A stretch of DNA of 64,000 nt from Acidobacteriota bacterium (GTDB lineage: Bacteria; Acidobacteriota; Blastocatellia; Pyrinomonadales; Pyrinomonadaceae): the NCBI GenBank assembly GCA_003697135.1, contig RFGC01000035.1:434001-498000 (forward strand), given 5' to 3'. This document shows, one piece after another, positions 1-64,000 of the stretch (within the stretch, counting starts at the first letter, position 1; the number at the start of each line of letters is the position of its first letter). The notes beneath the pieces are model-generated. The model was not told where the DNA came from. It saw nothing but the letters and a program-made list of their open reading frames with translations, and did not search any database. The position numbers were made by a program, and so were the translations under genes.

Positions 1-47
1 CGAAAAAGATAAAAACAAACCAACGCTATCAAAATCTGTCCTAATAC

Positions 48-1433
48 TCAAAGTTTATTGATTGCTTCTAGGAGTCTCGACGCTAAAGCAGGATTAAGCT
101 CGAGTAGAGCGCTGTATTGTTCACGGGCTAGCTGCTTATTACCCGTTGCGGCATAGACATAACCTAGATTATATCGAGCCTTGGCGAATTTCGGCGCTAA
201 TTCAATGCATTTTTTGTAGGCTTCTATCGCCTTGAGAGGTTGATCAACTGCGAAATAAGCATTTCCAAGTAAATAGAATCCATCGGAGTTGTAAGGATTT
301 TTTTGTGTGTATTCTAACAATCTTTCAACAGCTTTCCGATAGGAAATATCTGCTAGAGCTTTGTTCTTCAAGGAATCATATGCTCTTGCGAGATAAAAGT
401 GGGTTTCACCATCGTCTGGTTTAATTTCAAGTGCCTTTTTGCAAGCTTCTACTGCCTGGTTGTATTGCCTTAGATCATTGTATGCACGGCAAAGATTGGT
501 ATAGCCCATCTGTTCATTAGGCAAAAGTCTGGTTGCCATCTGAGCTGCGGCTACTGCATCTTGATGCCTGTCTGAAAGGCTATAAATCCAGCTCAAATTG
601 ATGTAAAAATCTCCGTCATTTGGATAAAGATTCTGCCCGCGCTTGAGCGTCGCTATTGCTCGATCATAATCAGCTAAAATCCGATAGCACTCGGCAAGAT
701 TAAAGTAAACTATCTTTAGATCGGGCTTTTCTTGCAGCGCTCTTTCATAAGCTTGGGACGCTTCCTCATATTTACGAAGCACTTGAGCCGCTTGACCAAC
801 ATAAAACCACGATTCTGCCCTGTATTTAGTTCCACTTTTGAGCGCCTGAAGTGCTGCGATGCCTTGTTGAATATAATCACCTAGCTCGTTATAGCAAAGT
901 GCGATATAGAAATAAATGTCCGGATTAGTGTTATCAAGCTCTGCGGCACGCATATAATACTGCAAAGCATTTTGGAAATCCCGTTTCTCCCGGTAAATAT
1001 CAGCCGCTGCCAGATTAAAATAAGCGCTAGAAGGCTGTATCTGCAACGCCGCTTGAACATCTTTTAGTGCTGAATCATAATCTTTACGCCAATAATATGC
1101 CTGCCATCGAGCAACATAAACATCAATCGGTCTGTAACCTTGCTCCAATGCAGTGGAAAAGTCAATTATAGCCTGTTCATATTCACCTAAATAGTAGTGT
1201 GAATAAGCTTTTGAGTAATAAGCATAAGGATTATTCGGAAGAACAGCTATCGCTTCAGAATACTTTTTTATAGCTTCACGATAATTTTTTTCCCTAAAGA
1301 ACTTGTCACCTTCCACTACAAGCTTTCTAGATGCTTCTATTTTTCGCCTCTCTTTCCTAGTTTGAGATGAAACAGTAATAGAAGCACCAGAAATTAAGCA
1401 GACAATTAAAAAGAACAAAACTATGTTTCTCAT
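48..1433 (-). CDS. Exported TPR-repeat protein
   Basis: 461 aa. An N-terminal hydrophobic signal peptide (about residues 1-23) is followed by about a dozen tetratricopeptide repeats filling residues 35-455. The repeats show the usual pattern of small residues and aromatics, with a Pro at the repeat ends (for example NPYAYYSKAYSHYYLGEYEQ). TPR arrays are protein-protein scaffolds, so no enzymatic function is implied; the location is periplasm or outer membrane. The ATG has an AAGGATT Shine-Dalgarno. It starts 15 bp after the stop of the upstream kinase gene on the same strand and is probably the last gene of a three-gene operon (3930 to 48). Specific partner unknown. Confidence 0.85.
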   Translation of the reverse strand: MRNIVLFFLIVCLISGASITVSSQTRKERRKIEASRKLVVEGDKFFREKNYREAIKKYSEAIAVLPNNPYAYYSKAYSHYYLGEYEQAIIDFSTALEQGYRPIDVYVARWQAYYWRKDYDSALKDVQAALQIQPSSAYFNLAAADIYREKRDFQNALQYYMRAAELDNTNPDIYFYIALCYNELGDYIQQGIAALQALKSGTKYRAESWFYVGQAAQVLRKYEEASQAYERALQEKPDLKIVYFNLAECYRILADYDRAIATLKRGQNLYPNDGDFYINLSWIYSLSDRHQDAVAAAQMATRLLPNEQMGYTNLCRAYNDLRQYNQAVEACKKALEIKPDDGETHFYLARAYDSLKNKALADISYRKAVERLLEYTQKNPYNSDGFYLLGNAYFAVDQPLKAIEAYKKCIELAPKFAKARYNLGYVYAATGNKQLAREQYSALLELNPALASRLLEAINKL

Positions 1434-1448
1434 AATCCTTCCTCCAAG

Positions 1449-3374
1449 CTACTGTAGAATCTCAAGTCTTCTTTCAGGTGTTCTTTTAGGTTCTTGAGCA
1501 GCCTCAGTTTTTGACTTTCTAGGAGTTTGTCTTGTGGTTGGAGTAGTCGCTTTTTCCTGTTCAGCCACTTTTCTTCGAGAAGGCTCAGTAGAAGTTCTTT
1601 CTTTGCTAGGTGAAACATTTGAGTTCGCTTTTAAATCTGTTATCTCAGTGGTTTGCTCTGTTGTATCAATAGTATCAGGTGTAGGCGATGTCTGAACGAT
1701 AACCTCTGGGGTTTCCTCTATTAAGACCTGAGGCGTTGTTGTCGGTGTTGGTTCTGGTGTGGTTCTGACAAATGGAGTTGGTGTCGGCGTTGGCTTAGCC
1801 GTTGAAAACAAAGCATCCCTAAAAACATAAGCTCCAGCAGCGATTAAAGCGACTCCAAAAATGAAACCCAAGATAACTACAACCGCAACCAAAGGCTTCT
1901 TGCTTTTTGAAGGTGCGACTCTTTGTGGAGGAACAGGCGGTGCAGGTGGTGCAGGTTGTGGAGCCGCCTGCACCAAGTTCGTTGTTCTTTCATAAATAGC
2001 CCCAACCTCTTGCTTTTCAACAACCTCCTGCTTGTCAGGCAACAATTCTTCATACTTTACCAACGGAACAGTAAGATTCGATACATCCTCGCTCGAGCTA
2101 GCCCCACGAGAGTCGCTGTCGAAAACCGGTGGAAAACTATGTGTGTCAGGCGTTTTATGCGGAAAACCAGCCTCTTCTTTTGCAGATATTACTTCTGGAA
2201 ATATCTCTTCTGGCAAAATCTCTGTTTTCTTTTGCGACTGCAATGACTCCTCATCTACTAATGGACTTCTCGTCTCTTCTTTCAAAGGCTCTTCCAAGAC
2301 TAAAGTCTTTTGAGAGCTATCTTCATAGGCATAAGAATCTCTTTGAACAATTCCGCTTTCTTCAAAACGCGGTTGAGGCGGAACAAATGTATTATCCTGC
2401 TGAATTGTCGGCGATTCTTGTCTATCTGCTTCTAACTCTGAAGAGACAATATGAACAGTCTCAAAACCTGTTTCTAGCGGTTTATCCTCAAAAACTATGT
2501 CCTCCTGAGTTAAAATCTCGGTTTTAACCTCAGATTGTGGAACAAACGTTTCAGACCTTGCTTTTTTGTTTTTCAATCCCTCATAGGTTTCTCTTAAAAC
2601 CTTTTGCATTTCTCTAGCAGAGGAATACCTAAGCTCCGGAGATAAGTTCATTCCCTTTATTACAAAATCGGAGATTTCCTTAGGTATGTTCGGGTTTATC
2701 AGATTTAGCGGTTTTATCGGATCGGAAAGTTGGTTGAGAACTTGATCGGCACGCGCTTTGGCGTCAAGTGGTGTTTGGGCGGTTAAAAGATAATAAAGCG
2801 TCGCCGAAAGCGAGTAAATATCACAACGTTCTGTTACTCCCGTCCCTCTAATTTGTTCTAGTGAAGCATAATTCGACTTTACACCTTGCCCTGTGACCGA
2901 CAAAGGAAATCCCAGTAAGAATACATCTTGATTCTTTGATAGCTTCAAATTTTCAGGTCTAATATCTCGATGAACAATCGGTGGAAATCGAGAATGTAAG
3001 TAAGCCAAAGCTTCTAACAACTGATCTGCCCAGAAAACCACCCATTCCAAAGGTAAAGACTTATTGGACTTTTCTACAACATCTGACAAAGTATCACCGG
3101 AAATATACTCAGATACCAAATATCTTGCACTTCCTTCGGAAAAGTAATCAATGAATTTTGGAAGACTTGGATGCTCTAGATTCATCAAAACAAGAGCTTC
3201 TCGTTGAAGTTCCTGAGACTGCCGCTCATCAAAGCAAAAGATTCTTTTTATCAGCACTGACTTTCCTGAAGCCTGATCTACCGCCAAATAAATCTCACCA
3301 TCGTTGGTTTTACTCTGAAGATTAACGATTAGGTAGCGCTCTCTTACGATCGTGTTGCGTTCTAAAGTGCTCAT
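1449..3374 (-). CDS. Membrane-anchored Ser/Thr protein kinase homologue, probable pseudokinase
   Basis: 641 aa from the ATG at 3374, chosen because GGAG lies 8 nt upstream; a TTG 33 bp earlier has no such site. Hanks-type kinase fold at residues 10-280: K43 of the ATP-binding lysine motif, E59 of helix C, HRD at 135-137, and DIYSL at 185-189. The glycine-rich loop is missing (LQSKTNDGEIY), and the metal-binding DFG motif reads G155-F156-P157 inside LLGFPL, where active relatives have LLDFGL. A long acidic linker, one TM helix (about 494-517) and a Thr/Pro-rich external tail follow. It lies 22 bp after a Zn-ribbon membrane protein and just before a TPR protein. The family phosphorylates Ser/Thr; here activity is doubtful and a scaffold or sensor role is inferred. 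Confidence 0.85.
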   Translation of the reverse strand: MSTLERNTIVRERYLIVNLQSKTNDGEIYLAVDQASGKSVLIKRIFCFDERQSQELQREALVLMNLEHPSLPKFIDYFSEGSARYLVSEYISGDTLSDVVEKSNKSLPLEWVVFWADQLLEALAYLHSRFPPIVHRDIRPENLKLSKNQDVFLLGFPLSVTGQGVKSNYASLEQIRGTGVTERCDIYSLSATLYYLLTAQTPLDAKARADQVLNQLSDPIKPLNLINPNIPKEISDFVIKGMNLSPELRYSSAREMQKVLRETYEGLKNKKARSETFVPQSEVKTEILTQEDIVFEDKPLETGFETVHIVSSELEADRQESPTIQQDNTFVPPQPRFEESGIVQRDSYAYEDSSQKTLVLEEPLKEETRSPLVDEESLQSQKKTEILPEEIFPEVISAKEEAGFPHKTPDTHSFPPVFDSDSRGASSSEDVSNLTVPLVKYEELLPDKQEVVEKQEVGAIYERTTNLVQAAPQPAPPAPPVPPQRVAPSKSKKPLVAVVVILGFIFGVALIAAGAYVFRDALFSTAKPTPTPTPFVRTTPEPTPTTTPQVLIEETPEVIVQTSPTPDTIDTTEQTTEITDLKANSNVSPSKERTSTEPSRRKVAEQEKATTPTTRQTPRKSKTEAAQEPKRTPERRLEILQ

Positions 3375-3396
3375 TGGTTCTACTCCGATTTTTGGT

Positions 3397-3930
3397 TTAA
3401 GGAACAACTAGTAACTTTTCTGGTGGAAGAATTGCTTGTTGTCCCTGATGCTGCCAACATCTTCCACCTCCCTTGACACGACGTTTGCAAAAACCACCCT
3501 TTTTCGTTTCTGCTCCGCAATAATAAACCGGCTCTTCCAATTTAGCCTTAATCTTTTGAGCCGGACTTTCAAGCTTACTTATTGATGAACTCTCCACGCT
3601 CTGGATTTGCCTTAAATTTTTGTCCACAGAGCTTGACTTTAGATTTTCCGTAACCAATCTTTGTTCAACGTTTTCTTCGGTGAGATTTTTCTTAGCAAAA
3701 GAAACTCTCTCTATCTTTAACTCCCGATTAGTCTCTCCCTTCAAAATCAAGCTTCCAATGCCGAACAGTCCAAAGATAAAAAGCAACCCTCCGATGATCT
3801 TCGGAAAAACCTCATAACCTCTTTTGTCAATCTCACAAACCTCGCAGAATCTTCGGCTTGTCCAAAGTTTCCAGTCTCTTCGGAGAATTTTTTCTCCGCA
3901 TTCACAACAAAATCTCGGCTTGTAGAGCAT
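3397..3930 (-). CDS. Zinc-ribbon membrane protein with C-terminal Cys/His motif (DUF5763-like)
   Basis: 177 aa from the ATG at 3930 (AGAAGG 7 nt upstream; the TTG two codons earlier is too close to that site). An N-terminal four-cysteine zinc ribbon has CxxC pairs (CCECG and CEVCE) at about residues 8-34. One TM helix lies at about 45-65, followed by a polar linker. The C-terminal module, CGAETKKGGFCKRRVKGGGR then CWQH, has the Cys-Cys-Cys-His spacing of small zinc modules I recall as DUF5763. First gene of the operon with the kinase homologue and TPR protein. Function unknown; the two metal modules flanking a membrane helix suggest a signalling or assembly part. Domain name is from memory. 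Confidence 0.6.
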   Translation of the reverse strand: MLYKPRFCCECGEKILRRDWKLWTSRRFCEVCEIDKRGYEVFPKIIGGLLFIFGLFGIGSLILKGETNRELKIERVSFAKKNLTEENVEQRLVTENLKSSSVDKNLRQIQSVESSSISKLESPAQKIKAKLEEPVYYCGAETKKGGFCKRRVKGGGRCWQHQGQQAILPPEKLLVVP

Positions 3931-3974
3931 AAACAAACCTTCTGGAAACTTAAAAACATCAAATTTTGTTGCTC

Positions 3975-3988
3975 TGTATAATTATACA
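3975..3988. promoter_or_regulatory. Palindromic bidirectional -10 element
   Basis: A 14-bp perfect palindrome, TGTATAATTATACA, sits in the gap between the divergent genes starting at 3930 (minus) and 4033 (plus). It carries a consensus TATAAT on each strand, so both genes could use it as a -10 box; the -35 regions are poor matches. It could equally be an operator. Confidence 0.35.
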
Positions 3989-4032
3989 ATGCGCCTTTGT
4001 AATTTGTTAAGATTTGTATTGCTTGATTAAAA

Positions 4033-5022
4033 ATGATGAAAAACAAAACAATAATTTTGTTTATCTTGGTTTTTATTTGCTTTTTGCCTTCTAGGTCGCA
4101 AGACAATGACGTAATCAGAATTTCCACCTCAATTGTAAGGCTGAATGTAGGAGTCGTTGACCGCTCAGGTCGTCCCGTGCTGAACTTGAGAAAAGAAGAC
4201 TTCACTGTTTACGAAGATGGAGTTAAACAAACAATACTGAATTTTGAGCCTAACTCGTCTCCATTCTCTGTAGTGCTGCTTTTGGACATGTCAGGTTCAA
4301 CACTTGCTTTTAGACAAACACTTAAATTCGCCGCCGCCCGGTTCATTGATGCTCTCGCTCCCGAAGACCGTGTAGCCGTAATAGAATTTTACGATAAAAT
4401 TAACCTCAGAAATGATTTTACAACGGACCGAAAAATTATACTTAACTCAATTAACGTTGCTAATGGACGTGGGAAAACACAACTTTATAAAGCATTAGAA
4501 TTTGCTCTGGACAAGCTCGAGAAAGAAAAAAATCGCCGCAAGGCTGTTGTCGTATTAACCGATGGAGTTGACACTGACTTTAGAGATCAGGACCGAGAAG
4601 TCTTATCGAAACTCTCTGAAGCCAAACTCGAAGATTTCATAAATCCCGAAGAAAATCCCCTTTTAAGAAAGATAATTGAAAAAGCAGAACAAGAAGGCAT
4701 AAGCATTTATCCGCTTGCTCTCCCTACAGGCGATCCCAAATTCCTTCCCGACCCAACTCCACTTCAAATTGCTTTATTCAAGACTGCTCGCAAACGTCTG
4801 GAACTTCTCGCCCAAAGAACTGGCACTTCACTAAACGCTATAAACCGTCTTGAAGAAATGGGAAGGATTTATGCTATAGTTGCTGCTGAAATCAGAACAC
4901 TTTACACAATCGAATATCTGTCAACCAACGATAAACGCGACGGGAAATGGCGAACAATAAAAATCGAGACATCTAATCCAGAATGGCTTGCCCGAACTAG
5001 ACAAGGTTATTACGCAAAGTGA
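4033..5022 (+). CDS. VWFA-related acidobacterial domain protein
   Basis: 329 aa exported protein. Signal peptide at residues 1-22, a short beta-sandwich-like region (VVDRSGRPVLNLRKEDFTVY) typical of the acidobacterial VWFA-related family (TIGR03436 from memory), then a von Willebrand A domain. The metal-ion-dependent adhesion site is complete: DMSGS at 85-89, a Thr in GKTQLY, and LTDGVDT. Such proteins bind ligands or partners through Mg2+; the cellular role in Acidobacteriota is not established. Monocistronic on the plus strand, convergent with the patatin gene, with only 3 bp between the stops. This family is the main taxonomic clue in the window. Confidence 0.85.
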   Translation: MMKNKTIILFILVFICFLPSRSQDNDVIRISTSIVRLNVGVVDRSGRPVLNLRKEDFTVYEDGVKQTILNFEPNSSPFSVVLLLDMSGSTLAFRQTLKFAAARFIDALAPEDRVAVIEFYDKINLRNDFTTDRKIILNSINVANGRGKTQLYKALEFALDKLEKEKNRRKAVVVLTDGVDTDFRDQDREVLSKLSEAKLEDFINPEENPLLRKIIEKAEQEGISIYPLALPTGDPKFLPDPTPLQIALFKTARKRLELLAQRTGTSLNAINRLEEMGRIYAIVAAEIRTLYTIEYLSTNDKRDGKWRTIKIETSNPEWLARTRQGYYAK

Positions 5023-5025
5023 ATG

Positions 5026-5847
5026 TTAAACTTGAGCATTGCCAAATTCAATCTCTGAAGACAGTTTTTCTTGATCGAAAATCATCTTTTTTATCTCATC
5101 AAGCTTTTCTAAAGCCGCCTTTTCGCCCGCTTTTATAAACTCGTCCATTTTTCCTATCTCATCAGGTCGCAAATGCGAAACCTGCGGAATTATAACAGCA
5201 TCAGCTTGATAATGCTGACTTTTCCCCGCAGTTCTCAAAAGAAGCATAGCCGATTGAAAAAATATACCTAAAAACGTGGTTGGTGTTCCCCAAAAGGAAG
5301 AACCAGAAGCGTTCACATCAACCGCAATTACAATCTCAGCGCCGAGTTCACGCACAGCTCTGGTTGGGACTAAGGAAGTAACTCCTCCGTCAATCAACAT
5401 GCGTCCTTGATACTCAACAGGAACGAAAACTCCCGGAATAGCGCAACTTGCGCGAACGGCCGTTATCAAATCGCCTTTTTCCTTGAAAACAACTTCTTCA
5501 CCTCTTTCTAAATCACAAGCAACCACGGCAAGTGGCTTTGGCAAATCTTCAAATCTCTTGTAAGGCAAATTTTTCTCAAGAAAATTACCTAGCGGCTCGT
5601 TGCTTAAAATCCCTTTAGCCGAATAAGAAAACTTAGCAATGCGAAGCCAATTCATCTGACTGCCGATTTTTATTATGTCTTTTATGTCCATTCCACAAGC
5701 CAAAGCCGCGGCAACAATAGAACCCGCAGAAGTCCCTGCAACATAGTCAATAGGAATCTCATTTTCAAGTAAAATCTTCAACACTCCCAAATGAGCATAT
5801 CCACGAGCCGCGCCACCAGAAAAGGCTATTCCTACGCTTTTTCTCAT
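5026..5847 (-). CDS. Patatin-like phospholipase (RssA/YchK type)
   Basis: 273 aa, no signal peptide. It shows the whole patatin signature: oxyanion loop GGAARG at 11-16, nucleophile elbow GTSAGS with Ser40, and the dyad aspartate in DGG (Asp153). The size and the C-terminal helix match small bacterial patatins of the RssA/NTE-type group, which are serine-Asp lipid acyl hydrolases acting at the inner face of the membrane. Substrate unknown. Single gene, convergent with the VWA gene. Nothing in the neighbourhood points to a specific pathway. Confidence 0.88.
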   Translation of the reverse strand: MRKSVGIAFSGGAARGYAHLGVLKILLENEIPIDYVAGTSAGSIVAAALACGMDIKDIIKIGSQMNWLRIAKFSYSAKGILSNEPLGNFLEKNLPYKRFEDLPKPLAVVACDLERGEEVVFKEKGDLITAVRASCAIPGVFVPVEYQGRMLIDGGVTSLVPTRAVRELGAEIVIAVDVNASGSSFWGTPTTFLGIFFQSAMLLLRTAGKSQHYQADAVIIPQVSHLRPDEIGKMDEFIKAGEKAALEKLDEIKKMIFDQEKLSSEIEFGNAQV

Positions 5848-6021
5848 ATAAACAAAATAATAAGCATTTTTCGTATTACTCTTAAACCTCGTTCGCTGTT
5901 ATCAAGCTCTCAAAAGCGATTGTCGTTTCGCCTTATGATTATTTCTTGACCGAAAAACCTTGAGTTTCGCATAACGATATTTGAACTTGTCATGATCTTA
6001 TGAAAAACTTTTAACTAAAAT

Positions 6022-7407
6022 ATGCGAACGGTGGACTTCCGCAAAAGAAAATACTCACGCTTCGTAAGAGTTTGTCCTGTTTGTGGCAGAGAAGCAAAAA
6101 GCAAACTTGTTCCACTGGCACTTCTTGACGAGGAACTTCAAAAACTGATTCGCGCCAATGCTTCAAACGCATCAAACTTTCAAGCTGCTTGCGAAAGATG
6201 CGTTCAACTATTCGATAGAGCAAAAGAGCAGATTCTCAAAGATGCAGCTGTTTTGAAAGATGGCTCTCATGTTCTCTCTATACCGCTTAGACTCGATGCC
6301 GACGAAAGATTCACCGGCAAAGGTGTCACAATAGCATTTCTGGATTCAGGCTTTTATCCTCACGCCGACCTAACAACTCCAGTGAACCGCATTCTGGCTT
6401 ATCAGGATATGACTGCCGAAAAAGGCGAGCTGGCATCGCTCTTCAAAGTTGACGCCGCAAGTTGGCATGGAATGATGACAAGCGTCGTTGCCGCAGGCAA
6501 CGGAAGCCTGTCGAATGGATTTTATCGCTCAATGGCCCCTGAAGCCAATGTGGTGCTCGTGAAACTCGCTAAAACCGGCAGAATCACCGAGCGCGACATT
6601 CAGGCAGGACTTGAATGGGTGCTGGAAAATCGCAATCGTTTCAACATTAAAATCGTCAACATTTCTGCTGGTGGTGATGCTGAAGCAAGCTATTTGCACG
6701 ATAGCCTCTCTCAAACGGTTGAAGAATGCGTTCGTCAAGGGCTTACGGTTGTTTGTGCTGTAGGAAACTCAGGTCACCTTCCAAATCATCCTGTTTATCC
6801 GCCAGCTTCCGCTCCTTCGTGCATCGCTGTTGGTGGTCTAGATGACCAAAATTCAATAAATCGAGCGCGACGCGGAATGTATCGCTCAAGTTACGGCCCT
6901 ACGGTTGACGGTCTGCAAAAACCTGAAGTAATTGCTCCGGCGATTTGGGTCCCAGCACCGATTCTGCCTAATACGCCAACAGCACAACAAGCGGCACTTC
7001 TTGAAAAACTCGACAAAGCTGAAGATAGTGAACTTCAGGAAATAATCCGCGCCAATCAAGGTATTGATCCAGAACTCGACGCCGCCGTTGATCGCCCTGC
7101 TCACATAATCCGTCAGCTTGTAGTTATAAAAATCCGCCGTGAAAACGTTATCACAAGGAACTACAAATACGTTGACGGAACCAGCTTTGCCGCTCCGATA
7201 GTTTCTTCAGTAGCGGCGCAAATGCTTGAAGCCAACCCTGACTTGACACCACAGCAAATAAAGAGAATCTTAATCCTGACAGCCGAAAGGCTACCGGGCT
7301 ACGAAATAGACCGTCAAGGCTGGGGCGTGATTGACCCACGCCGAGCTGTCGAAATGGCTTTATCGCTAAAACGCCAATCTGATTCTGAAGCCCAGAAAGA
7401 TTCTTGA
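6022..7407 (+). CDS. S8 family serine peptidase with N-terminal zinc ribbon
   Basis: 461 aa subtilase with no signal peptide or obvious prodomain. N-terminal residues 18-60 hold two CxxC pairs (C18/C21, C57/C60), which look like a zinc ribbon. The catalytic triad is intact: Asp108 in FLDSG, His149 in SWHG, Ser388 in DGTSFAAP, with the oxyanion Asn249 in GNSG. An extra segment of about 70 residues (about 312-380) separates the substrate-binding region from the nucleophile. Probably an intracellular or non-classically exported protease. Isolated gene between the patatin and a convergent thioredoxin pair. The target is unknown. Confidence 0.88.
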   Translation: MRTVDFRKRKYSRFVRVCPVCGREAKSKLVPLALLDEELQKLIRANASNASNFQAACERCVQLFDRAKEQILKDAAVLKDGSHVLSIPLRLDADERFTGKGVTIAFLDSGFYPHADLTTPVNRILAYQDMTAEKGELASLFKVDAASWHGMMTSVVAAGNGSLSNGFYRSMAPEANVVLVKLAKTGRITERDIQAGLEWVLENRNRFNIKIVNISAGGDAEASYLHDSLSQTVEECVRQGLTVVCAVGNSGHLPNHPVYPPASAPSCIAVGGLDDQNSINRARRGMYRSSYGPTVDGLQKPEVIAPAIWVPAPILPNTPTAQQAALLEKLDKAEDSELQEIIRANQGIDPELDAAVDRPAHIIRQLVVIKIRRENVITRNYKYVDGTSFAAPIVSSVAAQMLEANPDLTPQQIKRILILTAERLPGYEIDRQGWGVIDPRRAVEMALSLKRQSDSEAQKDS

Positions 7408-7452
7408 GCCTTAAGATTCAATCAAAAGATGGCAGAAAGCTCCTACTTGCAA

Positions 7453-8073
7453 TTATTGAGATTTTACAGGCTGCTGCGATTTCAAAGAAATCAACTCTTC
7501 GATTTTTTTTCTTAAAACCGCAGTGTTAAACCTGCCTTGATACGAGTAGATTTCCTTGCCGTCGGAGTCAAACAAAATAGTAAAAGGCAAGCCGCCTTGC
7601 CATTTTTCGGACACGAGATTTGCTGCAGCCGTTTCGTCCTCGCTTTTTAAGAGATATGCTGGCATTTGCGCATTTACTTTAGCCAAAAACCTAGGGACAT
7701 CACGGTTTATTTCTACTGGATAATCTAACGAAATTACTGCAACATCAATCTCAGTGCCGTAATCCTTGTGAATTTTGACCAAATCTGGAAATTCCTCACG
7801 GCAAACGTCGCACCAAGTAGCCCAAAAATTTATCAAAAGCGGCTTGCCTTTGGGTTTTATTGTTTCTTTCAATCCCTCGTTGTTAATCAAAATAACTGTG
7901 GGAAGTTTTCCATATCGGCTTTTGCTATCTGTCTTCCTTTCACTTGTCTTCTCAATGTTTGCACCTTTCGTTTTTCTAACTTGAGTCTTTTTTCTAACCT
8001 GAGAAAAGGCTTCTGTGCTGAAAAGAGACATAAGCATAAGTAGCAGAACGAACTCTGCGAATCTAAATTTCAT
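7453..8073 (-). CDS. TlpA-like exported thioredoxin-fold protein
   Basis: 206 aa. Signal peptide (1-24), a basic low-complexity linker, then a TlpA/ResA thioredoxin domain with active site WCDVC (Cys88, Cys91) and a cis-Pro region LPFTILF. These proteins reduce or transfer disulfides in the periplasm, often in cytochrome c maturation, but no heme genes are near. The ATG has GGGAG 7 nt upstream. It begins 23 bp after the stop of another redoxin gene (8097-8732) on the same strand, so the two are probably co-transcribed. Confidence 0.85.
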   Translation of the reverse strand: MKFRFAEFVLLLMLMSLFSTEAFSQVRKKTQVRKTKGANIEKTSERKTDSKSRYGKLPTVILINNEGLKETIKPKGKPLLINFWATWCDVCREEFPDLVKIHKDYGTEIDVAVISLDYPVEINRDVPRFLAKVNAQMPAYLLKSEDETAAANLVSEKWQGGLPFTILFDSDGKEIYSYQGRFNTAVLRKKIEELISLKSQQPVKSQ

Positions 8074-8096
8074 AAATTTTCTCCCGCTTAACCCTT

Positions 8097-8732
8097 TTAC
8101 GAAACCTTGGTTCGGCGAATTGTTATGCTCGTGGTTTCAGGTTTTACCTTCTCTTCAGTTCTCTTAATCGTGCAACCAAATGCCTTTGTTGAAGCCTTGG
8201 CTATCGCTTTCTTCATCAAAAGCCCGTCCAACGCATCACGCAAGTAGTTTTCCGTGATATTCTTTCCCGAACGGTCGTTGTCAATAGCGCCTTTGTAAAT
8301 AAGTTTGCCGTTTGAATCGAACAGAAACACCTCTGGCGTGACGGAAGCATTCAATTCATCGGCTAGAACATTTCCTTTGTCAATCAAAACAGGGAAACCG
8401 TATGTTTCTCTTGCATGAGAACCAATCTGCTCAGGCGATTCTGTAGAATTCGAGTTGATACCTATAAAAGCAATTCCTTTTGATTTGTATTCATTGAAAA
8501 TCTGATTGATTCTTTCGTTGTATCCTTTGACTACAGGGCATTGAACCGACAGAAAAATAACAACTGTGCCCTTCTCGCCTTTTAGAGCCTTGAAAGTTTG
8601 CTCTTTACCATCAGCATCAACCAACTTGAAATCTTCAAGAACTAATTCATAATCATCAGCAGAAACCTGCACCGATTGGGCAAGCACCAAAAACACAAAA
8701 GTTGCGACCAAAAGAAAAACAGCTTTTCTCAT
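8097..8732 (-). CDS. Exported redoxin (AhpC/TSA-type) with a single active-site cysteine
   Basis: 211 aa. Signal peptide (1-25) and an AhpC/TSA redoxin domain. The active-site loop is SVQCPVV, so the first Cys (65) is kept but the position of the resolving Cys in CxxC is Val68. Another Cys occurs only near the C-terminus (FGCTI). It may act as a one-Cys peroxiredoxin-like protein or a disulfide acceptor. AAGGAG lies 9 nt before the ATG. It precedes the TlpA-like gene at 7453-8073 in the same direction, suggesting a shared periplasmic redox role. Confidence 0.8.
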   Translation of the reverse strand: MRKAVFLLVATFVFLVLAQSVQVSADDYELVLEDFKLVDADGKEQTFKALKGEKGTVVIFLSVQCPVVKGYNERINQIFNEYKSKGIAFIGINSNSTESPEQIGSHARETYGFPVLIDKGNVLADELNASVTPEVFLFDSNGKLIYKGAIDNDRSGKNITENYLRDALDGLLMKKAIAKASTKAFGCTIKRTEEKVKPETTSITIRRTKVS

Positions 8733-8802
8733 CTTTTCTTGCTCCTTTTTCCGAAATTTTAAGTCTTAAGATAAGTTTATCTTTCAAAAATCCTACCAGT
8801 CA

Positions 8803-8828
8803 AAAGCGCTGCGGTAGCTGAGCGCTTT
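8803..8828 (-). terminator. Hairpin after the microcompartment operon
   Basis: Stem AAAGCGCT/AGCGCTTT with a 10-nt loop lies 24 bp past the last gene of the microcompartment operon, with a short CTTTTG run on the minus strand. A second, weaker inverted repeat (AAGATAA/TTATCTT) follows at 8768-8783. It is plausibly an intrinsic terminator, though the U-tract is short. Confidence 0.45.
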
Positions 8829-8851
8829 GCACTTTGATAAATACCAAAATC

Positions 8852-9214
8852 CTAAAAACCTCTACAACTACACATTAGACAGCGATCACAAGGTTTAGGT
8901 GTCGGTTCAAGTGGACAAATTTCATGGTTTTCTTCTGCAAGCGATTTGAGCGAGAAAAATTTTTCTTGGCTTGGGTGAGAAGATTTCGGAATCAATACTT
9001 CGGGAGTTACAATCTCGCTCGAAAAATCGCTAAGCTTTTCGGCATCGGACTTTTTTTCGGTGTCAACATCTTTGAAAAGAAAAGCCTCGATCCTATCGAG
9101 CCGCTGATTTATAAGCTCAAGGTTTTGCTGGAAAGACGAAAAAATCTTTTCTCTGTCGTTTTCCTCTTCCTTCAGAAGTTCTAGCAAAACTTGGATTGTT
9201 TTCTTATCGAGCAT
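8852..9214 (-). CDS. Small coiled-coil protein with C-terminal cysteine cluster, microcompartment-associated
   Basis: 120 aa. Not recognised as a named family. Residues 1-16 (MLDKKTIQVLLELLKE) form an amphipathic helix reminiscent of microcompartment encapsulation peptides. A charged coiled coil follows to about residue 45, then a low-complexity linker, and the C-terminus ends in CDRCLMCSC, four cysteines in nine residues that could bind metal or an iron-sulfur cluster. Its start overlaps the stop of the preceding EutN-like gene by 11 bp, so it is translationally coupled to the shell genes. Inferred to be a cargo or shell-linked protein of the microcompartment. A plus-strand reading frame over the same bases is judged a shadow. 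Confidence 0.7.
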   Translation of the reverse strand: MLDKKTIQVLLELLKEEENDREKIFSSFQQNLELINQRLDRIEAFLFKDVDTEKKSDAEKLSDFSSEIVTPEVLIPKSSHPSQEKFFSLKSLAEENHEICPLEPTPKPCDRCLMCSCRGF

Positions 9215-9494
9215 TCTGATTTGGAAGCAAATCTATGTAATCAACCACTCCGACTATTGCGGAATCTATAGCGGCTCCGGGTTTGCCTGTAGCCGACGTT
9301 GACGCACTCCAACCTTCTTGGGTGATTATAACAATATCGCCTTCGCCTGCATCAACAGCATCTACTGCTAGACAAGTATAATCCATGTCTTCGCCTTCAG
9401 GCGTGATCTGACGGCAAAGCATTATGCGTGCTCCTTCGTAACGCTGGTTTTTCTGCGTTGAAACTATACTGCCTATGACACGCGCCAAAATCAC
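9204..9494 (-). CDS. BMC-P (EutN/CcmL family) microcompartment vertex protein, copy 3
   Basis: 96 aa, the normal size for the EutN/CcmL pentamer family. It opens with ARVIGSIVST, the family start motif, and closes with the DSAIVGVVDYIDLL strand. Pentamers cap the vertices of icosahedral microcompartment shells. Start codon GTG overlaps the TGA of the preceding BMC-P gene (GTGA). It differs clearly from its two neighbours (for example the insert QEGWSASTSATGK before the last strand), so the three are not recent duplicates. Confidence 0.92.
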   Translation of the reverse strand: MILARVIGSIVSTQKNQRYEGARIMLCRQITPEGEDMDYTCLAVDAVDAGEGDIVIITQEGWSASTSATGKPGAAIDSAIVGVVDYIDLLPNQNAR

Positions 9495-9769
9495 TGCTTC
9501 TTGTAGATATGGTTTTCAGAATCTATGATTCCAACAATCGTGCAATCGGTCGGAACGTCATCGCGCTTAAACGGGAAAGCCGCTTCTTTCCCGCGACACC
9601 AAAAAACAAGCTCTCCAATTCCTGCACCGACAGAATCTAAAGCTACCAAGGGCTTCCCGATTGGTTTCAAATCAGCATCAAGCGTTTGTATAATCAAAAA
9701 CTTTCGCCCTTCAAGCGATTGATTCTTTACTGTGGAAACGACATTGCCGATCACGCGCGCAATCTGCAT
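9491..9769 (-). CDS. BMC-P (EutN/CcmL family) microcompartment vertex protein, copy 2
   Basis: 92 aa EutN/CcmL family protein. It starts with MQIARVIGNVVSTVK and ends with a DCTIVGIID strand typical of the fold. Middle of three tandem BMC-P genes, 3 bp after copy 1 and overlapping copy 3 by 4 bp. It contains FWCRGKEAA in the loop where other copies have Gly/Ser-rich residues. Role: shell vertex cap. Distinct loops in the three paralogues may give distinct vertices or interactions with cargo (inference). Confidence 0.92.
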   Translation of the reverse strand: MQIARVIGNVVSTVKNQSLEGRKFLIIQTLDADLKPIGKPLVALDSVGAGIGELVFWCRGKEAAFPFKRDDVPTDCTIVGIIDSENHIYKKQ

Positions 9770-9772
9770 AAA

Positions 9773-10060
9773 TCACTCAGTTTTTCCGTCGGCCGGGATG
9801 AAATCAATCCTGTCAATTACTCCAATTATTGCCGAATCTACAGGACAATCCTTGTTGCCTTCAGCCATTCTAGCAGATGAACCGCCAACGACTATCACCT
9901 TTTCGTGAAAGCCTGCTCCTACAGTATCAACAGCAACCAAGTAGCCGCTTTGGTCTGTGCCATCTAAGTTTATCGGCTTCACTATGAGAAGTTTTTTCCC
10001 TTGTAGACGCGGGTCCTTTTGCGTCGAAACAACGGTTCCTAAAATTCTGGCAATTATCAT
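9773..10060 (-). CDS. BMC-P (EutN/CcmL family) microcompartment vertex protein, copy 1
   Basis: 95 aa EutN/CcmL pentamer protein with the N-terminal IIARILGTVVST motif and the C-terminal DSAIIGVIDRIDF strand. The loop VVGGSSARMAEGNKD is characteristic of the family (GSSAR). It is the most canonical of the three copies. It lies 8 bp after the BMC-H gene and 3 bp before copy 2, consistent with one polycistronic shell operon. Confidence 0.93.
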   Translation of the reverse strand: MIIARILGTVVSTQKDPRLQGKKLLIVKPINLDGTDQSGYLVAVDTVGAGFHEKVIVVGGSSARMAEGNKDCPVDSAIIGVIDRIDFIPADGKTE

Positions 10061-10068
10061 TGTTGAAG

Positions 10069-10341
10069 TTACTTCACAGGCAAAGTTTCATCAACGCTTG
10101 AATGCGGCCTTGGGATAACATGCACACCAACCAATTCACCAACACGCCTTGCTGCAGCTGCGCCTGCATCGGTTGCCGCCTTTACTGCTGCTACGTCTCC
10201 TCTTACGATTGCCGTTACATATCCGGCACCGATTTTCTCATAGCCAACAAGACGAACATTTGCGGCTTTAACCATTGCATCAGCCGCTTCAATCGTTGCT
10301 ACCAAACCCCTTGTTTCGACCATTCCGAGTGCTTCCTGCAT
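10069..10341 (-). CDS. BMC-H microcompartment hexameric shell protein (PduA/EutM/CcmK family)
   Basis: 90 aa single BMC domain. It begins [20 protein letters not shown], the classic start, followed by the pore-loop segment EKIGAGYVT (K36-T43; pore GAG at 38-40, where PduA has GSG) and [16 protein letters not shown]. Hexamers tile the facets of the shell, and the pore passes small polar substrates. The short C-terminal tail is [11 protein letters not shown]. It is the only BMC-H in the window and no tandem BMC-T gene is seen. It lies between the aldolase and the first BMC-P gene. Confidence 0.95.
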
Positions 10342-10387
10342 TTTTCCCTAATCCCTCTCTTAATTATCTTTCTTGAAAAACGATAGT

Positions 10388-11185
10388 TTAACTTAACTTT
10401 GCTACTTCTGACAAAAGCTCTATGAGTTCCTCACGAGTGAAAGAAAACTTTTTTTCTGAGTTCTTGGTGCTTGTATTTTCTCTTTGAATCTCACAGCTTA
10501 CTTGCAAGTCATGTAGATACCCGCAAGCCTGACATCTTGCTTCTTCAGACAGATAACCTGCCTTTTCGCGAATGTTGATTAGTTTTTCTATTGCATCTTT
10601 TGGCAAATCTTGCGCTCCGCCCAAGATTCTGGCTAAGATGGCAATTTTAGCCGTGTGTTCTAGAGTTTCGAGCCTGTCAAAAGCCTGCCAAAGGTCTGCA
10701 CCATAAGCAACAGCACCATGATTCTGCATCAAAAGTGCGTTGTGATAGGGAATAAACGGCTTCATGGCTTCCGTTAATTCTGTAGTTGAAGGCGTGCCGT
10801 AGCTTGTAAGCGGAACGCATCCGAGCGTTAAGATGACTTCTGAAAGTATGGGCTTATCAATTGATAAACCTGCTACGGCAAATGCAGTCCCATGAGGTGG
10901 ATGAGCATGACAAACAGCTTTAACATCGGGGCGCATTTTGTAAATCAAAAGATGCATCGCAAGCTCTGAAGAAGGTTTCTTGTCATTTAGAGGATTGCCA
11001 TCTAAATCGGTCAAAGCCAGCATGTCTTCGGTCATTCGCCCTTTGCAGGTCATCGTCGGAGTGGCAATAACAAGATTCTCATCAAGCCTTATGCTCAGAT
11101 TGCCATCTGAAGAAACAACATAGCCTCTTTGATAGAGTAGCCTTCCAACCTCAACAATCAGCTTTCTGGCTTGAGATTCTTCCAT
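10388..11185 (-). CDS. Class II aldolase/adducin family protein (FucA-like) with extended C-terminal tail
   Basis: 265 aa. Residues 1-215 align with zinc-dependent L-fuculose-phosphate-type aldolases: catalytic Glu74 and zinc ligands His93, His95 (CHAHPPH) and His156 (NHGAV), nearly the same numbering as E. coli FucA. These enzymes split sugar phosphates into DHAP and an aldehyde such as lactaldehyde. About 50 extra residues follow; the last 19 (FSFTREELIELLSEVAKLS) form an amphipathic helix resembling an encapsulation peptide. Placed directly before the BMC shell genes, as in known fucose/rhamnose microcompartments. Substrate not determinable. Confidence 0.88.
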   Translation of the reverse strand: MEESQARKLIVEVGRLLYQRGYVVSSDGNLSIRLDENLVIATPTMTCKGRMTEDMLALTDLDGNPLNDKKPSSELAMHLLIYKMRPDVKAVCHAHPPHGTAFAVAGLSIDKPILSEVILTLGCVPLTSYGTPSTTELTEAMKPFIPYHNALLMQNHGAVAYGADLWQAFDRLETLEHTAKIAILARILGGAQDLPKDAIEKLINIREKAGYLSEEARCQACGYLHDLQVSCEIQRENTSTKNSEKKFSFTREELIELLSEVAKLS

Positions 11186-11228
11186 GATTCAAAAGCAGAG
11201 TATCACAAAATGAATGAGATTGCGAATT

Positions 11229-11242
11229 CTTGCTTCAGCAAG
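11229..11242. repeat. Small hairpin between rex and the aldolase gene
   Basis: The inverted repeat CTTGC-TTCA-GCAAG lies in the 82-bp gap between the rex stop and the aldolase start. There is no U-tract on the minus strand. It could be an mRNA processing or attenuation site in the operon; weak evidence. Confidence 0.25.
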
Positions 11243-11267
11243 CGATTTCTTGAAAACAATAAACAGT

Positions 11268-11912
11268 CTATTGTCTGTTTCCGTTCGCAGGTTGCGAAAG
11301 GAAAAATGCAAGGCTTTCAAGCGATGTTGTTAAATCAACTGTTTTTACCTTAACGGAATCATCGGCTTTTAGAGGCGTTGGGGCAAAGTTTAGCACAGCT
11401 TTAATTCCTGCTTTTACTATTTCGTCCAAAACATCTTGAGCGACAAAAGCAGGAACTGCGATAACGGCAATGTCTATTTTTTCCATTTTGACTATTTTTT
11501 GAAAATCCTTGAAATCGTAAATGCAGGCATTGCCAACTCTTTGACCTATCTTTGATTGGTCTATGTCGAAAAGAGCAACAACTGAAAAGCGGGATTTTTT
11601 GAAGCCGTTGTAATCAGCAAGCGCAGTTCCCAAACGTCCTGCACCGATAATGCAAACACGATGTTCTTTGTCAAGCCCTAAAATTTTGGTTATATGATTT
11701 TTCAAATCTTCAACATAGTAACCAACACCTCTAACACCGAATTCTCCGAAATAAGCTAAATCCTTGCGAATCTGTGCTGAATTAAGATGAAATCGCTTTG
11801 CCAGTTCTTCCGATGAAATCGTTTTTACACCTGCCGCCGAAAGCTCATTCAAACAACGCAAATAAATGCTCAAACGATTCGTCGTTAGCTCTGAGATTTT
11901 TTCTACTTTCAT
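11268..11912 (-). CDS. rex: Redox-sensing transcriptional repressor Rex
   Basis: 214 aa, the normal Rex length. N-terminal winged helix (about 1-75) contains the family segment LNSAQIRKDLAYFGEFG. A Rossmann domain has IIGAGRLGTAL (about 85-95) and a later VIAVPA strand. Rex binds DNA when NAD+ is high and releases it when NADH rises, controlling fermentative and respiratory genes. It lies 82 bp upstream of the microcompartment aldolase on the same strand and is likely the first gene of that operon, tying shell expression to NADH. No complete Rex operator was found upstream by eye. AAAGG precedes the ATG. Confidence 0.93.
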   Translation of the reverse strand: MKVEKISELTTNRLSIYLRCLNELSAAGVKTISSEELAKRFHLNSAQIRKDLAYFGEFGVRGVGYYVEDLKNHITKILGLDKEHRVCIIGAGRLGTALADYNGFKKSRFSVVALFDIDQSKIGQRVGNACIYDFKDFQKIVKMEKIDIAVIAVPAFVAQDVLDEIVKAGIKAVLNFAPTPLKADDSVKVKTVDLTTSLESLAFFLSQPANGNRQ

Positions 11913-11973
11913 CTTGCCTTTCTAACTACTACCAAAATTCTAAACCCGATGATGAACAAACAAAGGCTATAAG

Positions 11974-12002
11974 TTGTCCCTTGTTTAATGATAGACTACA
12001 AT
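11974..12002 (+). promoter_or_regulatory. Sigma-70-like promoter for ruvAB
   Basis: TTGTCC (11974-11979), a 17-bp spacer and TACAAT (11997-12002) lie immediately before ruvA. If used, the start site would leave a leader of less than 10 nt. It fits the consensus but is untested. Confidence 0.4.
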
Positions 12003-12016
12003 TTGTCTCAAGAACA

Positions 12017-12643
12017 ATGATAGCTTACCTTGCCGGAAGGGTTTTAGAAAAGAACACCAATTCCGTCATAATTGAGGTCGGTGGCGTAGGCTATGAAGTA
12101 ATCGTTCCTCTTACGACATTCTACAAGCTAGGCGAGGTAGGCTCGAAAGTATCTTTGAGAATCTACACGCATGTTCGCGAAGACACATTGCAACTTTATG
12201 GATTCATGACAGAGATAGAAAAACAGCTTTTTCTGAAACTAATAGCAGTGCAAGGCATAAGCACTAAAAGCGCTCTTTCGATTCTTTCAAGTATGAATGC
12301 TGATGAAGTCGTGCAGGCTATTTTGTCAAAAGATATAGTAAAACTTACTACTATTCCCGGTGTCGGAAGAAAAATAGCCGAAAGATTAACGGTCGAACTC
12401 AAAGACAAACTGCGAGATTTTGAATTAGCCGAATCAACTTCTTACGGATTTAAGAGCGAGAAAACACCAGATGCCAAAGCTCTTTCCGTTTATCAAGATG
12501 CTTTGTCGGCTTTGATAAATTTAGGCTATCAGCGTTCCGTTGCAGAAACCGCACTCAAAAACGTATTGAGTGAAAATCCAGAAATCGAACTAACAGAACT
12601 TATTCGCCGTGGACTGCAAACTCTTTCAAAAGTAAGAGGTTAA
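12017..12643 (+). CDS. ruvA: Holliday junction branch migration protein RuvA
   Basis: 208 aa from the ATG at 12017, where the conserved N-terminus MIAYLAGRV begins. The OB-fold N-domain (1-65) is followed by two helix-hairpin-helix motifs ([11 protein letters not shown] and [11 protein letters not shown]) and a C-terminal RuvB-binding domain. RuvA tetramers hold the Holliday junction and load RuvB. The gene is 4 bp upstream of ruvB, an operon. It is divergent from rex. A longer reading frame extends upstream but overlaps rex and lacks homology. Confidence 0.97.
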
Positions 12644-12647
12644 ACAA

Positions 12648-13733
12648 ATGAGCAATCTGAATTTAGAAGAAAAAAGATACAAAACTCCTAAAGCCGCTGA
12701 AAATCTCAAGAGTGCTGAGATGCTTGAAGACGAAGAAAGATACGAACTTTCTCTGCGTCCAACAAGGCTTTCCGAATACATCGGGCAGAAGAAGCTAAAG
12801 GAAAATCTGAAAGTATTTATAAAAGCGGCTCTCAAAAGACGTGAAGCACTTGATCACATGCTTTTGTTTGGTCCACCGGGAACGGGCAAAACCACTTTGG
12901 CTTATGTTTGTGCAAATGAAATGGGCGTAGAGATAAAAGCAACTGCCGCTCCGGTCATCGAGAAAGCAGGCGATCTAGCCGCAATCCTTACTAATCTCAA
13001 AGAAGGCGATATTCTTTTTATTGACGAAATTCATCGTTTATCACCTGCAATCGAAGAAATTCTATATCCAGCGATGGAAGACTATCAACTCGATATTATT
13101 ATCGGGCAGGGAGCGGCGGCGCGCACAATAAAGATAGACTTGCCACATTTTACCTTGATCGGCGCAACAACTCGTCCGGGACTCATAACGGCTCCGCTTA
13201 GAGGACGATTTGGAATTCAGTTTCATCTGGATTTTTACAGCGTAGAAGACCTAACCGTGATTGTTTTGAGAAGTGCAGGGATTTTGAAAACAGAAATCAC
13301 GGAAGAAGGCGCACGGGAAATAGCGCGTCGCGCTCGCGGAACGCCACGAATCGCCAATCGTTTACTTCGCCGTGTGCGTGACTACGCTGAAATAGAGTAT
13401 TCGGGCAAAATAACGAAAGAAGTTGCAGAAGACGCACTTAACAAAATGGAAGTTGACGTTTACGGCTTAGACGAAATTGACCGCAAATTGCTTTTGACAA
13501 TTATCGAGAAATTTGATGGTGGTCCCGTTGGGCTAGGCGCAATAGCTGCTTCAATTCATGAAGAAAAGGATTCGATAGAAGAAATCATAGAACCATATCT
13601 GATTCAGATAGGCTTTCTTGCGCGCACTTCGCGCGGGCGCATCGCAACAAGGCTTGCATACGAACATTTAGGCATCGAAGTTCCAGCAAAACTTCGCATC
13701 GGTGGCGAAACTCCTAGCTTGTTTCAAAAGTAA
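12648..13733 (+). CDS. ruvB: Holliday junction branch migration ATPase RuvB
   Basis: 361 aa AAA+ motor, slightly longer than usual owing to an N-terminal extension of about 20 residues. Walker A is GPPGTGKTT, Walker B is LFIDEIHR, sensor 1 lies near LIGATTR, the arginine finger is in PLRGRFG, and a C-terminal winged helix ends in [14 protein letters not shown]. It drives branch migration together with RuvA, encoded just upstream. No ruvC lies in the window. Confidence 0.97.
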
Positions 13734-13822
13734 TCTGAAAATTCGACATCGGCTCTCTCTAAAACCCTTGCCTGCAAACACAACTGTTGGTAAAGTCTAA
13801 CTCCAGTTGGTCTTCTGCAAAT

Positions 13823-13853
13823 TCTTTGCGTTCTCTGTGTCTCTGTGGTTTCA
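13823..13853 (-). repeat. Single copy of a widespread G/C-T-rich intergenic repeat
   Basis: The 246-bp gap between ruvB and the ribBA-like gene contains CTTTGCGTTCTCTGTGTCTC followed by TGTGGTTTCA. From memory this resembles a dispersed intergenic repeat seen in many environmental bacterial genomes (consensus like CAGAGAACGCAAAG on the other strand). Only one copy was seen in this window. The rest of the gap shows no gene and no FMN riboswitch core. Confidence 0.35.
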
Positions 13854-13979
13854 ATGTAAACATAGAAAATCACAAGGTAATCATCATAGCAACTGAAGTA
13901 AACTTACAACACCATCAAACCAAACAGCTTTCCGTAATCGGCAAAAGTTGCTAAACTTTTCGTTAGATGAGTTGTCTTT

Positions 13980-15128
13980 ATGGAATCAAAACCAGAAAAA
14001 AAGATATTCGCAAGTGTTGAAGAAGCGGCGGCTGACATTGCCGCAGGGAAAATGATAATAATCGTTGACGATGAAGACCGCGAAAATGAAGGCGATTTAG
14101 TATGTGCTGCTGAAAAAGTGACGCCTGAAATTATCAACTTCATGGCGAAATATGGACGCGGGCTAATTTGCCTATCGCTAACCGAAGAAAGATGCGACGA
14201 ATTGAATCTGCCAATGCAGGTTCAAGACAACAATTCGAGATTCGGAACAGCTTTTACAGTCTCAATCGAAGCACGAGAAGGAGTGACTACGGGTATTTCG
14301 GCGGCAGATCGCGCTCACACGATTTTGACAGCGGTAAATCCAAAAACGAAGCCAAGCGATCTAGTGCGTCCCGGTCATGTTTTTCCTTTAAGAGCAAGAA
14401 AAGGTGGCGTTTTAGTGCGTCCCGGTCAAACAGAAGCAAGCGTTGACATTGCAAGAATAGCAGGTTGCTACCCAGCAGGCGTTATATGCGAGATAATGAA
14501 CGACGACGGTAGCATGGCGCGTCTTCCCGACTTAGAAAAATTTGCATTGAAACACGATTTGAAAATCATCTCTGTTGCCGATATTGTCCGCTATAGAATC
14601 GAAAAAGAGCCTTTGGTCAAAAGAATTGTCGAAACTGATCTACCTACAAAATATGGACTTTTTCACGCAATTCTTTACGAAAACATAATCAACGGCGAGA
14701 TTCATCTTGCGATGGTTATGGGTGATGTTTCACATGCAACCGAACCTGTGTTGGTGCGCGTCCAAACCGAAAACATAACTTTTGCAATGTTTGGTTGTGA
14801 ATTAGGCGAAGCTGGGCTGGCAATGTCAAGCTCGATTGAAAAAATCTCACAAGCCGGAAAAGGCGTTATATTGTATCTCAGGCAACGTGAGCATAATCTC
14901 GATTTAATTCACCAATTAAAAACCTATGCCGTAATGCAAGAAAAAGGATTAGATTTTCACTCGGCAAAAATAGAAACCGGTTACGGTAAAGACCGAGATT
15001 ATGGAATAGGAGCGCAGATTCTTAAAGATTTGGGCTTGAAAAAAATCAGACTGCTGACAAATCATCCGCCGCGAATTGCGGCTCTGGATGCTTTCGGACT
15101 TGAAATAGTCGAGGTTGTAACACTGTAA
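13980..15128 (+). CDS. ribB: 3,4-dihydroxy-2-butanone 4-phosphate synthase with degenerate GTP cyclohydrolase II domain (RibBX-like)
   Basis: 382 aa with RibBA architecture. The RibB half (1-208) has the metal/acid loop [11 protein letters not shown] (30-40), TGISAADRA, and a GQTEASVD segment where E. coli RibB has GHTEA. It makes the four-carbon precursor of riboflavin from ribulose 5-phosphate. The RibA-like half (212-382) keeps the fold ([13 protein letters not shown]) but has lost the zinc cysteines: the usual SEC...RCDCG region reads [17 protein letters not shown], and the EGRGIGL catalytic loop reads REHNLDL. GTP cyclohydrolase activity is therefore unlikely, as in RibBX proteins. A functional RibA should lie elsewhere. 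Confidence 0.88.
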
Positions 15129-15166
15129 AATTTCGGTTGACAAATCTGATTTCAGCAAATTCAGTG

Positions 15167-18100
15167 ATGAAACAAAAACAAGACGAAAAATGGATTCAAA
15201 ACAATGAAAAGCAAATAGAGGAATCTCCCAGACCTAAAGGCAAGTTGCGAAGTCTTAAAATCCTTGCCGCTTTAGCTACAACTTTTCTCCTTCTGCCATT
15301 CGTTTTGTTTTTTATCCTTCATCAAACTGGTTACGTTGACGAATTCGTTAAGAACCGTTTTATACAAACGCTCGATGAAATCGGCATTCAACTAAAAGCG
15401 GAAGAATTTTCTACTAGTATCTTCCCACTCAGCCTTTATCTTGAAAATGTAGAGGCTATCAACAAAACAAATGGCGAAACGCTTTTCAAGTTCGATTCTG
15501 CAGATGTAAAACTCACCTTGGCGACCATCTTTTCATCGAAAACGCAAATAAACGTAAACTCAACCGAAATCTCAGGTGCTGAAATCATAATAAAATTCGA
15601 TGCCGAAGGTAAATCAAACTTCTCAGGCTTAGAATTTACTGAACAAGAAGAAGGTAGGGTGAGAATAAATTACGACTCTACAAGATTCACACTGAAAAAT
15701 AGCCTGATTCGACTTGGAGACCAGACGCGCAGAGTGGAAGGTGAAGCCAGAGATTTCAGTTTCCAACTTCAGCCTGTCAAATCAGAAAACTCAGATCGCA
15801 AAATCTATGATTTCAGCTTTTCTTCGAGCGATTCTCATTTCTCATACGACAATAAAAGAATCGAATCTATCAATCTTGAAGCTAAAGGAAAAGCTGATGA
15901 AAAGGGCGCAGAAATCGAACACCTGAAGATAAAATCTCCCGTCATCACAGCGACTTTAACAGGAAAAATTGAAGATTGGCAACTTTTTAGATACAGTTTC
16001 GACGCAACTGCTGACGTTGACCTGACTAAACTTGGAAACGTCTTTTTACCGGAAACGATGCTTAGCGGTGTTGGCGTTTTCAGAGGCAAGGTTACAGGCG
16101 AAGGTGAAATTTACAGAATTGAAGGCGAAATTTCCAGCGATTCGCTTGCTGTTTCTAGCTTCAATCTCAAATCTTTTGAGCTTTCTGCAAGCGTCAAGGG
16201 CCGTAATTCCGTCTATGAAGCAAGCGGCGAGATGATAGCTGAAATGCTCAACTCTGGTGAATTCCAGCTTTACTTTCCAAGACTTACCAGCGAAGTTCGC
16301 GGCGAAGGCGGTAATTTTCTGAAGTTTTTGGTTGACCTTCAAGCTAAAACTGCAAAATCGCCATTCGGCACGGCCACGAATCTCTACATTTCAGACGCTA
16401 TAGCTGAATACAACGAGCAAAAAGCTTCCGCTACGCTCGGCGCATTCTCTGCAGAACGATTTCTTTTACCAGAATCTAAAGGCTCAGCTCAATCCTTGCT
16501 TGCGCGGAATGTAAAAATAAATCAAATCGGCGACAAATCGGTCATTGAGATTCCAAAAGCTGAAGCTCGACAATTTCAATACAAAAACTCTGGAAACAGC
16601 ACGACTACTTTGGAAAGTTTAACCGCAGAAAGCACTCGGATTGATAGCAAAGGCAAAACAACTCAAATCAAAACCGATGCTTTGAAAGCAAAGAAACTCC
16701 TATCTCAAGACGTTACTTTGGAAAACTTAACTGCAAAACGCGTGGAAGCTAATCTAACTCAAAATGGTTCACAGGTAACGACTTCTGCAAATGCTGAAAG
16801 CCTTGAAGCAGAAAAACTCATCTCAGAACAGGCACAGATTAAGAACCTTAAAGCTCACGCAGTTGATCTAAAACAAATCGGCGACGAAACCTATTTGAAT
16901 TCAAAACTCACACAGATCGGCACATTAGACGCATACGGCGCTCAGATGGCAAACTTGGACATCGCAGGTGTTAGGCTTTCAATTCGCAAACAAATAGTAA
17001 CTCTGACTTCGGAAGATATTGAAGCAGGAGACGTTTTGGTAAACAAAAGTGAGTTTACTTCACAAGGCGGAAAATTGGAAGATGTGCGATTTGAAAAACC
17101 TGTTTTTGTGCTTGAACCTTCAGGTCGCTATCGCGCAAGTCTTGATATAAGTTTAGGCGGCGGTTTTATTGGAAACTTCAAACTTGGAAAGGCTAGAGCT
17201 TCGTTGGTTGCTACAAACGATCAAGTCGCCGTGAATTCGATTACAGCAGACGTTATGGACGGCAAAGTCGTAGGTGATGCCGTAGTTTCGTTTGATAAAA
17301 GGAAAAACTCTACCGTCAAGTTCAATTTCAGCGAGGTTGATCTTTCAAAACTAGCTGTAGCCCAAAGCGGACGAATCTTACCACTTTCGGGTAAAGCCAG
17401 CGGCACTATGGAACTTTCCTTTCCAGAAACTGACTTCAAAAGCGCAAACGGAATCATAGAAGCTAAAATTGCGGCAAATGCTAGCAAAGATGAAAACTCA
17501 AAAATACCAATTAACGGCGATGTTAAACTAACTGCTGAAAACGGGGTTTTTAGCATCAATCGAGCTGATCTGAAAACCGAAAAGACAAAACTGCTGGCTT
17601 CAGGTGAATTTAGCCTTCGCGATGAAATTTCAAACCTTAACGTGGTCATTTCTTCGAGCGATGCAAGCGAAATCCAAAATCTGATAGTGCTTTTTGCACT
17701 GTCGCCTGAACTCGAAAAGCAAATCGCAGAAAACAGAATAGAATTGGCAGGAAATTTCTATTTCGATGGTAAAGTCACGGGAAAATTGGATAACCCCGAA
17801 ACTTACGGAAACGTAAAACTTGATTCGATAATGATGCGAGGGCAGAATTTAGGTTCTTTGAAATCCGAGATTTTCGTAGCACCTGACAAAATCGAAATCA
17901 AAAACGGCAAATTGGAAGACAATAACGGTGGATATGTAGCGTTTAATGTAAGAATTCCACAACCGACAAAAGACAACATAGACGTTCAAGCCTTTCTGGA
18001 GAACTACGGTTTAAGCAGTCTTTTGTTGGCGTTGCCACTTGAGAATTATGTGCCTGAAAACCTACGCAAGGTCGAGGCCAAGACTTCAGGCGAAATTGCT

Positions 18101-20317
18101 TTAGCTGGCTTACCGAACAAAGCAAGCGGCAAAATCGTGCTTAGATCAAACAAAGGCACAATTGCAGGTGAACCTTTCGACAGTTTCTCTTCTGAAATCA
18201 TCCTAAACGAGGCTTTTGCCAAAATAGAAAAATTCGAGATTCGACAGGGTGAAGCATTTTTAGTTGGGAAAGGCACTTACGACGGGGAATCAACAGAGCT
18301 TAACTTAAACCTTGAAGGCAAAAGTTTTCAAATTTCAATGCTTTTAGCCTTTATTCCAAACAGCGAAAATCTACCTGCGATTGATGGGATTTTGAACTTC
18401 ACAGCACAAGTGCAAGGCGAAGTTTTAGAAACCTCAACATACAACGTCTCTTTTAGCGGTGAAGGCGATAACGTAAGTGTCAATGGGCAGACTATTGGTT
18501 CGATTGATTTTCGAGGAATAACGGAAAATAAACTTCTAAAATCAGTCTTTGCAATCAACTACGAAAACAATCGCCAAGAAATCTTTGCAGAAGTTAATTT
18601 TGCTGATGAGAACCTACCTTTGCGAGTTTACAGCAACCTTGACAATGCCAATCTGACTCCTTTTTTGTCACTCTACAAGCCTTCAAATGCAGAGAATCTG
18701 AATCTTTCAGGCACAGCAACAGGCAAATTTTTAATCGAAGGCAATCTGGCTGAAAAAGATGCGAAAGGGAATCGAGTGTTTTCCTTCGATTACCTGAGTG
18801 GCTCTCTGAATCTTTCTGCCTTCTCACTTCAGATAAATGAGATTCCGCTTGCATTAGCCGAGCCTTTGCAAATTCGGTTTAGCAAGCGAGAGATAATTTT
18901 CGATAACGCAAAGTTCATAAGTGCCGACTCGATTCTTTCGATAAGCGGGACAAAAGCCTTGCAAGATGAAGTAGCGAACAATTTATCAATAAACGGAAAG
19001 GTTAATTTGAGACTGTTAGACATAGTTTCAAGAAACACATTTTTTGGCGGTGTTGCTGACGTTTCGGTGCGTTTGACTGGCTCGAATCGCAACTTAAACT
19101 TGAGTGGCACTGCCAGCACAGAAAACGGCTCTCTATCAACGTTTATCGGAAGCGAAAGACTTGACTTTGAAAGAATCAAAGCAAAAGTTATCTTTACAGC
19201 AAACCAAATTCAAATTGAACAAGCCACAGGCTATCTAGGTGGCGGAAAAGTTACAGCTTCAGGTGGAGCGATTTTGAAAAATCTGCGATTGGAAGGCTTC
19301 AGACTCGATCTTGTTGGCAGAAATATAACTGCGCCACTACCGAAAGACTTTATCACCACAGGAAATGCCGAAATAACGATTGCATCAAGGCGTAGCAGTT
19401 CTAATAGTGATGATTTCGATACATTGATTTCCGGAAACATCTTTGCACGTCGCTCGATTTACACAAAAGACATTGATCTAGCTGATGTAATAGGCACAAG
19501 ACGCGAGGCTTCGATTGCAGAAAGCAGTCAAGATTCGAGCTTTTCGGTTCCACGCCTTGAACTTAACTTAATCGGACGTGATGCTTTGATTGTGAGAAAC
19601 AATATAGCCGATCTTGTAGCTTCTGTTGATATGAAAGTCACGGGCGATGCGAATAATCCAATTTTAATAGGCAGAATCACCTCAAACGAAGGCACTTTGT
19701 TTTATCGAACCAACAAGTATTCGATAACTCGCGGGACACTGGAATTTCCTATACAAACCGATCGCGAACCTTTCATAACACTTCAAGCTGAAACTGAAAT
19801 CCAGTCTTATCAAATAGCGATTGATCTCAGAGGTGAACTTTCTGATCTATCTTCAATGACATTGAACGTTCGCTCAAATCCGCCGCTGCCGCAAGCTGAT
19901 ATAGTCTCACTCATAACCACTGGTAGCCTTGCGAACACCGAAACGGGAATACCTACAATTGCCCAATCAGGAATCAATACTGCCGCCGAAGTCTTAACAG
20001 ATGCTTTAGTAAATGCACCGATTCGTAGAGCAACCGATAGGCTCTTTGGATTAAACCGTTTTGAAATAAGCCCGATAATTTCAGGTATAAGACAACTTCC
20101 AACGGCTAGATTAACCGTAGGAAGGCAAATAAACCAAAATCTTTTAGTCACTTACTCAACGAATTTATCAGAAGACCAAAGACAAGTCATTGCCCTCGAA
20201 TACAGAATCTCAAATCGGCTTTCGTTCATAGCTCAGTATCAACAAAAAAGCCTGAACAATTTTGTTCAAGACCGAAATAGCTTCAACTTTGAGATTCGCT
20301 TGCGAAAAAGGTTTTGA
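15167..20317 (+). CDS. tamB: TamB-family translocation/assembly module protein (DUF490)
   Basis: About 1716 aa from the ATG at 15167 (a TTG 30 bp upstream is an alternative; neither has a clear Shine-Dalgarno). N-terminal membrane anchor (about residues 38-58) with AsmA-like start, a very long repetitive beta-rich periplasmic region, and a C-terminal TamB/DUF490 domain (SNEGTLFYRTNKYSITRGTL ... NPPLPQADIVSLIT) ending in Phe. TamB-like proteins bridge inner and outer membranes and help insert outer-membrane proteins and/or carry phospholipids. Its stop overlaps the start of the Omp85 gene (TGATG), so the two are coupled and likely interact. Confidence 0.9.
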   Translation: MKQKQDEKWIQNNEKQIEESPRPKGKLRSLKILAALATTFLLLPFVLFFILHQTGYVDEFVKNRFIQTLDEIGIQLKAEEFSTSIFPLSLYLENVEAINKTNGETLFKFDSADVKLTLATIFSSKTQINVNSTEISGAEIIIKFDAEGKSNFSGLEFTEQEEGRVRINYDSTRFTLKNSLIRLGDQTRRVEGEARDFSFQLQPVKSENSDRKIYDFSFSSSDSHFSYDNKRIESINLEAKGKADEKGAEIEHLKIKSPVITATLTGKIEDWQLFRYSFDATADVDLTKLGNVFLPETMLSGVGVFRGKVTGEGEIYRIEGEISSDSLAVSSFNLKSFELSASVKGRNSVYEASGEMIAEMLNSGEFQLYFPRLTSEVRGEGGNFLKFLVDLQAKTAKSPFGTATNLYISDAIAEYNEQKASATLGAFSAERFLLPESKGSAQSLLARNVKINQIGDKSVIEIPKAEARQFQYKNSGNSTTTLESLTAESTRIDSKGKTTQIKTDALKAKKLLSQDVTLENLTAKRVEANLTQNGSQVTTSANAESLEAEKLISEQAQIKNLKAHAVDLKQIGDETYLNSKLTQIGTLDAYGAQMANLDIAGVRLSIRKQIVTLTSEDIEAGDVLVNKSEFTSQGGKLEDVRFEKPVFVLEPSGRYRASLDISLGGGFIGNFKLGKARASLVATNDQVAVNSITADVMDGKVVGDAVVSFDKRKNSTVKFNFSEVDLSKLAVAQSGRILPLSGKASGTMELSFPETDFKSANGIIEAKIAANASKDENSKIPINGDVKLTAENGVFSINRADLKTEKTKLLASGEFSLRDEISNLNVVISSSDASEIQNLIVLFALSPELEKQIAENRIELAGNFYFDGKVTGKLDNPETYGNVKLDSIMMRGQNLGSLKSEIFVAPDKIEIKNGKLEDNNGGYVAFNVRIPQPTKDNIDVQAFLENYGLSSLLLALPLENYVPENLRKVEAKTSGEIALAGLPNKASGKIVLRSNKGTIAGEPFDSFSSEIILNEAFAKIEKFEIRQGEAFLVGKGTYDGESTELNLNLEGKSFQISMLLAFIPNSENLPAIDGILNFTAQVQGEVLETSTYNVSFSGEGDNVSVNGQTIGSIDFRGITENKLLKSVFAINYENNRQEIFAEVNFADENLPLRVYSNLDNANLTPFLSLYKPSNAENLNLSGTATGKFLIEGNLAEKDAKGNRVFSFDYLSGSLNLSAFSLQINEIPLALAEPLQIRFSKREIIFDNAKFISADSILSISGTKALQDEVANNLSINGKVNLRLLDIVSRNTFFGGVADVSVRLTGSNRNLNLSGTASTENGSLSTFIGSERLDFERIKAKVIFTANQIQIEQATGYLGGGKVTASGGAILKNLRLEGFRLDLVGRNITAPLPKDFITTGNAEITIASRRSSSNSDDFDTLISGNIFARRSIYTKDIDLADVIGTRREASIAESSQDSSFSVPRLELNLIGRDALIVRNNIADLVASVDMKVTGDANNPILIGRITSNEGTLFYRTNKYSITRGTLEFPIQTDREPFITLQAETEIQSYQIAIDLRGELSDLSSMTLNVRSNPPLPQADIVSLITTGSLANTETGIPTIAQSGINTAAEVLTDALVNAPIRRATDRLFGLNRFEISPIISGIRQLPTARLTVGRQINQNLLVTYSTNLSEDQRQVIALEYRISNRLSFIAQYQQKSLNNFVQDRNSFNFEIRLRKRF

Positions 20318-23300
20318 TGAACTCAAAAATTTTCGGCAAAATCATAATTCTTTTCTTCTTCCTTACCGTCGGTGTGAAGGCACAGGACGAACTGCATAAC
20401 CGAACGATTATTAAACCTGTAGAGATTGAGTTTGAAGAAAAAACACAAGACCCTGAGACGCTAAAAATTCAAGCCGATCAGTTTCGCCAGATCGTTGAAG
20501 ACATTTTAGGAAATCGCTACTCTCTGGTTAAAATTCGCCAATCACTGCAAGAACTTTACGACACTGGAAGAATTGTTTCAGCGAGCGTCGAAGCAAAACC
20601 AATCGGCAATGATAAGGTTCTTCTCAGATATTTGATAAAGCGCAAAACTCAAATCAAACAGCTCATAATTAACGTCGGAAAGTCAACAGGTGAGAACGTT
20701 ACGGAAGAAGAGATTTTGCTACGTGCCAATCTGCTATCCGTCGGTTCTTTAGTCAACGAACAAGCTTTGAGAAACAATGCTGATTCGATTCAAACCTACC
20801 TTCGTGAGCGCGGATTTTACAATGCAAAGGTAAGCTATAGATTAGAAAACTCCGAAGATGACGAAGCGCAAGCAGTGGTAATCTTCCAAGTCGAACCTGA
20901 AGAACAGGCGCAAGTCGAAAGATTTGATATTGATATTCAAGGATTTGATGCCTCTTCGATCAGAGGAAAACTCCAGCTAAATGTAGGTGAATATTTTTCG
21001 GAACGTAAATTAGACAGAGATTTTGAGCGGATAAAGCAAGAGTTAATAAAGCGCAACTATTTAGCACCTTCCCTGAACAATCCTCAAATCGTCTATGATC
21101 CCGACAAAAACAAGGTTTCTATTTCCATCAAAGGCAATGTTGGTCCTGAGGTGGAAATCAAAATCGAGGCAGGCGATGAAAAAGTCGCTGGAAGACGACA
21201 ACAAAGGCTTTTACCAATTAAGCGCGAAGGAAGATTGGAGCAGTCCGCAATCATCGAAGGTGCTAGACGCTTGAGAAATTACTTTCAGGAAAAAGGTTAC
21301 TTCTTTGCTCAAGTCAAACCTATCTGCGCAGTATTGCCACCAGTCAAATCCAACGAACGTGCTGAGCTTAAAAATTACACCGAGTTTCTCTGTGGTTTTT
21401 TGTCGAGTTTGGATTTGGAAAACAGAAAGGTTGAAGTTATTTACCAAGTCGAACTAAATCGGCGACTGAATTTGAAAGACATTAAAATTGAAGGGACCAA
21501 CAAAATCACGCCTGAAGATGTGCTTCCAGTCTTGCAAACACAGCGAGCATCTTTGATTGGGTTGATTCCAAATCTCGGATATGGAAGAGGATACACAAGT
21601 AACGAAATACTTGAAAACGACCGCCAGCAAATTCAAGCCATAATGCAGCAGCTCGGCTACCGACAAGCTCGCGTCAGAGTGCGTCAAGGTGTTTCTCCAA
21701 CTGGCGATGAGTTGATAGTTACTTTCTTTGTCGAAGAAGGTCCTTTAACACGCGTCTCCGAAGTTGAAATTACTGGCAACAGAGTATTTAGCAAAGATGA
21801 ACTAAAAGAACAGCTCCCACAAATTGAAGGCCGAGAATATTCTCCTGCAAGAATTATCAGCGGTTTGCGTAAACTTTCTAACTTTTATGCCGAAAATGGC
21901 TATCTTGACGCAAGAATTTCCTACCGAATCGTTGAACTCTCTTCGGAAGATGATCAAGAGCAAAAAGTTAAAATCATTTACAACATTGAGAATGAAGGTA
22001 GAAAATCGTTTGCCAATCGGATTTTGATAAACGGCAATGAGATAACAAAGCGCTCTGCAATCTTAAGAGCAGTAGCTTTTCAAACTGATGAACTCCTAAA
22101 GGCTTCCGATATTGCGCAAAGCGAGCAAAATCTCTATGCAACCGATGCATTTCGCAGAGTCGAAATAAGAGTAGCCGAAGCTGGGGTTGTTTCAGAAGAA
22201 ATTGAGAAAAAAGATATTACGATCAACCTTGAAGAACAAAAGCCCCGCTATCTGCAATACGGTGGCGGTTATTCAACTGACACTGGTCCTTTCGCAACCA
22301 CAAGCTTAAGCTACAACAACCTTTTCGGTAATTTACAACAAGGAAGCATTTTAACTAGAATCAGCCGCTTGCAACAGCTTTTGCAAATAAGTTTTCTAAA
22401 TCCATATTTTTGGCATGAAGGAAAAAAAAGATTCTCTCCCTTGAGAATAACAGCACAATATCAAAGAGATTCGACCGTCACGAGATTTTTCAGATCGGCT
22501 TTCGACAAGGGAACTTTTGGCATTGTTCAGCGACTCGATGCGAACGGAAATCCGATAGATATTTTCGGTAACCGAACTGGGAATCCAACAATTAACCGAT
22601 TCACTTTAACGGCAGAAACCCAAAGAAACCTGAGCTTGAAAAAACGAGGATTTCTGTTTCTCAAATACAGATTCGAGGACGTGCGTCTTTTCAAAATAGG
22701 TAGTTTGCTTATCAAAGACCTACTTGAACCAGATGCCAAAGTAAGGATTTCAGGCTTTAGCGGAACCGTAAGTTTCGACACACGCAAAAACTGCACACGC
22801 CGACAAACTTTGCTGGAGTTTATCCGAAAAGGTGAGGTTGAAAATCCATGTCGTTATAACCCACTAGAAGCAACGAGCGGTTATTACTTCTTCGCAAACT
22901 ACGATATTTCGCTTCCTTCATTAGGAGCAAATATCGGATTTCAAAAGTTTCAAGCAACCTTTCAAAGCTACTTCACGCCAAGAGAAAATCTGACTTTTGC
23001 CGGTAGAGTGATTTTCGGAGCTGGGCAGGTATTTTCCGAAGATAGTAATCGTTTTCCACCGAATTTATCGGCTTTGCGAGGAAGTCTTCCGATCAGCGAA
23101 AGATTCTTTGCAGGCGGTTCAACGACATTGCGAGGATTTGATTTTGAATCTGCTGGGCCAAGAATAGTAACTGTTCCTTCCGGAATTTTCCGCACAAATG
23201 ACGGCAGACCCGTTTTCCTCTCGCCTTTTACTACTCCTTTCGGCGGAAATGCTTTGGCAATAGCAAATCTTGAGCTGAGATATTCATTAACCTCTTCCAT

Positions 23301-23592
23301 TCAGCTTGTGCCTTTTTATGACGGCGGCAACGTTTTTCAGAAAGTCGAAGACATTTTCAATCCGCCGCGCCCTGCCTCAAACGATGTTGTAAGATCAAAC
23401 CTAAAGGCAATCTGGACAAATACCTTCGGGCTTGGTTTACGTATAAAAACTCCTATCGGAGGCTCAATTGCAGTTGACTTCGGTTATCTAACAAATCCAC
23501 CAGAGTTTCTAATCCCACAAACGAATAACACAAATGCGATCTACCGTCTCAGACAAACGCAGGTTCACTTTCGATTTACCCAGAGTTTCTAG
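20317..23592 (+). CDS. Omp85/BamA-superfamily outer-membrane protein (TamA-like partner of TamB)
   Basis: 1091 aa from the ATG at 20317. Signal peptide (about 1-22), several POTRA domains over about residues 60-640, then a 16-strand barrel domain. The Omp85 hallmark is in the segment ERFFAGGSTTLRGF, and the last residues (FRFTQSF) form the terminal-Phe beta-signal. It is much longer than E. coli TamA (about 577 aa) or BamA (about 810 aa) because of additional POTRA-like units (for example KDIKIEGTNKITPEDV and VSEVEITGNRVFSKDEL). Coupled to tamB by a 1-bp overlap. Inferred to insert outer-membrane proteins with TamB; a housekeeping BamA role cannot be excluded. Confidence 0.88.
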   Translation: MNSKIFGKIIILFFFLTVGVKAQDELHNRTIIKPVEIEFEEKTQDPETLKIQADQFRQIVEDILGNRYSLVKIRQSLQELYDTGRIVSASVEAKPIGNDKVLLRYLIKRKTQIKQLIINVGKSTGENVTEEEILLRANLLSVGSLVNEQALRNNADSIQTYLRERGFYNAKVSYRLENSEDDEAQAVVIFQVEPEEQAQVERFDIDIQGFDASSIRGKLQLNVGEYFSERKLDRDFERIKQELIKRNYLAPSLNNPQIVYDPDKNKVSISIKGNVGPEVEIKIEAGDEKVAGRRQQRLLPIKREGRLEQSAIIEGARRLRNYFQEKGYFFAQVKPICAVLPPVKSNERAELKNYTEFLCGFLSSLDLENRKVEVIYQVELNRRLNLKDIKIEGTNKITPEDVLPVLQTQRASLIGLIPNLGYGRGYTSNEILENDRQQIQAIMQQLGYRQARVRVRQGVSPTGDELIVTFFVEEGPLTRVSEVEITGNRVFSKDELKEQLPQIEGREYSPARIISGLRKLSNFYAENGYLDARISYRIVELSSEDDQEQKVKIIYNIENEGRKSFANRILINGNEITKRSAILRAVAFQTDELLKASDIAQSEQNLYATDAFRRVEIRVAEAGVVSEEIEKKDITINLEEQKPRYLQYGGGYSTDTGPFATTSLSYNNLFGNLQQGSILTRISRLQQLLQISFLNPYFWHEGKKRFSPLRITAQYQRDSTVTRFFRSAFDKGTFGIVQRLDANGNPIDIFGNRTGNPTINRFTLTAETQRNLSLKKRGFLFLKYRFEDVRLFKIGSLLIKDLLEPDAKVRISGFSGTVSFDTRKNCTRRQTLLEFIRKGEVENPCRYNPLEATSGYYFFANYDISLPSLGANIGFQKFQATFQSYFTPRENLTFAGRVIFGAGQVFSEDSNRFPPNLSALRGSLPISERFFAGGSTTLRGFDFESAGPRIVTVPSGIFRTNDGRPVFLSPFTTPFGGNALAIANLELRYSLTSSIQLVPFYDGGNVFQKVEDIFNPPRPASNDVVRSNLKAIWTNTFGLGLRIKTPIGGSIAVDFGYLTNPPEFLIPQTNNTNAIYRLRQTQVHFRFTQSF

Positions 23593-23612
23593 ATTAACTA
23601 CAAGGACTTAAT

Positions 23613-24530
23613 TCATTCGGAGAAAACGCTCTCTTTAGTTGAAAGTCTCAGCAATTCTTCATCGGCTTTTGGGAATGGCAAAAAATAGATAGCAAAGATC
23701 GATATGATTAAGGATAAAGTGCAGGCAATTCCGCCTTCAAGTCCATAACTGCCACCAACAACCCAATCAATGCCTTTTTCTGCAACGATAAAGACCGAAC
23801 TTGCGGAGAATTCATCAAGTCCGCTTACATTTATGCCGAAAAAAGAACCTTGAAACCAATTCCATGCGACATGGATTCCCAAAGGAAACCACAGGTTTCT
23901 AGTTTTCAAATAAGCCGCGCAGAGCCAGACGCCTGCAACAAAGGTGTTCAAGAAAGAAAGCCAGCTTGCATTGGGATTCATGTTATGTGCCGATGCAAAA
24001 AGCACCGATGAACTCAAAATACCAAACCATGTGAGATTCGACCTACAAAAGGTTTGAAAGATATAGCCGCGGAACAGAACTTCTTCTGAAAGCGCCGCAA
24101 CAAAGAAAATACCGAAAAAAATCGCTACAGCTCCCAAAGCCTGCAAATCGAAACTCTGACGCATATCAAGCCTTAAACCGCCCAAAGTGAGGCTAATCAA
24201 AACAGCCCCCAAAAGCGTAAGAAAGCCGAATAGAATTCCAAACCACAAATCTTTTAGCCAACCTTTTGTTGGCGAGATGCCCAAAGCTTTCGGTGGGACT
24301 CCATCAAAAATCTTCCCGCAAATCCAGCCCAATCCAATCGAGATAACGCTGGAAATAGTAGAAGAAACCACTACCAAAAGCATCGTTCGTTGTTGCCCGA
24401 CTAAAGAGAACACCAAGACTTGCGCAGGAAGTGAAAGAGCGAAAAAAGAAAATAAAAACGCTGCAAATCGCCAACCACTGCGTAATCTTCCATGAAGATC
24501 AAAAAAAATTTCATGCACCGAGTTAATCAT
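23613..24530 (-). CDS. CPBP-family intramembrane metalloprotease (CAAX/abortive-infection type)
   Basis: 305 aa polytopic membrane protein with about eight TM helices. The three family motifs are present: SEEVLFRGYIF (EExxxR), FASAHN (FxxxH) and GIHVAWNWF (HxxxN). The family includes prenyl-protein-type proteases and many bacterial proteins of unknown target. An N-terminal stretch about residues 8-20 (FDLHGRLRSGWRFAAF) is common in exported acidobacterial and bacteroidete members. Convergent with Omp85, followed upstream by the sigma/anti-sigma operon terminator. Substrate unknown. Confidence 0.88.
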   Translation of the reverse strand: MINSVHEIFFDLHGRLRSGWRFAAFLFSFFALSLPAQVLVFSLVGQQRTMLLVVVSSTISSVISIGLGWICGKIFDGVPPKALGISPTKGWLKDLWFGILFGFLTLLGAVLISLTLGGLRLDMRQSFDLQALGAVAIFFGIFFVAALSEEVLFRGYIFQTFCRSNLTWFGILSSSVLFASAHNMNPNASWLSFLNTFVAGVWLCAAYLKTRNLWFPLGIHVAWNWFQGSFFGINVSGLDEFSASSVFIVAEKGIDWVVGGSYGLEGGIACTLSLIISIFAIYFLPFPKADEELLRLSTKESVFSE

Positions 24531-24563
24531 GATTGATAATTAAACCCGACAAGAAAACAAAAA

Positions 24564-24592
24564 AGCGAGCTTAAATAAGGCTATTGTTCGCT
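24564..24592 (-). terminator. Intrinsic terminator of the ECF sigma operon
   Basis: On the minus strand, AGCGA ... TCGCT with a nested AGC/GCT stem is followed by TTTTTTG, 14 bp past the stop of the PDZ gene. A T-rich run on each side could allow bidirectional function. Confidence 0.55.
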
Positions 24593-24605
24593 AAAAAAAA
24601 CACTT

Positions 24606-25430
24606 CTAGGGCTTGAGAGTTATGCTTAATTCTTTCGCTCCACGTTTAACCTTAAACTTTTTTATCTCCAACTTCTCAAAATACATATCTTGCTTGCCTA
24701 TCACTTTTTCGTCAATAGCTACAATCAAATCTTCTGTCTTAAAACCTGCTCTCTCTGCCACGCTATTCGACTTCAAGAACCTAACTCTAAAACCGCCTTG
24801 CTCTTCAAAACTACCTTCTATGCCTATTTGTTTAAGTATCTCCGAAAACGAAATTTTGGCGTCTCCCCTTTCTAACGCAGGTGTTTCCAGAGACTTACCA
24901 CTTGAGAATTCCGCAGTTTCTGGCACCGATAAGGCTTCTGTCCGACTAAACTGAGCTATTTTCTCTTTGCGCTCATTTGCTCTAACCACCGACGCAGACT
25001 TTGATGAATCTTTATCTCCTGTGCTCAACTCTGCAACCGAAGCCCCTTCTCTCTTCACTTTCTCCTTCGTTTGATTTTGAACCTTCTGACTCGATTCCTC
25101 TCGATTTAAGGTGGTTACATTTTCCACCTTGTAGTCTCTTTCCAACGAAGGACTTTCCTTTGTGATCTGATTTTCTCTGAAACTAGCCAAATCTTCGTTG
25201 CGTTCCTTCAAAAAATAAGTGAAAAGAGCAACTGACAAAACAGCAATTAAAGCCGGAAGAGCGTAAGAAAGCCTTATAAGCAGAACTTTTCTTCTATCTC
25301 TTTTTTGTTTTTCTGCCGCAATTTTCGCCTTAAGCTTGAAAGTAAAATCGCTCGGCGCTTTTACTTTCTCAAGCCTCGAAATCAACTGAGAAATTTCTCT
25401 TTCCAGATTTTCAGAGCCTGTTTCTTTCAT
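24606..25430 (-). CDS. Single-pass membrane protein with periplasmic PDZ domain, candidate anti-sigma factor
   Basis: 274 aa from the ATG at 25430. A cytoplasmic N-terminus of about 48 residues is rich in charged heptads (LEREISQLISRLEKVKAPSD), followed by one TM helix (about 51-70). A polar, Ser/Lys/Glu-rich periplasmic linker leads to a C-terminal PDZ domain (about 185-274; SNSVAERAGFKTEDLIVAID). It overlaps the end of the ECF sigma gene by 20 bp, the classic place for an anti-sigma factor. There is no zinc HxxxCxxC anti-sigma motif. Inferred to hold the sigma factor at the membrane and to sense envelope peptides through its PDZ domain; unproven. Confidence 0.72.
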   Translation of the reverse strand: MKETGSENLEREISQLISRLEKVKAPSDFTFKLKAKIAAEKQKRDRRKVLLIRLSYALPALIAVLSVALFTYFLKERNEDLASFRENQITKESPSLERDYKVENVTTLNREESSQKVQNQTKEKVKREGASVAELSTGDKDSSKSASVVRANERKEKIAQFSRTEALSVPETAEFSSGKSLETPALERGDAKISFSEILKQIGIEGSFEEQGGFRVRFLKSNSVAERAGFKTEDLIVAIDEKVIGKQDMYFEKLEIKKFKVKRGAKELSITLKP

Positions 25431-26094
25431 CTCCAAAATAATCCTTTAGTTTTTCTCTCAATAATCCTCTTGCTCTCGAAATACGGGACTTTGTTGTTCC
25501 TAATCCCAGATTCAAAATCTTAGCCACTTCCTCATAAGATTTTCCTTCTATGTCGCAAAGAATTATCGGCAAGCGATATTTTTCCGGTAGCGAATAGATG
25601 GCTGATGCTATTCTTTCCTTCATTTCCTTTTGCAAAATCTTCGCATCTGCCGAAGGCGCAGAATCTCTCAGATCAAATTCTTCTTGCTCCTGTTCCTCCC
25701 GCTTAAAAAGCCCTGTCAAGGAAAGGAGCTTTTGCCTTTTTCTTCTCCTTAATTCACTGATCGCCAAGTTCGTAGCAATGCGATAAATGTAAGTCGAAAA
25801 TGAATAATCGTTGCGATACCTTTCAACAGCAAAATAAATTCTCACAAAGGTTTCCTGCGCCAAATCAACTGCTTCTTCGTAATCTCTTAAAATCCGATAA
25901 AGGTAATTTACTATCGGATTTTGATAACGATTCACAATTTCAAAGAACGCATCTTCATACCCTTCTTTTAGGGCATCAATCAATTCGTTATCAGAAAGAC
26001 TCTTAAAACCGGCGGCGGCTTTATCTTCCGCAACCTGACTGCTAATTTTTCTCTCCGTAGAAGTCACATGATAATCAGAAAAGCCGCCAACCAT
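25411..26094 (-). CDS. ECF RNA polymerase sigma factor (RpoE-like)
   Basis: 227 aa. Sigma region 2 (about 50-115; DLAQETFVRIYFAV, FSTYIYRIATNLAISELRRR) and region 4 (about 160-220; LPEKYRLPIILCDIEGKSYE with the helix-turn-helix LGTTKSRISRARGLLREKL). It has an N-terminal extension of about 45 residues and an acidic linker (EEQEQEEFD) between regions. It directs RNA polymerase to stress or envelope promoters. Co-transcribed with the overlapping membrane PDZ gene, the candidate anti-sigma factor. Confidence 0.93.
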   Translation of the reverse strand: MVGGFSDYHVTSTERKISSQVAEDKAAAGFKSLSDNELIDALKEGYEDAFFEIVNRYQNPIVNYLYRILRDYEEAVDLAQETFVRIYFAVERYRNDYSFSTYIYRIATNLAISELRRRKRQKLLSLTGLFKREEQEQEEFDLRDSAPSADAKILQKEMKERIASAIYSLPEKYRLPIILCDIEGKSYEEVAKILNLGLGTTKSRISRARGLLREKLKDYFGDERNRL

Positions 26095-26159
26095 TTTGTT
26101 GCACGCTCCGCAAAAGAAAAAGTTGCAATCTTTCAGAAGGATTGAATTTGCGAAAACCC

Positions 26160-26225
26160 TCTAATTTCGAGCCTAAAGCCTCAAAATTCTTGCTTGTTCA
26201 AAAGACTTTTAATGCCGAAATTAGA
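26160..26225. repeat. 10-bp perfect inverted repeat in the sigma/LolA-like gap
   Basis: TCTAATTTCG at 26160-26169 is matched by CGAAATTAGA at 26216-26225, 46 bp apart, with a small AAAAG-A-CTTTT hairpin inside. It lies between the stop of the LolA-like gene and the sigma factor start. It may be a terminator-like structure, an operator pair, or the ends of a tiny element; no direct repeats flank it. Confidence 0.3.
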
Positions 26226-26245
26226 CCAAAACCGCCTTCTTAAAA

Positions 26246-27076
26246 TTACTGCTTTTGAAAAAGACTCTCGTCAACCTTTTGCCCGAATGTAACAGTTAGA
26301 ATGTTCACTTCCTCGATTTGTTTATCGCCCGCATAAAGAACCGATCTGTAAGGCACTAAAGTTCCTTGAGTTATTTTGTGATCGTAAAATTTGCGTCTGT
26401 ATTTGATGCCATCTTCCTCATACTCAAGCCATAAGACACGAAAAGTTTTCGCACTTATGAAAAACCGTGTCTTTCGGTTTTTCTTATCAGTCACGTCTAG
26501 GTGTATCAACTCAACACCAAGATTCTTCTCTTTGCCTGCAAGTGAGACAGTTGAGCCATTTTCCTTGTAGCGTAGCAAAGCATCTAAACCATGCCATATA
26601 CGGCTTTCAAATTCCTTCACAATCTCTGCTCGCGGCGAAAAAATACTTTCTCCCAAAATGCCGAAAATCTCACCCTGATTGTAAACAAGGGAATAACGAA
26701 AGGTTGGTGATTGAATATCGGTTCTGATTCTTTCTTTTTCGAGATTTTCACCCCTAATTATCCGTTGCGTGTAGTTTATTACCTCAACGTTGGAAGGGTC
26801 TTTTGTAACTGTGATTTTGCCAGTCTCAACCGTTGTGCGTCGAATCTGAGCAAACCGCTCACGAATCTGCTCAAATCCTCCAAAACCAGCAAATAAGCCG
26901 TAAACCAAAATAACGCTATCAGCAATTTCTTCAGGGTTAGTGCTGTTCGGATCGAAAAATTTCGTTCGCTGGTTTGTGTCCTGCTTTTTCTCTTGCCTCT
27001 GATCCTGCGGGAAAATTGAATTTGATGCGATCAGTAAAACACAAAAAACTAGTAGAAGTTTACGAATAAAACTCAC
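26246..27076 (-). CDS. Exported LolA-like outer-membrane lipoprotein carrier homologue
   Basis: 276 aa from a GTG at 27076 with AGGAG 10 nt upstream, which gives a clean signal peptide (1-24); an ATG 30 bp earlier would add ten residues and lacks a ribosome site. The mature part has a beta-rich fold with alternating strands such as TVETGKITV, ESRIWHGLDALLRY and GTLVPYRSVLYA, resembling LolA/LppX-type lipid-binding proteins. No active-site residues are recognised. It is divergent from trmL and upstream of the sigma operon on the same strand. Assignment to the fold is by pattern only. Confidence 0.55.
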   Translation of the reverse strand: MSFIRKLLLVFCVLLIASNSIFPQDQRQEKKQDTNQRTKFFDPNSTNPEEIADSVILVYGLFAGFGGFEQIRERFAQIRRTTVETGKITVTKDPSNVEVINYTQRIIRGENLEKERIRTDIQSPTFRYSLVYNQGEIFGILGESIFSPRAEIVKEFESRIWHGLDALLRYKENGSTVSLAGKEKNLGVELIHLDVTDKKNRKTRFFISAKTFRVLWLEYEEDGIKYRRKFYDHKITQGTLVPYRSVLYAGDKQIEEVNILTVTFGQKVDESLFQKQ

Positions 27077-27218
27077 TATGCCTATTCTCCTGTTAATTCC
27101 CAGCATTGGCGGATTTTATCACAAAAGTCTATCTAGAAACTAATTTGACTTGATGAAAAATTCACTTGAGAAGATGCTTTTTGAGATTATCTTGAAGAAA
27201 TGTTAAAAGATACTTGAA

Positions 27219-27737
27219 ATGCTTCACGTTGCGCTTTTTGAACCCGAAATTCCACCGAATACTGGAAACATAGCGCGACTTTGCGCCGCTACCTTTACTC
27301 CTCTTCACATAGTTGGCGTTACAGGCTTCAGAATGGACGATAAAGCTTTGAAGCGTGCTGGGCTTGATTACTGGGATTATGTTAAAATCTATCGCCATAT
27401 CGACCTCGAAGAGCTTTACGAATCGCTTCCCAACTCTCGATTTCTTTATTTTTCAACCAAAGGCGAACGAATCTACACCGATTGGGAATACAAAAACGGC
27501 GATTGCTTAGTTTTTGGCCCTGAAACTCGTGGGCTTCCGGAAAATTTACTCCGTGCTAATTGGGATAGATGCCTGAAAATTCCAATGCCAAACAGCAATG
27601 TTCGCAGTCTCAATCTTGCCACCTCTGTTGCAATCGCTCTTTATGAAGCCTTGCGGCAAGTTGGTTTTCCTTCTGGTTACGATGAAAAAGCCGCGAAACT
27701 TCACCCCGTCGGTGAAATCTCACGGCATCAAGTCTAA
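27219..27737 (+). CDS. trmL: tRNA (cytidine(34)-2'-O)-methyltransferase TrmL
   Basis: 172 aa SPOUT methyltransferase. It begins MLHVALFEPEIPPNTGNIAR, the family start. The deep-knot SAM site is formed by FGPETRGLP and by a late segment (IPMPNSNVRSLNLATSVAIALYEA written in part) with SLNLATSVAI. It methylates the wobble base of tRNA-Leu in E. coli. The C-terminal tail is about 15 residues longer than E. coli TrmL. Single gene, divergent from the LolA-like gene. The sequence after it looks like a decayed gene end. Confidence 0.93.
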   Translation: MLHVALFEPEIPPNTGNIARLCAATFTPLHIVGVTGFRMDDKALKRAGLDYWDYVKIYRHIDLEELYESLPNSRFLYFSTKGERIYTDWEYKNGDCLVFGPETRGLPENLLRANWDRCLKIPMPNSNVRSLNLATSVAIALYEALRQVGFPSGYDEKAAKLHPVGEISRHQV

Positions 27738-27748
27738 CCAATCTCAGC

Positions 27749-27880
27749 TATGATAAACTTTTCCAGACCTTTAAAGAGTTAATCGACACACAAAAAGGCC
27801 CTGAGCATTTGACTTGCGCTGATGCTTCTCGAGTCATTGAATTTGCTTCTCAGGCAATATCAATTTCCTTCATTAAGTAA
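27749..27880 (+). pseudogene. 3' remnant of a Gfo/Idh/MocA-type oxidoreductase gene (putative)
   Basis: Directly after trmL, in a different frame, 43 codons read LFQTFKELIDTQKGPEHLTC followed by [14 protein letters not shown] and then a stop. The pattern (Phe, IDT, Gly, then A-D-A-x-R-V-I-E-x-A) resembles the last 40 residues of Gfo/Idh/MocA dehydrogenases. There is no start codon or N-terminal part. It overlaps the 3' end of the convergent aldolase gene. Probably the leftover of a deletion, but the match is short. Confidence 0.3.
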
Positions 27881-28920
27881 ACATCTTGGATTGCATTAAG
27901 AAGTTCAATGCCTTCTTTCATTGGGCGCTGGAAGGCTTTTCTGCCTGAGATAAGTCCCATTCCACCGGCACGTTTGTTGATAACAGCAGTGCGAACTGCT
28001 GCTGCAAGGTCACCTGCTCCTTTTGACTCGCCACCAGAGTTTATCAAGCCGCATCTGCCCATGTAGCAATTTGCTACCTGATAGCGAACGAGATCAATTG
28101 GGTTATCGGTTGTAAGCTCCGTGTAAACTTTTTCGTGAGTTTTGCCATAGCCTTTGCCCATCGCCATATAACCGCCGTTTCTTTCAGGAAGTTTCTGCTT
28201 GACAATGTCAGCCTGTATCGTCACTCCAAGATGATTTGCCTGCCCTGTCAAATCGGCGGCTGTATGCATATCACCTTCAGCAGTCTTGAATGCTGAATTA
28301 CGCAAATAGCACCAAAGAACCGTAGCCATGCCTAATTCATGAGCGTATGCGAAAGCCTCGGCTATTTCGGTTATTTGTCTGGTTGATTCAGGCGAACCGA
28401 AATAAACAGTTGCCCCAACAGCTACAGCTCCCATGTTCCATGCCTGCTTAACAGTTCCGAATAAAACTTGATCGAACTTATTCGGATAAGTTAAAAGCTC
28501 ATTGTGGTTTATCTTGACTATAAACGGAATCTTATGGGCATATTTCCGAGCAACGGAACCCAAAACTCCAAAAGTTGAAGCAACAGCATTGCATCCGCCT
28601 TCGATTGCCAGCTTGACGATATTTTCAGGATCGAAATACATCGGATTCGGCGCAAAACTAGCACCAGCAGAATGCTCAACCCCTTGATCAACTGGCAAAA
28701 TCGAAAGATAACCTGTTCCTCTTAAACGCCCGTTGTCAAAAAGCGTTTGAAGCGAACGAAGCACCGATGGGCTTCTGTCCGATAAAGCCCAAACCCTATC
28801 AACAAAATCACTTCCCGGAAGATGTAAGTTCTCTTTCGGGATTGTCTTTGAAACATGCTTCAATAAACTTTCAGCTTCACTTCCTAAAAGTTCTTCTACT
28901 TTCTCATAAGTCAAACTCAT
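27850..28920 (-). CDS. fbaB: Class I fructose-bisphosphate aldolase (FbaB/DhnA type)
   Basis: 356 aa from the ATG at 28920, with AGGAG 7 nt upstream; the TTG 18 bp earlier is rejected. Archaeal-type class I aldolase fold: active-site strands around [19 protein letters not shown] and ATVYFGS, the Schiff-base Lys in [10 protein letters not shown], and the phosphate-binding [12 protein letters not shown]. It cleaves fructose 1,6-bisphosphate to DHAP and glyceraldehyde 3-phosphate without metal. Isolated gene, divergent from the DUF3857 pair. Confidence 0.92.
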
Positions 28921-28939
28921 AGTTCTTCTCCTATCCAAT

Positions 28940-28958
28940 AGATTTTTTGCAAAAATCT
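28940..28958. promoter_or_regulatory. Inverted repeat in the fbaB leader
   Basis: AGATTTTT-TGC-AAAAATCT, an 8-bp perfect inverted repeat, lies 20 bp upstream of the fbaB ATG. It could be an operator or a leader hairpin near the ribosome site. No regulator is linked to it. Confidence 0.25.
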
Positions 28959-29093
28959 TGAATACTTCTTTGAGAGATGATATAAGTTAAGTCATAAAAT
29001 TTAGAACAAAATCTTACTTTGTGCAATTGTCGAAATTCTTTTTTTAAGTAAAATAAGCGGGAGAAAGCTTTAACAGAGTGGAGGCAATCTACA

Positions 29094-31148
29094 ATGAAAA
29101 ACAATTCAAAACAGCAAGCCATCGGAAAAATTTTCCTTTTACTCGCTTTTATTTTGTTTTTGGGCTTCGACGCAGCGCAAGCTCAGAAAGAATGGAAAGA
29201 AGTTTCGCGCGAGGAACTTCAAATGAAAACTGGCAAAGTTGATCCCGAAGCCGATGCCGAAGCTATATTCTGGGAAGTCTATATTGATGACAGCTCAGAA
29301 ATCGAATTAGAAAGAAGGCACTATGTTCGTGTAAAAATCTTCAACGAGCGTGGACAAGAAAAATATAGCAAAATAGACATTCCTTTTCGCAAAGGCGTAA
29401 AAATCAAAGACCTTGTGGCTCGTGTCATCAAACCAGATGGTTCAATTACCGAGATTACCGAAAAGGATGTTTTTGAACGTGAGATAGTAAAAACTAGTGG
29501 AACGAAGGTGAAGGCAAAGTCATTTGCCGTTCCGGGCATAGCGCCGGGCGTTATAGTTGAATATCGTTATCGTGAAGTGATACCCGATGCAAGCGCAATC
29601 GGAATGATACTCGAATTTCAAAAAGAAATCCCGGTTCAGTCTCTTGTCTATTACTACAAGCCGTTTTCACAGAAAGAACCCAAGTATTATGGTCACAACG
29701 TTGAAGGAGTAAAATTTGTTAAAGCCGAAAAAGGTTTCTTTGTGGCAAAAAGAGAGAACGTCCCCGCCTTTAAGGAAGAGCCTTACATGCCGCCCGAAGA
29801 TGTAGTCCGTCCTTGGGTCAAATTGCGAGGACGAACATATTCTCTCCTGGTCAAAACCGCTCTAAGCTTCGGCATAGACCCTTCTCCTTTCCTTACAAAA
29901 TACACCGTAAAAGACCCATCAGACCCACAGAAGTATTGGGCAATTTTCTCAGGTGAAAACTCCGTAATCGTCAAATTCATAACCAAGGAGAGCAAAGAAA
30001 TAAAGAAAGCCGCTGAAGAAATCACCGCATCTGCCAAAACCGATGATGAAAAGCTAAAGGCTCTATATGAGTTTTGCCAAAGACAAATAAGAAATCTATC
30101 TTTTGAGCCTTCTGAATCAATATCGAAAGAAGAATCTAAAGAAATGTTAAGAGTTGACTCACCAGAGGAAGTTCTGAAGCGTAAAAAAGGCTCCGGCGCA
30201 CATATTGACATGCTTTTCGGAGCTATGGCAAGCTCTCTTGGCTATGAAGTCAGAGTGGCATTTACCTCTAATAGAAGCGAGATTTTCTTTGATCCGGCTG
30301 TAAGCGATGAAGATTTGCTACACCCTGCTGCTGTCGCAGTTAAAGTTGGCGAGCAGTGGAAACTTTTCAATCCCGGTGCAAAGTTTGTGCCTTACGGAAT
30401 GCTTGTGTGGTATGAAGAAAGTGTTCCCGCCATTTTAGTGGGTGAAAAATCTTATTCGTGGATTAGAACACCTCTAAGCACAATCGAACAAAATCTCACA
30501 AAACGAAAAGGAGATTTTGTTTTGACAGCCGACGGAAATTTAGAAGGCACGGTTCAGATGGAATTTTACGGACAAGAAGCTATTATCAGAAGGTTTGATC
30601 TCCATGGAGAAACACAAAGCAAACAGGAAGAAGAAATCAGCAATGAAATCAAAGAACAAATAAAAAATGCTGAAGTGTCAGAGATTAGAATTGAGAATCT
30701 CGATGAAAGTTCCAAACCTTTGGTTTATAAGTTCAAAGTAAAGGTCCCGTCTTATGCCCAGAAGCTAGGAAGACGAATAGTTTTTCAACCTGGCTTTTTT
30801 GAATATGGAAAAACTCCGCTGTTTTCAACTTCTCAAAGAACTCATAGCGTCTATTTCAGATACCCCCACTCAAAACAAGATGAAATCACGATCAAGCTTC
30901 CAGAAGGTTTTGAACTTGAAAGTGCCTCATCTCCTGGCGAAGTTGCCGATAAAGATCGCGTCGGACTTCTGGACATCAAGATAGCTATCACAGGTGATAA
31001 AAAAACGCTTATCTACAAAAGGAACTATCACTTCGGCGGTGGCGGGAACATTCTATTTCCTGCTGAAGTTTATCCTTACTTGAAGATGATCTTTGATGCG
31101 TTTCACAAGGCTGATTCGCATCAACTAGTCCTGCTAAGAAAAGAGTAA
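29094..31148 (+). CDS. DUF3857 domain protein with transglutaminase-like fold lacking the catalytic Cys
   Basis: 684 aa exported protein. Signal peptide (1-30), DUF3857 beta domain (about 45-250; RHYVRVKIFNERGQEKYSKI, VKIKDLVARVIKPDGSI), and a transglutaminase-like region (about 320-450). At the place of the catalytic Cys the sequence reads KKGSGAHIDMLFGAMA rather than GYGDCKDKSNL as in the neighbour, and the later His/Asp positions read LHPAAVAVK and FNPGAKF, so it is probably catalytically dead. A beta-rich C-terminal domain follows. GGAGG precedes the ATG. Operon with the active-looking paralogue 13 bp downstream. Role unknown. Confidence 0.83.
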   Translation: MKNNSKQQAIGKIFLLLAFILFLGFDAAQAQKEWKEVSREELQMKTGKVDPEADAEAIFWEVYIDDSSEIELERRHYVRVKIFNERGQEKYSKIDIPFRKGVKIKDLVARVIKPDGSITEITEKDVFEREIVKTSGTKVKAKSFAVPGIAPGVIVEYRYREVIPDASAIGMILEFQKEIPVQSLVYYYKPFSQKEPKYYGHNVEGVKFVKAEKGFFVAKRENVPAFKEEPYMPPEDVVRPWVKLRGRTYSLLVKTALSFGIDPSPFLTKYTVKDPSDPQKYWAIFSGENSVIVKFITKESKEIKKAAEEITASAKTDDEKLKALYEFCQRQIRNLSFEPSESISKEESKEMLRVDSPEEVLKRKKGSGAHIDMLFGAMASSLGYEVRVAFTSNRSEIFFDPAVSDEDLLHPAAVAVKVGEQWKLFNPGAKFVPYGMLVWYEESVPAILVGEKSYSWIRTPLSTIEQNLTKRKGDFVLTADGNLEGTVQMEFYGQEAIIRRFDLHGETQSKQEEEISNEIKEQIKNAEVSEIRIENLDESSKPLVYKFKVKVPSYAQKLGRRIVFQPGFFEYGKTPLFSTSQRTHSVYFRYPHSKQDEITIKLPEGFELESASSPGEVADKDRVGLLDIKIAITGDKKTLIYKRNYHFGGGGNILFPAEVYPYLKMIFDAFHKADSHQLVLLRKE

Positions 31149-31161
31149 GGAGGAAACCGAA

Positions 31162-33120
31162 ATGCTCAGAGCATCTTTAGTTTTCTTTGCACTTTTGTCA
31201 CTCAGCGCAACCAATTTGGCCCAAAGCAAAGTGCCAAGCTGGTTGCAACAAGCACTCTCTCTCAATGTGCCAAGCTATGATAAGTCTGTTCCTGCAGTAG
31301 CTTTGCACGACGAAAGACAGGTAACTCTTCAACCTGATGGCAAATTGATTGTAACTGATTACTATGCTGTCAAAATACTAAACAAAGATGGCAAAAGAAG
31401 CGCCATTCTTAAGGCATTCTACTTATCCAGTGCCACAAAGGTTAAAGAAATAAACGCGTGGCTGGTAAAATCCGATGGCTCAGTAACAAAATACGACAAA
31501 AAGGATGTCATTGATATAATTTCCGATCCAGACGATGTTTACAATGAAGGGCGAGTCAAAGTGATAGATGCCTCTGATTCAGCCGGTATCGGAGATGTTT
31601 TCGGCTATACTGTTACAACCGAGGAAGTTCCTCTTTTTTATCAAGATGTGTGGATGTTTCAAGATAGGCTACCGACTCTTTTTTCCAGTTACTCTCTAAC
31701 TCTGCCAAAAGGTTGGAAAGCAATAAGCTTGACTTTTAACTATCCTTCGCAAATCGAACCTAAAGTGAATGGAACAGTTTACACTTGGCAACTCAGGAAT
31801 CTACCACCAATTCCGCCTGAACCCTCCAGTCCTTCAATCAGAAACCTCGCACCTAAAATAGCTGTAAACTACATGCCTGACGATGGCTCTCAAGCTGTAA
31901 ACAAAGCTTTCGCGGACTGGATTGATGTTTCTCGCTGGGCAACCTCGATCTTTGAACCGCAACTCATCGTTGATGATGCAATCGCTTCAAAAGCAAAAGA
32001 ACTTACCGCTAATGCTCAAACTGAGTTTGAAAAGATCAAGGCTATAGCTAAATATGTCCAAAATCTTCAGTATATCTCGATTGATATAGGCGTTGCATAC
32101 GGTAATGGCTATAAGCCTCGACCCTCGAATTTGGTATTAGCGCGCGGATATGGTGACTGTAAAGATAAATCTAATCTGATGAGAGCGTTGCTAAAGGCGA
32201 TTAAAATTGATGCCTATCCGGTGGTGATATATTCAGGCGATCCAACTTTGGTGCGAAAAGAATGGGCTTCGCCGATGGTTTTCAATCATTGCATCATCGC
32301 AATTAAAGTAGGTGACGAAACCAAAGCCGAAACAATCATTGAACACCCAAAATTAGGAAGACTTTTGCTTTTCGATCCAACCGATCCACACACAATTTTG
32401 GGAGACCTCCCTGATTACTTGCAAGGTGGATATGCACTGATAATAGCAGGTAGTGACGGCGATCTGACAAAAATGCCCGTAACTTCGCTAGAGAGTAATT
32501 TGCTAGAAAGAAACATCGAAGTTACTCTTCTGCCCGACGGAACTCTCAAAGGCAAAATAATCGAGAAAGCAAAGGGACAAGTTTCTGCCTCTTTCAGACG
32601 CGAGTATAAAGAAAATTCTCCGCAAGCTTACAAGAAAATCATAGAAGGCTGGCTGACGCAAGGAACCTCAGGTGTAACTTTGGAAAATCTCAAAATCCAA
32701 GACAACGAGACCGTCTTCCAAATAGAAGTTGATTTCGTAATCAATGGCTATGCACAATCAATGCTCGATAGGCTACTAGTTTTCAAACCACTAATCGTGG
32801 GACGCAAAGGTAAAACTCCTTTGACAGCAACTGAACGCAAAACCCCTCTAGAAATAAACCAAGTCGCAATAGATGAGACTATTATTTACGAATTACCAAA
32901 TGGTTTTGCTATCGAAGAACTTCCTGAGCCTTTGAATTTAGAATCTCACTTCGGCAAATACTCAATTAAGCTTGAACCAAAAGAAAACAAGCTGTTTTTG
33001 AGGAAAAGCGTAAGAACCAACTGGGCGGTGTTCCCAGCAAATGAATATGGGAAAGTAAAAGATTTTTTCTCAAAAATTGCTAACGCTGAAGAGTCTCCTG
33101 TTATTTTGGCAAGAAAATAA
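31162..33120 (+). CDS. DUF3857 and transglutaminase domain protein with intact catalytic residues
   Basis: 652 aa exported protein. Signal peptide (1-20), DUF3857 domain (about 50-240), transglutaminase-like core (about 290-410) with the nucleophile in ARGYGDCKDKSNLMRALL, a His in NHCIIAIKV and an Asp in LLFDPTD, then a C-terminal beta domain. The fold can be a protease, a transglutaminase or a peptide-binding enzyme; the substrate is unknown. It has a strong AAGGAGG site 7 nt before the ATG and lies 13 bp behind a Cys-less paralogue, so a heteromeric active/inactive pair is possible. Confidence 0.87.
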   Translation: MLRASLVFFALLSLSATNLAQSKVPSWLQQALSLNVPSYDKSVPAVALHDERQVTLQPDGKLIVTDYYAVKILNKDGKRSAILKAFYLSSATKVKEINAWLVKSDGSVTKYDKKDVIDIISDPDDVYNEGRVKVIDASDSAGIGDVFGYTVTTEEVPLFYQDVWMFQDRLPTLFSSYSLTLPKGWKAISLTFNYPSQIEPKVNGTVYTWQLRNLPPIPPEPSSPSIRNLAPKIAVNYMPDDGSQAVNKAFADWIDVSRWATSIFEPQLIVDDAIASKAKELTANAQTEFEKIKAIAKYVQNLQYISIDIGVAYGNGYKPRPSNLVLARGYGDCKDKSNLMRALLKAIKIDAYPVVIYSGDPTLVRKEWASPMVFNHCIIAIKVGDETKAETIIEHPKLGRLLLFDPTDPHTILGDLPDYLQGGYALIIAGSDGDLTKMPVTSLESNLLERNIEVTLLPDGTLKGKIIEKAKGQVSASFRREYKENSPQAYKKIIEGWLTQGTSGVTLENLKIQDNETVFQIEVDFVINGYAQSMLDRLLVFKPLIVGRKGKTPLTATERKTPLEINQVAIDETIIYELPNGFAIEELPEPLNLESHFGKYSIKLEPKENKLFLRKSVRTNWAVFPANEYGKVKDFFSKIANAEESPVILARK

Positions 33121-33169
33121 ACGATAAATGCCTCCTCTCGATTTAACTTGCCAAAGCCTCAAAAAACTA

Positions 33170-33211
33170 AAGGCGAGCTTTGAGTAGCGTAACTAATCTA
33201 TGGCTCGCCTT
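33170..33211 (-). terminator. Intrinsic terminator downstream of tRNA-Lys
   Basis: A 9-bp stem (AAGGCGAGC at 33170-33178 and GCTCGCCTT at 33203-33211) is followed on the minus strand by TTTAGTTTTTT. It lies 10 bp past the tRNA 3' end and is in position to end that transcript. The loop of 24 nt is long. Confidence 0.6.
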
Positions 33212-33221
33212 AAAATTTGGA

Positions 33222-33297
<76 letters not shown>

Positions 33298-33327
33298 ACC
33301 TGTTGACAAACCTTAACCGAAATTATG

Positions 33328-33356
33328 ATTTTAGCTTTTCAGTGCTGATTTTGCAA
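33328..33356 (-). promoter_or_regulatory. Sigma-70-like promoter for tRNA-Lys
   Basis: On the minus strand, TTGCAA (33351-33356) and TAAAAT (33328-33333) are separated by exactly 17 bp, about 30 bp upstream of the tRNA 5' end. This is a good fit to a housekeeping promoter in position and spacing. Confidence 0.5.
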
Positions 33357-33387
33357 ATCCAAATCGCTCGTGTTGTATAAAAATACT

Positions 33388-34362
33388 TCAAATCTCCGCT
33401 GCGACGCCCTTAGCAAAACGACTTCTTTTCCACCACTCGACCGTCAATCTTAATCCTTCTTCCAAACCGACAATCTTTTGATAACCGATAAGTTCCCTAG
33501 CAAGCGTATTATCAGCTTGAGAATGCTTAACGTCGCCTTTTCTTTCGGGAAGATACTCTGGTTTCACATTTTCCTTGCCCGTTATCTTCTTGAGTATCTC
33601 AAGCAATTGATTAACACTAACCCTTTCGCCATTTGCCGCATTCATTACCATTCCAATTCCCTTTGTTGTTTGCGCCGCTTTTATGTTCGCATCAACAACG
33701 TTTGCAACGTATGTAAAATCCCTAGTTTGTTCGCCGTCACCATAGATAACAGGCGTTTTTCCTTTCATCAGAGCATCAATGAATATCGAAATAACGCCTG
33801 AATACATTGAAGCAGGATTTTGTCTTGGTCCGAACACATTGAAATAACGTAGGCAAATGGTTTCTAGTCCATATACTTGCCAAAAGACCTGACAGTAGTA
33901 TTCCCCGACTAATTTCGCTACCGCATAAGGCGACAAAGGTTCAGGACGCATCGTTTCAATCTTCGGCAATGTTGGCTGATTTCCGTAAGCTGAACTTGAA
34001 GCGGCGTAAATAACGCGTCTCACCCCACATTCTTTTGCCTTTAAGAGCAAATTAAAAGTCCCGTTAACACAAGCCTCATGGGTTTCTTTTGGATTCTCGA
34101 CTGATCTCGGAACACTCGGAAGTGCCGCTTGATGAAAGACTATCTCCACACCTTCAAGAGCCTTCTTCAAAGCTTTATCATCGTTTATATCACCCTCAAT
34201 AAAATCAAAGTCTCCTTTAATTTCCTCTAGATTTTCGCGAAAACCAGTTACGAAATTGTCAATGATCTTAACCTTTGCACCCTGTTTGATTAGCTCTTCT
34301 GCAAGGTTAGAACCTATGAATCCTGCTCCGCCAGTGACTAAAACTTTCGTGGTTAGAGCCAT
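33388..34362 (-). CDS. NAD-dependent UDP-sugar 4-epimerase (WbpP/TviC-like)
   Basis: 324 aa extended short-chain dehydrogenase. NAD motif TGGAGFIGSNL (about 10-20), catalytic Ser in AASSSAYG, YxxxK in SPYAVAK, and segments SVPRSVENP and YGDGEQTRDFTY, which recall UDP-GlcNAc/UDP-GlcA 4-epimerases. These enzymes invert C4 of UDP-sugars for surface polysaccharide. It lies 11 bp behind the UDP-glucose dehydrogenase gene, so the pair probably makes UDP-uronic acids. Exact sugar not determinable. Confidence 0.85.
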   Translation of the reverse strand: MALTTKVLVTGGAGFIGSNLAEELIKQGAKVKIIDNFVTGFRENLEEIKGDFDFIEGDINDDKALKKALEGVEIVFHQAALPSVPRSVENPKETHEACVNGTFNLLLKAKECGVRRVIYAASSSAYGNQPTLPKIETMRPEPLSPYAVAKLVGEYYCQVFWQVYGLETICLRYFNVFGPRQNPASMYSGVISIFIDALMKGKTPVIYGDGEQTRDFTYVANVVDANIKAAQTTKGIGMVMNAANGERVSVNQLLEILKKITGKENVKPEYLPERKGDVKHSQADNTLARELIGYQKIVGLEEGLRLTVEWWKRSRFAKGVAAEI

Positions 34363-34373
34363 AAAAGAGAATT

Positions 34374-35672
34374 CTACCTGCCCACTCCGACGTATTCAAA
34401 CCCCATTGCTTTCATATCAGCAGGCTCATAGATATTTCTCAAATCCACTATTTTCGGTGCTCGCAAAAGACTTTTTACTTTCTGCATATCGAGAGCACGA
34501 AACTGATTCCATTCCGTAATAATTACTAGAGCGTCTGCGTCTTTGATAGCATCGTATTCATCCTTGGCATAAGTGACGCAAGAAAGATGCTTCTTAGCTT
34601 CCTCCATCGCCACCGGATCAAAAGCCTTTATTTTTGCACCGCGTTTTTGTAGTTCATTGATTATGTATATCGAGGGAGCCTCCCTCATATCATCAGTTTC
34701 AGGCTTGAAAGATAATCCCAAAACAGCTATTGTCTTTCCTTTCAAATCTCCAACTAGTTTTTCGATCTTAGGTATCATCAACTCCCGCTGTCTCTGATTT
34801 GCTTTTATAACAGCATCAACAATTAAGGTTTCTACTCCGTAAAGATCACCCACTTTTGTAAAGGCTAGAGTATCCTTAGGAAAACAAGAACCACCAAAAC
34901 CAGGTCCAGGATGCAAGAACTTGCGTCCAATTCGATTGTCCATGCCGATTCCTTTAGCAACATCATGGACATCGCATCCGATAGCATCGCACAAATTTGC
35001 GACTTCGTTTATGAAGGTAATTTTCGTTGCTAGAAAAGCATTAGCGGCATATTTAATCAATTCTGCGGCTTCTAGTGAGGTAATCACAAAAGGAGTTTCA
35101 ATTAAATAAAGAGGTCTATAAAGGTCTTTCATTATCGCAATTGCCTCTGGATCGCTACTACCGATCACAACGCGATCGGGTCGCATAAAGTCATTGATAG
35201 CCGCGCCCTCACGCAAAAACTCAGGATTTGAAACCACTCCAAACTTAGTTTTCACCTTTTGATGCTTCGTGACAAACTCTCTGAGCCATCTTCCCGTGCC
35301 AACTGGGACTGTTGATTTTGTCACCAAAACCTTGTAGCCATTCATGGCTTCTGCAACATCCTTCGCCGCCTTCTCATAATAACTCATGTCAGGTGTCCCA
35401 TCTTCTTTTGGCGGAGTGCCTACAGCGAAAAATATCACTAAAGCCTGTTCAACAGCAGACTTAAGGTCTGTAGTGAAGTGAAGCCTTCCGCTTTTTTGAT
35501 TTTTTTCAACAAGCACGTCTAAACCAGGTTCGTATATGGGAATTATTCCTTTTTTTAACTTTTCAATCTTCTCTTCATCAACATCAACGCATGTTACTTC
35601 AACACCGAACTCCGCAAAACAAGCACCTGTGACTAATCCAACATATCCTGTTCCGATAATAGCTATGTGCAT
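34374..35672 (-). CDS. ugd: UDP-glucose 6-dehydrogenase
   Basis: 432 aa. N-terminal Rossmann motif GTGYVGLVTGACFAEFG, the nucleophilic Cys in GPGFGGSCFPKDT, and a C-terminal NAD/UDP-binding domain (VLGLSFKPETDDMREAPS). It oxidises UDP-glucose to UDP-glucuronate using two NAD+, feeding capsule, exopolysaccharide or lipopolysaccharide synthesis. First gene of a two-gene operon with the epimerase. A terminator of the upstream FecR pair sits between. Confidence 0.95.
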   Translation of the reverse strand: MHIAIIGTGYVGLVTGACFAEFGVEVTCVDVDEEKIEKLKKGIIPIYEPGLDVLVEKNQKSGRLHFTTDLKSAVEQALVIFFAVGTPPKEDGTPDMSYYEKAAKDVAEAMNGYKVLVTKSTVPVGTGRWLREFVTKHQKVKTKFGVVSNPEFLREGAAINDFMRPDRVVIGSSDPEAIAIMKDLYRPLYLIETPFVITSLEAAELIKYAANAFLATKITFINEVANLCDAIGCDVHDVAKGIGMDNRIGRKFLHPGPGFGGSCFPKDTLAFTKVGDLYGVETLIVDAVIKANQRQRELMIPKIEKLVGDLKGKTIAVLGLSFKPETDDMREAPSIYIINELQKRGAKIKAFDPVAMEEAKKHLSCVTYAKDEYDAIKDADALVIITEWNQFRALDMQKVKSLLRAPKIVDLRNIYEPADMKAMGFEYVGVGR

Positions 35673-35735
35673 AAAAACCTCTCAAAAATTCTGTTTCTTT
35701 TTGATTGTCCAATAATTCACAAGCCTAAACAAACT

Positions 35736-35764
35736 GAAACGGGCTATAGTTTATAGCCCGTTTC
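35736..35764 (-). terminator. Strong hairpin terminator of the FecR-like pair
   Basis: A perfect 13-bp inverted repeat (GAAACGGGCTATA / TATAGCCCGTTTC) with a 3-nt loop, followed on the minus strand by AGTTTGTTT. It lies 28 bp past the stop of the second FecR-like gene and before ugd. Confidence 0.7.
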
Positions 35765-35792
35765 ACACTCAGAGAAAAATATTTATCGAATC

Positions 35793-36509
35793 CTACCTGG
35801 TCGGACTAACTACGGTAGTTCCGCCGCTTGGGGTTACATCAGTTCCTTGAGTTCCTAGGATTATACCGGTAATAACAGCACCAGCAATACCTATCAGCAA
35901 TGCTGTCAAAGCACCACTACCAATGCCAGTTACTGGGGTAGGGATAGTTCCTCCTGGACGGAAACAAGGTTTGCAGTCCGGGTTTTGCATATTTCCTGCT
36001 ACAGCTTCCATTCCGGCCGCAACTTGTTTATCGGTAGTTCCTGTTCTCATAGTCACAAGACCGGTGATTGTATCCACATGAGTATGTGAGCACTCAACTT
36101 CAACTACAAAGTTGTTGGCTTGCCCAGAGTCAGCAATTACAGTTGCGTCCTTTGTGGTGAAAGTAGTAGCAATTCCAGCAGCGTTATAAACAGTAACTTT
36201 TCCAGAGTTTACTATGCCGACCAGTGTTGATTCAGTGAAACGAAGTGTTAAGGAAGTTTCAGGAGCAAGCTCTATTTTTCCTACTTTGTTTATAGTAATG
36301 ACAGCTGTTGCTCCCGCACCAGTTTCAATTGAACTTCCGGAAACGATGGTGCTTCCAGAAACTACAAGTTGACCATTGACGGTAACATTCCCTGTTGCGG
36401 TTATGATACCTGTAACGTCCAGTGGCATCGCAAAAGCCACCATCGAGAAGGCACTCCAAACAGCAAAAACCGTTAAAATAGCAGTGAACCTATAAATTTT
36501 CTTCAGCAT
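35793..36509 (-). CDS. FecR-domain membrane protein with SPTR tail, copy 2
   Basis: 238 aa from the ATG at 36509 (an ATG 12 bp upstream directly abuts AGGAGG and is too close). Signal peptide (about 1-28), a beta-rich FecR domain (about 45-150; VISGSSIETGAGATAVITI, KIELAPETSLTLRF), a proline-containing linker with CSH and CKPC cysteines, a Gly-rich hydrophobic helix (about 195-220) and the tail GGTTVVSPTR. FecR domains usually sense or bind at the cell surface. No sigma factor is adjacent. It lies 28 bp behind copy 1, which has the same tail. Confidence 0.75.
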   Translation of the reverse strand: MLKKIYRFTAILTVFAVWSAFSMVAFAMPLDVTGIITATGNVTVNGQLVVSGSTIVSGSSIETGAGATAVITINKVGKIELAPETSLTLRFTESTLVGIVNSGKVTVYNAAGIATTFTTKDATVIADSGQANNFVVEVECSHTHVDTITGLVTMRTGTTDKQVAAGMEAVAGNMQNPDCKPCFRPGGTIPTPVTGIGSGALTALLIGIAGAVITGIILGTQGTDVTPSGGTTVVSPTR

Positions 36510-36537
36510 TTCCTTTCTCATCCTCCTATATCTCGAA

Positions 36538-37107
36538 TTATCTAGTTGGGCTGGCAACAGTAGCGCCACCACCAAGTTCTATATCGTTCGACCTAGTAGC
36601 AGCTATGATTATTGCTGCAGCTACTCCTCCTAAAATCAGTGCGAAAAGCAATAGCTTGTTATCATCGTCATCTTGGTTAGTTGTTTGTTGAGTCGTTGCA
36701 GACTCTCCTGAATTCAAAGTAGCAACCTCGCCATTTGGAGTCTTCACCTTAACGTTTGAGCCTTCCAGAACCGTAATCTTTCCAGCGGAAAGCTCACCGT
36801 TTAATTCTTTCTCGTTGAACGAAATCGTGAACAATGTATTGGGAGCAAGCTCGAGTCTGCCTAAATCGCCGACGTTGATAATTGCGTAAGAATCAGCATC
36901 GGTAGCGATAACACTGTTAGGAAATAATAGTTGTCCCGACTGAACCAACTCGCCGTTTACTTTAACAGACGGATTCACAGAATTACCAAAAACTTTGATT
37001 TCACCCAATACCTTTCCAGAGCCTGCAAACACCGCTGCCGAAGAAACAAAAGCATAAACGGCTACAATCAAAACAAAACTAAAAACTCTAATTGCTAAGC
37101 ACTTCAT
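36538..37107 (-). CDS. FecR-domain membrane protein with SPTR tail, copy 1
   Basis: 189 aa from the ATG at 37107, chosen by GGAG 9 nt upstream and a clean signal peptide (about 1-28). FecR-type beta domain (about 35-125; LVQSGQLLFPNSVIATDADS, RLELAPNTLFTISF), an acidic linker (NQDDDDNK), one hydrophobic helix (about 150-172) and the tail GGGATVASPTR. The domain order and tail match the gene just downstream, so the two probably arose by duplication. Role in the envelope unknown. Confidence 0.75.
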   Translation of the reverse strand: MKCLAIRVFSFVLIVAVYAFVSSAAVFAGSGKVLGEIKVFGNSVNPSVKVNGELVQSGQLLFPNSVIATDADSYAIINVGDLGRLELAPNTLFTISFNEKELNGELSAGKITVLEGSNVKVKTPNGEVATLNSGESATTQQTTNQDDDDNKLLLFALILGGVAAAIIIAATRSNDIELGGGATVASPTR

Positions 37108-37172
37108 AATTTTCTTCTCCTTAAGAATTTCAAAAAACTTTTCAAAAACCACTAAAATTCCGTGCTTTGTAT

Positions 37173-37202
37173 CTTTTATCAAAAATTTCGTGTCTTTGTC
37201 AA
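37173..37202 (-). promoter_or_regulatory. Sigma-70-like promoter of the FecR pair with flanking inverted repeat
   Basis: On the minus strand, a perfect TTGACA (37197-37202) and TAAAAG (37173-37178) are separated by 18 bp. A 7-bp inverted repeat (TTTCGTG at 37186-37192, CACGAAA at 37211-37217) brackets the -35 box and could be an operator. The leader to the copy 1 start would be about 60 nt. Confidence 0.5.
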
Positions 37203-37336
37203 TACCAAGTCACGAAAAATCTCTGCATACTGGCAAATTTTGCAGAAATTTTCGACGAAACTTCACCCGAAAACTAATTTTCGGTTATTCTAGCAAACTA
37301 GATGCCTAGAAACCAAAAGCCTAAAAAGAGGAAGTT

Positions 37337-39172
37337 ATGAGTTTTCCCGAAAGAACGATCCCCTTGTGGTTTGTCCTTTTCTTATGGAGTTTCTTGCTTT
37401 CTTTTTCTACTCTGAAAACTTCAGCTCAAAGCCAATCCAACGGAGTTCCCGAAGAATGGCTGACCTTTGCCGAAAAAACCAACTACCGAAAAACCCCAAG
37501 ATACGAAGAAACCATAAATTACGCAAAGAAATTAGACAAATCCTCCAATCTAATTGTTTATAGAACTTTCGGCAAAAGCGGTGAAGGAAGAGACTTGCCA
37601 CTTCTAATTGCCGCAAAAGACAACGCTTTCTCGCCAGAACTCGCCAAGAAACAAGGCAAAGCAGTTGTTCTAATTCAAGCGTGCATACACGCCGGAGAAT
37701 CTGACGGAAAAGATGCAGGGCTAGCTTTGTTTAGAGACATTGCGATAACTAAAACCCGACTAAATCTCATTGATAACGTTGTGATTCTCTTTATTCCCAT
37801 CTACAATCCTGATGGACATGAGATTTTCTCTCCTTATAACCGAATCAATCAGAATGGCCCTGATGAAATGGGATTCAGAGCAACCTCAGTTAACCTAAAT
37901 CTTAACCGAGATTACATGAAATTGGACGCGCCAGAAACAAGAGCGTTTGTGAGACTTTGGAACCTCTGGAAACCAGACTTTTTCATTGATTCTCATGTTA
38001 CCGACGGAGCTGATTATCAATACAACATCACCTACGAATTTCCTCATTTTCAAGAAATTGCAGAGTCTTTACGCCTCTGGATGCTCAATCACTTCGAGAA
38101 GAAAGTAGTTCCCGAAATTGAAAAAGAAGGTAATCTTGTTACTCGATACATCGAGTTGAAAGGTAGAGAAATCAAAGATGGCATCGTCACCTTCGTTGCT
38201 ACGCCACGTTTTTCAACCGGATATGCCGCTTTGCGTAACCGCCCAAGTTTGTTGATAGAATCACATTCGCTGAAACCCTACAAATCAAGAGCTCGAGGCA
38301 CCTATGATGTTTTTTGGAAAACTCTCGAAGAAATAAACCGTAGTAGGGAAAGTCTCTTCGATGCAATTAAACAAGCCGATCTTGAAACAATAAATCGTGG
38401 CAAAATATACAATCCCGAAACTCGCTTTCCGCTCAAGCTAGAGATCACCGAAGAATCAGAGCCTTTTGTATTCAAAGCAGTCGAATACACAATTGAAGAC
38501 TCTCCCATTTCGGGAGCTAAAAAGATTGTTTATGGGACAAACCCCGTCGAAATAGTGGTTCCTAAATTTGACAAAGCAAAAGTCACTGCCGCTACTACTC
38601 CACCGCTTTTCTACATAATTCCTCCTCAATGGACAAACGTTATTGAAGTCCTGCAAGCTCACGGAGTTGAGCTTTATCGTCTTTCCAAACCTATCTCAAT
38701 CGAAGTTGAAAGCTATCGGCTGATTGAACCCAGATGGGCGCAAAGACCCTTCGAGGGTCGGCTAATGGTTAGCTACAAGGTTCTTCCGATAAAGGAAACT
38801 CGCTTTTTTCCTGCTAATTCAGTTATTGTTCCTCTCGCACAAGAACTTGGAAACGTCATAATTCACCTTTTAGAACCTGAATCACCAGACTCCCTAGTGG
38901 CTTGGGGATTCTTCAACTCGATTTTTGAGCAAAAAGAGTTTTACAGCGATCACATAATGGAAAAACTTGCACTCGAAATGCTGAAAAACGATGAAAATCT
39001 GAGGAAAGAATTCGAGGAAAGACTCAAGACTGATGAAAGCTTCCGACAAAATCCGCGCGCTAGGTTAAACTTTTTTTATGAAAGATCACCCTACTTTGAC
39101 AAAAGAATCGGTTTGTATCCCGTCGGTAGAATTGTCAAACCATTGAACCAACTTGCGATTAAACCAAATTGA
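37337..39172 (+). CDS. Exported M14-family zinc carboxypeptidase
   Basis: 611 aa. Signal peptide (1-31), then an M14 catalytic domain: zinc ligands His118 and Glu121 in HAGESDG, third ligand His220 in IDSHVTDG, and a later Glu308 in LLIESHSL as the candidate general base. The substrate-binding stretch NLNRDYMKLDAPE is also typical. A C-terminal region of about 280 residues is beta-rich and unassigned. These enzymes trim C-terminal residues from peptides or cell-wall peptides. AGAGGAAG precedes the ATG. Single gene, convergent with the histidine kinase. Confidence 0.88.
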   Translation: MSFPERTIPLWFVLFLWSFLLSFSTLKTSAQSQSNGVPEEWLTFAEKTNYRKTPRYEETINYAKKLDKSSNLIVYRTFGKSGEGRDLPLLIAAKDNAFSPELAKKQGKAVVLIQACIHAGESDGKDAGLALFRDIAITKTRLNLIDNVVILFIPIYNPDGHEIFSPYNRINQNGPDEMGFRATSVNLNLNRDYMKLDAPETRAFVRLWNLWKPDFFIDSHVTDGADYQYNITYEFPHFQEIAESLRLWMLNHFEKKVVPEIEKEGNLVTRYIELKGREIKDGIVTFVATPRFSTGYAALRNRPSLLIESHSLKPYKSRARGTYDVFWKTLEEINRSRESLFDAIKQADLETINRGKIYNPETRFPLKLEITEESEPFVFKAVEYTIEDSPISGAKKIVYGTNPVEIVVPKFDKAKVTAATTPPLFYIIPPQWTNVIEVLQAHGVELYRLSKPISIEVESYRLIEPRWAQRPFEGRLMVSYKVLPIKETRFFPANSVIVPLAQELGNVIIHLLEPESPDSLVAWGFFNSIFEQKEFYSDHIMEKLALEMLKNDENLRKEFEERLKTDESFRQNPRARLNFFYERSPYFDKRIGLYPVGRIVKPLNQLAIKPN

Positions 39173-39222
39173 AGAATTACTTAGTGGCAACAATCCTCCA
39201 AAGAATTCAACAAACCTTGCCT

Positions 39223-40974
39223 CTACTCCTTGATAGGAAGTTTGATAACAAATTTGGTTCCGTCACTATTAGACTCAACTTCGATTTTTCCTTCATGAGC
39301 CGTGATTATCCCGTAGCAGACTGCAAGCCCCAGTCCTGTTCCTTTCCCAGCCGCCTTTGTCGTGAAAAATGGATCGAAAATCTTTCCCAAATTTTCTTTA
39401 CGTATGCCAATCCCAGTATCAGCAATTTCTATTTCTATGTTTCCATCTAGCTTTCTCGTCTTTATAAGGATTTTTCCACCGTTTGGCATGGCATCTCTGG
39501 CATTAAGCAGGATATTCAAAAAAACCTGTTGCATTTGGTTGGGATCGGCAAGAATTTTCGGCAAATCAGGATCAAAATCCTTTGAAACATCGAGTTTTTT
39601 GAAAGTTTCATCGAAACTAACAAGGCGCAGGCTTGATTCGATAACACCGTTCAAATCAACCAACTGCCGAGTTGAAGGACGAACACGCGCAAAATCCATC
39701 ATGTCTGAGGTTACTCTCTTTATCCGCAAAATCTGTGATTGAACCAGATTAAGCTTTTCCTTTGCGTCCTTGTCGAGGTTCTCATGCTTTTGAATCATCT
39801 GAATCAGAGAATAGATTGAAGCTAGTGGATTGTTTATCTCATGAGCCAAACCTGATGCCAAAGTTCCCATAGCGGCAAGTTTCTCTGCTTGAATAAGTTG
39901 CTGATTTAACTTCTGTAATTTTTCAATATCTTCTGCCATCTTCCTGCTCATTTGATTGAAGAAATCTATCAAAATGCCGATTTCATCGTTTGTTTTTCGC
40001 ATGTTCACCGTAGTGCCGTATTCACCATTTATTACTCTAATTGCGGCCAAAGTAATTCTTTGCAGTGGACGTGAAATTGACCTGACGATAATCAAAACAA
40101 GCAAAAGGTTTGGTGCTAGAGCCGAAACAATACTAGCAGTAAGGTATTTCTTCCAAGCTTCAGCATTCATTCCATCACGAAAAGCCCACCAAACTATCGG
40201 TATCTGGAAGATAACAAAACTTGAGATGGCAACTGAAGCAACACTTAAGGCAACTTTGTAGCTCAACGGAAAAAAACTGAACTGATCTAGAGCAGTCTGC
40301 AAAGAAAAAAGATTGAAATTGGTGATTGCGTATGTGTAAATCAAAACGCCAGGCAGAACCAAAAGCGACGAATAAGGTAAAAACTTGTAATTATCAAAAC
40401 AAGGCAAGACAATGTTCACGATTGTTTTCAAAACAACGGTTATTCCAAGTGCCCAAAGTATCGCACCAAGTTGTTTACCTTGCTCCGTTCCACGATATTT
40501 TAGGAATTTTCTTACTAAAATAATCGCACCATAACCAAAGACCAAATAAATGTAAAGCACAAATGCATAAGAAACCGGCATTAGTTTTATGTGGAACTTT
40601 CCATCAGCTAAAAAACCCACACTATCAAATAAAAAACCGAAAACAGTTGCGAGTATAAAAACTAAACCGGGTGAAAAAAGTATCAGTAATTTTCTGCGTG
40701 GTATGCTCAAATTTTCAGGGAAAACCAACGCAAAAACTACTAGAGCGTATTGCATCAAAAGCGCTATAACAAGGCTTAAAGAAGCCCAATGATATGCAAA
40801 GGCTTGTAGTTCTTCAAAATTCCAGAAAAATAAATCTTTGATTGTCCAGAAAGCAAGAAATGTAATAAAAGTAGCAAACGTCTGATGTGCACGGTTTCGA
40901 GGATTTTCAACAAATACGTAAAACCCAAGTAAAACCAAAACAAGAAGCGAAATTAGATGGAGCCAAACTAACAT
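39223..40974 (-). CDS. Membrane sensor histidine kinase with multi-TM input domain
   Basis: 583 aa. The N-terminal 290 residues hold about eight to nine TM helices (7TM-type sensor region), then a HAMP-like linker, a HisKA helix with the phospho-acceptor in ASGLAHEINNPLAS (about residue 371) and a HATPase_c domain with N box (NILLNARDAMPNGG), G1 (IADTGIGI) and G2 (GTGLGLAV). Similar to AtoS/ZraS-like kinases. No response regulator gene is adjacent, so it is an orphan in this window. Signal unknown. Confidence 0.93.
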   Translation of the reverse strand: MLVWLHLISLLVLVLLGFYVFVENPRNRAHQTFATFITFLAFWTIKDLFFWNFEELQAFAYHWASLSLVIALLMQYALVVFALVFPENLSIPRRKLLILFSPGLVFILATVFGFLFDSVGFLADGKFHIKLMPVSYAFVLYIYLVFGYGAIILVRKFLKYRGTEQGKQLGAILWALGITVVLKTIVNIVLPCFDNYKFLPYSSLLVLPGVLIYTYAITNFNLFSLQTALDQFSFFPLSYKVALSVASVAISSFVIFQIPIVWWAFRDGMNAEAWKKYLTASIVSALAPNLLLVLIIVRSISRPLQRITLAAIRVINGEYGTTVNMRKTNDEIGILIDFFNQMSRKMAEDIEKLQKLNQQLIQAEKLAAMGTLASGLAHEINNPLASIYSLIQMIQKHENLDKDAKEKLNLVQSQILRIKRVTSDMMDFARVRPSTRQLVDLNGVIESSLRLVSFDETFKKLDVSKDFDPDLPKILADPNQMQQVFLNILLNARDAMPNGGKILIKTRKLDGNIEIEIADTGIGIRKENLGKIFDPFFTTKAAGKGTGLGLAVCYGIITAHEGKIEVESNSDGTKFVIKLPIKE

Positions 40975-41057
40975 TGGAAGCTAAGATTATAACACTAAAA
41001 CCTTGAGTTGATGTTGGTTTTTAGATTAACAGAGGGCGAGTTTTCTCAAGTTTTACT

Positions 41058-41573
41058 CTACTTATCAGATGAAAGAATTTTCTCAACAGCAACTTCTTCC
41101 TTCAGACGAGGATTTCTGAGTTTATCTTCTTCTGTGATTCTGTCCTTGATATATGGTGGCGGTGCGGCAAAGGGATCAACAGAAACAGGCAAGCCTTCCT
41201 TCTCCAAAACATCCGTTATTATCTTCGCTAAGAGTTCTTGCTCAAACCTCGTTATATCAAGAAACTTCGCACCGATTCCTTTGCCGGGGAATTTGTATAA
41301 GGCTTTGCAATGTAGTGGCAAGAAATTTCCGTTCGGTAGCGGTATCTCAAGACGAAACTCATCGCCCGTGTAAATATCATCTAGCCAACTCATGAGGCAT
41401 CCACCAAGACTTATCTGATGAACCGTCACCGATATCTTTTCTCCTCTTTCGGTTCGACGAAAAGCCGGTATGTCGAGCGAAAACCTTATGTAGCGTCTTT
41501 GTATAGTCTCAGAAGGCATCTGTCTTGTTATTTTACAGTCTTTCCCCGAAAAAAGGCAATAAAAATTTTTCAA
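41058..41573 (-). CDS. PilZ-domain protein
   Basis: 171 aa from a TTG at 41573, which has AAGGAG 9 nt upstream inside the end of the preceding gene; an ATG at 41519 lacks a ribosome site but would start right at the domain. PilZ domain (about 24-130): RxxxR motif in QRRYIRF, and QISLGG where the c-di-GMP motif is usually (D/N)xSxxG, so binding may be weakened. The family senses c-di-GMP to control motility or polysaccharide. It lies 3 bp behind the glutaminyl cyclase gene and is probably co-transcribed. Confidence 0.78.
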   Translation of the reverse strand: MKNFYCLFSGKDCKITRQMPSETIQRRYIRFSLDIPAFRRTERGEKISVTVHQISLGGCLMSWLDDIYTGDEFRLEIPLPNGNFLPLHCKALYKFPGKGIGAKFLDITRFEQELLAKIITDVLEKEGLPVSVDPFAAPPPYIKDRITEEDKLRNPRLKEEVAVEKILSSDK

Positions 41574-41576
41574 AGT

Positions 41577-42389
41577 CTATTTCTCCTTGAGCCTTATTTC
41601 AAAGAGCTTTCTCCACTTCTTGCCGGTGATGAAAATTCTGTCATTAACAGCATCGTAGGCAATTCCGTTTAAAACATCTGCTCTTTCGTCTTCTCTGGTT
41701 ACTTCATAAACCAGTTTTGTCAAGTCAATTCTCCCCAAAAGCTTGCCACTATTTGGATCAATCCTGACTATTTGAGTTTTTTCCCACACATTTGCCCAGA
41801 TTTCGCCTTTTATGTATTCAAGTTCATTCAGCCGCATTATAGGCTTGCCTTTTTCATCTAAAACGACAATTGTTCTTATAGTCTCAAATTTTTCAGGATC
41901 AACAACTCTAATCACATGAGTGCCATCGCTCATAAAAAGGTGCACTCCGTCCGTCGTCAGTCCCCAACCCTCACCACTGTAAGTAAATTTTTTCAACAGC
42001 CTAAAAGTCTCAAGATCATAAACAAATACTGTGTTTTCTTGCCAAGTTAGCTGGTAGATTTTATTGTTCAAAATAGCAATCCCCTCGCCGAAATACTCAC
42101 CGGGCAAATCTATTTTCTGCAAAACCTTACCCGTCTCCAATTCGACTTTTCTTAGCGATGAATGAAAGTCATCATCTTTTCTGCCTCCTGTTCCCTCGTA
42201 AAGGTATCCGTTGTGATAAACTAAGCCCTGAGTGAAAGCCTTCGGATCGTGAGGATAAACTTTCACCACTTCATAAGTGTATGTCGGGACTCCGGTGCTT
42301 TTTCCACCTTTCTCCTCCTTCACCTCTGCCTTCTTATCGCAACCAAAAATGCAGAAAGCAATCAAAATCAGGGAAAGACAGACTCTCAT
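41577..42389 (-). CDS. Glutaminyl-peptide cyclotransferase (bacterial/plant type), lipoprotein
   Basis: 270 aa from the ATG at 42389. Lipoprotein signal peptide with lipobox IFGC, then a five-bladed beta-propeller typical of glutamine cyclotransferases: HDPKAFTQGLVYHNGYLYEG, YFGEGIAI and LNELEYIKGEIWANVW are characteristic blades. It converts N-terminal Gln of peptides to pyroglutamate, here probably at the outer or inner membrane facing the periplasm. Operon with the PilZ gene. Confidence 0.9.
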   Translation of the reverse strand: MRVCLSLILIAFCIFGCDKKAEVKEEKGGKSTGVPTYTYEVVKVYPHDPKAFTQGLVYHNGYLYEGTGGRKDDDFHSSLRKVELETGKVLQKIDLPGEYFGEGIAILNNKIYQLTWQENTVFVYDLETFRLLKKFTYSGEGWGLTTDGVHLFMSDGTHVIRVVDPEKFETIRTIVVLDEKGKPIMRLNELEYIKGEIWANVWEKTQIVRIDPNSGKLLGRIDLTKLVYEVTREDERADVLNGIAYDAVNDRIFITGKKWRKLFEIRLKEK

Positions 42390-42484
42390 AAACCTTCCAT
42401 GCCTCAAGACTCAATTTTTTGCTACATGGTTTGATTCTTTCGTCAGACGAAAATTTTTCGGCTTTTGCCTTCCAAACACCGAGA

Positions 42485-43891
42485 TTATTGCTGACTTGAA
42501 AACTCGTTTTTCAAGGCTCTTTTTATAATGCGTCTAAAACGAGGTGGCGAAAATCTCTCGTATGAAACCAAAACGCCGTTGACAAAAACTGTAGGCGTTG
42601 CCACAACACCGTGCGACATGCCTTCTTCAATATCACGCTTTATTTTCTCTTTCGTCATTGAGCTTTTCATGTCTGAGTCAAACTTTCTCAAGTCTAAACC
42701 AAGCTGAGATGCGTATTTTCTCAAAGAGATAACATCGAGAGCTTGCTGATTGTTGTATAAAATCTCGACATACTCAAAAAACTTGCCTTGAAGATATGCC
42801 GCATGAGCGGCTTGTGCCGCAACAAAAGCGTCTTTGTGAATTTTCAGCGGAAAATACTTCACCACAAAACGCACTTTGTCTTCATAAGGCCTAATCGCTT
42901 CTTGTAGCATTGGATGAGTAGCGGCACATGCAGGGCATTGAAAATCCGAAAACATAATAACCGTCACTGGTGCATCAAGCCGTCCTTTTGATGGACTCCC
43001 GTCAACAGATATTCTTTGAACAAATTGCTCAAATCCTTTCCAAGAAAACCTCGCACCATACTTTTCAAAAAGCTTTTCCCGCAGATTTTCCATCAATTCA
43101 TCGCTTTCTTCACCAGAAAACTCTTTCATCTTATTGGTAACTTCTTGCGCAATAAGCTCATTTAGTGCAATTTTTCTCGCTTGTGCTTCTTCGATAATCA
43201 AATCATTGAAAACTCTTTCCTCAAGCGCATCAATGAGTTGATTAAAAGCATACAACTTTTCATTGAGAATTCTCTGATCGCTACTTTGCTTGAATTCTTG
43301 AAAAGTTATCTTCTTATTTCCAATGACGACCAAAACATCAGATGGCTTCAACTCACTCGAACGAACATCCGCCAAAATTTCGACTTTGTATTTCCTCTTA
43401 AGCCTTTCCTTGAAATCTTCTAAAAGTTTCTTTCTCTCTTCATAGGTCAGAAAAGCAACAATTTGAGACTTTACTTCTTCGAGTGACTTCCCGCCGATTG
43501 CTTCTTTATTCGCTTCATAAACTGCCCTGATCTCGGCATTGCTTGGTTTTGGTAGTTTTGTGTCAATTTCTATCTGCAATAATCTCTCAACTGTTGATTT
43601 CCGAGCCTTTGCCTCCATTTCGAGAAGGCTGTTAAAAACCATCTCATCTAGGAGACTCAACCGTAACTCATCGAGTCGTCGTGGAAGTTCTTTCCAATTT
43701 TGCTGTATTTCTGGTGAAAGGTCTTCGAGCGTGTAAGTGCGTTTGTTCGTAATAGCGAAGATTTCTGGCATCTGAGCAAATGCAGCACAACAAAATGCAA
43801 AAAGGATCGAAGTTTTCAGAACTTGTCGCACGAATCTAACCAGACTAAAAGGCCCCAAAAAGGGTTTTCCCGAATTTCTCAAGTAACTCAT
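42485..43891 (-). CDS. Exported DsbA-like thiol oxidoreductase with duplicated SurA-like N-terminal region
   Basis: 468 aa from the ATG at 43891. Signal peptide (about 15-40), then two SurA-N-like helical units: RTYTLEDL ... LDEMVFNSLLEMEAKARK and KKITFQEF ... LEERVFNDLIIEEAQARK. The C-terminal 185 residues are a DsbA/DsbG-like thioredoxin domain with active site CPAC in SDFQCPACAATHP and the cis-Pro VATPTVFVNG. The combination suggests a periplasmic chaperone and disulfide-transfer protein acting on secreted proteins. No parvulin domain is present. Upstream neighbours are unrelated, so it is probably monocistronic. Confidence 0.85.
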   Translation of the reverse strand: MSYLRNSGKPFLGPFSLVRFVRQVLKTSILFAFCCAAFAQMPEIFAITNKRTYTLEDLSPEIQQNWKELPRRLDELRLSLLDEMVFNSLLEMEAKARKSTVERLLQIEIDTKLPKPSNAEIRAVYEANKEAIGGKSLEEVKSQIVAFLTYEERKKLLEDFKERLKRKYKVEILADVRSSELKPSDVLVVIGNKKITFQEFKQSSDQRILNEKLYAFNQLIDALEERVFNDLIIEEAQARKIALNELIAQEVTNKMKEFSGEESDELMENLREKLFEKYGARFSWKGFEQFVQRISVDGSPSKGRLDAPVTVIMFSDFQCPACAATHPMLQEAIRPYEDKVRFVVKYFPLKIHKDAFVAAQAAHAAYLQGKFFEYVEILYNNQQALDVISLRKYASQLGLDLRKFDSDMKSSMTKEKIKRDIEEGMSHGVVATPTVFVNGVLVSYERFSPPRFRRIIKRALKNEFSSQQ

Positions 43892-43948
43892 ATCAAACAA
43901 TTACCGCATTTAAGAAACTAACAGGTTAGAATGCCGTCTAAAAGATTC

Positions 43949-44908
43949 TCATATCAATACTTTTTCCGTTTGAGTCAGTAGCATCTCCTTTTTTATTCTG
44001 AGAGCTTCTGCTTTTGTAGGTTCACCGAAGATTTCTGGATGAAGAATTTTTGCTAGTATCTCAGCACCTTCCACAACGCGTGGGCCTGGACGGCTAAAAT
44101 ATGAAGTGGCGTCAACAAGCCAAATAGAATCGCTCTGAATCGCCGGGATTTCCAAAAAATCTTTCGGAAAATAAGTTTTCTCAAGTTGATTGAGAATGTC
44201 AGCAATGTAGTATCCGCAAGGAATTAAAACCAGAACTGAAGGCTTTGCTTTTATGATTTCCTGGTAGGTTATCGTAGCGCTTTTTTGTCCTTTTCTTCCC
44301 AAAAGGCAGATTCCACCAGCATATTCAACCTGTTCGGGGACCCAATGCCCTGGCGAAAAGGGTGGCTCTAACCATTCCATCATGAAAACTTGCGGACGGT
44401 GCTTTACCTTGGACGTTTTCTCTTTAAGCTTCTCAAGTCTTTCTTTAAGACGATCTACTACCTTTCGAGCGCGTTCGGCTACTCCGCAAACTTCACCGAC
44501 AAAGAGAATGTTTTCAAGAATATCAGAAATCGTGTTTGGCTCAAGCGAGATAACTTTAGCATCGGCAACATACATACGCGCTGCCTGCTGAACGGTTTTG
44601 TAGCTTACGGCGCAAACTTCGCATAATTCTTGCGTGATAATCACATCAGGTTGGAGTTCCGCCAAAAGCTCTGCATTAAGATCATAAATCGAACCGTGTC
44701 CATCGAGTTGAGAGCGAACCGCATGATCAATCTCTTTGCTTGTCATTCTTTCATGCGAAATCCGGCTCTTTGTCAATTGCGGTTTTCCCACAACTTCAGG
44801 CGGAAAATCGCATTCGTGCGTGACTCCAACCAAATTCTCACCTAACCCTAAAGCACAAACTATTTCAGTTGCCGATGGTAGCAGTGATGCTATACGTAAA
44901 TTTTTCAT
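43949..44908 (-). CDS. BtuF-like cobalamin-binding / periplasmic-binding-fold protein
   Basis: 319 aa from the ATG at 44908 (GGAG 9 nt upstream). The fold is that of BtuF/FhuD binding proteins: LLPSATEIVCALGLGENLVG, VTHECDFPP and the SPGHWVPE segment seen in cobalamin-binding family members. It has no signal peptide, so it would be cytosolic unless another start is used. No BtuC/BtuD transporter genes and no cobalamin riboswitch lie nearby. Might scavenge or sense a corrinoid; the ligand is inferred from family only. Divergent from a VOC gene. Confidence 0.8.
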   Translation of the reverse strand: MKNLRIASLLPSATEIVCALGLGENLVGVTHECDFPPEVVGKPQLTKSRISHERMTSKEIDHAVRSQLDGHGSIYDLNAELLAELQPDVIITQELCEVCAVSYKTVQQAARMYVADAKVISLEPNTISDILENILFVGEVCGVAERARKVVDRLKERLEKLKEKTSKVKHRPQVFMMEWLEPPFSPGHWVPEQVEYAGGICLLGRKGQKSATITYQEIIKAKPSVLVLIPCGYYIADILNQLEKTYFPKDFLEIPAIQSDSIWLVDATSYFSRPGPRVVEGAEILAKILHPEIFGEPTKAEALRIKKEMLLTQTEKVLI

Positions 44909-44951
44909 TTTCTTACTCTCCAAAAACTTGATAAGATTTTATCAGAAAGCT

Positions 44952-45323
44952 ATGTCGGACGAAAAAAACATTAGATTCGTAGGAGTCGTAGATCATCTGG
45001 CAGTAAAGTGTTCAGATTTACAAAAAGCCGTCGAAGAATACAAAAGGCTTGGTTTCAAGGTTGAAACTCTTTATGATGACTGGGCGATGATGCGCGATCC
45101 TAAGGGATTTGGCATTGCACTTTTGCCACCGAATTCAAAGCATCCGCCTCATATCGGCTTGAGAGTCGAAACCTTTGAGGAGCTAGAAGAAGCGGCTCGC
45201 CGCGAAGGTCGTCCCATAAAACCTCATCGCGACGGCACATCTTCGTTTTATACAAAAGGCGTTGACGGACAGATAATCGAACTTGTTTACTATCCTCCAG
45301 ACTTTAAGAAAAACACAGATTAA
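44952..45323 (+). CDS. VOC-family (glyoxalase/bleomycin resistance fold) protein
   Basis: 123 aa from the ATG at 44952; a longer upstream frame is antisense to the BtuF-like gene and is rejected. It has the paired beta-alpha-beta-beta-beta units of the vicinal-oxygen-chelate fold, with DHLAVKCSD near the start (His18 as a candidate metal ligand), HIGLRVETFEEL in the middle and IIELVYYP at the end (Glu ligand). Substrate unknown. Convergent with the next gene. Confidence 0.85.
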   Translation: MSDEKNIRFVGVVDHLAVKCSDLQKAVEEYKRLGFKVETLYDDWAMMRDPKGFGIALLPPNSKHPPHIGLRVETFEELEEAARREGRPIKPHRDGTSSFYTKGVDGQIIELVYYPPDFKKNTD

Positions 45324-45372
45324 GAAACTCGTCTCAAATTTCGGCTTTTCGTTAGATGTTAAAGCGTGTTTT

Positions 45373-46926
45373 TCATCTTGAATCAACTAAACCAAGCAGA
45401 TTGGAAATTAAGCCCGATTTAGAAACATGCTCATAACGAATACCTAGATCAGAAAACAAAATCTTGCTTTTTCGATGTGAATTTTCGGATTTTGAAAAAG
45501 TGAATACAGGGATTTCTTCTGGCATTTTCACCTCCACGGCTTTTAAGTCTTCTTTCCCTGTTTTTAAGCACTCAACAACACTTTCGGGATTTCCTAAAAA
45601 CACTTTTCCTTCGAGTAACGCAACTGCTAATTCGTCCGCTCGCCAAACATCAGCGCCAAATTCCTGAGCAGGTTTCTTTGCAAAGTCTATTCCAGCAATA
45701 GACTTTTTTAATTTCTCCAAATCCTTAACCTTACCGACAATAACTGAGTTATCTTCATCAAACCTAATTACAAAAATCTCCTGCTCGACTGAATCCAGAA
45801 AATTTTCTGCATCTTTGATGCCGTAAACCTCAAAAAACAAATTAGTAATTGCCGAATACTCTAACAAACTGATGTTCCCGAAAATCGAAAGCACGAAACT
45901 CCGCCATGCAAGTCTCGGATTTTGAAAACTGTATCTAGTAAAACCTGATGCCTTCAACGGGACAAATCTTACAAGTTCAGAAACTTCACCCTTGTAAGGC
46001 TGAAAGCCTGATTTGAAAACCTCTGTCAAAGATTTTTCCACTTCCACCAAAAAAACGTCTTTGATCTGTCCTTCACTTCCGGACATTTGCCACGAGATAC
46101 TTTCAAGTGAAGAACTTATCGAATCATTGATAGTCTTAAATAAAACTTCTCTCGAATTTTTATCTTCAGAAGCAAAGCTAGCCACTGAAGCCGCTACTAG
46201 AGCTGATAGCTTGGAGATGCAATCTTTTGAGGCGTAGGCAAAAGCTAATGCATCTTTAGCTTTCTCCCTTTCCCTTTTTATTCGTTCTACAGTGATAAAC
46301 TTTTCGCCATATTTGTTCGATTTGCTTTTTCGTTCTGCTAAACCAGAAACTTCCTTCGATGAGTGATTATTCATCTTGTTTTTAGTCTGCATTGATGCAA
46401 ATTCAATCAATTCCGAATCGTTAGAAAAAAGAATTAGATTATGCAAAACCAAACAGAAAAATTTTTCCTCTCCATCCGCAGACCAAACAATTCTACCATC
46501 TTCTCTTTTACGGCTCAGATTTTCGCCGTTGAAACTACGAATTATCAAATCAAACTGATTTTCGACAAAAGAGAGATTCGATCTTTGCCAGTATTCGGTT
46601 TTCAAAATACCAAGAAACTTCGGCTTTAGACTGACTATGGCTTCATCCTGATTTTCATTGACTTCTTGAAACTCAAAATCTGTTACAGCCAAAGCCAATA
46701 GAATTCCCGAAGGAAAATCTCTCAACTGAAAATTTGAAACTCGAGGACTTTGCACTGTCGAAACTAGCTTTTTCAAGTCTTGTGTTTCAAAGTAGGCTAT
46801 TGTTTTATCCGGCAATAAATGCAAAATATCTTCGTTTTCTTCGGTTGTGTAAAAAAGGAAAAAGAGGCTTATTGAGATCAGCGCAATCGAAAGTAACAAA
46901 ACAAAAATCCTTTTCTTTTTAGTCAT
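45373..46926 (-). CDS. Membrane-anchored hypothetical protein (DUF3352-like start)
   Basis: 517 aa. Not firmly recognised. One N-terminal TM helix (about 6-27) is followed by a large extracytoplasmic region. The opening ILHLLPDKTIAYFETQDLKK recalls proteins annotated DUF3352, where LPADT-x-Y-x-x-x-D is common; the match is from memory and weak. The middle is Lys/Ser-rich (about 180-230), and no catalytic motif is visible. It is convergent with the VOC gene and divergent from an SDR gene. Codon use matches the neighbours. Confidence 0.65.
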   Translation of the reverse strand: MTKKKRIFVLLLSIALISISLFFLFYTTEENEDILHLLPDKTIAYFETQDLKKLVSTVQSPRVSNFQLRDFPSGILLALAVTDFEFQEVNENQDEAIVSLKPKFLGILKTEYWQRSNLSFVENQFDLIIRSFNGENLSRKREDGRIVWSADGEEKFFCLVLHNLILFSNDSELIEFASMQTKNKMNNHSSKEVSGLAERKSKSNKYGEKFITVERIKREREKAKDALAFAYASKDCISKLSALVAASVASFASEDKNSREVLFKTINDSISSSLESISWQMSGSEGQIKDVFLVEVEKSLTEVFKSGFQPYKGEVSELVRFVPLKASGFTRYSFQNPRLAWRSFVLSIFGNISLLEYSAITNLFFEVYGIKDAENFLDSVEQEIFVIRFDEDNSVIVGKVKDLEKLKKSIAGIDFAKKPAQEFGADVWRADELAVALLEGKVFLGNPESVVECLKTGKEDLKAVEVKMPEEIPVFTFSKSENSHRKSKILFSDLGIRYEHVSKSGLISNLLGLVDSR

Positions 46927-46974
46927 TTTTATTCGACGATTCAGGCTTTGTTGTGTTAAGATGCTTCATTCAAG

Positions 46975-47754
46975 ATGAAAGTATTCGCAGATAAAATTCT
47001 ACAAGACAAAGTTGCTTTTGTAACCGGTGGTGGAACGGGAATCACCGGCGGAATTGCCAGAGCTTTTGCCGAACATGGAGCCAAAGTAGCCATCACTTCA
47101 AGAAAAATGGAAAATCTTGAAGCGATGCGACAAGTAATAGAGTCAAAAGGTGGGGAATGTTTTGCCATTGTTTCAGATGTTCGCGATTATGAAGCTGTTT
47201 CAAACGCTATAGCCGAAACGGTCAAACGCTTTGGCAAAATTGACATTGTCGTAAACGGAGCGGCAGGCAATTTCCTTTGCAAAGCTGAAGAACTTTCGTC
47301 AAACGGTTTCGGCGTTGTCGTTGATATTGATACAAAGGGCACTTTCAATGTTTGCAGAGCCGCTTTTGAGGAACTCAAAAAATCAAAAGGGCAAATTCTA
47401 AACATATCTGCAACCCTGCATTATTTGGCGACACCGATGCAGATCCACGTTTCGGCAGCAAAAGCTGGTGTTGACGCAATCACACGAAATCTTTCGGTAG
47501 AGTGGGGCCGCTATGGCATCAGAGTAAATGGAATTGCTCCAGGTCCCATCGAAGATACAGAAGGCATGAGAAGACTTTTACCTGAAAACATGAAAGAGAA
47601 ATTAAGAGAAAGAATTCCGCTTCAAAGATTCGGCAAAATTTCTGACATAGAAAATGCCGCACTCTTTTTATGCTCAGACGCCGCAAGCTACATAAACGGC
47701 GTTACCTTAGTCGTAGATGGCGGACATTGGTTAACAGGAACGAGTTTTTTCTAG
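46975..47754 (+). CDS. Short-chain dehydrogenase, peroxisomal-type 2,4-dienoyl-CoA reductase-like
   Basis: 259 aa classical-size SDR. Cofactor loop TGGGTGITGGIA (17-28), DVRD, and NGAAGNF where NAG is usual. The active-site region reads ISATLHYLATPMQIHVSAAK: the standard YxxxK Tyr is replaced, as in DECR2-like 2,4-dienoyl-CoA reductases, which have the same HxxxAK-type pattern. Later APGPIEDTEGMRRL also matches that group. It reduces polyunsaturated fatty acyl-CoA with NADPH for beta-oxidation. Single gene. Confidence 0.88.
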   Translation: MKVFADKILQDKVAFVTGGGTGITGGIARAFAEHGAKVAITSRKMENLEAMRQVIESKGGECFAIVSDVRDYEAVSNAIAETVKRFGKIDIVVNGAAGNFLCKAEELSSNGFGVVVDIDTKGTFNVCRAAFEELKKSKGQILNISATLHYLATPMQIHVSAAKAGVDAITRNLSVEWGRYGIRVNGIAPGPIEDTEGMRRLLPENMKEKLRERIPLQRFGKISDIENAALFLCSDAASYINGVTLVVDGGHWLTGTSFF

Positions 47755-47832
47755 AAAAACTTTAGCTTTTCAAGTCATAATATAAACGCAGGGCTTCAAC
47801 AATCCATTGACTACACTTTAAGGATTTTGAAA

Positions 47833-49329
47833 ATGATTAAGATTACACCAAAATCTTTTGGAGAGTTTCTTGAAGAAGCCAAAAAAGGCAATGTCGTTCC
47901 AGTTACGCGAAAGGTTTTGGCAGACCTAAATACACCTGTTAGCGCATTCTTGCAAGTTTGTAGCAGTTCAGACAAGTTTTTTCTTTTTGAATCCATCGAA
48001 GGCGGTGAACGCTTGGCACGTTACTCATTCTTGGCCGCTAATCCTTACTTAATCGTAAAAGCAAGAGGAAGAAAAATAATCGTCGAGGAATTCGGTCAAA
48101 TTAGCACACTTGAAGACACTTTGATTTTTGATTATCTAAAAGAACATTTTGCTAAAAGAAAACTTGCAGTTCGTTCAGGACTACCCCCACTTTGTGGAGG
48201 AGCTGTCGGATTCATAGCTTATGATTTGATTAGGCTCATCGAGCCAATCCTTGACGATGGCAAGGAATACAATACAAATGATGCTGTTTGGATGTTTTTC
48301 AAAAACGTAATTGTTTTCGATCACCTCCGCCAAACGATTGAAATTGTTTCTGTTGTTTTCACCGATGAAGCCGAAGAAGACGAAAACATCTTGCGCGAAC
48401 TTTATCAAATAGCAATTGCTGAAACCGAAAGAATTGAAAAACTTCTTCTCCAACCTATTCCAATCCCCGTTAATCCCTTAATTCATAATAAAGACAAACG
48501 CATAATCTCAAACTTCACAAAGGCTGAATTCATAGAAGCTGTCAAGAAAATAAAGGAACACATTCTAGCTGGTGACGTTTATCAGGTTGTTTTATCTCAA
48601 AACTTCAAACAAGAAACCGAAGCAACACCAATCAACATCTATCGTGCTTTGAGAGTAATAAATCCTTCGCCTTATATGTTCCTTTTAAGAACAGGCGATG
48701 AAACCTTGATAGGCTCTTCACCCGAGATGCTTATTCGTGTTCGTGGGAAAGCCTTAGAGTATCGCCCAATTGCAGGAACTCGTAAAAGAGGTCAAGACGA
48801 AACCGAGGATTGGATATTAGGCGAAGACTTGCGTTCGGACGAAAAAGAAATCGCCGAACACATAATGCTAGTTGATTTGGGAAGAAACGATTTAGGAAAG
48901 GTCGCTGAATTCGGCTCTATCGAGATCGAGGAACTGATGAAGATAGAAAAATACAGCCATGTCCAACACATGGTCACGAGTTTGAAAGCAACATTGCGTT
49001 CTGATCTAGACTGCTTTGATGCATTAGTAGCTTGTTTTCCGGCAGGAACAGTCTCTGGAGCGCCGAAGGTTAGTGCTATGAAAATCATTAGCGAGCTTGA
49101 GCCTACTCCGCGCGGCGTTTATGCCGGTGCAGTCGGTTATGTTGATTATGCCGGCAACCTCGATACTTGTATTGCTATTCGCACCATTCAAATTCGCGGT
49201 AGCACCGCATCAATTCAAGCAGGGGCAGGAATTGTCGCAGATTCCGTGCCCGAAAAAGAATATGAAGAATGCCTAAACAAAGCCAAAGCTTTGATAAAAG
49301 CAATCGAGGTGGCAGAGAAAGTATTCTAA
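47833..49329 (+). CDS. trpE: Anthranilate synthase component I
   Basis: 498 aa from the ATG at 47833 (AAGGA 8 nt upstream). The N-terminal domain has the tryptophan-binding region FFLFESIEGGERLARYSF. The chorismate-binding domain contains IAGTRKRG, DLGRNDLG, HVQHMVTSL and PAGTVSGAPK. It converts chorismate plus ammonia to anthranilate. It heads a tight plus-strand cluster: trpE, ankyrin lipoprotein, trpG, trpD. No leader peptide or T-box was seen in the 78-bp upstream gap. Confidence 0.96.
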   Translation: MIKITPKSFGEFLEEAKKGNVVPVTRKVLADLNTPVSAFLQVCSSSDKFFLFESIEGGERLARYSFLAANPYLIVKARGRKIIVEEFGQISTLEDTLIFDYLKEHFAKRKLAVRSGLPPLCGGAVGFIAYDLIRLIEPILDDGKEYNTNDAVWMFFKNVIVFDHLRQTIEIVSVVFTDEAEEDENILRELYQIAIAETERIEKLLLQPIPIPVNPLIHNKDKRIISNFTKAEFIEAVKKIKEHILAGDVYQVVLSQNFKQETEATPINIYRALRVINPSPYMFLLRTGDETLIGSSPEMLIRVRGKALEYRPIAGTRKRGQDETEDWILGEDLRSDEKEIAEHIMLVDLGRNDLGKVAEFGSIEIEELMKIEKYSHVQHMVTSLKATLRSDLDCFDALVACFPAGTVSGAPKVSAMKIISELEPTPRGVYAGAVGYVDYAGNLDTCIAIRTIQIRGSTASIQAGAGIVADSVPEKEYEECLNKAKALIKAIEVAEKVF

Positions 49330-49340
49330 AAATCGAACCC

Positions 49341-50153
49341 ATGAAGAAATTATTAACTTTACTGCTGTTTTGCTTTTTGCTTATCGGTTGCGATAGCCGC
49401 GATGAAAAATCCTCGCCCGAAATGGCTAAGAATATCTTGAAAATTCGCGGCTATGCCTTCACTCAAGAAGATTTCTTCCGCGCAATTCAACAAAACGATA
49501 GAGTCGCAGTAGGCGGTTTTCTAGATGCCGGATTCGATCCAAACACAAAAAACAAGCGCGGAGAAACTGCCTTAACTTATTCCATCGCAAATGCTGAATT
49601 TGAAACAGTAAAACTCATCGCAGACCGCGCAGACATCAATCTGAAAGATGACCTAGGACAGTTCCCACTCCATCTCGCTTTATCGAAGCAGAAGGAAGAA
49701 ATTTTCAACTATCTTTTAGAAAAGGGTGCTGATGTAAACATTGGCGGAGCTAAAGGAAACCTGAAGAATCAAACGGTGCTTTATTTGGCAGTAACTCGCG
49801 GAAGAGAGGATTTGGTGGAAAAACTTTTGGAAAAAGGCGCTGATCCGAACATTGCCGATAGCGAAGGCGGACTTCCGTTAGCTGAAGCCTGTATTGGCGC
49901 TACCGTAAACCCGAATATCGTTCAGATGCTCATCAACAAAGGCGCAAACGTAAACTTAGCCGAAGCTAACGGCGTAACACCGCTGATGTATATTGCCGAA
50001 AACAACAAAGCTCCACTAGAAGTTCGCAAAGCTGTCGTGGAAATACTTCTAAAGGCTGGAGCCGACAAAAAGCTAAAAGACAAAAAAGGAAAAACTGCTT
50101 TTGATTGGGCAACTGAAAGAAAAAATACCGAAATCGCTCAAATGTTGAGGTAG
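49341..50153 (+). CDS. Ankyrin-repeat lipoprotein inside the trp cluster
   Basis: 270 aa from the ATG at 49341. Lipoprotein signal peptide MKKLLTLLLFCFLLIGCDS with lipobox LIGC. About six ankyrin repeats follow (NTKNKRGETALTYSIANAEF, LKDDLGQFPLHLALSKQKEE, NVNLAEANGVTPLMYIAENN). It is a protein-binding scaffold anchored in the envelope, with no obvious link to tryptophan synthesis. Yet it starts 12 bp after trpE and ends 6 bp before trpG, so it is co-transcribed with them. Confidence 0.9.
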   Translation: MKKLLTLLLFCFLLIGCDSRDEKSSPEMAKNILKIRGYAFTQEDFFRAIQQNDRVAVGGFLDAGFDPNTKNKRGETALTYSIANAEFETVKLIADRADINLKDDLGQFPLHLALSKQKEEIFNYLLEKGADVNIGGAKGNLKNQTVLYLAVTRGREDLVEKLLEKGADPNIADSEGGLPLAEACIGATVNPNIVQMLINKGANVNLAEANGVTPLMYIAENNKAPLEVRKAVVEILLKAGADKKLKDKKGKTAFDWATERKNTEIAQMLR

Positions 50154-50159
50154 GTAGCT

Positions 50160-50723
50160 ATGCTTCTCGTCATTGATAATTATGATTCTTTTACCTACAA
50201 CTTGGTTCAGTATCTAGGCGAACTCGGTGCAGAGATGATAGTTCGCCGCAATGACCAAATCACAATTGAGGAAATAAAAAAGATGAAACCTGATAGGATC
50301 GTCATCTCCCCAGGTCCCGGCACTCCAGACAGTGCAGGCATTACGCTAAAGGTTATCGAGAAGTTTTACAACAAAGTGCCGATACTTGGAGTTTGTCTAG
50401 GTCATCAAGCTATAGGACAGTTTTTCGGTGGGAAGGTAGTGCGCGCTCCTTTTCCTGTTCACGGGAAATATGCTGAAATATGCCACGACAATAAAACTAT
50501 TTTTGAAGGCTTGACATATCGGTTCAAAGCTGCGCGCTACCATTCCTTGATTGTAGAAAGAGAAAGTTTGCCCGATTCTTTAGAAATTTCTGCCACCACA
50601 CCAGACGGACTCATAATGGGATTGAGGCATAGAAACTACCGAGTCGAAGGCGTGCAGTTTCATCCTGAATCAATCCTTACGCCAGAAGGAAAAAAACTCT
50701 TGCAAAACTTTTTGAACTTGTAA
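50160..50723 (+). CDS. trpG: Anthranilate/aminodeoxychorismate synthase glutamine amidotransferase
   Basis: 187 aa class I amidotransferase. It begins [20 protein letters not shown]; catalytic Cys in GVCLGHQ and the His-Glu pair in VQFHPES. The oxyanion/glutamine motif is SPGPGTP. It supplies ammonia to TrpE and possibly to PabB, since no separate pabA is seen here. It lies between the ankyrin gene (6 bp) and trpD (1 bp), in one operon. Confidence 0.95.
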
Positions 50724-50724
50724 T

Positions 50725-51795
50725 ATGGCTAGAAACGAATGGTTGCTGTCAACAAAGCCTATCAGTAGCCAAGCTGATACCGAATTGTATCCTTTTCTGA
50801 TCCGATTGATGCGTGGTGAAAATCTCTCTTTTCAAGAAGCGGAAGAATTTTTCTCGGCTTTGACAAGCGAAACTGCAAACCATGCACAAATTGCTGCTGC
50901 TTTAGTTGCTCTCACAATCAAGGGCGAAACGGCTGAAGAATTAGCCGGAATGGCTAAAGCGATGAGAGCGAAAGCTATAAAAATCAACACCAGCCATAAA
51001 AATTTCATAGACACAGCAGGCACAGGCTCCGGCAAGAAGAAGGTTTTCAACGTATCAACGGCATCGGCATTCGTGATTGCAGGAGCGGGTTTACCAGTAG
51101 CAAAACATGGCAACCGTGCAATCAGCAGTAAAACGGGAAGTGCCGATGTTTTGGAGGCTTTAGGTGCAAAAATAAATGTTAATCCAGAAATCGAAGAATC
51201 GTGCTTAGAAACCATCGGAATATGTTTCATGTTTGCACCTAAATTTCACCCTGCACTGGTTAAGGTTGGAGAAGTTCGCCGCAATCTTGGAATCAGAACT
51301 ACGATGAATCTTCTAGGACCGCTTTCAAACCCGGCCGCGGCGCCAAAACAAATCATAGGTGTTTGGCATCTGTCTTTGGTCGAACCAATGGCTAAAGCTT
51401 TGGCACTTCTAAACACTGAAAAAGCTTGGGTTTTTCACGGCTTAGATGGGCTAGACGAAATTACGCTCTCGGATGAAACTTTCGTAGCTGAAGTTACAAA
51501 AGACAAAGTAGCGACCTTCAAAATAGCGCCCGAAGATTTTGGCTTGAAACGCTATCCGATTGAAAATCTTCGTGTCGAATCGCCAGAAGCAAGCGCCGAA
51601 ATTATAAAAGAAATGCTGCAAGGCAAACGCCGAGATGAAGCTAGAAGCTTGGTTATAATAAATGCGGCAGCGGCACTTTTCGTTGCAGGTTTAGCCGAAA
51701 ATCTCCGTGATGCAACGCGTCTAGCAGAACAAAGCATTGATAGCGGACAGGCATTCGACAAACTTCAAAAATTCGTTGAATTAACCAACAAGTAA
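50725..51795 (+). CDS. trpD: Anthranilate phosphoribosyltransferase
   Basis: 356 aa. The phosphoribosyl-binding motif is GTGSGKKKVFNVST and a second signature is KHGNRAISSKTGSADVLEALG. A short N-terminal extension (about 15 residues) precedes the usual start. It transfers phosphoribosyl from PRPP to anthranilate. It starts 1 bp after the trpG stop. No trpC, trpF, trpB or trpA follows, so the rest of the pathway must be elsewhere. Convergent with recG. Confidence 0.95.
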   Translation: MARNEWLLSTKPISSQADTELYPFLIRLMRGENLSFQEAEEFFSALTSETANHAQIAAALVALTIKGETAEELAGMAKAMRAKAIKINTSHKNFIDTAGTGSGKKKVFNVSTASAFVIAGAGLPVAKHGNRAISSKTGSADVLEALGAKINVNPEIEESCLETIGICFMFAPKFHPALVKVGEVRRNLGIRTTMNLLGPLSNPAAAPKQIIGVWHLSLVEPMAKALALLNTEKAWVFHGLDGLDEITLSDETFVAEVTKDKVATFKIAPEDFGLKRYPIENLRVESPEASAEIIKEMLQGKRRDEARSLVIINAAAALFVAGLAENLRDATRLAEQSIDSGQAFDKLQKFVELTNK

Positions 51796-51878
51796 AGCAC
51801 ACCTAAGACGGAATTTTGTTTCGCATGTAATCTCTTGCAAAAACTTTTTAATTCTCAAGTCTCTCGACAAAACTTTTT

Positions 51879-54278
51879 TCAGCCGATACCAGCCAATCTA
51901 AAGCGTGGATTTGACTTAGCAATCTCGATCATCTTCGCAGTTTCTGCAGTCAAGCCTTTGTCCTTCAAATAATTTTGCGCTTCGATTCTTGCTCTTTCGA
52001 GAATTTCCAAGTCACGGACGATATTGCCGACTCTGAAATCCGGCAAGCCAGATTGTTTAGTGCCCAGAATGTCGCCGGGGCCGCGCAATTCCAAATCCTT
52101 TTCAGCAATTTTGAATCCGTCATTGGTTTCTTCCATGATTCCCAGACGTTCTTTCGCTGTTTCAGTCTTTTTGTCGCCTGTCATCAAAACACAGTAGCTT
52201 TGCGATGCACCTCTACCAACACGCCCTCGCAACTGGTGAAGTTGAGAAAGCCCGAATCTTTCCGCATGTTCAACAATCATCAAAGAAGCGTTCGGGACAT
52301 CAACTCCCACTTCTATCACAGTTGTTGAAACTAAAATCTGTATCTTTCCAGACGCAAAATCGCGCATTATTTCATCTTTTTCAGCAGGTCTCATCTTTCC
52401 ATGCAAAAGTCCCACGCGATATTGCGGGAAAATTTGCTTGCTCAGCTTTTCATACATTTCAGTTGCCGCTTTCAAATCCATTTTTTCGGACTCTTCAACC
52501 AGCGGATAGACGATATAAACCTGCCTTCCCAGATCAACTTCTCGCTTAATGCCGCGATATACGCCTTCGCGCTTATCTTCTCCCAATACGACTGTCTTAA
52601 CTGGCGTTCGTCCAGGCGGAAGTTCATCAATAACAGAAATTTCTAAATCTCCATAAACCGTCATAGCAAGCGAGCGCGGTATCGGCGTTGCCGTCATGAC
52701 TAAAACATCAATGTTGTAGCCTCTTGATTGAAGTTCTGCTCTTTGCAAAACACCGAATCTGTGCTGTTCATCTATCACTGCTAACCCTAAATTCTTGAAC
52801 TTCACGCCTTCCTGAATCAAGGCATGTGTTCCTATAACTGCATCTACTTTACCTTCGGCTATCTCTTTTTGAATACGGCGTTTTTCAGAAGGTTTCAGTC
52901 CGCCCACCAAAAGCTCAACCTTGTAAGGAAGTTTTCCTTCAAGAAGGCTTTTTATCTTTCGTGCGTGTTGTTCGGCAAGTATTTCCGTTGGCACCATCAA
53001 TGCCGCTTGATAGCCATTCTCCATTGCAAGAAGCATTGCTAAAAGAGCAACAATGGTTTTCCCACTTCCTACATCACCTTGAATGAGCCTATTCATCGGC
53101 ACCTCGGAAGTCATATCCTTGAAAATTCTCTCTACAACTCTTTTTTGAGCCGATGTTAACTCAAAAGGCAGGATTGAAAATATCCTTTGCCTGATTGCAT
53201 CGTTTATCTCGATTACAGTTCCCTTTCTTTCTAGTTCTCTTTCTCTTCTCTTCAACTGCAAGCAAAATGAAACCCAAAAAAATTCTTCAAAAATCAATCG
53301 CTGATGAGCTTGCGAACGAGCTTGTATGTATTCTTTCAAGTCTGAGTTTTCGGGCGGAAAGTGAATTTCGCGAATTGCTTGCCTAAGCGGAATCAAGTTT
53401 TGCCTTTTGAGCAACGACTGTGGCAGTTTTTCTTCGATGCTGTCGTAGTCGAGTTTTTGCAGAACGTCGAAAATAATCTCACGTAGCTTTTTAGTCTGAA
53501 AAATGCCCAGCTTTCGATAAACTGGGACGCGCCTTCCCGTGTGAATCATCGGGAATTGATCGGACTCATCAAACTCCTCATCCTCCAATGATTCTTCCGA
53601 TTCCTCAAAGTCATCTTTGGCTTTAAGATCGCTTTGAGTTGTAGCGCTGGCGTCGGTTTTAGCGAAATAATCAAAAAGAGTGCTTGAAGCACCTGAGTTT
53701 CCAGGTGAAGATAAATCCGTGTCAACAGGCAAGATTTCCAATTCATCAGGTTTGTTTATTTTTAGCGAGAAAGTGGCTTTTTTAATATCCCATTCCCATT
53801 TACCGTATGCAACAAATCTCGTTCCGCGCTTAAAGCGTGACTCATGATATTTGATTATCTGCTCTGCACGTTTTCCCGAAACAAACCACCAAACAACAAC
53901 CGGTTTGTAAAACATTTCGGCATCAGAAGCTGAAATCTCGAAAATGTAGAGCGGTGGCTGTTTCGGATCGCGATTTTTTCCGACCTTGTATCCACCAGCA
54001 ACCCGAACGTATAAATCGAGCGAAGCTTCCATGCCGACGCGTAGTTGTGGGATTTTTATGAGATTCGATCTATCTTCCCAGCGCATCGGCAGATAATAAA
54101 GCAAGTCTTCAACCGTAACTTCATTAAGATTTCGCTTTTCGGCTATCGTGGCGAGTGCCAAAGCCAATTTGCGTGCTCGGTGTTTTGTCAAACCCGCTAT
54201 TCCGTATTCATGCAAGCTAACCAAAGGTGTTTGAAATGTAAGTTTCGATGCATTTGATTTTTTCTCGTCACCGCTCAT
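51879..54278 (-). CDS. recG: ATP-dependent DNA helicase RecG with acidic insertion
   Basis: 799 aa from the ATG at 54278, about 100 longer than E. coli RecG. Wedge/OB domain at about 60-185, then an acidic, Ser-rich insertion of about 57 residues (187-243), then superfamily 2 helicase domains: Walker A GDVGSGKT, motif II DEQHRFGVLQ, motif III VMTATPIPRSL, and motif VI QLRGRVGRG. It remodels stalled replication forks and Holliday junctions. Convergent with trpD. The insertion is likely an unstructured loop. Confidence 0.95.
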   Translation of the reverse strand: MSGDEKKSNASKLTFQTPLVSLHEYGIAGLTKHRARKLALALATIAEKRNLNEVTVEDLLYYLPMRWEDRSNLIKIPQLRVGMEASLDLYVRVAGGYKVGKNRDPKQPPLYIFEISASDAEMFYKPVVVWWFVSGKRAEQIIKYHESRFKRGTRFVAYGKWEWDIKKATFSLKINKPDELEILPVDTDLSSPGNSGASSTLFDYFAKTDASATTQSDLKAKDDFEESEESLEDEEFDESDQFPMIHTGRRVPVYRKLGIFQTKKLREIIFDVLQKLDYDSIEEKLPQSLLKRQNLIPLRQAIREIHFPPENSDLKEYIQARSQAHQRLIFEEFFWVSFCLQLKRRERELERKGTVIEINDAIRQRIFSILPFELTSAQKRVVERIFKDMTSEVPMNRLIQGDVGSGKTIVALLAMLLAMENGYQAALMVPTEILAEQHARKIKSLLEGKLPYKVELLVGGLKPSEKRRIQKEIAEGKVDAVIGTHALIQEGVKFKNLGLAVIDEQHRFGVLQRAELQSRGYNIDVLVMTATPIPRSLAMTVYGDLEISVIDELPPGRTPVKTVVLGEDKREGVYRGIKREVDLGRQVYIVYPLVEESEKMDLKAATEMYEKLSKQIFPQYRVGLLHGKMRPAEKDEIMRDFASGKIQILVSTTVIEVGVDVPNASLMIVEHAERFGLSQLHQLRGRVGRGASQSYCVLMTGDKKTETAKERLGIMEETNDGFKIAEKDLELRGPGDILGTKQSGLPDFRVGNIVRDLEILERARIEAQNYLKDKGLTAETAKMIEIAKSNPRFRLAGIG

Positions 54279-54321
54279 CTTCAATTCTGTCGTTATTTCT
54301 TAACTTCCAGCTTATTTAGTT

Positions 54322-55038
54322 TCATTTCCTCGGTGGTTTGCTAGGTCTGATTTCAATCTTACTCGGCAAGGCTCGTGGATGCATCTTCAACAAGTCAAGC
54401 ACAACTTCTGCGATGTCTTCTGGTTGAAGTTGCCATGCTCGATCCTCAGAAGGAGCGTCGTTGCCGAACGACGTATTTACCGAACCGGGACAAATGTAGC
54501 TTACCTTTATGTTGTCATGACGGACTTCTTGCATCAGTGCTTCTGAAAACCCATTCAAGGCAAATTTTGAAGCATTGTAAGCCGCCATTCTTGGGTGAGC
54601 ATTCTGTCCCGCAAGGCTGGAGATGTTTATGATATAGCCGCCACCTCGCCTTTTCATCATGGGCACTGCGTAATGACAAGCATAGAAAACACCGAAAAGA
54701 TTCGTCTCCAAGGTTTGCCTAAATTCATCGCCCGACATTTCTTCGACGGTTTTACCGATGATTCCGATTCCAGCATTGTTAATCAAAATATCCAATCCGC
54801 CGAACAGATATTCACAGTGTTGCAAGCAAGTTCGCACCTGCTCTTCGCTACGAACATCGCAGATTTCACCTTCAACCCTGCCGTATGAAGAAAGCTCATT
54901 CAAGGCTTTTTTTATGTCCGATTGAGTCCTAGCGCAGATGAAAACTCTAGCACCTGCCTTCAAAAGCTCCCTTGCTATCGCAAATCCGATGCCTTTTGTC
55001 CCACCTGTGACAAATGCAACTTTCCCGTTCAAGTTCAT
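54322..55038 (-). CDS. Short-chain dehydrogenase/reductase
   Basis: 238 aa classical SDR: TGGTKGIGFAIA cofactor loop (11-22), NNAGIGI, catalytic Ser in NISSLAGQ, YxxxK in AYNASK, and the post-Tyr segment CPGSVNT. The sequence resembles 3-oxoacyl-ACP reductase-like SDRs of unknown substrate. GGAG lies 8 nt before the ATG. It is between recG and the acid phosphatase gene, all on the minus strand with gaps of 28-43 bp, so loose co-transcription is possible. Confidence 0.88.
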   Translation of the reverse strand: MNLNGKVAFVTGGTKGIGFAIARELLKAGARVFICARTQSDIKKALNELSSYGRVEGEICDVRSEEQVRTCLQHCEYLFGGLDILINNAGIGIIGKTVEEMSGDEFRQTLETNLFGVFYACHYAVPMMKRRGGGYIINISSLAGQNAHPRMAAYNASKFALNGFSEALMQEVRHDNIKVSYICPGSVNTSFGNDAPSEDRAWQLQPEDIAEVVLDLLKMHPRALPSKIEIRPSKPPRK

Positions 55039-55066
55039 AACTTAATCTCCATCAGTCTTAAGGTTT

Positions 55067-55924
55067 TCAAGGCAATTCCAAAGCCTTGAGTCTTCTTTCT
55101 GCTTTTTCCTGCTCAGTCAAGCGTTGGTAGTCGTAGATAGCACTCTCCCAATCCCCATACATCGGATTTGGCAAGACAATATATTTTTGTCCCCAAAGTT
55201 CTTTGACTTTATCGGTTTCAAGAAATCTATCTTCAACGCTTTTCTTCTCGAATTCCTTTGCAAAATCGTTTAGGTTATCGCCAAAAAGTGCAACAACTCG
55301 GTATTTGGAAGCCACAGCTTGTCGGCGCGCTTCTTTAGAAGATTCACCTTGACGAAGTATCACGGTTTCTTCAGAAACATCAGGAAATCCAACCTTGATG
55401 AGATTATCAATCGTTGCCTGCTTCTGCACCTCGTCGCGATTTGAGATGTAGAAGAGCCTTATGCCTTTTGAGTTAGCATATTTGGCAAACTCAACAGCAC
55501 CGGGCAATGCTTTTGCCTTTCGCATTTCTCCCCAAGCATACCAATCGGGAAGGTTGAAAGGTCGGTTGTTCAAAACTCCGTATGCTTGGGCAGGTGAATT
55601 GTCAAGCACCGTTTCGTCAATGTCAAATATAATCGCACGCGGGCGGTTCCGCTCAGACTTTGGTAGCTTCTTCATCAGCTTTTCATCTTCGTCAATCACT
55701 CTTTTTGCCCAATTGAAAGCCTGATAGCAAAGCGCTCTGTATTCAGCCGCTTTCTGAACATACAAAATTGCACCTATCTGATACTCAAGACTCGGCTTTT
55801 CCGATGGGCTGGAAACCTTTGCATTTTGCGCTTGTCCGACAATGCTAAAGTCCAAAGGAAGATAAGAAAGAGATAACCCCAAAACAAAAAACGCAGAAGC
55901 AATCAAAAAGTTTTTCCTGAACAT
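55067..55924 (-). CDS. HAD-superfamily acid phosphatase, 5'-nucleotidase lipoprotein e(P4) type
   Basis: 285 aa from the ATG at 55924 (AGGAG 8 nt upstream). Signal peptide (about 1-30; no clear lipobox Cys), then a class IIIB HAD fold: DxDxT as FDIDETVLDN, second motif SNRDE, and a late GDNLNDF acid pair. The family dephosphorylates NMN and other 5'-nucleotides in the periplasm or outer membrane to allow uptake. Conserved WYAWGEM is a family mark. Divergent from a small ORF. Confidence 0.9.
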   Translation of the reverse strand: MFRKNFLIASAFFVLGLSLSYLPLDFSIVGQAQNAKVSSPSEKPSLEYQIGAILYVQKAAEYRALCYQAFNWAKRVIDEDEKLMKKLPKSERNRPRAIIFDIDETVLDNSPAQAYGVLNNRPFNLPDWYAWGEMRKAKALPGAVEFAKYANSKGIRLFYISNRDEVQKQATIDNLIKVGFPDVSEETVILRQGESSKEARRQAVASKYRVVALFGDNLNDFAKEFEKKSVEDRFLETDKVKELWGQKYIVLPNPMYGDWESAIYDYQRLTEQEKAERRLKALELP

Positions 55925-55949
55925 AGTCTTAGCTCCTATAATTAAGATT

Positions 55950-56132
55950 ATGCACAAAGCGAACAGCAGAAAAAAACATAAAAAAATCTTAAGAAAATCA
56001 GTGTGGCAATCCGATATAGAAACCCGCAGATACTACTATGACGACTCTTACAACTACGAAATCTACAAACCTGAAGATTCCGACGAAGAGCAGGATAAGA
56101 ACGCTGAAAAGCAGAAAAATTCTGATGTCTAG
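55950..56132 (+). CDS. Possible small charged protein
   Basis: 60 aa. No family recognised. The first 20 residues are basic (HKANSRKKHKKILRKS), the middle is Tyr-rich (RRYYYDDSYNYEIY), and the end is acidic (PEDSDEEQDKNAEK). There is no Shine-Dalgarno, and the start lies in the leader region of the divergent phosphatase gene. It fills the gap between that gene and pheT, and its codon use resembles neighbouring genes, so a real small protein is plausible but unproven. Confidence 0.35.
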   Translation: MHKANSRKKHKKILRKSVWQSDIETRRYYYDDSYNYEIYKPEDSDEEQDKNAEKQKNSDV

Positions 56133-56167
56133 ATTTTGGTGAAGCTATCTCACTTCAAGATGGTTAG

Positions 56168-56193
56168 GCTTAAGATGCATTCATGCGTTAAGC
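56168..56193. terminator. Hairpin after pheT
   Basis: GCTTAA-GAT-GCAT-TC-ATGC-G-TTAAGC forms a two-part stem 11 bp past the pheT stop. It lacks a long U-tract, so its use as an intrinsic terminator is uncertain; it may serve both pheT and the small convergent ORF. Confidence 0.4.
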
Positions 56194-56203
56194 TAGCAAA
56201 GGC

Positions 56204-58318
56204 TTAAAATCTTTTTCTAATGCCAAATTTTTCTTCTAAAAATTCAACTATTCGGTTGTGGCTCTCTTCCGCTTCTTCCTCTGTCAAAGTTTTTTCATTG
56301 CTTCTGAATTCAAAGCGAATCGTCAAAGAACGCTCGTCTCCCGCTAATTCCTTGCCTTGATAAAGCTCAACAAACTCGATTTTTGAAAGATTTTGGAAGG
56401 CTTCCTTTTCGAGAGATTCTTTTATTTGAGCGAAGTTGACATTGCCCTTGACCAAAAACGCTGTGTCTCGAATGATGGAAGGATAAATCGGGAGTGGTTG
56501 GTAAATTGGCTTTACTGGCTCAAACTCAAGCAAAGTCTGAAGATCAACTTCTGCAACGAAAACAGGCTGGCGGAATTTGTAAATTTCGCTTATCCCATCC
56601 GAAAGGCGCCCGATATAGCCAACTTCTTTGCCGCCTACCTTCACCAAAGCCGATTGTCCTTTTCTTAAATGCTTGATGTCTTTCTCTACAAATTCGCAAA
56701 ACGGCAACTGCAAAGCCTCAAACGAAGCCTCTAAAGCACCTTTCAAATCGTAGAAATCAACTTCTCTTGTCGGCAGCGCCCTACCTTCCAGCATCAAACC
56801 GCCTGTAATAACCATTGCGAAAAGTTCTCGTTCAATCGGAAACGCGCCTTCTTTATCATCAAAAGCGGCAAAAACTCTGCCAATTTCAAATAATTTCAGA
56901 TTCCGCTCGCCACGATTAAAATTCGTCCGCACGGCATCGAGAAGTCCGGAAAGAAGCGTCGGACGCATTCTAACAGCGCCTTCTATGATTGAATCCATCA
57001 GCGTTATGAATTTCTCTTGCAAATTTTCATTAACCAAATTCGGCACGATTTCAAATCTAGCATCATGCGACGCATCAATGAAACTGTATGAGATCGCTTC
57101 GTCAAACCCCATGTTGGCAAGCGTCTTTCTCAAATTCCTTTTGCGTTCTTCGCTTGGTTGATATTCTCCTGCACCAAAGGAAGGCGGTATTTCTTCTTGA
57201 ATGCGGTCATAGCCTAAAATTCGTGCGATTTCCTCCACTAAGTCTTCTTCAATTGAAACATCATGCCGCCATGAAGGAACTACAAAGCTCAATCCATTAG
57301 AAAATTCATCTTTCAGCTTGAAACCTAATAGCGACAGAATCCGCTTAATTTCTTCTACTTCAACATCGTAGCCAAGCAAAGTCTTGATTTTTTGCGGTCT
57401 CAGAGAAACCGCTAGCTCGCTTCTCTTTGTTGGATAAACATCAACGAATGCGTCTGCTTCTCCACCTGCTATTTCGCATATAAGCTCAGTTGCACGGTCT
57501 GATGCTCTAATCAAGTTTTCAATATCAACGCCTCGTTCAAATCTGTAGCTTGCTTCAGTTGAAAGTTTAAGTTTTCTGGAAGTTTGACGGATTGAGTTTC
57601 TGTCGAAATAAGCAACCTCGAGTAAAACGTTCTTTGTATTTTCAGAAATCCCCGAATGAAATCCGCCCATTATTCCAGCTACTGCAACAGGCTTTTCCGC
57701 ATCGCAAATAGCAAGCATTGTTTCATCGAGATTTCTTTCCACCTCGTCAAGAGTTTTAATCTTCTCGCCTTTCCTAGCTCTTCTTACTACAATTCGATTC
57801 TCAGTGAGTTTGTCTAGATCGAAAGCGTGCATAGGCTGGCCGAGTTCGTGCATTACGTAGTTCGTAATGTCTGCAATGTTGTTTATTGCACGCTCTCCAA
57901 CTGCCTCAAGCCTTCGGATAAGCCATTCAGGCGATTTTTCCACTTTGACGTTCTTGATAATTCTAGCCGTGAAACGATAGCAAAGGTCTGGAGCTTCGAT
58001 GGTAACCAATCCGCACGGTGAAGCGTTTAGCTTGGTCTCTAAATTATCAGCAGTTTCAGTTCTTGCCGAAGCTACTTCAGGATCGTTGTAGCTTAGCTTT
58101 AACTCTTTGCCCGTCAGTGCCTTAACCTCGCGGGCTATTCCAAGATGCGAAAGGCAATCCGAGCGATTAGAGGTTAAATCGAAAACTAAAACATAATCGT
58201 CACCAAAACGCTCGACGCTATCAACCGCTAGTCCTGCATTTGTGAGTTTTTCGGCTAGCTCGTATGGCGATAGCTCTATTTCTATAAGGTCTTTAAGCCA
58301 ATTGTAGCTTATGTTCAT
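56204..58318 (-). CDS. pheT: Phenylalanine--tRNA ligase beta subunit lacking the N-terminal tRNA-binding OB domain
   Basis: 704 aa, about 90 shorter than E. coli PheT. The start MNISYNWLKDLI and AGLAVDSVE match, but the EMAP-II-like OB domain (about residues 40-150 in E. coli) is missing: the text passes straight to DYVLVFDLTSNRSDCLSHLG, the start of the B3/B4 editing region. The B5 domain (about 285-360), the catalytic-like core and the C-terminal ferredoxin-fold anticodon-binding domain (about 610-704; YPSIIRDTAFLV) are present. It works with PheS, encoded 10 bp upstream, as an alpha2beta2 enzyme. Confidence 0.93.
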   Translation of the reverse strand: MNISYNWLKDLIEIELSPYELAEKLTNAGLAVDSVERFGDDYVLVFDLTSNRSDCLSHLGIAREVKALTGKELKLSYNDPEVASARTETADNLETKLNASPCGLVTIEAPDLCYRFTARIIKNVKVEKSPEWLIRRLEAVGERAINNIADITNYVMHELGQPMHAFDLDKLTENRIVVRRARKGEKIKTLDEVERNLDETMLAICDAEKPVAVAGIMGGFHSGISENTKNVLLEVAYFDRNSIRQTSRKLKLSTEASYRFERGVDIENLIRASDRATELICEIAGGEADAFVDVYPTKRSELAVSLRPQKIKTLLGYDVEVEEIKRILSLLGFKLKDEFSNGLSFVVPSWRHDVSIEEDLVEEIARILGYDRIQEEIPPSFGAGEYQPSEERKRNLRKTLANMGFDEAISYSFIDASHDARFEIVPNLVNENLQEKFITLMDSIIEGAVRMRPTLLSGLLDAVRTNFNRGERNLKLFEIGRVFAAFDDKEGAFPIERELFAMVITGGLMLEGRALPTREVDFYDLKGALEASFEALQLPFCEFVEKDIKHLRKGQSALVKVGGKEVGYIGRLSDGISEIYKFRQPVFVAEVDLQTLLEFEPVKPIYQPLPIYPSIIRDTAFLVKGNVNFAQIKESLEKEAFQNLSKIEFVELYQGKELAGDERSLTIRFEFRSNEKTLTEEEAEESHNRIVEFLEEKFGIRKRF

Positions 58319-58328
58319 AGGACGGAAT

Positions 58329-59411
58329 TTATCGAAACTGCCGCAAGAATCTTATGTCATTTTCAAACATCAAGCGGATGTCGTCAATAGAATAAAGCAT
58401 TGCACACATTCTTTCCAGTCCAAAACCGAAAGCAAATCCAGAGTAGATTTCAGGATTGACGCCGCAGTTTTTAAGGACGTTCGGATGCACCATACCACAA
58501 CCACCGAGTTCTATCCAGCCTGTTCCCTTGCAAGGTCTGCATTTTTCATCTTGAAAAATGCCGGTGCCACTGCATTTGAAGCATGAACAATCGAATTCTG
58601 CACTCGGTTCGGTGAAAGGGAAATAGCTCGGACGCATTCGGATTTTGGTTTCTTTTCCAAAAAGACGACGAAGCCACTCGGCAACAGTGCCTTTCAGATG
58701 CGCCATCGAGATTCCCTTATCAACACACAAGCCCTCAACCTGATGAAACATCGGAACATGAGTCGGATCAGGCGTATCATTACGGAAAACTTTTCCGGGA
58801 GCGATTATTCTGATTGGCACTCCTCGACGCTCCATCGCCCGAATTTGCACTGTTGAAGTTTGCGAACGCAACGCAAGCCCTTTTGTAGTGTAAAAGGTAT
58901 CTTGTGCCTCGCGCGCGGGATGTCCTTCTGGAATGTTCAGTGCATCGAAATTGTAATAATCGTTCTCAATCTCGCGATCATCTTCAACCGCATAGCCCAT
59001 CGAAACGAAAATATCCTCAATCTTTTGGCGTAAAATAGTTATCGGATGAAGATGACCTGTGCGCCAGCGAAATCCCGGTATTGTAACATCTAGAGTTTCG
59101 CGTCTTATTTTCGTCTCGGCAATAAAATCTTTTAACCTCTTCTCTGCCTCTTGTATCAAAGAGAGCATCTGCCTTTCGGCTTCCTGAACCGACCGGCCGA
59201 ACTCAGCACGCTCTTCAGGCGGGATTTCTTTGATGAGCTTTTTCGCCTCGGCAATCTCTGACTTTTTACCAGTATGTTTCGCTTTGAACTCTTGTAAATT
59301 GCGCATCAAACCTTCTGCGTCGGAAAGGCTTAAGCGCAAAAAATCTATCTCTTGAAACTGCCGAAACTCAAGCTCGAAATTTTCTCGAATTTTCTGAATC
59401 TTTTCCCGCAT
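58329..59411 (-). CDS. pheS: Phenylalanine--tRNA ligase alpha subunit
   Basis: 360 aa from the ATG at 59411. N-terminal coiled coil (about 1-85), then the class II catalytic core: motif 1 [14 protein letters not shown], motif 2 near [19 protein letters not shown], and motif 3 [11 protein letters not shown] zinc-knuckle-like cysteine cluster ([19 protein letters not shown]) sits in the loop before GGCGMVHP, as in some bacterial PheS. It activates phenylalanine and charges tRNA-Phe with PheT. Part of the thrS to pheT translation cluster. Confidence 0.96.
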
Positions 59412-59475
59412 AAAATTCAAACCACAGATTTTTAACTTAAATCCAAAGAAAAAACCTGTGGTTGAGTTTCAAGTT

Positions 59476-59850
59476 TCAAGCAGTAGCTTGTTTTTTGCTG
59501 ATTACTTCTTTGACCTGTCCGGCTATTGCGGCGAAAGCTTCTGGATGTCTTACGGCCATGTCTGCCAAGACTTTGCGGTTCAAATCTATTCCGGCTAATT
59601 TCAAGCCATGTATAAACTGCGAATAGTTCAAACCGTTTTGTCTGGCGGCGGCTCCGATTCGGACAATCCAAAGCGAGCGAAAATCACGCTTTTTCAACTT
59701 TCGGCCTACATAGGCAAATTTCAATGCCCTTTCGACCGATTCTTTAGCCGAACGATATAGCTTCGATTTGGTTCCACGATAACCTTTCGCTAACGCTAAT
59801 ATCTTTTTTCTTCTTTCACGTCTCTTGTTACCACGTTTTACACGGGGCAT
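59476..59850 (-). CDS. rplT: 50S ribosomal protein L20
   Basis: 124 aa (family about 117-120). N-terminus [19 protein letters not shown], then the conserved [15 protein letters not shown] and the C-terminal globular domain ending in the helix [10 protein letters not shown]. It binds 23S rRNA early in assembly and in some bacteria represses its own operon. Located 23 bp after rpmI and 64 bp before pheS. Confidence 0.97.
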
Positions 59851-59873
59851 TCTCTTATCCTCCTAAAAATAGC

Positions 59874-60077
59874 TTACTTCCGACCGTAAGGAAGCATTTC
59901 TTTGACGCGTGCAACGTCAGCTTCTGAAACTAGAGTATCAATATCGAGTTTGCGCTTTCGCTTTGAAGATTTTTTCGTAAGTATGTGTCGGGCATGCGAA
60001 TGTCCTCTTTTGATTTTCCCATTCGCCGTTATGCGAAAACGCTTAGCCGCTCCTTTGTGTGTCTTTAATTTAGGCAT
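59874..60077 (-). CDS. rpmI: 50S ribosomal protein L35
   Basis: 67 aa, normal length. [20 protein letters not shown] is the family start; the Lys/Arg-rich centre [17 protein letters not shown] and C-terminal MLPYGRK agree. Between infC (81 bp) and rplT (23 bp) in the conserved infC-rpmI-rplT order. Confidence 0.97.
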
Positions 60078-60158
60078 AAATACTCCTTTCTGTTGAAAAA
60101 GAAAATTTTCTCAAACTAGACAAAGAAAGTCCAGTGAAAGGCTCAAAATTCTATTTGC

Positions 60159-60689
60159 TTATTTTTTCTTCTTAGGTGCGAAGATAGCAACCATCTGATG
60201 GCCTTCCATTTTCGGCGACACTTCCAAATCGGCTATGTCTGCTAAATCTTGTTTAAGTTTTTCAATGATATTTGCTCCCAGTTGCTGATAAGCCATTTCG
60301 CGCCCGCGAAATGAAACCGTTGCTTTAACTTTGTTGCCTTCAGTAAGCCACTCGCGACAGTGTTTGACACGATAGCTGTAATCATGGTCATCGGTCGAAG
60401 GTCGGAATTTCACTTCCTTGACCGTTATAACCGTTTGTTTTTTCTTTGCTTCTTGCTGTTTTTTCTTTTGCTCGTAGAGAAACTTACCGTAATCAATTAT
60501 TCGGCAAACCGGTGGATTTGCGTTGGGAGCAACCTCGACCAGATCAAGCCCTACTTCTCTGGCTCGTTTGATAGCGTCGCGAGTGTCCATTATCCCTATT
60601 TGCTGGCCATTCTCGTCAATAACCCTAACGGCAGGAACTCTGATTCTTTCGTTCGTTCGGTAGTTTCCCTTGCTATTGCTATGCTTTAT
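60159..60689 (-). CDS. infC: Translation initiation factor IF-3, read from an AUA start codon
   Basis: 176 aa if read from ATA at 60689. The N-domain ([20 protein letters not shown]) requires translation upstream of the first internal ATG (60590). Upstream to the in-frame TAA the only codons able to serve are ATA, ATC and ATT; the ATA lies 6 nt after AAAGGAGG and overlaps the end of thrS by 11 bp. IF-3 rejects non-AUG starts, so a rare start lets it limit its own synthesis, as with the AUU start of E. coli infC. The linker is Lys/Gln-rich, and the C-domain ends in APKKKK. Confidence 0.93.
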
Positions 60690-62712
60690 AAGCCTCCTCC
60701 TCCTTTATCTGAAAAAATTTTTCTGGGTCAAAAGCAATTGCTTTCGACCTTCTCAAATTTTGCAAAATTTTTATAAATTCGGCAAGTCCAATCTGCCCAA
60801 GATCACCGTGTTTTCTTTCGCGAACAGCGATTAGTCCAGATTCTTTCTCTTTGTCACCTAAAATCAGCATGAAAGGAATTTTTTGCAGTTGAGCATCTCT
60901 TATCTTTGCACCTATTTTGTCGGATTTCAAATTAACCTCAACCCGAAAATCATGCTCTCTGAGCTTACTTGCGACTTCTTCTGCATAATCGTTGATTCTA
61001 TCAGTTATAGGCAGAATTGCTACCTGAACTGGTGCAAGCCAAAATGGGAAAGCACCTGCGTAATGCTCTATCAAAACCCCGAAGAATCTTTCAATCGAGC
61101 CAAAAAGCGCGCGATGCACCATCACGGGACGATGCGGCTTGTTGTCTTCTCCGATGTATTCAAGCTCAAATCTTTCCGGCAAGTTAAAGTCAAACTGGAC
61201 GGTTGAAAGTTGCCAAAGCCTTCCGATAGAGTCTTCAACCTTAATATCAATTTTAGGCCCGTAAAATGCCGCTTCTCCTTCGATTCTTTCGTAGCTTATA
61301 CCTCGCTTTTCAAGAGCATGAACTAACGCTTTTTCTGCTTTTTCCCAGTCTGCATCCGAACCCAGATAATGCTTATTGTCATCTTTCCCACGCACCGAAA
61401 GCTCGACTTTGAATTTCTCGAATCCAAAAGTTTTCAGAACATCGTATGCAAAATCAACGCATCCACCGACTTCATCTTCGACCTGCTCTGGCGTGCAGAA
61501 GATATGAGCATCATCTTGAGTAAACCCACGAACACGCATCAAGCCATGAAGCGTGCCTGAAAGCTCTGCACGATAAACAGTTCCCAATTCGGCATATCTC
61601 AAAGGGAGTTCCCTGTAAGAACGCGGGCGAGTTTTGTAGATGCCAATATGAAAGGGACAATTCATCGGTTTTATGCGAAATTCAATCTCTTCGTTGAATT
61701 TTTCGGGCATCTTCATCGGCTCGAAAAGCGAGTCGGCATAGTTTTCTTCATGACCCGATATTTGCCACAGTTGGCGCTTTGCAATATGAGGAGTGAAAAC
61801 CATTCCGTAGCCACGTTTTTGTAGCTCATAGCGCAAGTAATCTTCCATTTCTTTTCTGATCGCTCCGCCCTTCGGATGCCAAAATATCAAGCCTTGTCCG
61901 TATTCTTCATGAATGGAGAAAAGATCAAGTTCCTTCCCAAGACGACGATGATCGCGCTTTTCAGCTTCCTCTCGCTGTTTAAGCCATGCATTCAATTCTT
62001 CTTCGGTCGCAAAAGCAGTTCCGTAGATTCTTTGCATCTGCTCGCGGCTTGAGTCGCCTTTCCAGTAAGCTCCCGAAATCGCCAGCAACTTGAATGCTTT
62101 GAGTTTTCCAGTGTGCGGAACGTGTGGACCTAAACAGAAATCAATAAACGGCGAGTTGTCAATGTAATAAACACTTCCTACTTTGTCAACTTTTTCGTCA
62201 ATCAATTCACACTTAAGCGGTTCTTGCCTCTCTCTGAAAATCTCAAGAATTTTTTCCTTTTCAACTTCTTCGCGCCTATAGGGAAGATTCCGCTTAGCCA
62301 TTTCACGCATTCTCTTTTCGATAATCGGCAAATCTGCTTCTGTCAATTGCCTAGGCGCGATTACATCGTAGAAAAATCCGTATCTCGGATCGTCCATCAA
62401 AGCAGGTCCGATACCGAGTTTTGTGCCCGGAAACAAATCAAGAACCGCGGCCGCAAGAAGATGAGCCGTTGAATGCCTTATAACTTCCAATCCTTCGCGT
62501 GTATCGGGAAAAATAGGCTCAATCTCTACGACTTCGCTAGTTAACGGCAATTCTCGATTGAGATCAACTTCTTGCCCGTTAACCTTCGCCGCAATAGCTT
62601 TTTTGGCTATTTCCTTGTCGAATAACTTTAGTGCATCTAAAACCGTCGCCGGTAAGTTTATGGTCTTTACGACTTCAGTTTTACTTCCACTTAGCCTTAT
62701 GTTTATTTCCAT
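60679..62712 (-). CDS. thrS: Threonine--tRNA ligase
   Basis: 677 aa from the ATG at 62712 ([10 protein letters not shown]), the usual TGS-domain start; the upstream ATGs would add up to 15 atypical residues. TGS domain (1-62), editing domain with HSTAHLLA and the HPC-like [10 protein letters not shown] region, class II core with zinc ligands Cys in MNCPFHI and His in VHRALFGS, and a C-terminal anticodon-binding domain. First gene of thrS-infC-rpmI-rplT-pheS-pheT. No T-box leader was seen. Confidence 0.96.
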
Positions 62713-62814
62713 ATCAAGATGAAAAGACTCAAAACAAAAAGCTAGCATTTCAACCATCGAGTTTCAAGTTTTATCGAGCCTAACACTTTTTGCTTCAAGA
62801 TTTGAACATTTAGC

Positions 62815-62843
62815 TTTTAGAACCTAAAACGGTTAGGCTAAAA
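62815..62843. promoter_or_regulatory. Inverted-repeat element between thrS and the DCC-family gene
   Basis: TTTTAG-AA-CCTAA-AACGG-TTAGG-CTAAAA forms an 11-bp stem with a 2-nt bulge and 5-nt loop. It sits about 100 bp upstream of thrS and 19 bp upstream of the divergent DCC gene start. Could be a terminator-like leader hairpin or an operator shared by the two genes. Confidence 0.3.
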
Positions 62844-62861
62844 TTGAACTCGGAGATAGGC

Positions 62862-63263
62862 ATGGAAAATCCAATTGTTTTGTTCGATGGTGATTGCGCG
62901 TTCTGTGATGCATCTGTGAGATTTATTATCTCTCGTGATCCAAAAGGTATTTTCAAATTTGCTCCTCTTCGTTCATCAGCAGGTAAAGAACTTGCCGAAA
63001 AATACGGATTTGATCCTGAAAAAACAGACTCGACCGTTTTACTAGAAAACGGGAAAGCTTATACCCATTCAACAGCCGTTTTGAAAATCGCCAAAAGACT
63101 AAAAGGCTTACAATGGAAGATTTTTTATGCTTTGATTCTTGTCCCAAAACCTCTGAGAGATTTTGTTTACAAAATCATCGCCCGAAATCGTCACAAGTTT
63201 TTCAAAAACGACACTTGTCTTGCACCAACAAATGCTGAATTTAGAAAAAGATTTTTGAGCTAG
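62862..63263 (+). CDS. Thiol-disulfide oxidoreductase DCC family protein (DUF393)
   Basis: 133 aa from the ATG at 62862 (GGAG 7 nt upstream). The family signature FDGDCAFCDAS (DxxCxxC type) is near the N-terminus, followed by FKFAPLRSSAGKELAEKYGF and STVLLENGKAYTHSTAVLKI, a thioredoxin-like fold. Function is poorly known; a redox role is inferred from the CxxC. The next gene, mutS2, starts 8 bp downstream, so the two may be co-transcribed. Confidence 0.9.
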   Translation: MENPIVLFDGDCAFCDASVRFIISRDPKGIFKFAPLRSSAGKELAEKYGFDPEKTDSTVLLENGKAYTHSTAVLKIAKRLKGLQWKIFYALILVPKPLRDFVYKIIARNRHKFFKNDTCLAPTNAEFRKRFLS

Positions 63264-63271
63264 GAAAAGCT

Positions 63272-64000
63272 GTGAAAGATTTTTCACTCGAAACTCTGGA
63301 ATACAACGAACTTTTAGAACTCATTGCCGAAAATGCCCAAACGCCCCTCGGCAAAAAGCGCGTGCTTGATCTAAAACCTTTCCAAAACCTCGATGCGCTC
63401 AAAAATCAACTACAAGCTTTGAAAGAAATAACTTTCCTCATAAACGAAAACCATGTTCGGTGGGAGTTTTCTGATATTTTCGATCCAAGTGAAGCGATTT
63501 CGATTTTGAAAATTCAAAATGCCTCTCTCGGAGTGCATGAGCTTTCAAGAATATGTCACCTTTGCAAAATGGCACTTTCTTTGCGCGCCGAAATTGAATC
63601 TTTCAAAGCTGATACACCGACGCTTTGGGAAAAAGCAAAAAAGTTGCCTACAAGTCTCACTACGGCAATTCAGAAGATCGAAAGGGCGATTCTACCGAAC
63701 GGTGAGATAAGCGATCTGGCATCGCCAGAGCTTTCCGAAATAAGGCGTGAAATCCTTCGGCAAAGAGAACGCTTAATCAGAATGATGGAAAGAATTATCC
63801 GCTCAGCTGGCGATGCAATTCAAGATACAATAATCACACAGCGAAACGAAAGATTTGTAATCCCTGTTAAAGCCGATTTTCGCGGAAGCCTGCAAGGCGT
63901 AACTCACGGTTTTTCCTCTTCGGGAGCAACAGCCTTTGTGGAACCGCTAGAAGCCATTGAACTGAACAATGAGCTTCAGATTTTAAGGGAACGAGAAGAG
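63272..64000 (+). CDS. mutS2: Endonuclease MutS2, N-terminal part (runs off the window)
   Basis: 243 codons from a GTG with AGGA 6 nt upstream, open to the edge of the window. The start LETLEYNELLELIAENAQTP, with the later RNERFVIPVKADFRGSLQGV and HGFSSSGATAFVEPLEAIEL, is typical of the MutS2 core/lever region. The ATPase and Smr nuclease domains would lie beyond the edge. MutS2 suppresses homologous recombination or rescues collided ribosomes, depending on species. Confidence 0.93.
   Translation, partial: MKDFSLETLEYNELLELIAENAQTPLGKKRVLDLKPFQNLDALKNQLQALKEITFLINENHVRWEFSDIFDPSEAISILKIQNASLGVHELSRICHLCKMALSLRAEIESFKADTPTLWEKAKKLPTSLTTAIQKIERAILPNGEISDLASPELSEIRREILRQRERLIRMMERIIRSAGDAIQDTIITQRNERFVIPVKADFRGSLQGVTHGFSSSGATAFVEPLEAIELNNELQILREREE

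Follow-up and report, generated by a model that had tools for sequence, protein, structure and literature searches.

The window, the 64,000-nucleotide stretch of acidobacterial DNA analysed here (G000 C12:434001-498000, from a genome of 2.79 Mb that is 97% complete), carries a microcompartment operon with the gene order Rex (11912-11268), class II aldolase, BMC-H, BMC-P1, BMC-P2, BMC-P3 and a gene for a protein of 120 residues. The positions of these genes and of the recognisable parts of the 120-residue protein are collected in Table 1.

Table 1. Genes of the operon and parts of the 120-residue protein (positions in the window)
Feature	Positions	Strand	Basis
120-aa accessory protein: N-terminal helix, coiled coil, linker, HPSQEKF, Cys tail	8852..9214	-	ORF, homologues, dN/dS
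Conserved Cys tail CPLEPTPKPCDRCLMCSCRGF, residues 100-120	8855..8917	-	alignments and PDB profile search
HPSQEKF motif, residues 80-86 (H80 and S82 invariant in A1)	8957..8977	-	alignments
Single continuous predicted helix, residues 4-55, including short coiled coil ELINQRLDRIEAFLF	9050..9205	-	AlphaFold2
Encapsulation-peptide-like amphipathic helix MLDKKTIQVLLELLKEEEND, residues 1-20	9155..9214	-	sequence and model; targeting putative
BMC-P3, third and most divergent pentamer protein	9204..9494	-	PF03319 E=6.8e-22; stop overlaps start of 120-aa gene
BMC-P2	9491..9769	-	PF03319 E=5.1e-31
BMC-P1	9773..10060	-	PF03319 E=1.2e-30
BMC-H shell hexamer, EutM-like	10069..10341	-	PF00936 E=7.7e-31; NCBIfam EutM model over cut-off
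Class II aldolase (FucA/AraD superfamily) with C-terminal encapsulation-peptide-like FTREELIELLSEVAKLS	10388..11185	-	PF00596 E=8e-47
Rex-type redox-sensing regulator, also upstream in most sister loci	11268..11912	-	PF06971/PF02629 and synteny

Compartment type of the locus

The operon resembles the ACI type of microcompartment, which is confined to Acidobacteria according to Sutter et al. 2021 (PMC8217296). Features that the window shares with the type as described there (PMC8217296) are a class II aldolase (PF00596) with a C-terminal encapsulation peptide (recognised by pattern in our case), a triplet of BMC-P together with at least one BMC-H and, at the level of the genome, an aldehyde dehydrogenase on a satellite locus. 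The satellite locus (L277, on G000 C14) encodes a 571-aa PF00171 aldehyde dehydrogenase with an encapsulation-peptide-like ISREEIAAIVDSFLAKRL between two BMC-H genes. A hydroxyacid dehydrogenase (PF00389/PF02826), also given as a feature of the type (PMC8217296), was found neither in the window operon nor, with a dehydrogenase query, in 80 sister loci (L083-L162), and we therefore call the locus only ACI-like; one strong PF02826 protein is encoded elsewhere in the window's genome. The description of the type also mentions 'several proteins of unknown function' (PMC8217296), and the 120-aa protein is probably one of these.

Some other genes at these loci deserve mention. The aldolases of the window and of L083-L162 have a conserved Cys pair (ARCQ[AST]CGYL) just before the terminal helix that is missing in the aldolases of other families; coevolution of the Cys tail with this pair was looked for and not seen. 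Two thioredoxin-fold, ResA/TlpA-like proteins with signal-peptide-like starts are encoded after the operon (window 7453-8732, minus strand), and in the sister loci no thioredoxin-fold neighbour was found within 8 kb of the gene for the 120-aa protein or its relatives (below: the tail gene). The satellite locus has, between the aldehyde dehydrogenase and BMC-H, a gene (L277:7459-8268, plus strand) for a protein of 269 aa that bears a zinc ribbon at its N-terminus and a hydrophobic segment at its C-terminus. A gene beside three BMC-P in another locus (L197:10576-11319, plus strand) combines an encapsulation-peptide-like helix, a Cys-rich CGGCSCDQQGCCK and an RpiB-type isomerase in one protein.

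The tail gene, its relatives and the pentamer genes

The ORF of 120 codons starts with ATG, occupies exactly 8852-9214 of the minus strand and overlaps the third BMC-P ORF (9204-9494) by 11 bp. In seven pairwise comparisons dN/dS was 0.07-0.26 for the whole gene and 0-0.10 for the last 45 codons, which indicates strong purifying selection, and these values together with the conservation across the phylum rule out an ORF artefact. The gene product is thus real and conserved, an accessory protein without a name in a compartment type that is known; no family in Pfam or NCBIfam matched it above cut-off, in line with the earlier note, which had called the protein unrecognised. Profile A1 (26 sequences) has seven invariant columns (H80, S82, C100, C109, C112, C115 and G119). 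Searched as a whole against the PDB this profile returned mostly coiled coils and nothing for the tail, and a Foldseek search with the predicted structure of the window protein gave no PDB match. A scan for consensus promoters and terminators gave no information.

With the protein as query, all but four of the 36 other genomes searched in the same family, hence 32, gave relatives (E <= 3e-4). In total we collected 111 distinct relatives, all from Acidobacteriota; the named ones are mostly Pyrinomonadaceae, including the cultured Pyrinomonas methylaliphatogenes K22. In other families of the phylum, the ORF that comes next after the last BMC-P frequently ends in some version of this tail, e.g. 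MTDDELRALVRAAIAQ...HPSH...CLIEPAITCYRCGYCQSYGH. A scan of genome contigs with the pattern PCD[HN]CxMC returned only records of Acidobacteria (or a sub-group) and one titled 'bacterium'. Viral contigs held no relative and plasmids no true one: the plasmid match with the lowest E-value (0.01, from Phocaeicola) is a zinc-dependent dehydrogenase.

Profile A2 matched 85 of 396 genomes of Acidobacteriota, and 84 of these carry BMC-P (52 from a list of 106 genomes with BMC-P and 32 established by other searches). The sole carrier in which BMC-P was not detected (G220) is 67% complete and its match to the tail gene is weak. The hypergeometric figure for this co-occurrence, 6e-24, is only indicative because it ignores phylogeny and assumes overlapping samples. 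Conversely, the profile search did not detect the tail gene in 54 of the 106 listed genomes with BMC-P.

An association with the pentamer genes was also found at the level of gene order, as the earlier note had expected in linking the protein to microcompartments. For 102 of the 111 distinct members a BMC-P gene precedes the tail gene on the same strand at a distance of no more than 1 kb, and a further five members are at contig or locus edges. Gene order was read for 92 matches, and only at contig ends and in three g9 genomes does the tail gene not come after BMC-P. The adjoining pentamer protein is nearest to P3 of the window in 76 of the 102 cases, and the same holds for none of the other 189 BMC-P that gave a match in these loci; the remaining 26 are nearest to P1 or P2 and presumably come mainly from more distant families, where a best hit cannot assign the P types. 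Neither of the refuting outcomes named in the earlier note, relatives commonly away from microcompartment loci or a lack of conservation in helix and cysteines, was observed, apart from small exceptions. The exception in gene order is a g9 sub-clade (L138, L149 and L160) that keeps the BMC-P triplet and has the tail gene away from it, with the helix reduced or lost; the coordinates in G328, G427 and G458 agree with such a displaced gene.

Some individual arrangements were also recorded. In a g9 sub-clade the tail gene is off the BMC-P triplet in G328, G427, G458 and G459-G461 (by about 28 kb in three genomes), and G357 has the triplet with no tail gene detected. In one locus a gene of the four-helix 23S rRNA-intervening-sequence type (PF05635, E=2.4e-15; L172:787-1149, minus strand) lies between BMC-P3 and the tail gene.

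Helix, middle and cysteine tail

Classical encapsulation peptides are amphipathic terminal helices of 15-20 aa followed by a flexible linker. In the AlphaFold2 model of the window protein (pLDDT 90-98 for residues 1-50) the N-terminal helix instead passes straight into the coiled coil; the flexible linker missing there is present in the short relatives. The cargo-type amphipathic N-terminus proposed in the earlier note is retained in part. A helix is predicted, its hydrophobic moment (muH 0.49) is close to the 0.47 of the PduP peptide, and amphipathicity is seen at the family level (Fisher chi2 140, df 52, a statistic inflated by the kinship of the sequences), but the window helix by itself did not differ significantly from shuffles (p=0.09). 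The helix is conserved in most relatives, the exception being the g9 sub-clade. A look-up in the PDB with the consensus of the encapsulation peptide alone gave no match.

The helix, the HPS motif and the tail recur in other families of Acidobacteriota without the coiled coil, which the window protein does have, as had been noticed before, and which is absent from the short members of those families. The middle differs by lineage: a coiled coil in the Pyrinomonadaceae-type proteins, a plain linker in the short members and a eut_hyp-like domain in L166. The coiled coil is a lineage-specific filler and not a defining part. Residues 6-160 of L166, which has the same tail, match TIGR02536 (eut_hyp) with E=7e-10, below the cut-off of that model, and L189 and L203 match it weakly. 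A structure model of the eut_hyp-like relative had a mean pLDDT of 57.7 and gave meaningless structural matches, and because of this low confidence we claim no fold for it.

The window protein ends in CDRCLMCSCRGF, and the conserved C-terminal signature is C-x2-E-P-x4-C-x2-C-x2-C-x3-G-F. The three most diverse alignments show C1, E, C2, C4 and G without exception, across families, and C3 is nearly invariant in A2; the conserved tail is of a metal-ligand-like kind. The earlier note had spelled it CDRCLMCSC, or CxxCxxCxC. The Cys tail as such is conserved, but this spelling is wrong: of the 114 distinct tails no more than 9 have the last, fifth Cys (among the Pyrinomonadaceae-type tails it is confined to the genus of the window protein), and the invariant Cys100, which with Glu103 lies upstream of Cys109 (nine residues for the Cys), was overlooked. 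The 114 distinct C-terminal matches, one of which (L139) is probably spurious, have three to five Cys each. In several members C3 is replaced by Ser, Thr or Gly, and the C2-C3-C4 spacing is variable. A terminal His might substitute as ligand in the three-Cys tails; five of the seven end in His, and because two do not, we do not claim this as a rule.

The spacing is compatible with zinc or with an iron-sulphur cluster. When the tail profile A4 was searched against the PDB up to E=10, only three sequences matched, all weakly: an alcohol dehydrogenase (E 0.017), a ketose reductase (E 0.037) and an L-idonate 5-dehydrogenase (E 1.1). All three align at the string EPGxPCxxCxxC or part of it, a string that is the structural zinc lobe of these zinc-dependent dehydrogenases; the resemblance was first noticed because the Phocaeicola plasmid match is such an enzyme. 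Three Cys are in register with the lobe of medium-chain dehydrogenases. That lobe has four (C-x2-C-x2-C-x7-C), and its fourth position would fall beyond the C-terminus of the tail; the fourth Cys is downstream in the dehydrogenases and upstream (C1) in the tail; the rest of the dehydrogenase fold is absent. The similarity is suggestive but weak, and it may be due to convergence. A single consensus query of the PDB gave a match to HiPIP (E 0.44). In our judgement, the putative metal of the tail is likelier to be zinc than an iron-sulphur cluster.

A possible link between cargo and shell

The combination of a cargo-like end, a conserved knob and an exchangeable spacer, in a protein whose gene keeps to a pentamer gene, points to a bridge that joins lumen and shell. 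We propose, with a probability of a little under one half (about 0.48), that the protein serves as a small structural accessory in the ACI-like compartment and couples cargo to the shell through its helix and a zinc-type knob. The N-terminal amphipathic helix would dock in lumenal helix-binding sites, just as the helices at the ends of the aldolase and the aldehyde dehydrogenase would. The Cys tail would fold round a single metal ion, zinc being the likeliest, to give a rigid knob. This knob may bind a partner in the shell, the likeliest being the BMC-P whose gene lies immediately upstream, and the middle, whichever the lineage has, would set the spacing or the oligomeric state. Cargo and shell would then be coupled at the vertices or close to them, much as with PduM or the N-terminus of PduB. 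The shell-linker idea of the earlier note is thus also the reading that we favour, and since the tail recurs beside the genes for the corners across the phylum, the protein is probably an assembly or linker part that has so far gone undescribed. Operon adjacency by itself is no proof of contact with a shell protein, and the weak PDB match (best E 0.017), the upstream place of the fourth Cys, the three-Cys members, the displaced g9 sub-clade without the helix and the 54 of 106 genomes in which no member was detected speak against the proposal.

The gene overlap and the P3-type adjacency would also suit a factor that acts at the vertex only, on BMC-P3 (in folding, pentamer choice or capping), with the helix as a mere retention device and no bridge to cargo, and members of the g9 sub-clade have the tail without the helix. 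We consider this unlikely; most families retain the helix, and it resembles cargo peptides. The earlier note had also thought of an electron carrier, in which CxxCxxC and the upstream Cys would hold a [4Fe-4S] cluster and electrons would be shuttled through or inside the shell, PduT/PduS-like in effect. CxxCxxC plus one further Cys is a classic [4Fe-4S] spacing, Fe-S clusters are known in microcompartment shells, and a redox regulator, Rex, stands at the head of the locus. The profile search of the PDB, however, led to zinc lobes and not to ferredoxins, with HiPIP appearing only for the single consensus query. This likeness to a redox-inert structural lobe, weak as it is, the replacements of C3 with the variable spacing around it, and the window locus, which showed neither an obvious electron donor or acceptor nor a B12, Fe-S or flavin partner, leave the idea unsupported, and we regard a lumenal redox relay as distinctly unlikely.

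Less probable again is a zinc chaperone or activator, whose tail would bring zinc into the lumen for the co-encoded metal-dependent aldolase. Class II aldolases of the FucA/AraD superfamily are zinc enzymes, the aldolase is in the same operon in most loci, and in the Pyrinomonadaceae-type loci it has the Cys pair before its terminal helix. Yet the tail gene is strictly adjacent to BMC-P and not to the aldolase, the Cys pair is absent where the tail persists, and several families of Blastocatellia have the tail gene beside BMC-P with no aldolase detected in the stretch examined.

The coupling of cargo to shell could be generalised to a modular tag that is used throughout the phylum, a new class of proteins in which a metal-binding tail, exchangeable middles and a cargo-type helix join the lumen to the pentamer vertices in Acidobacteriota; we consider this extension possible but rather doubtful. 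The protein bears on how metabolosomes other than Pdu, and compartments other than carboxysomes, attach their cargo core to the shell, and on what distinguishes three pentamer paralogues in one shell. Short, easily made, with a conserved tail and nearly always encoded beside a pentamer gene, it offers a direct way into both questions in a type of compartment that is widespread in soil Acidobacteriota.

Among known microcompartment proteins, the eut_hyp domain of TIGR02536, the model of a hypothetical ethanolamine-utilization protein, is absent altogether from the window protein, which had no match to this profile, and even the tail-bearing L166 reaches only 38.9 bits against a cut-off of 152.6. 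PduM, a structural protein of low abundance, has a signal sequence at its N-terminus, and when PduM is lost, core and shell partly separate (PMC12108088, PMC9132943); a direct link between PduM and PduB has been questioned (PMC12108088). The window protein did not match PduM models, and we draw the comparison as a likeness and not as membership. PduM is not known to have a Cys tail. Common to both proteins are an N-terminal helix, putatively of the signal type in the window protein, and a small body, an occurrence limited to microcompartments and a proposed coupling of core and shell, and just as the pduM gene lies near pduN (BMC-P), the gene of the 120-aa protein adjoins BMC-P.
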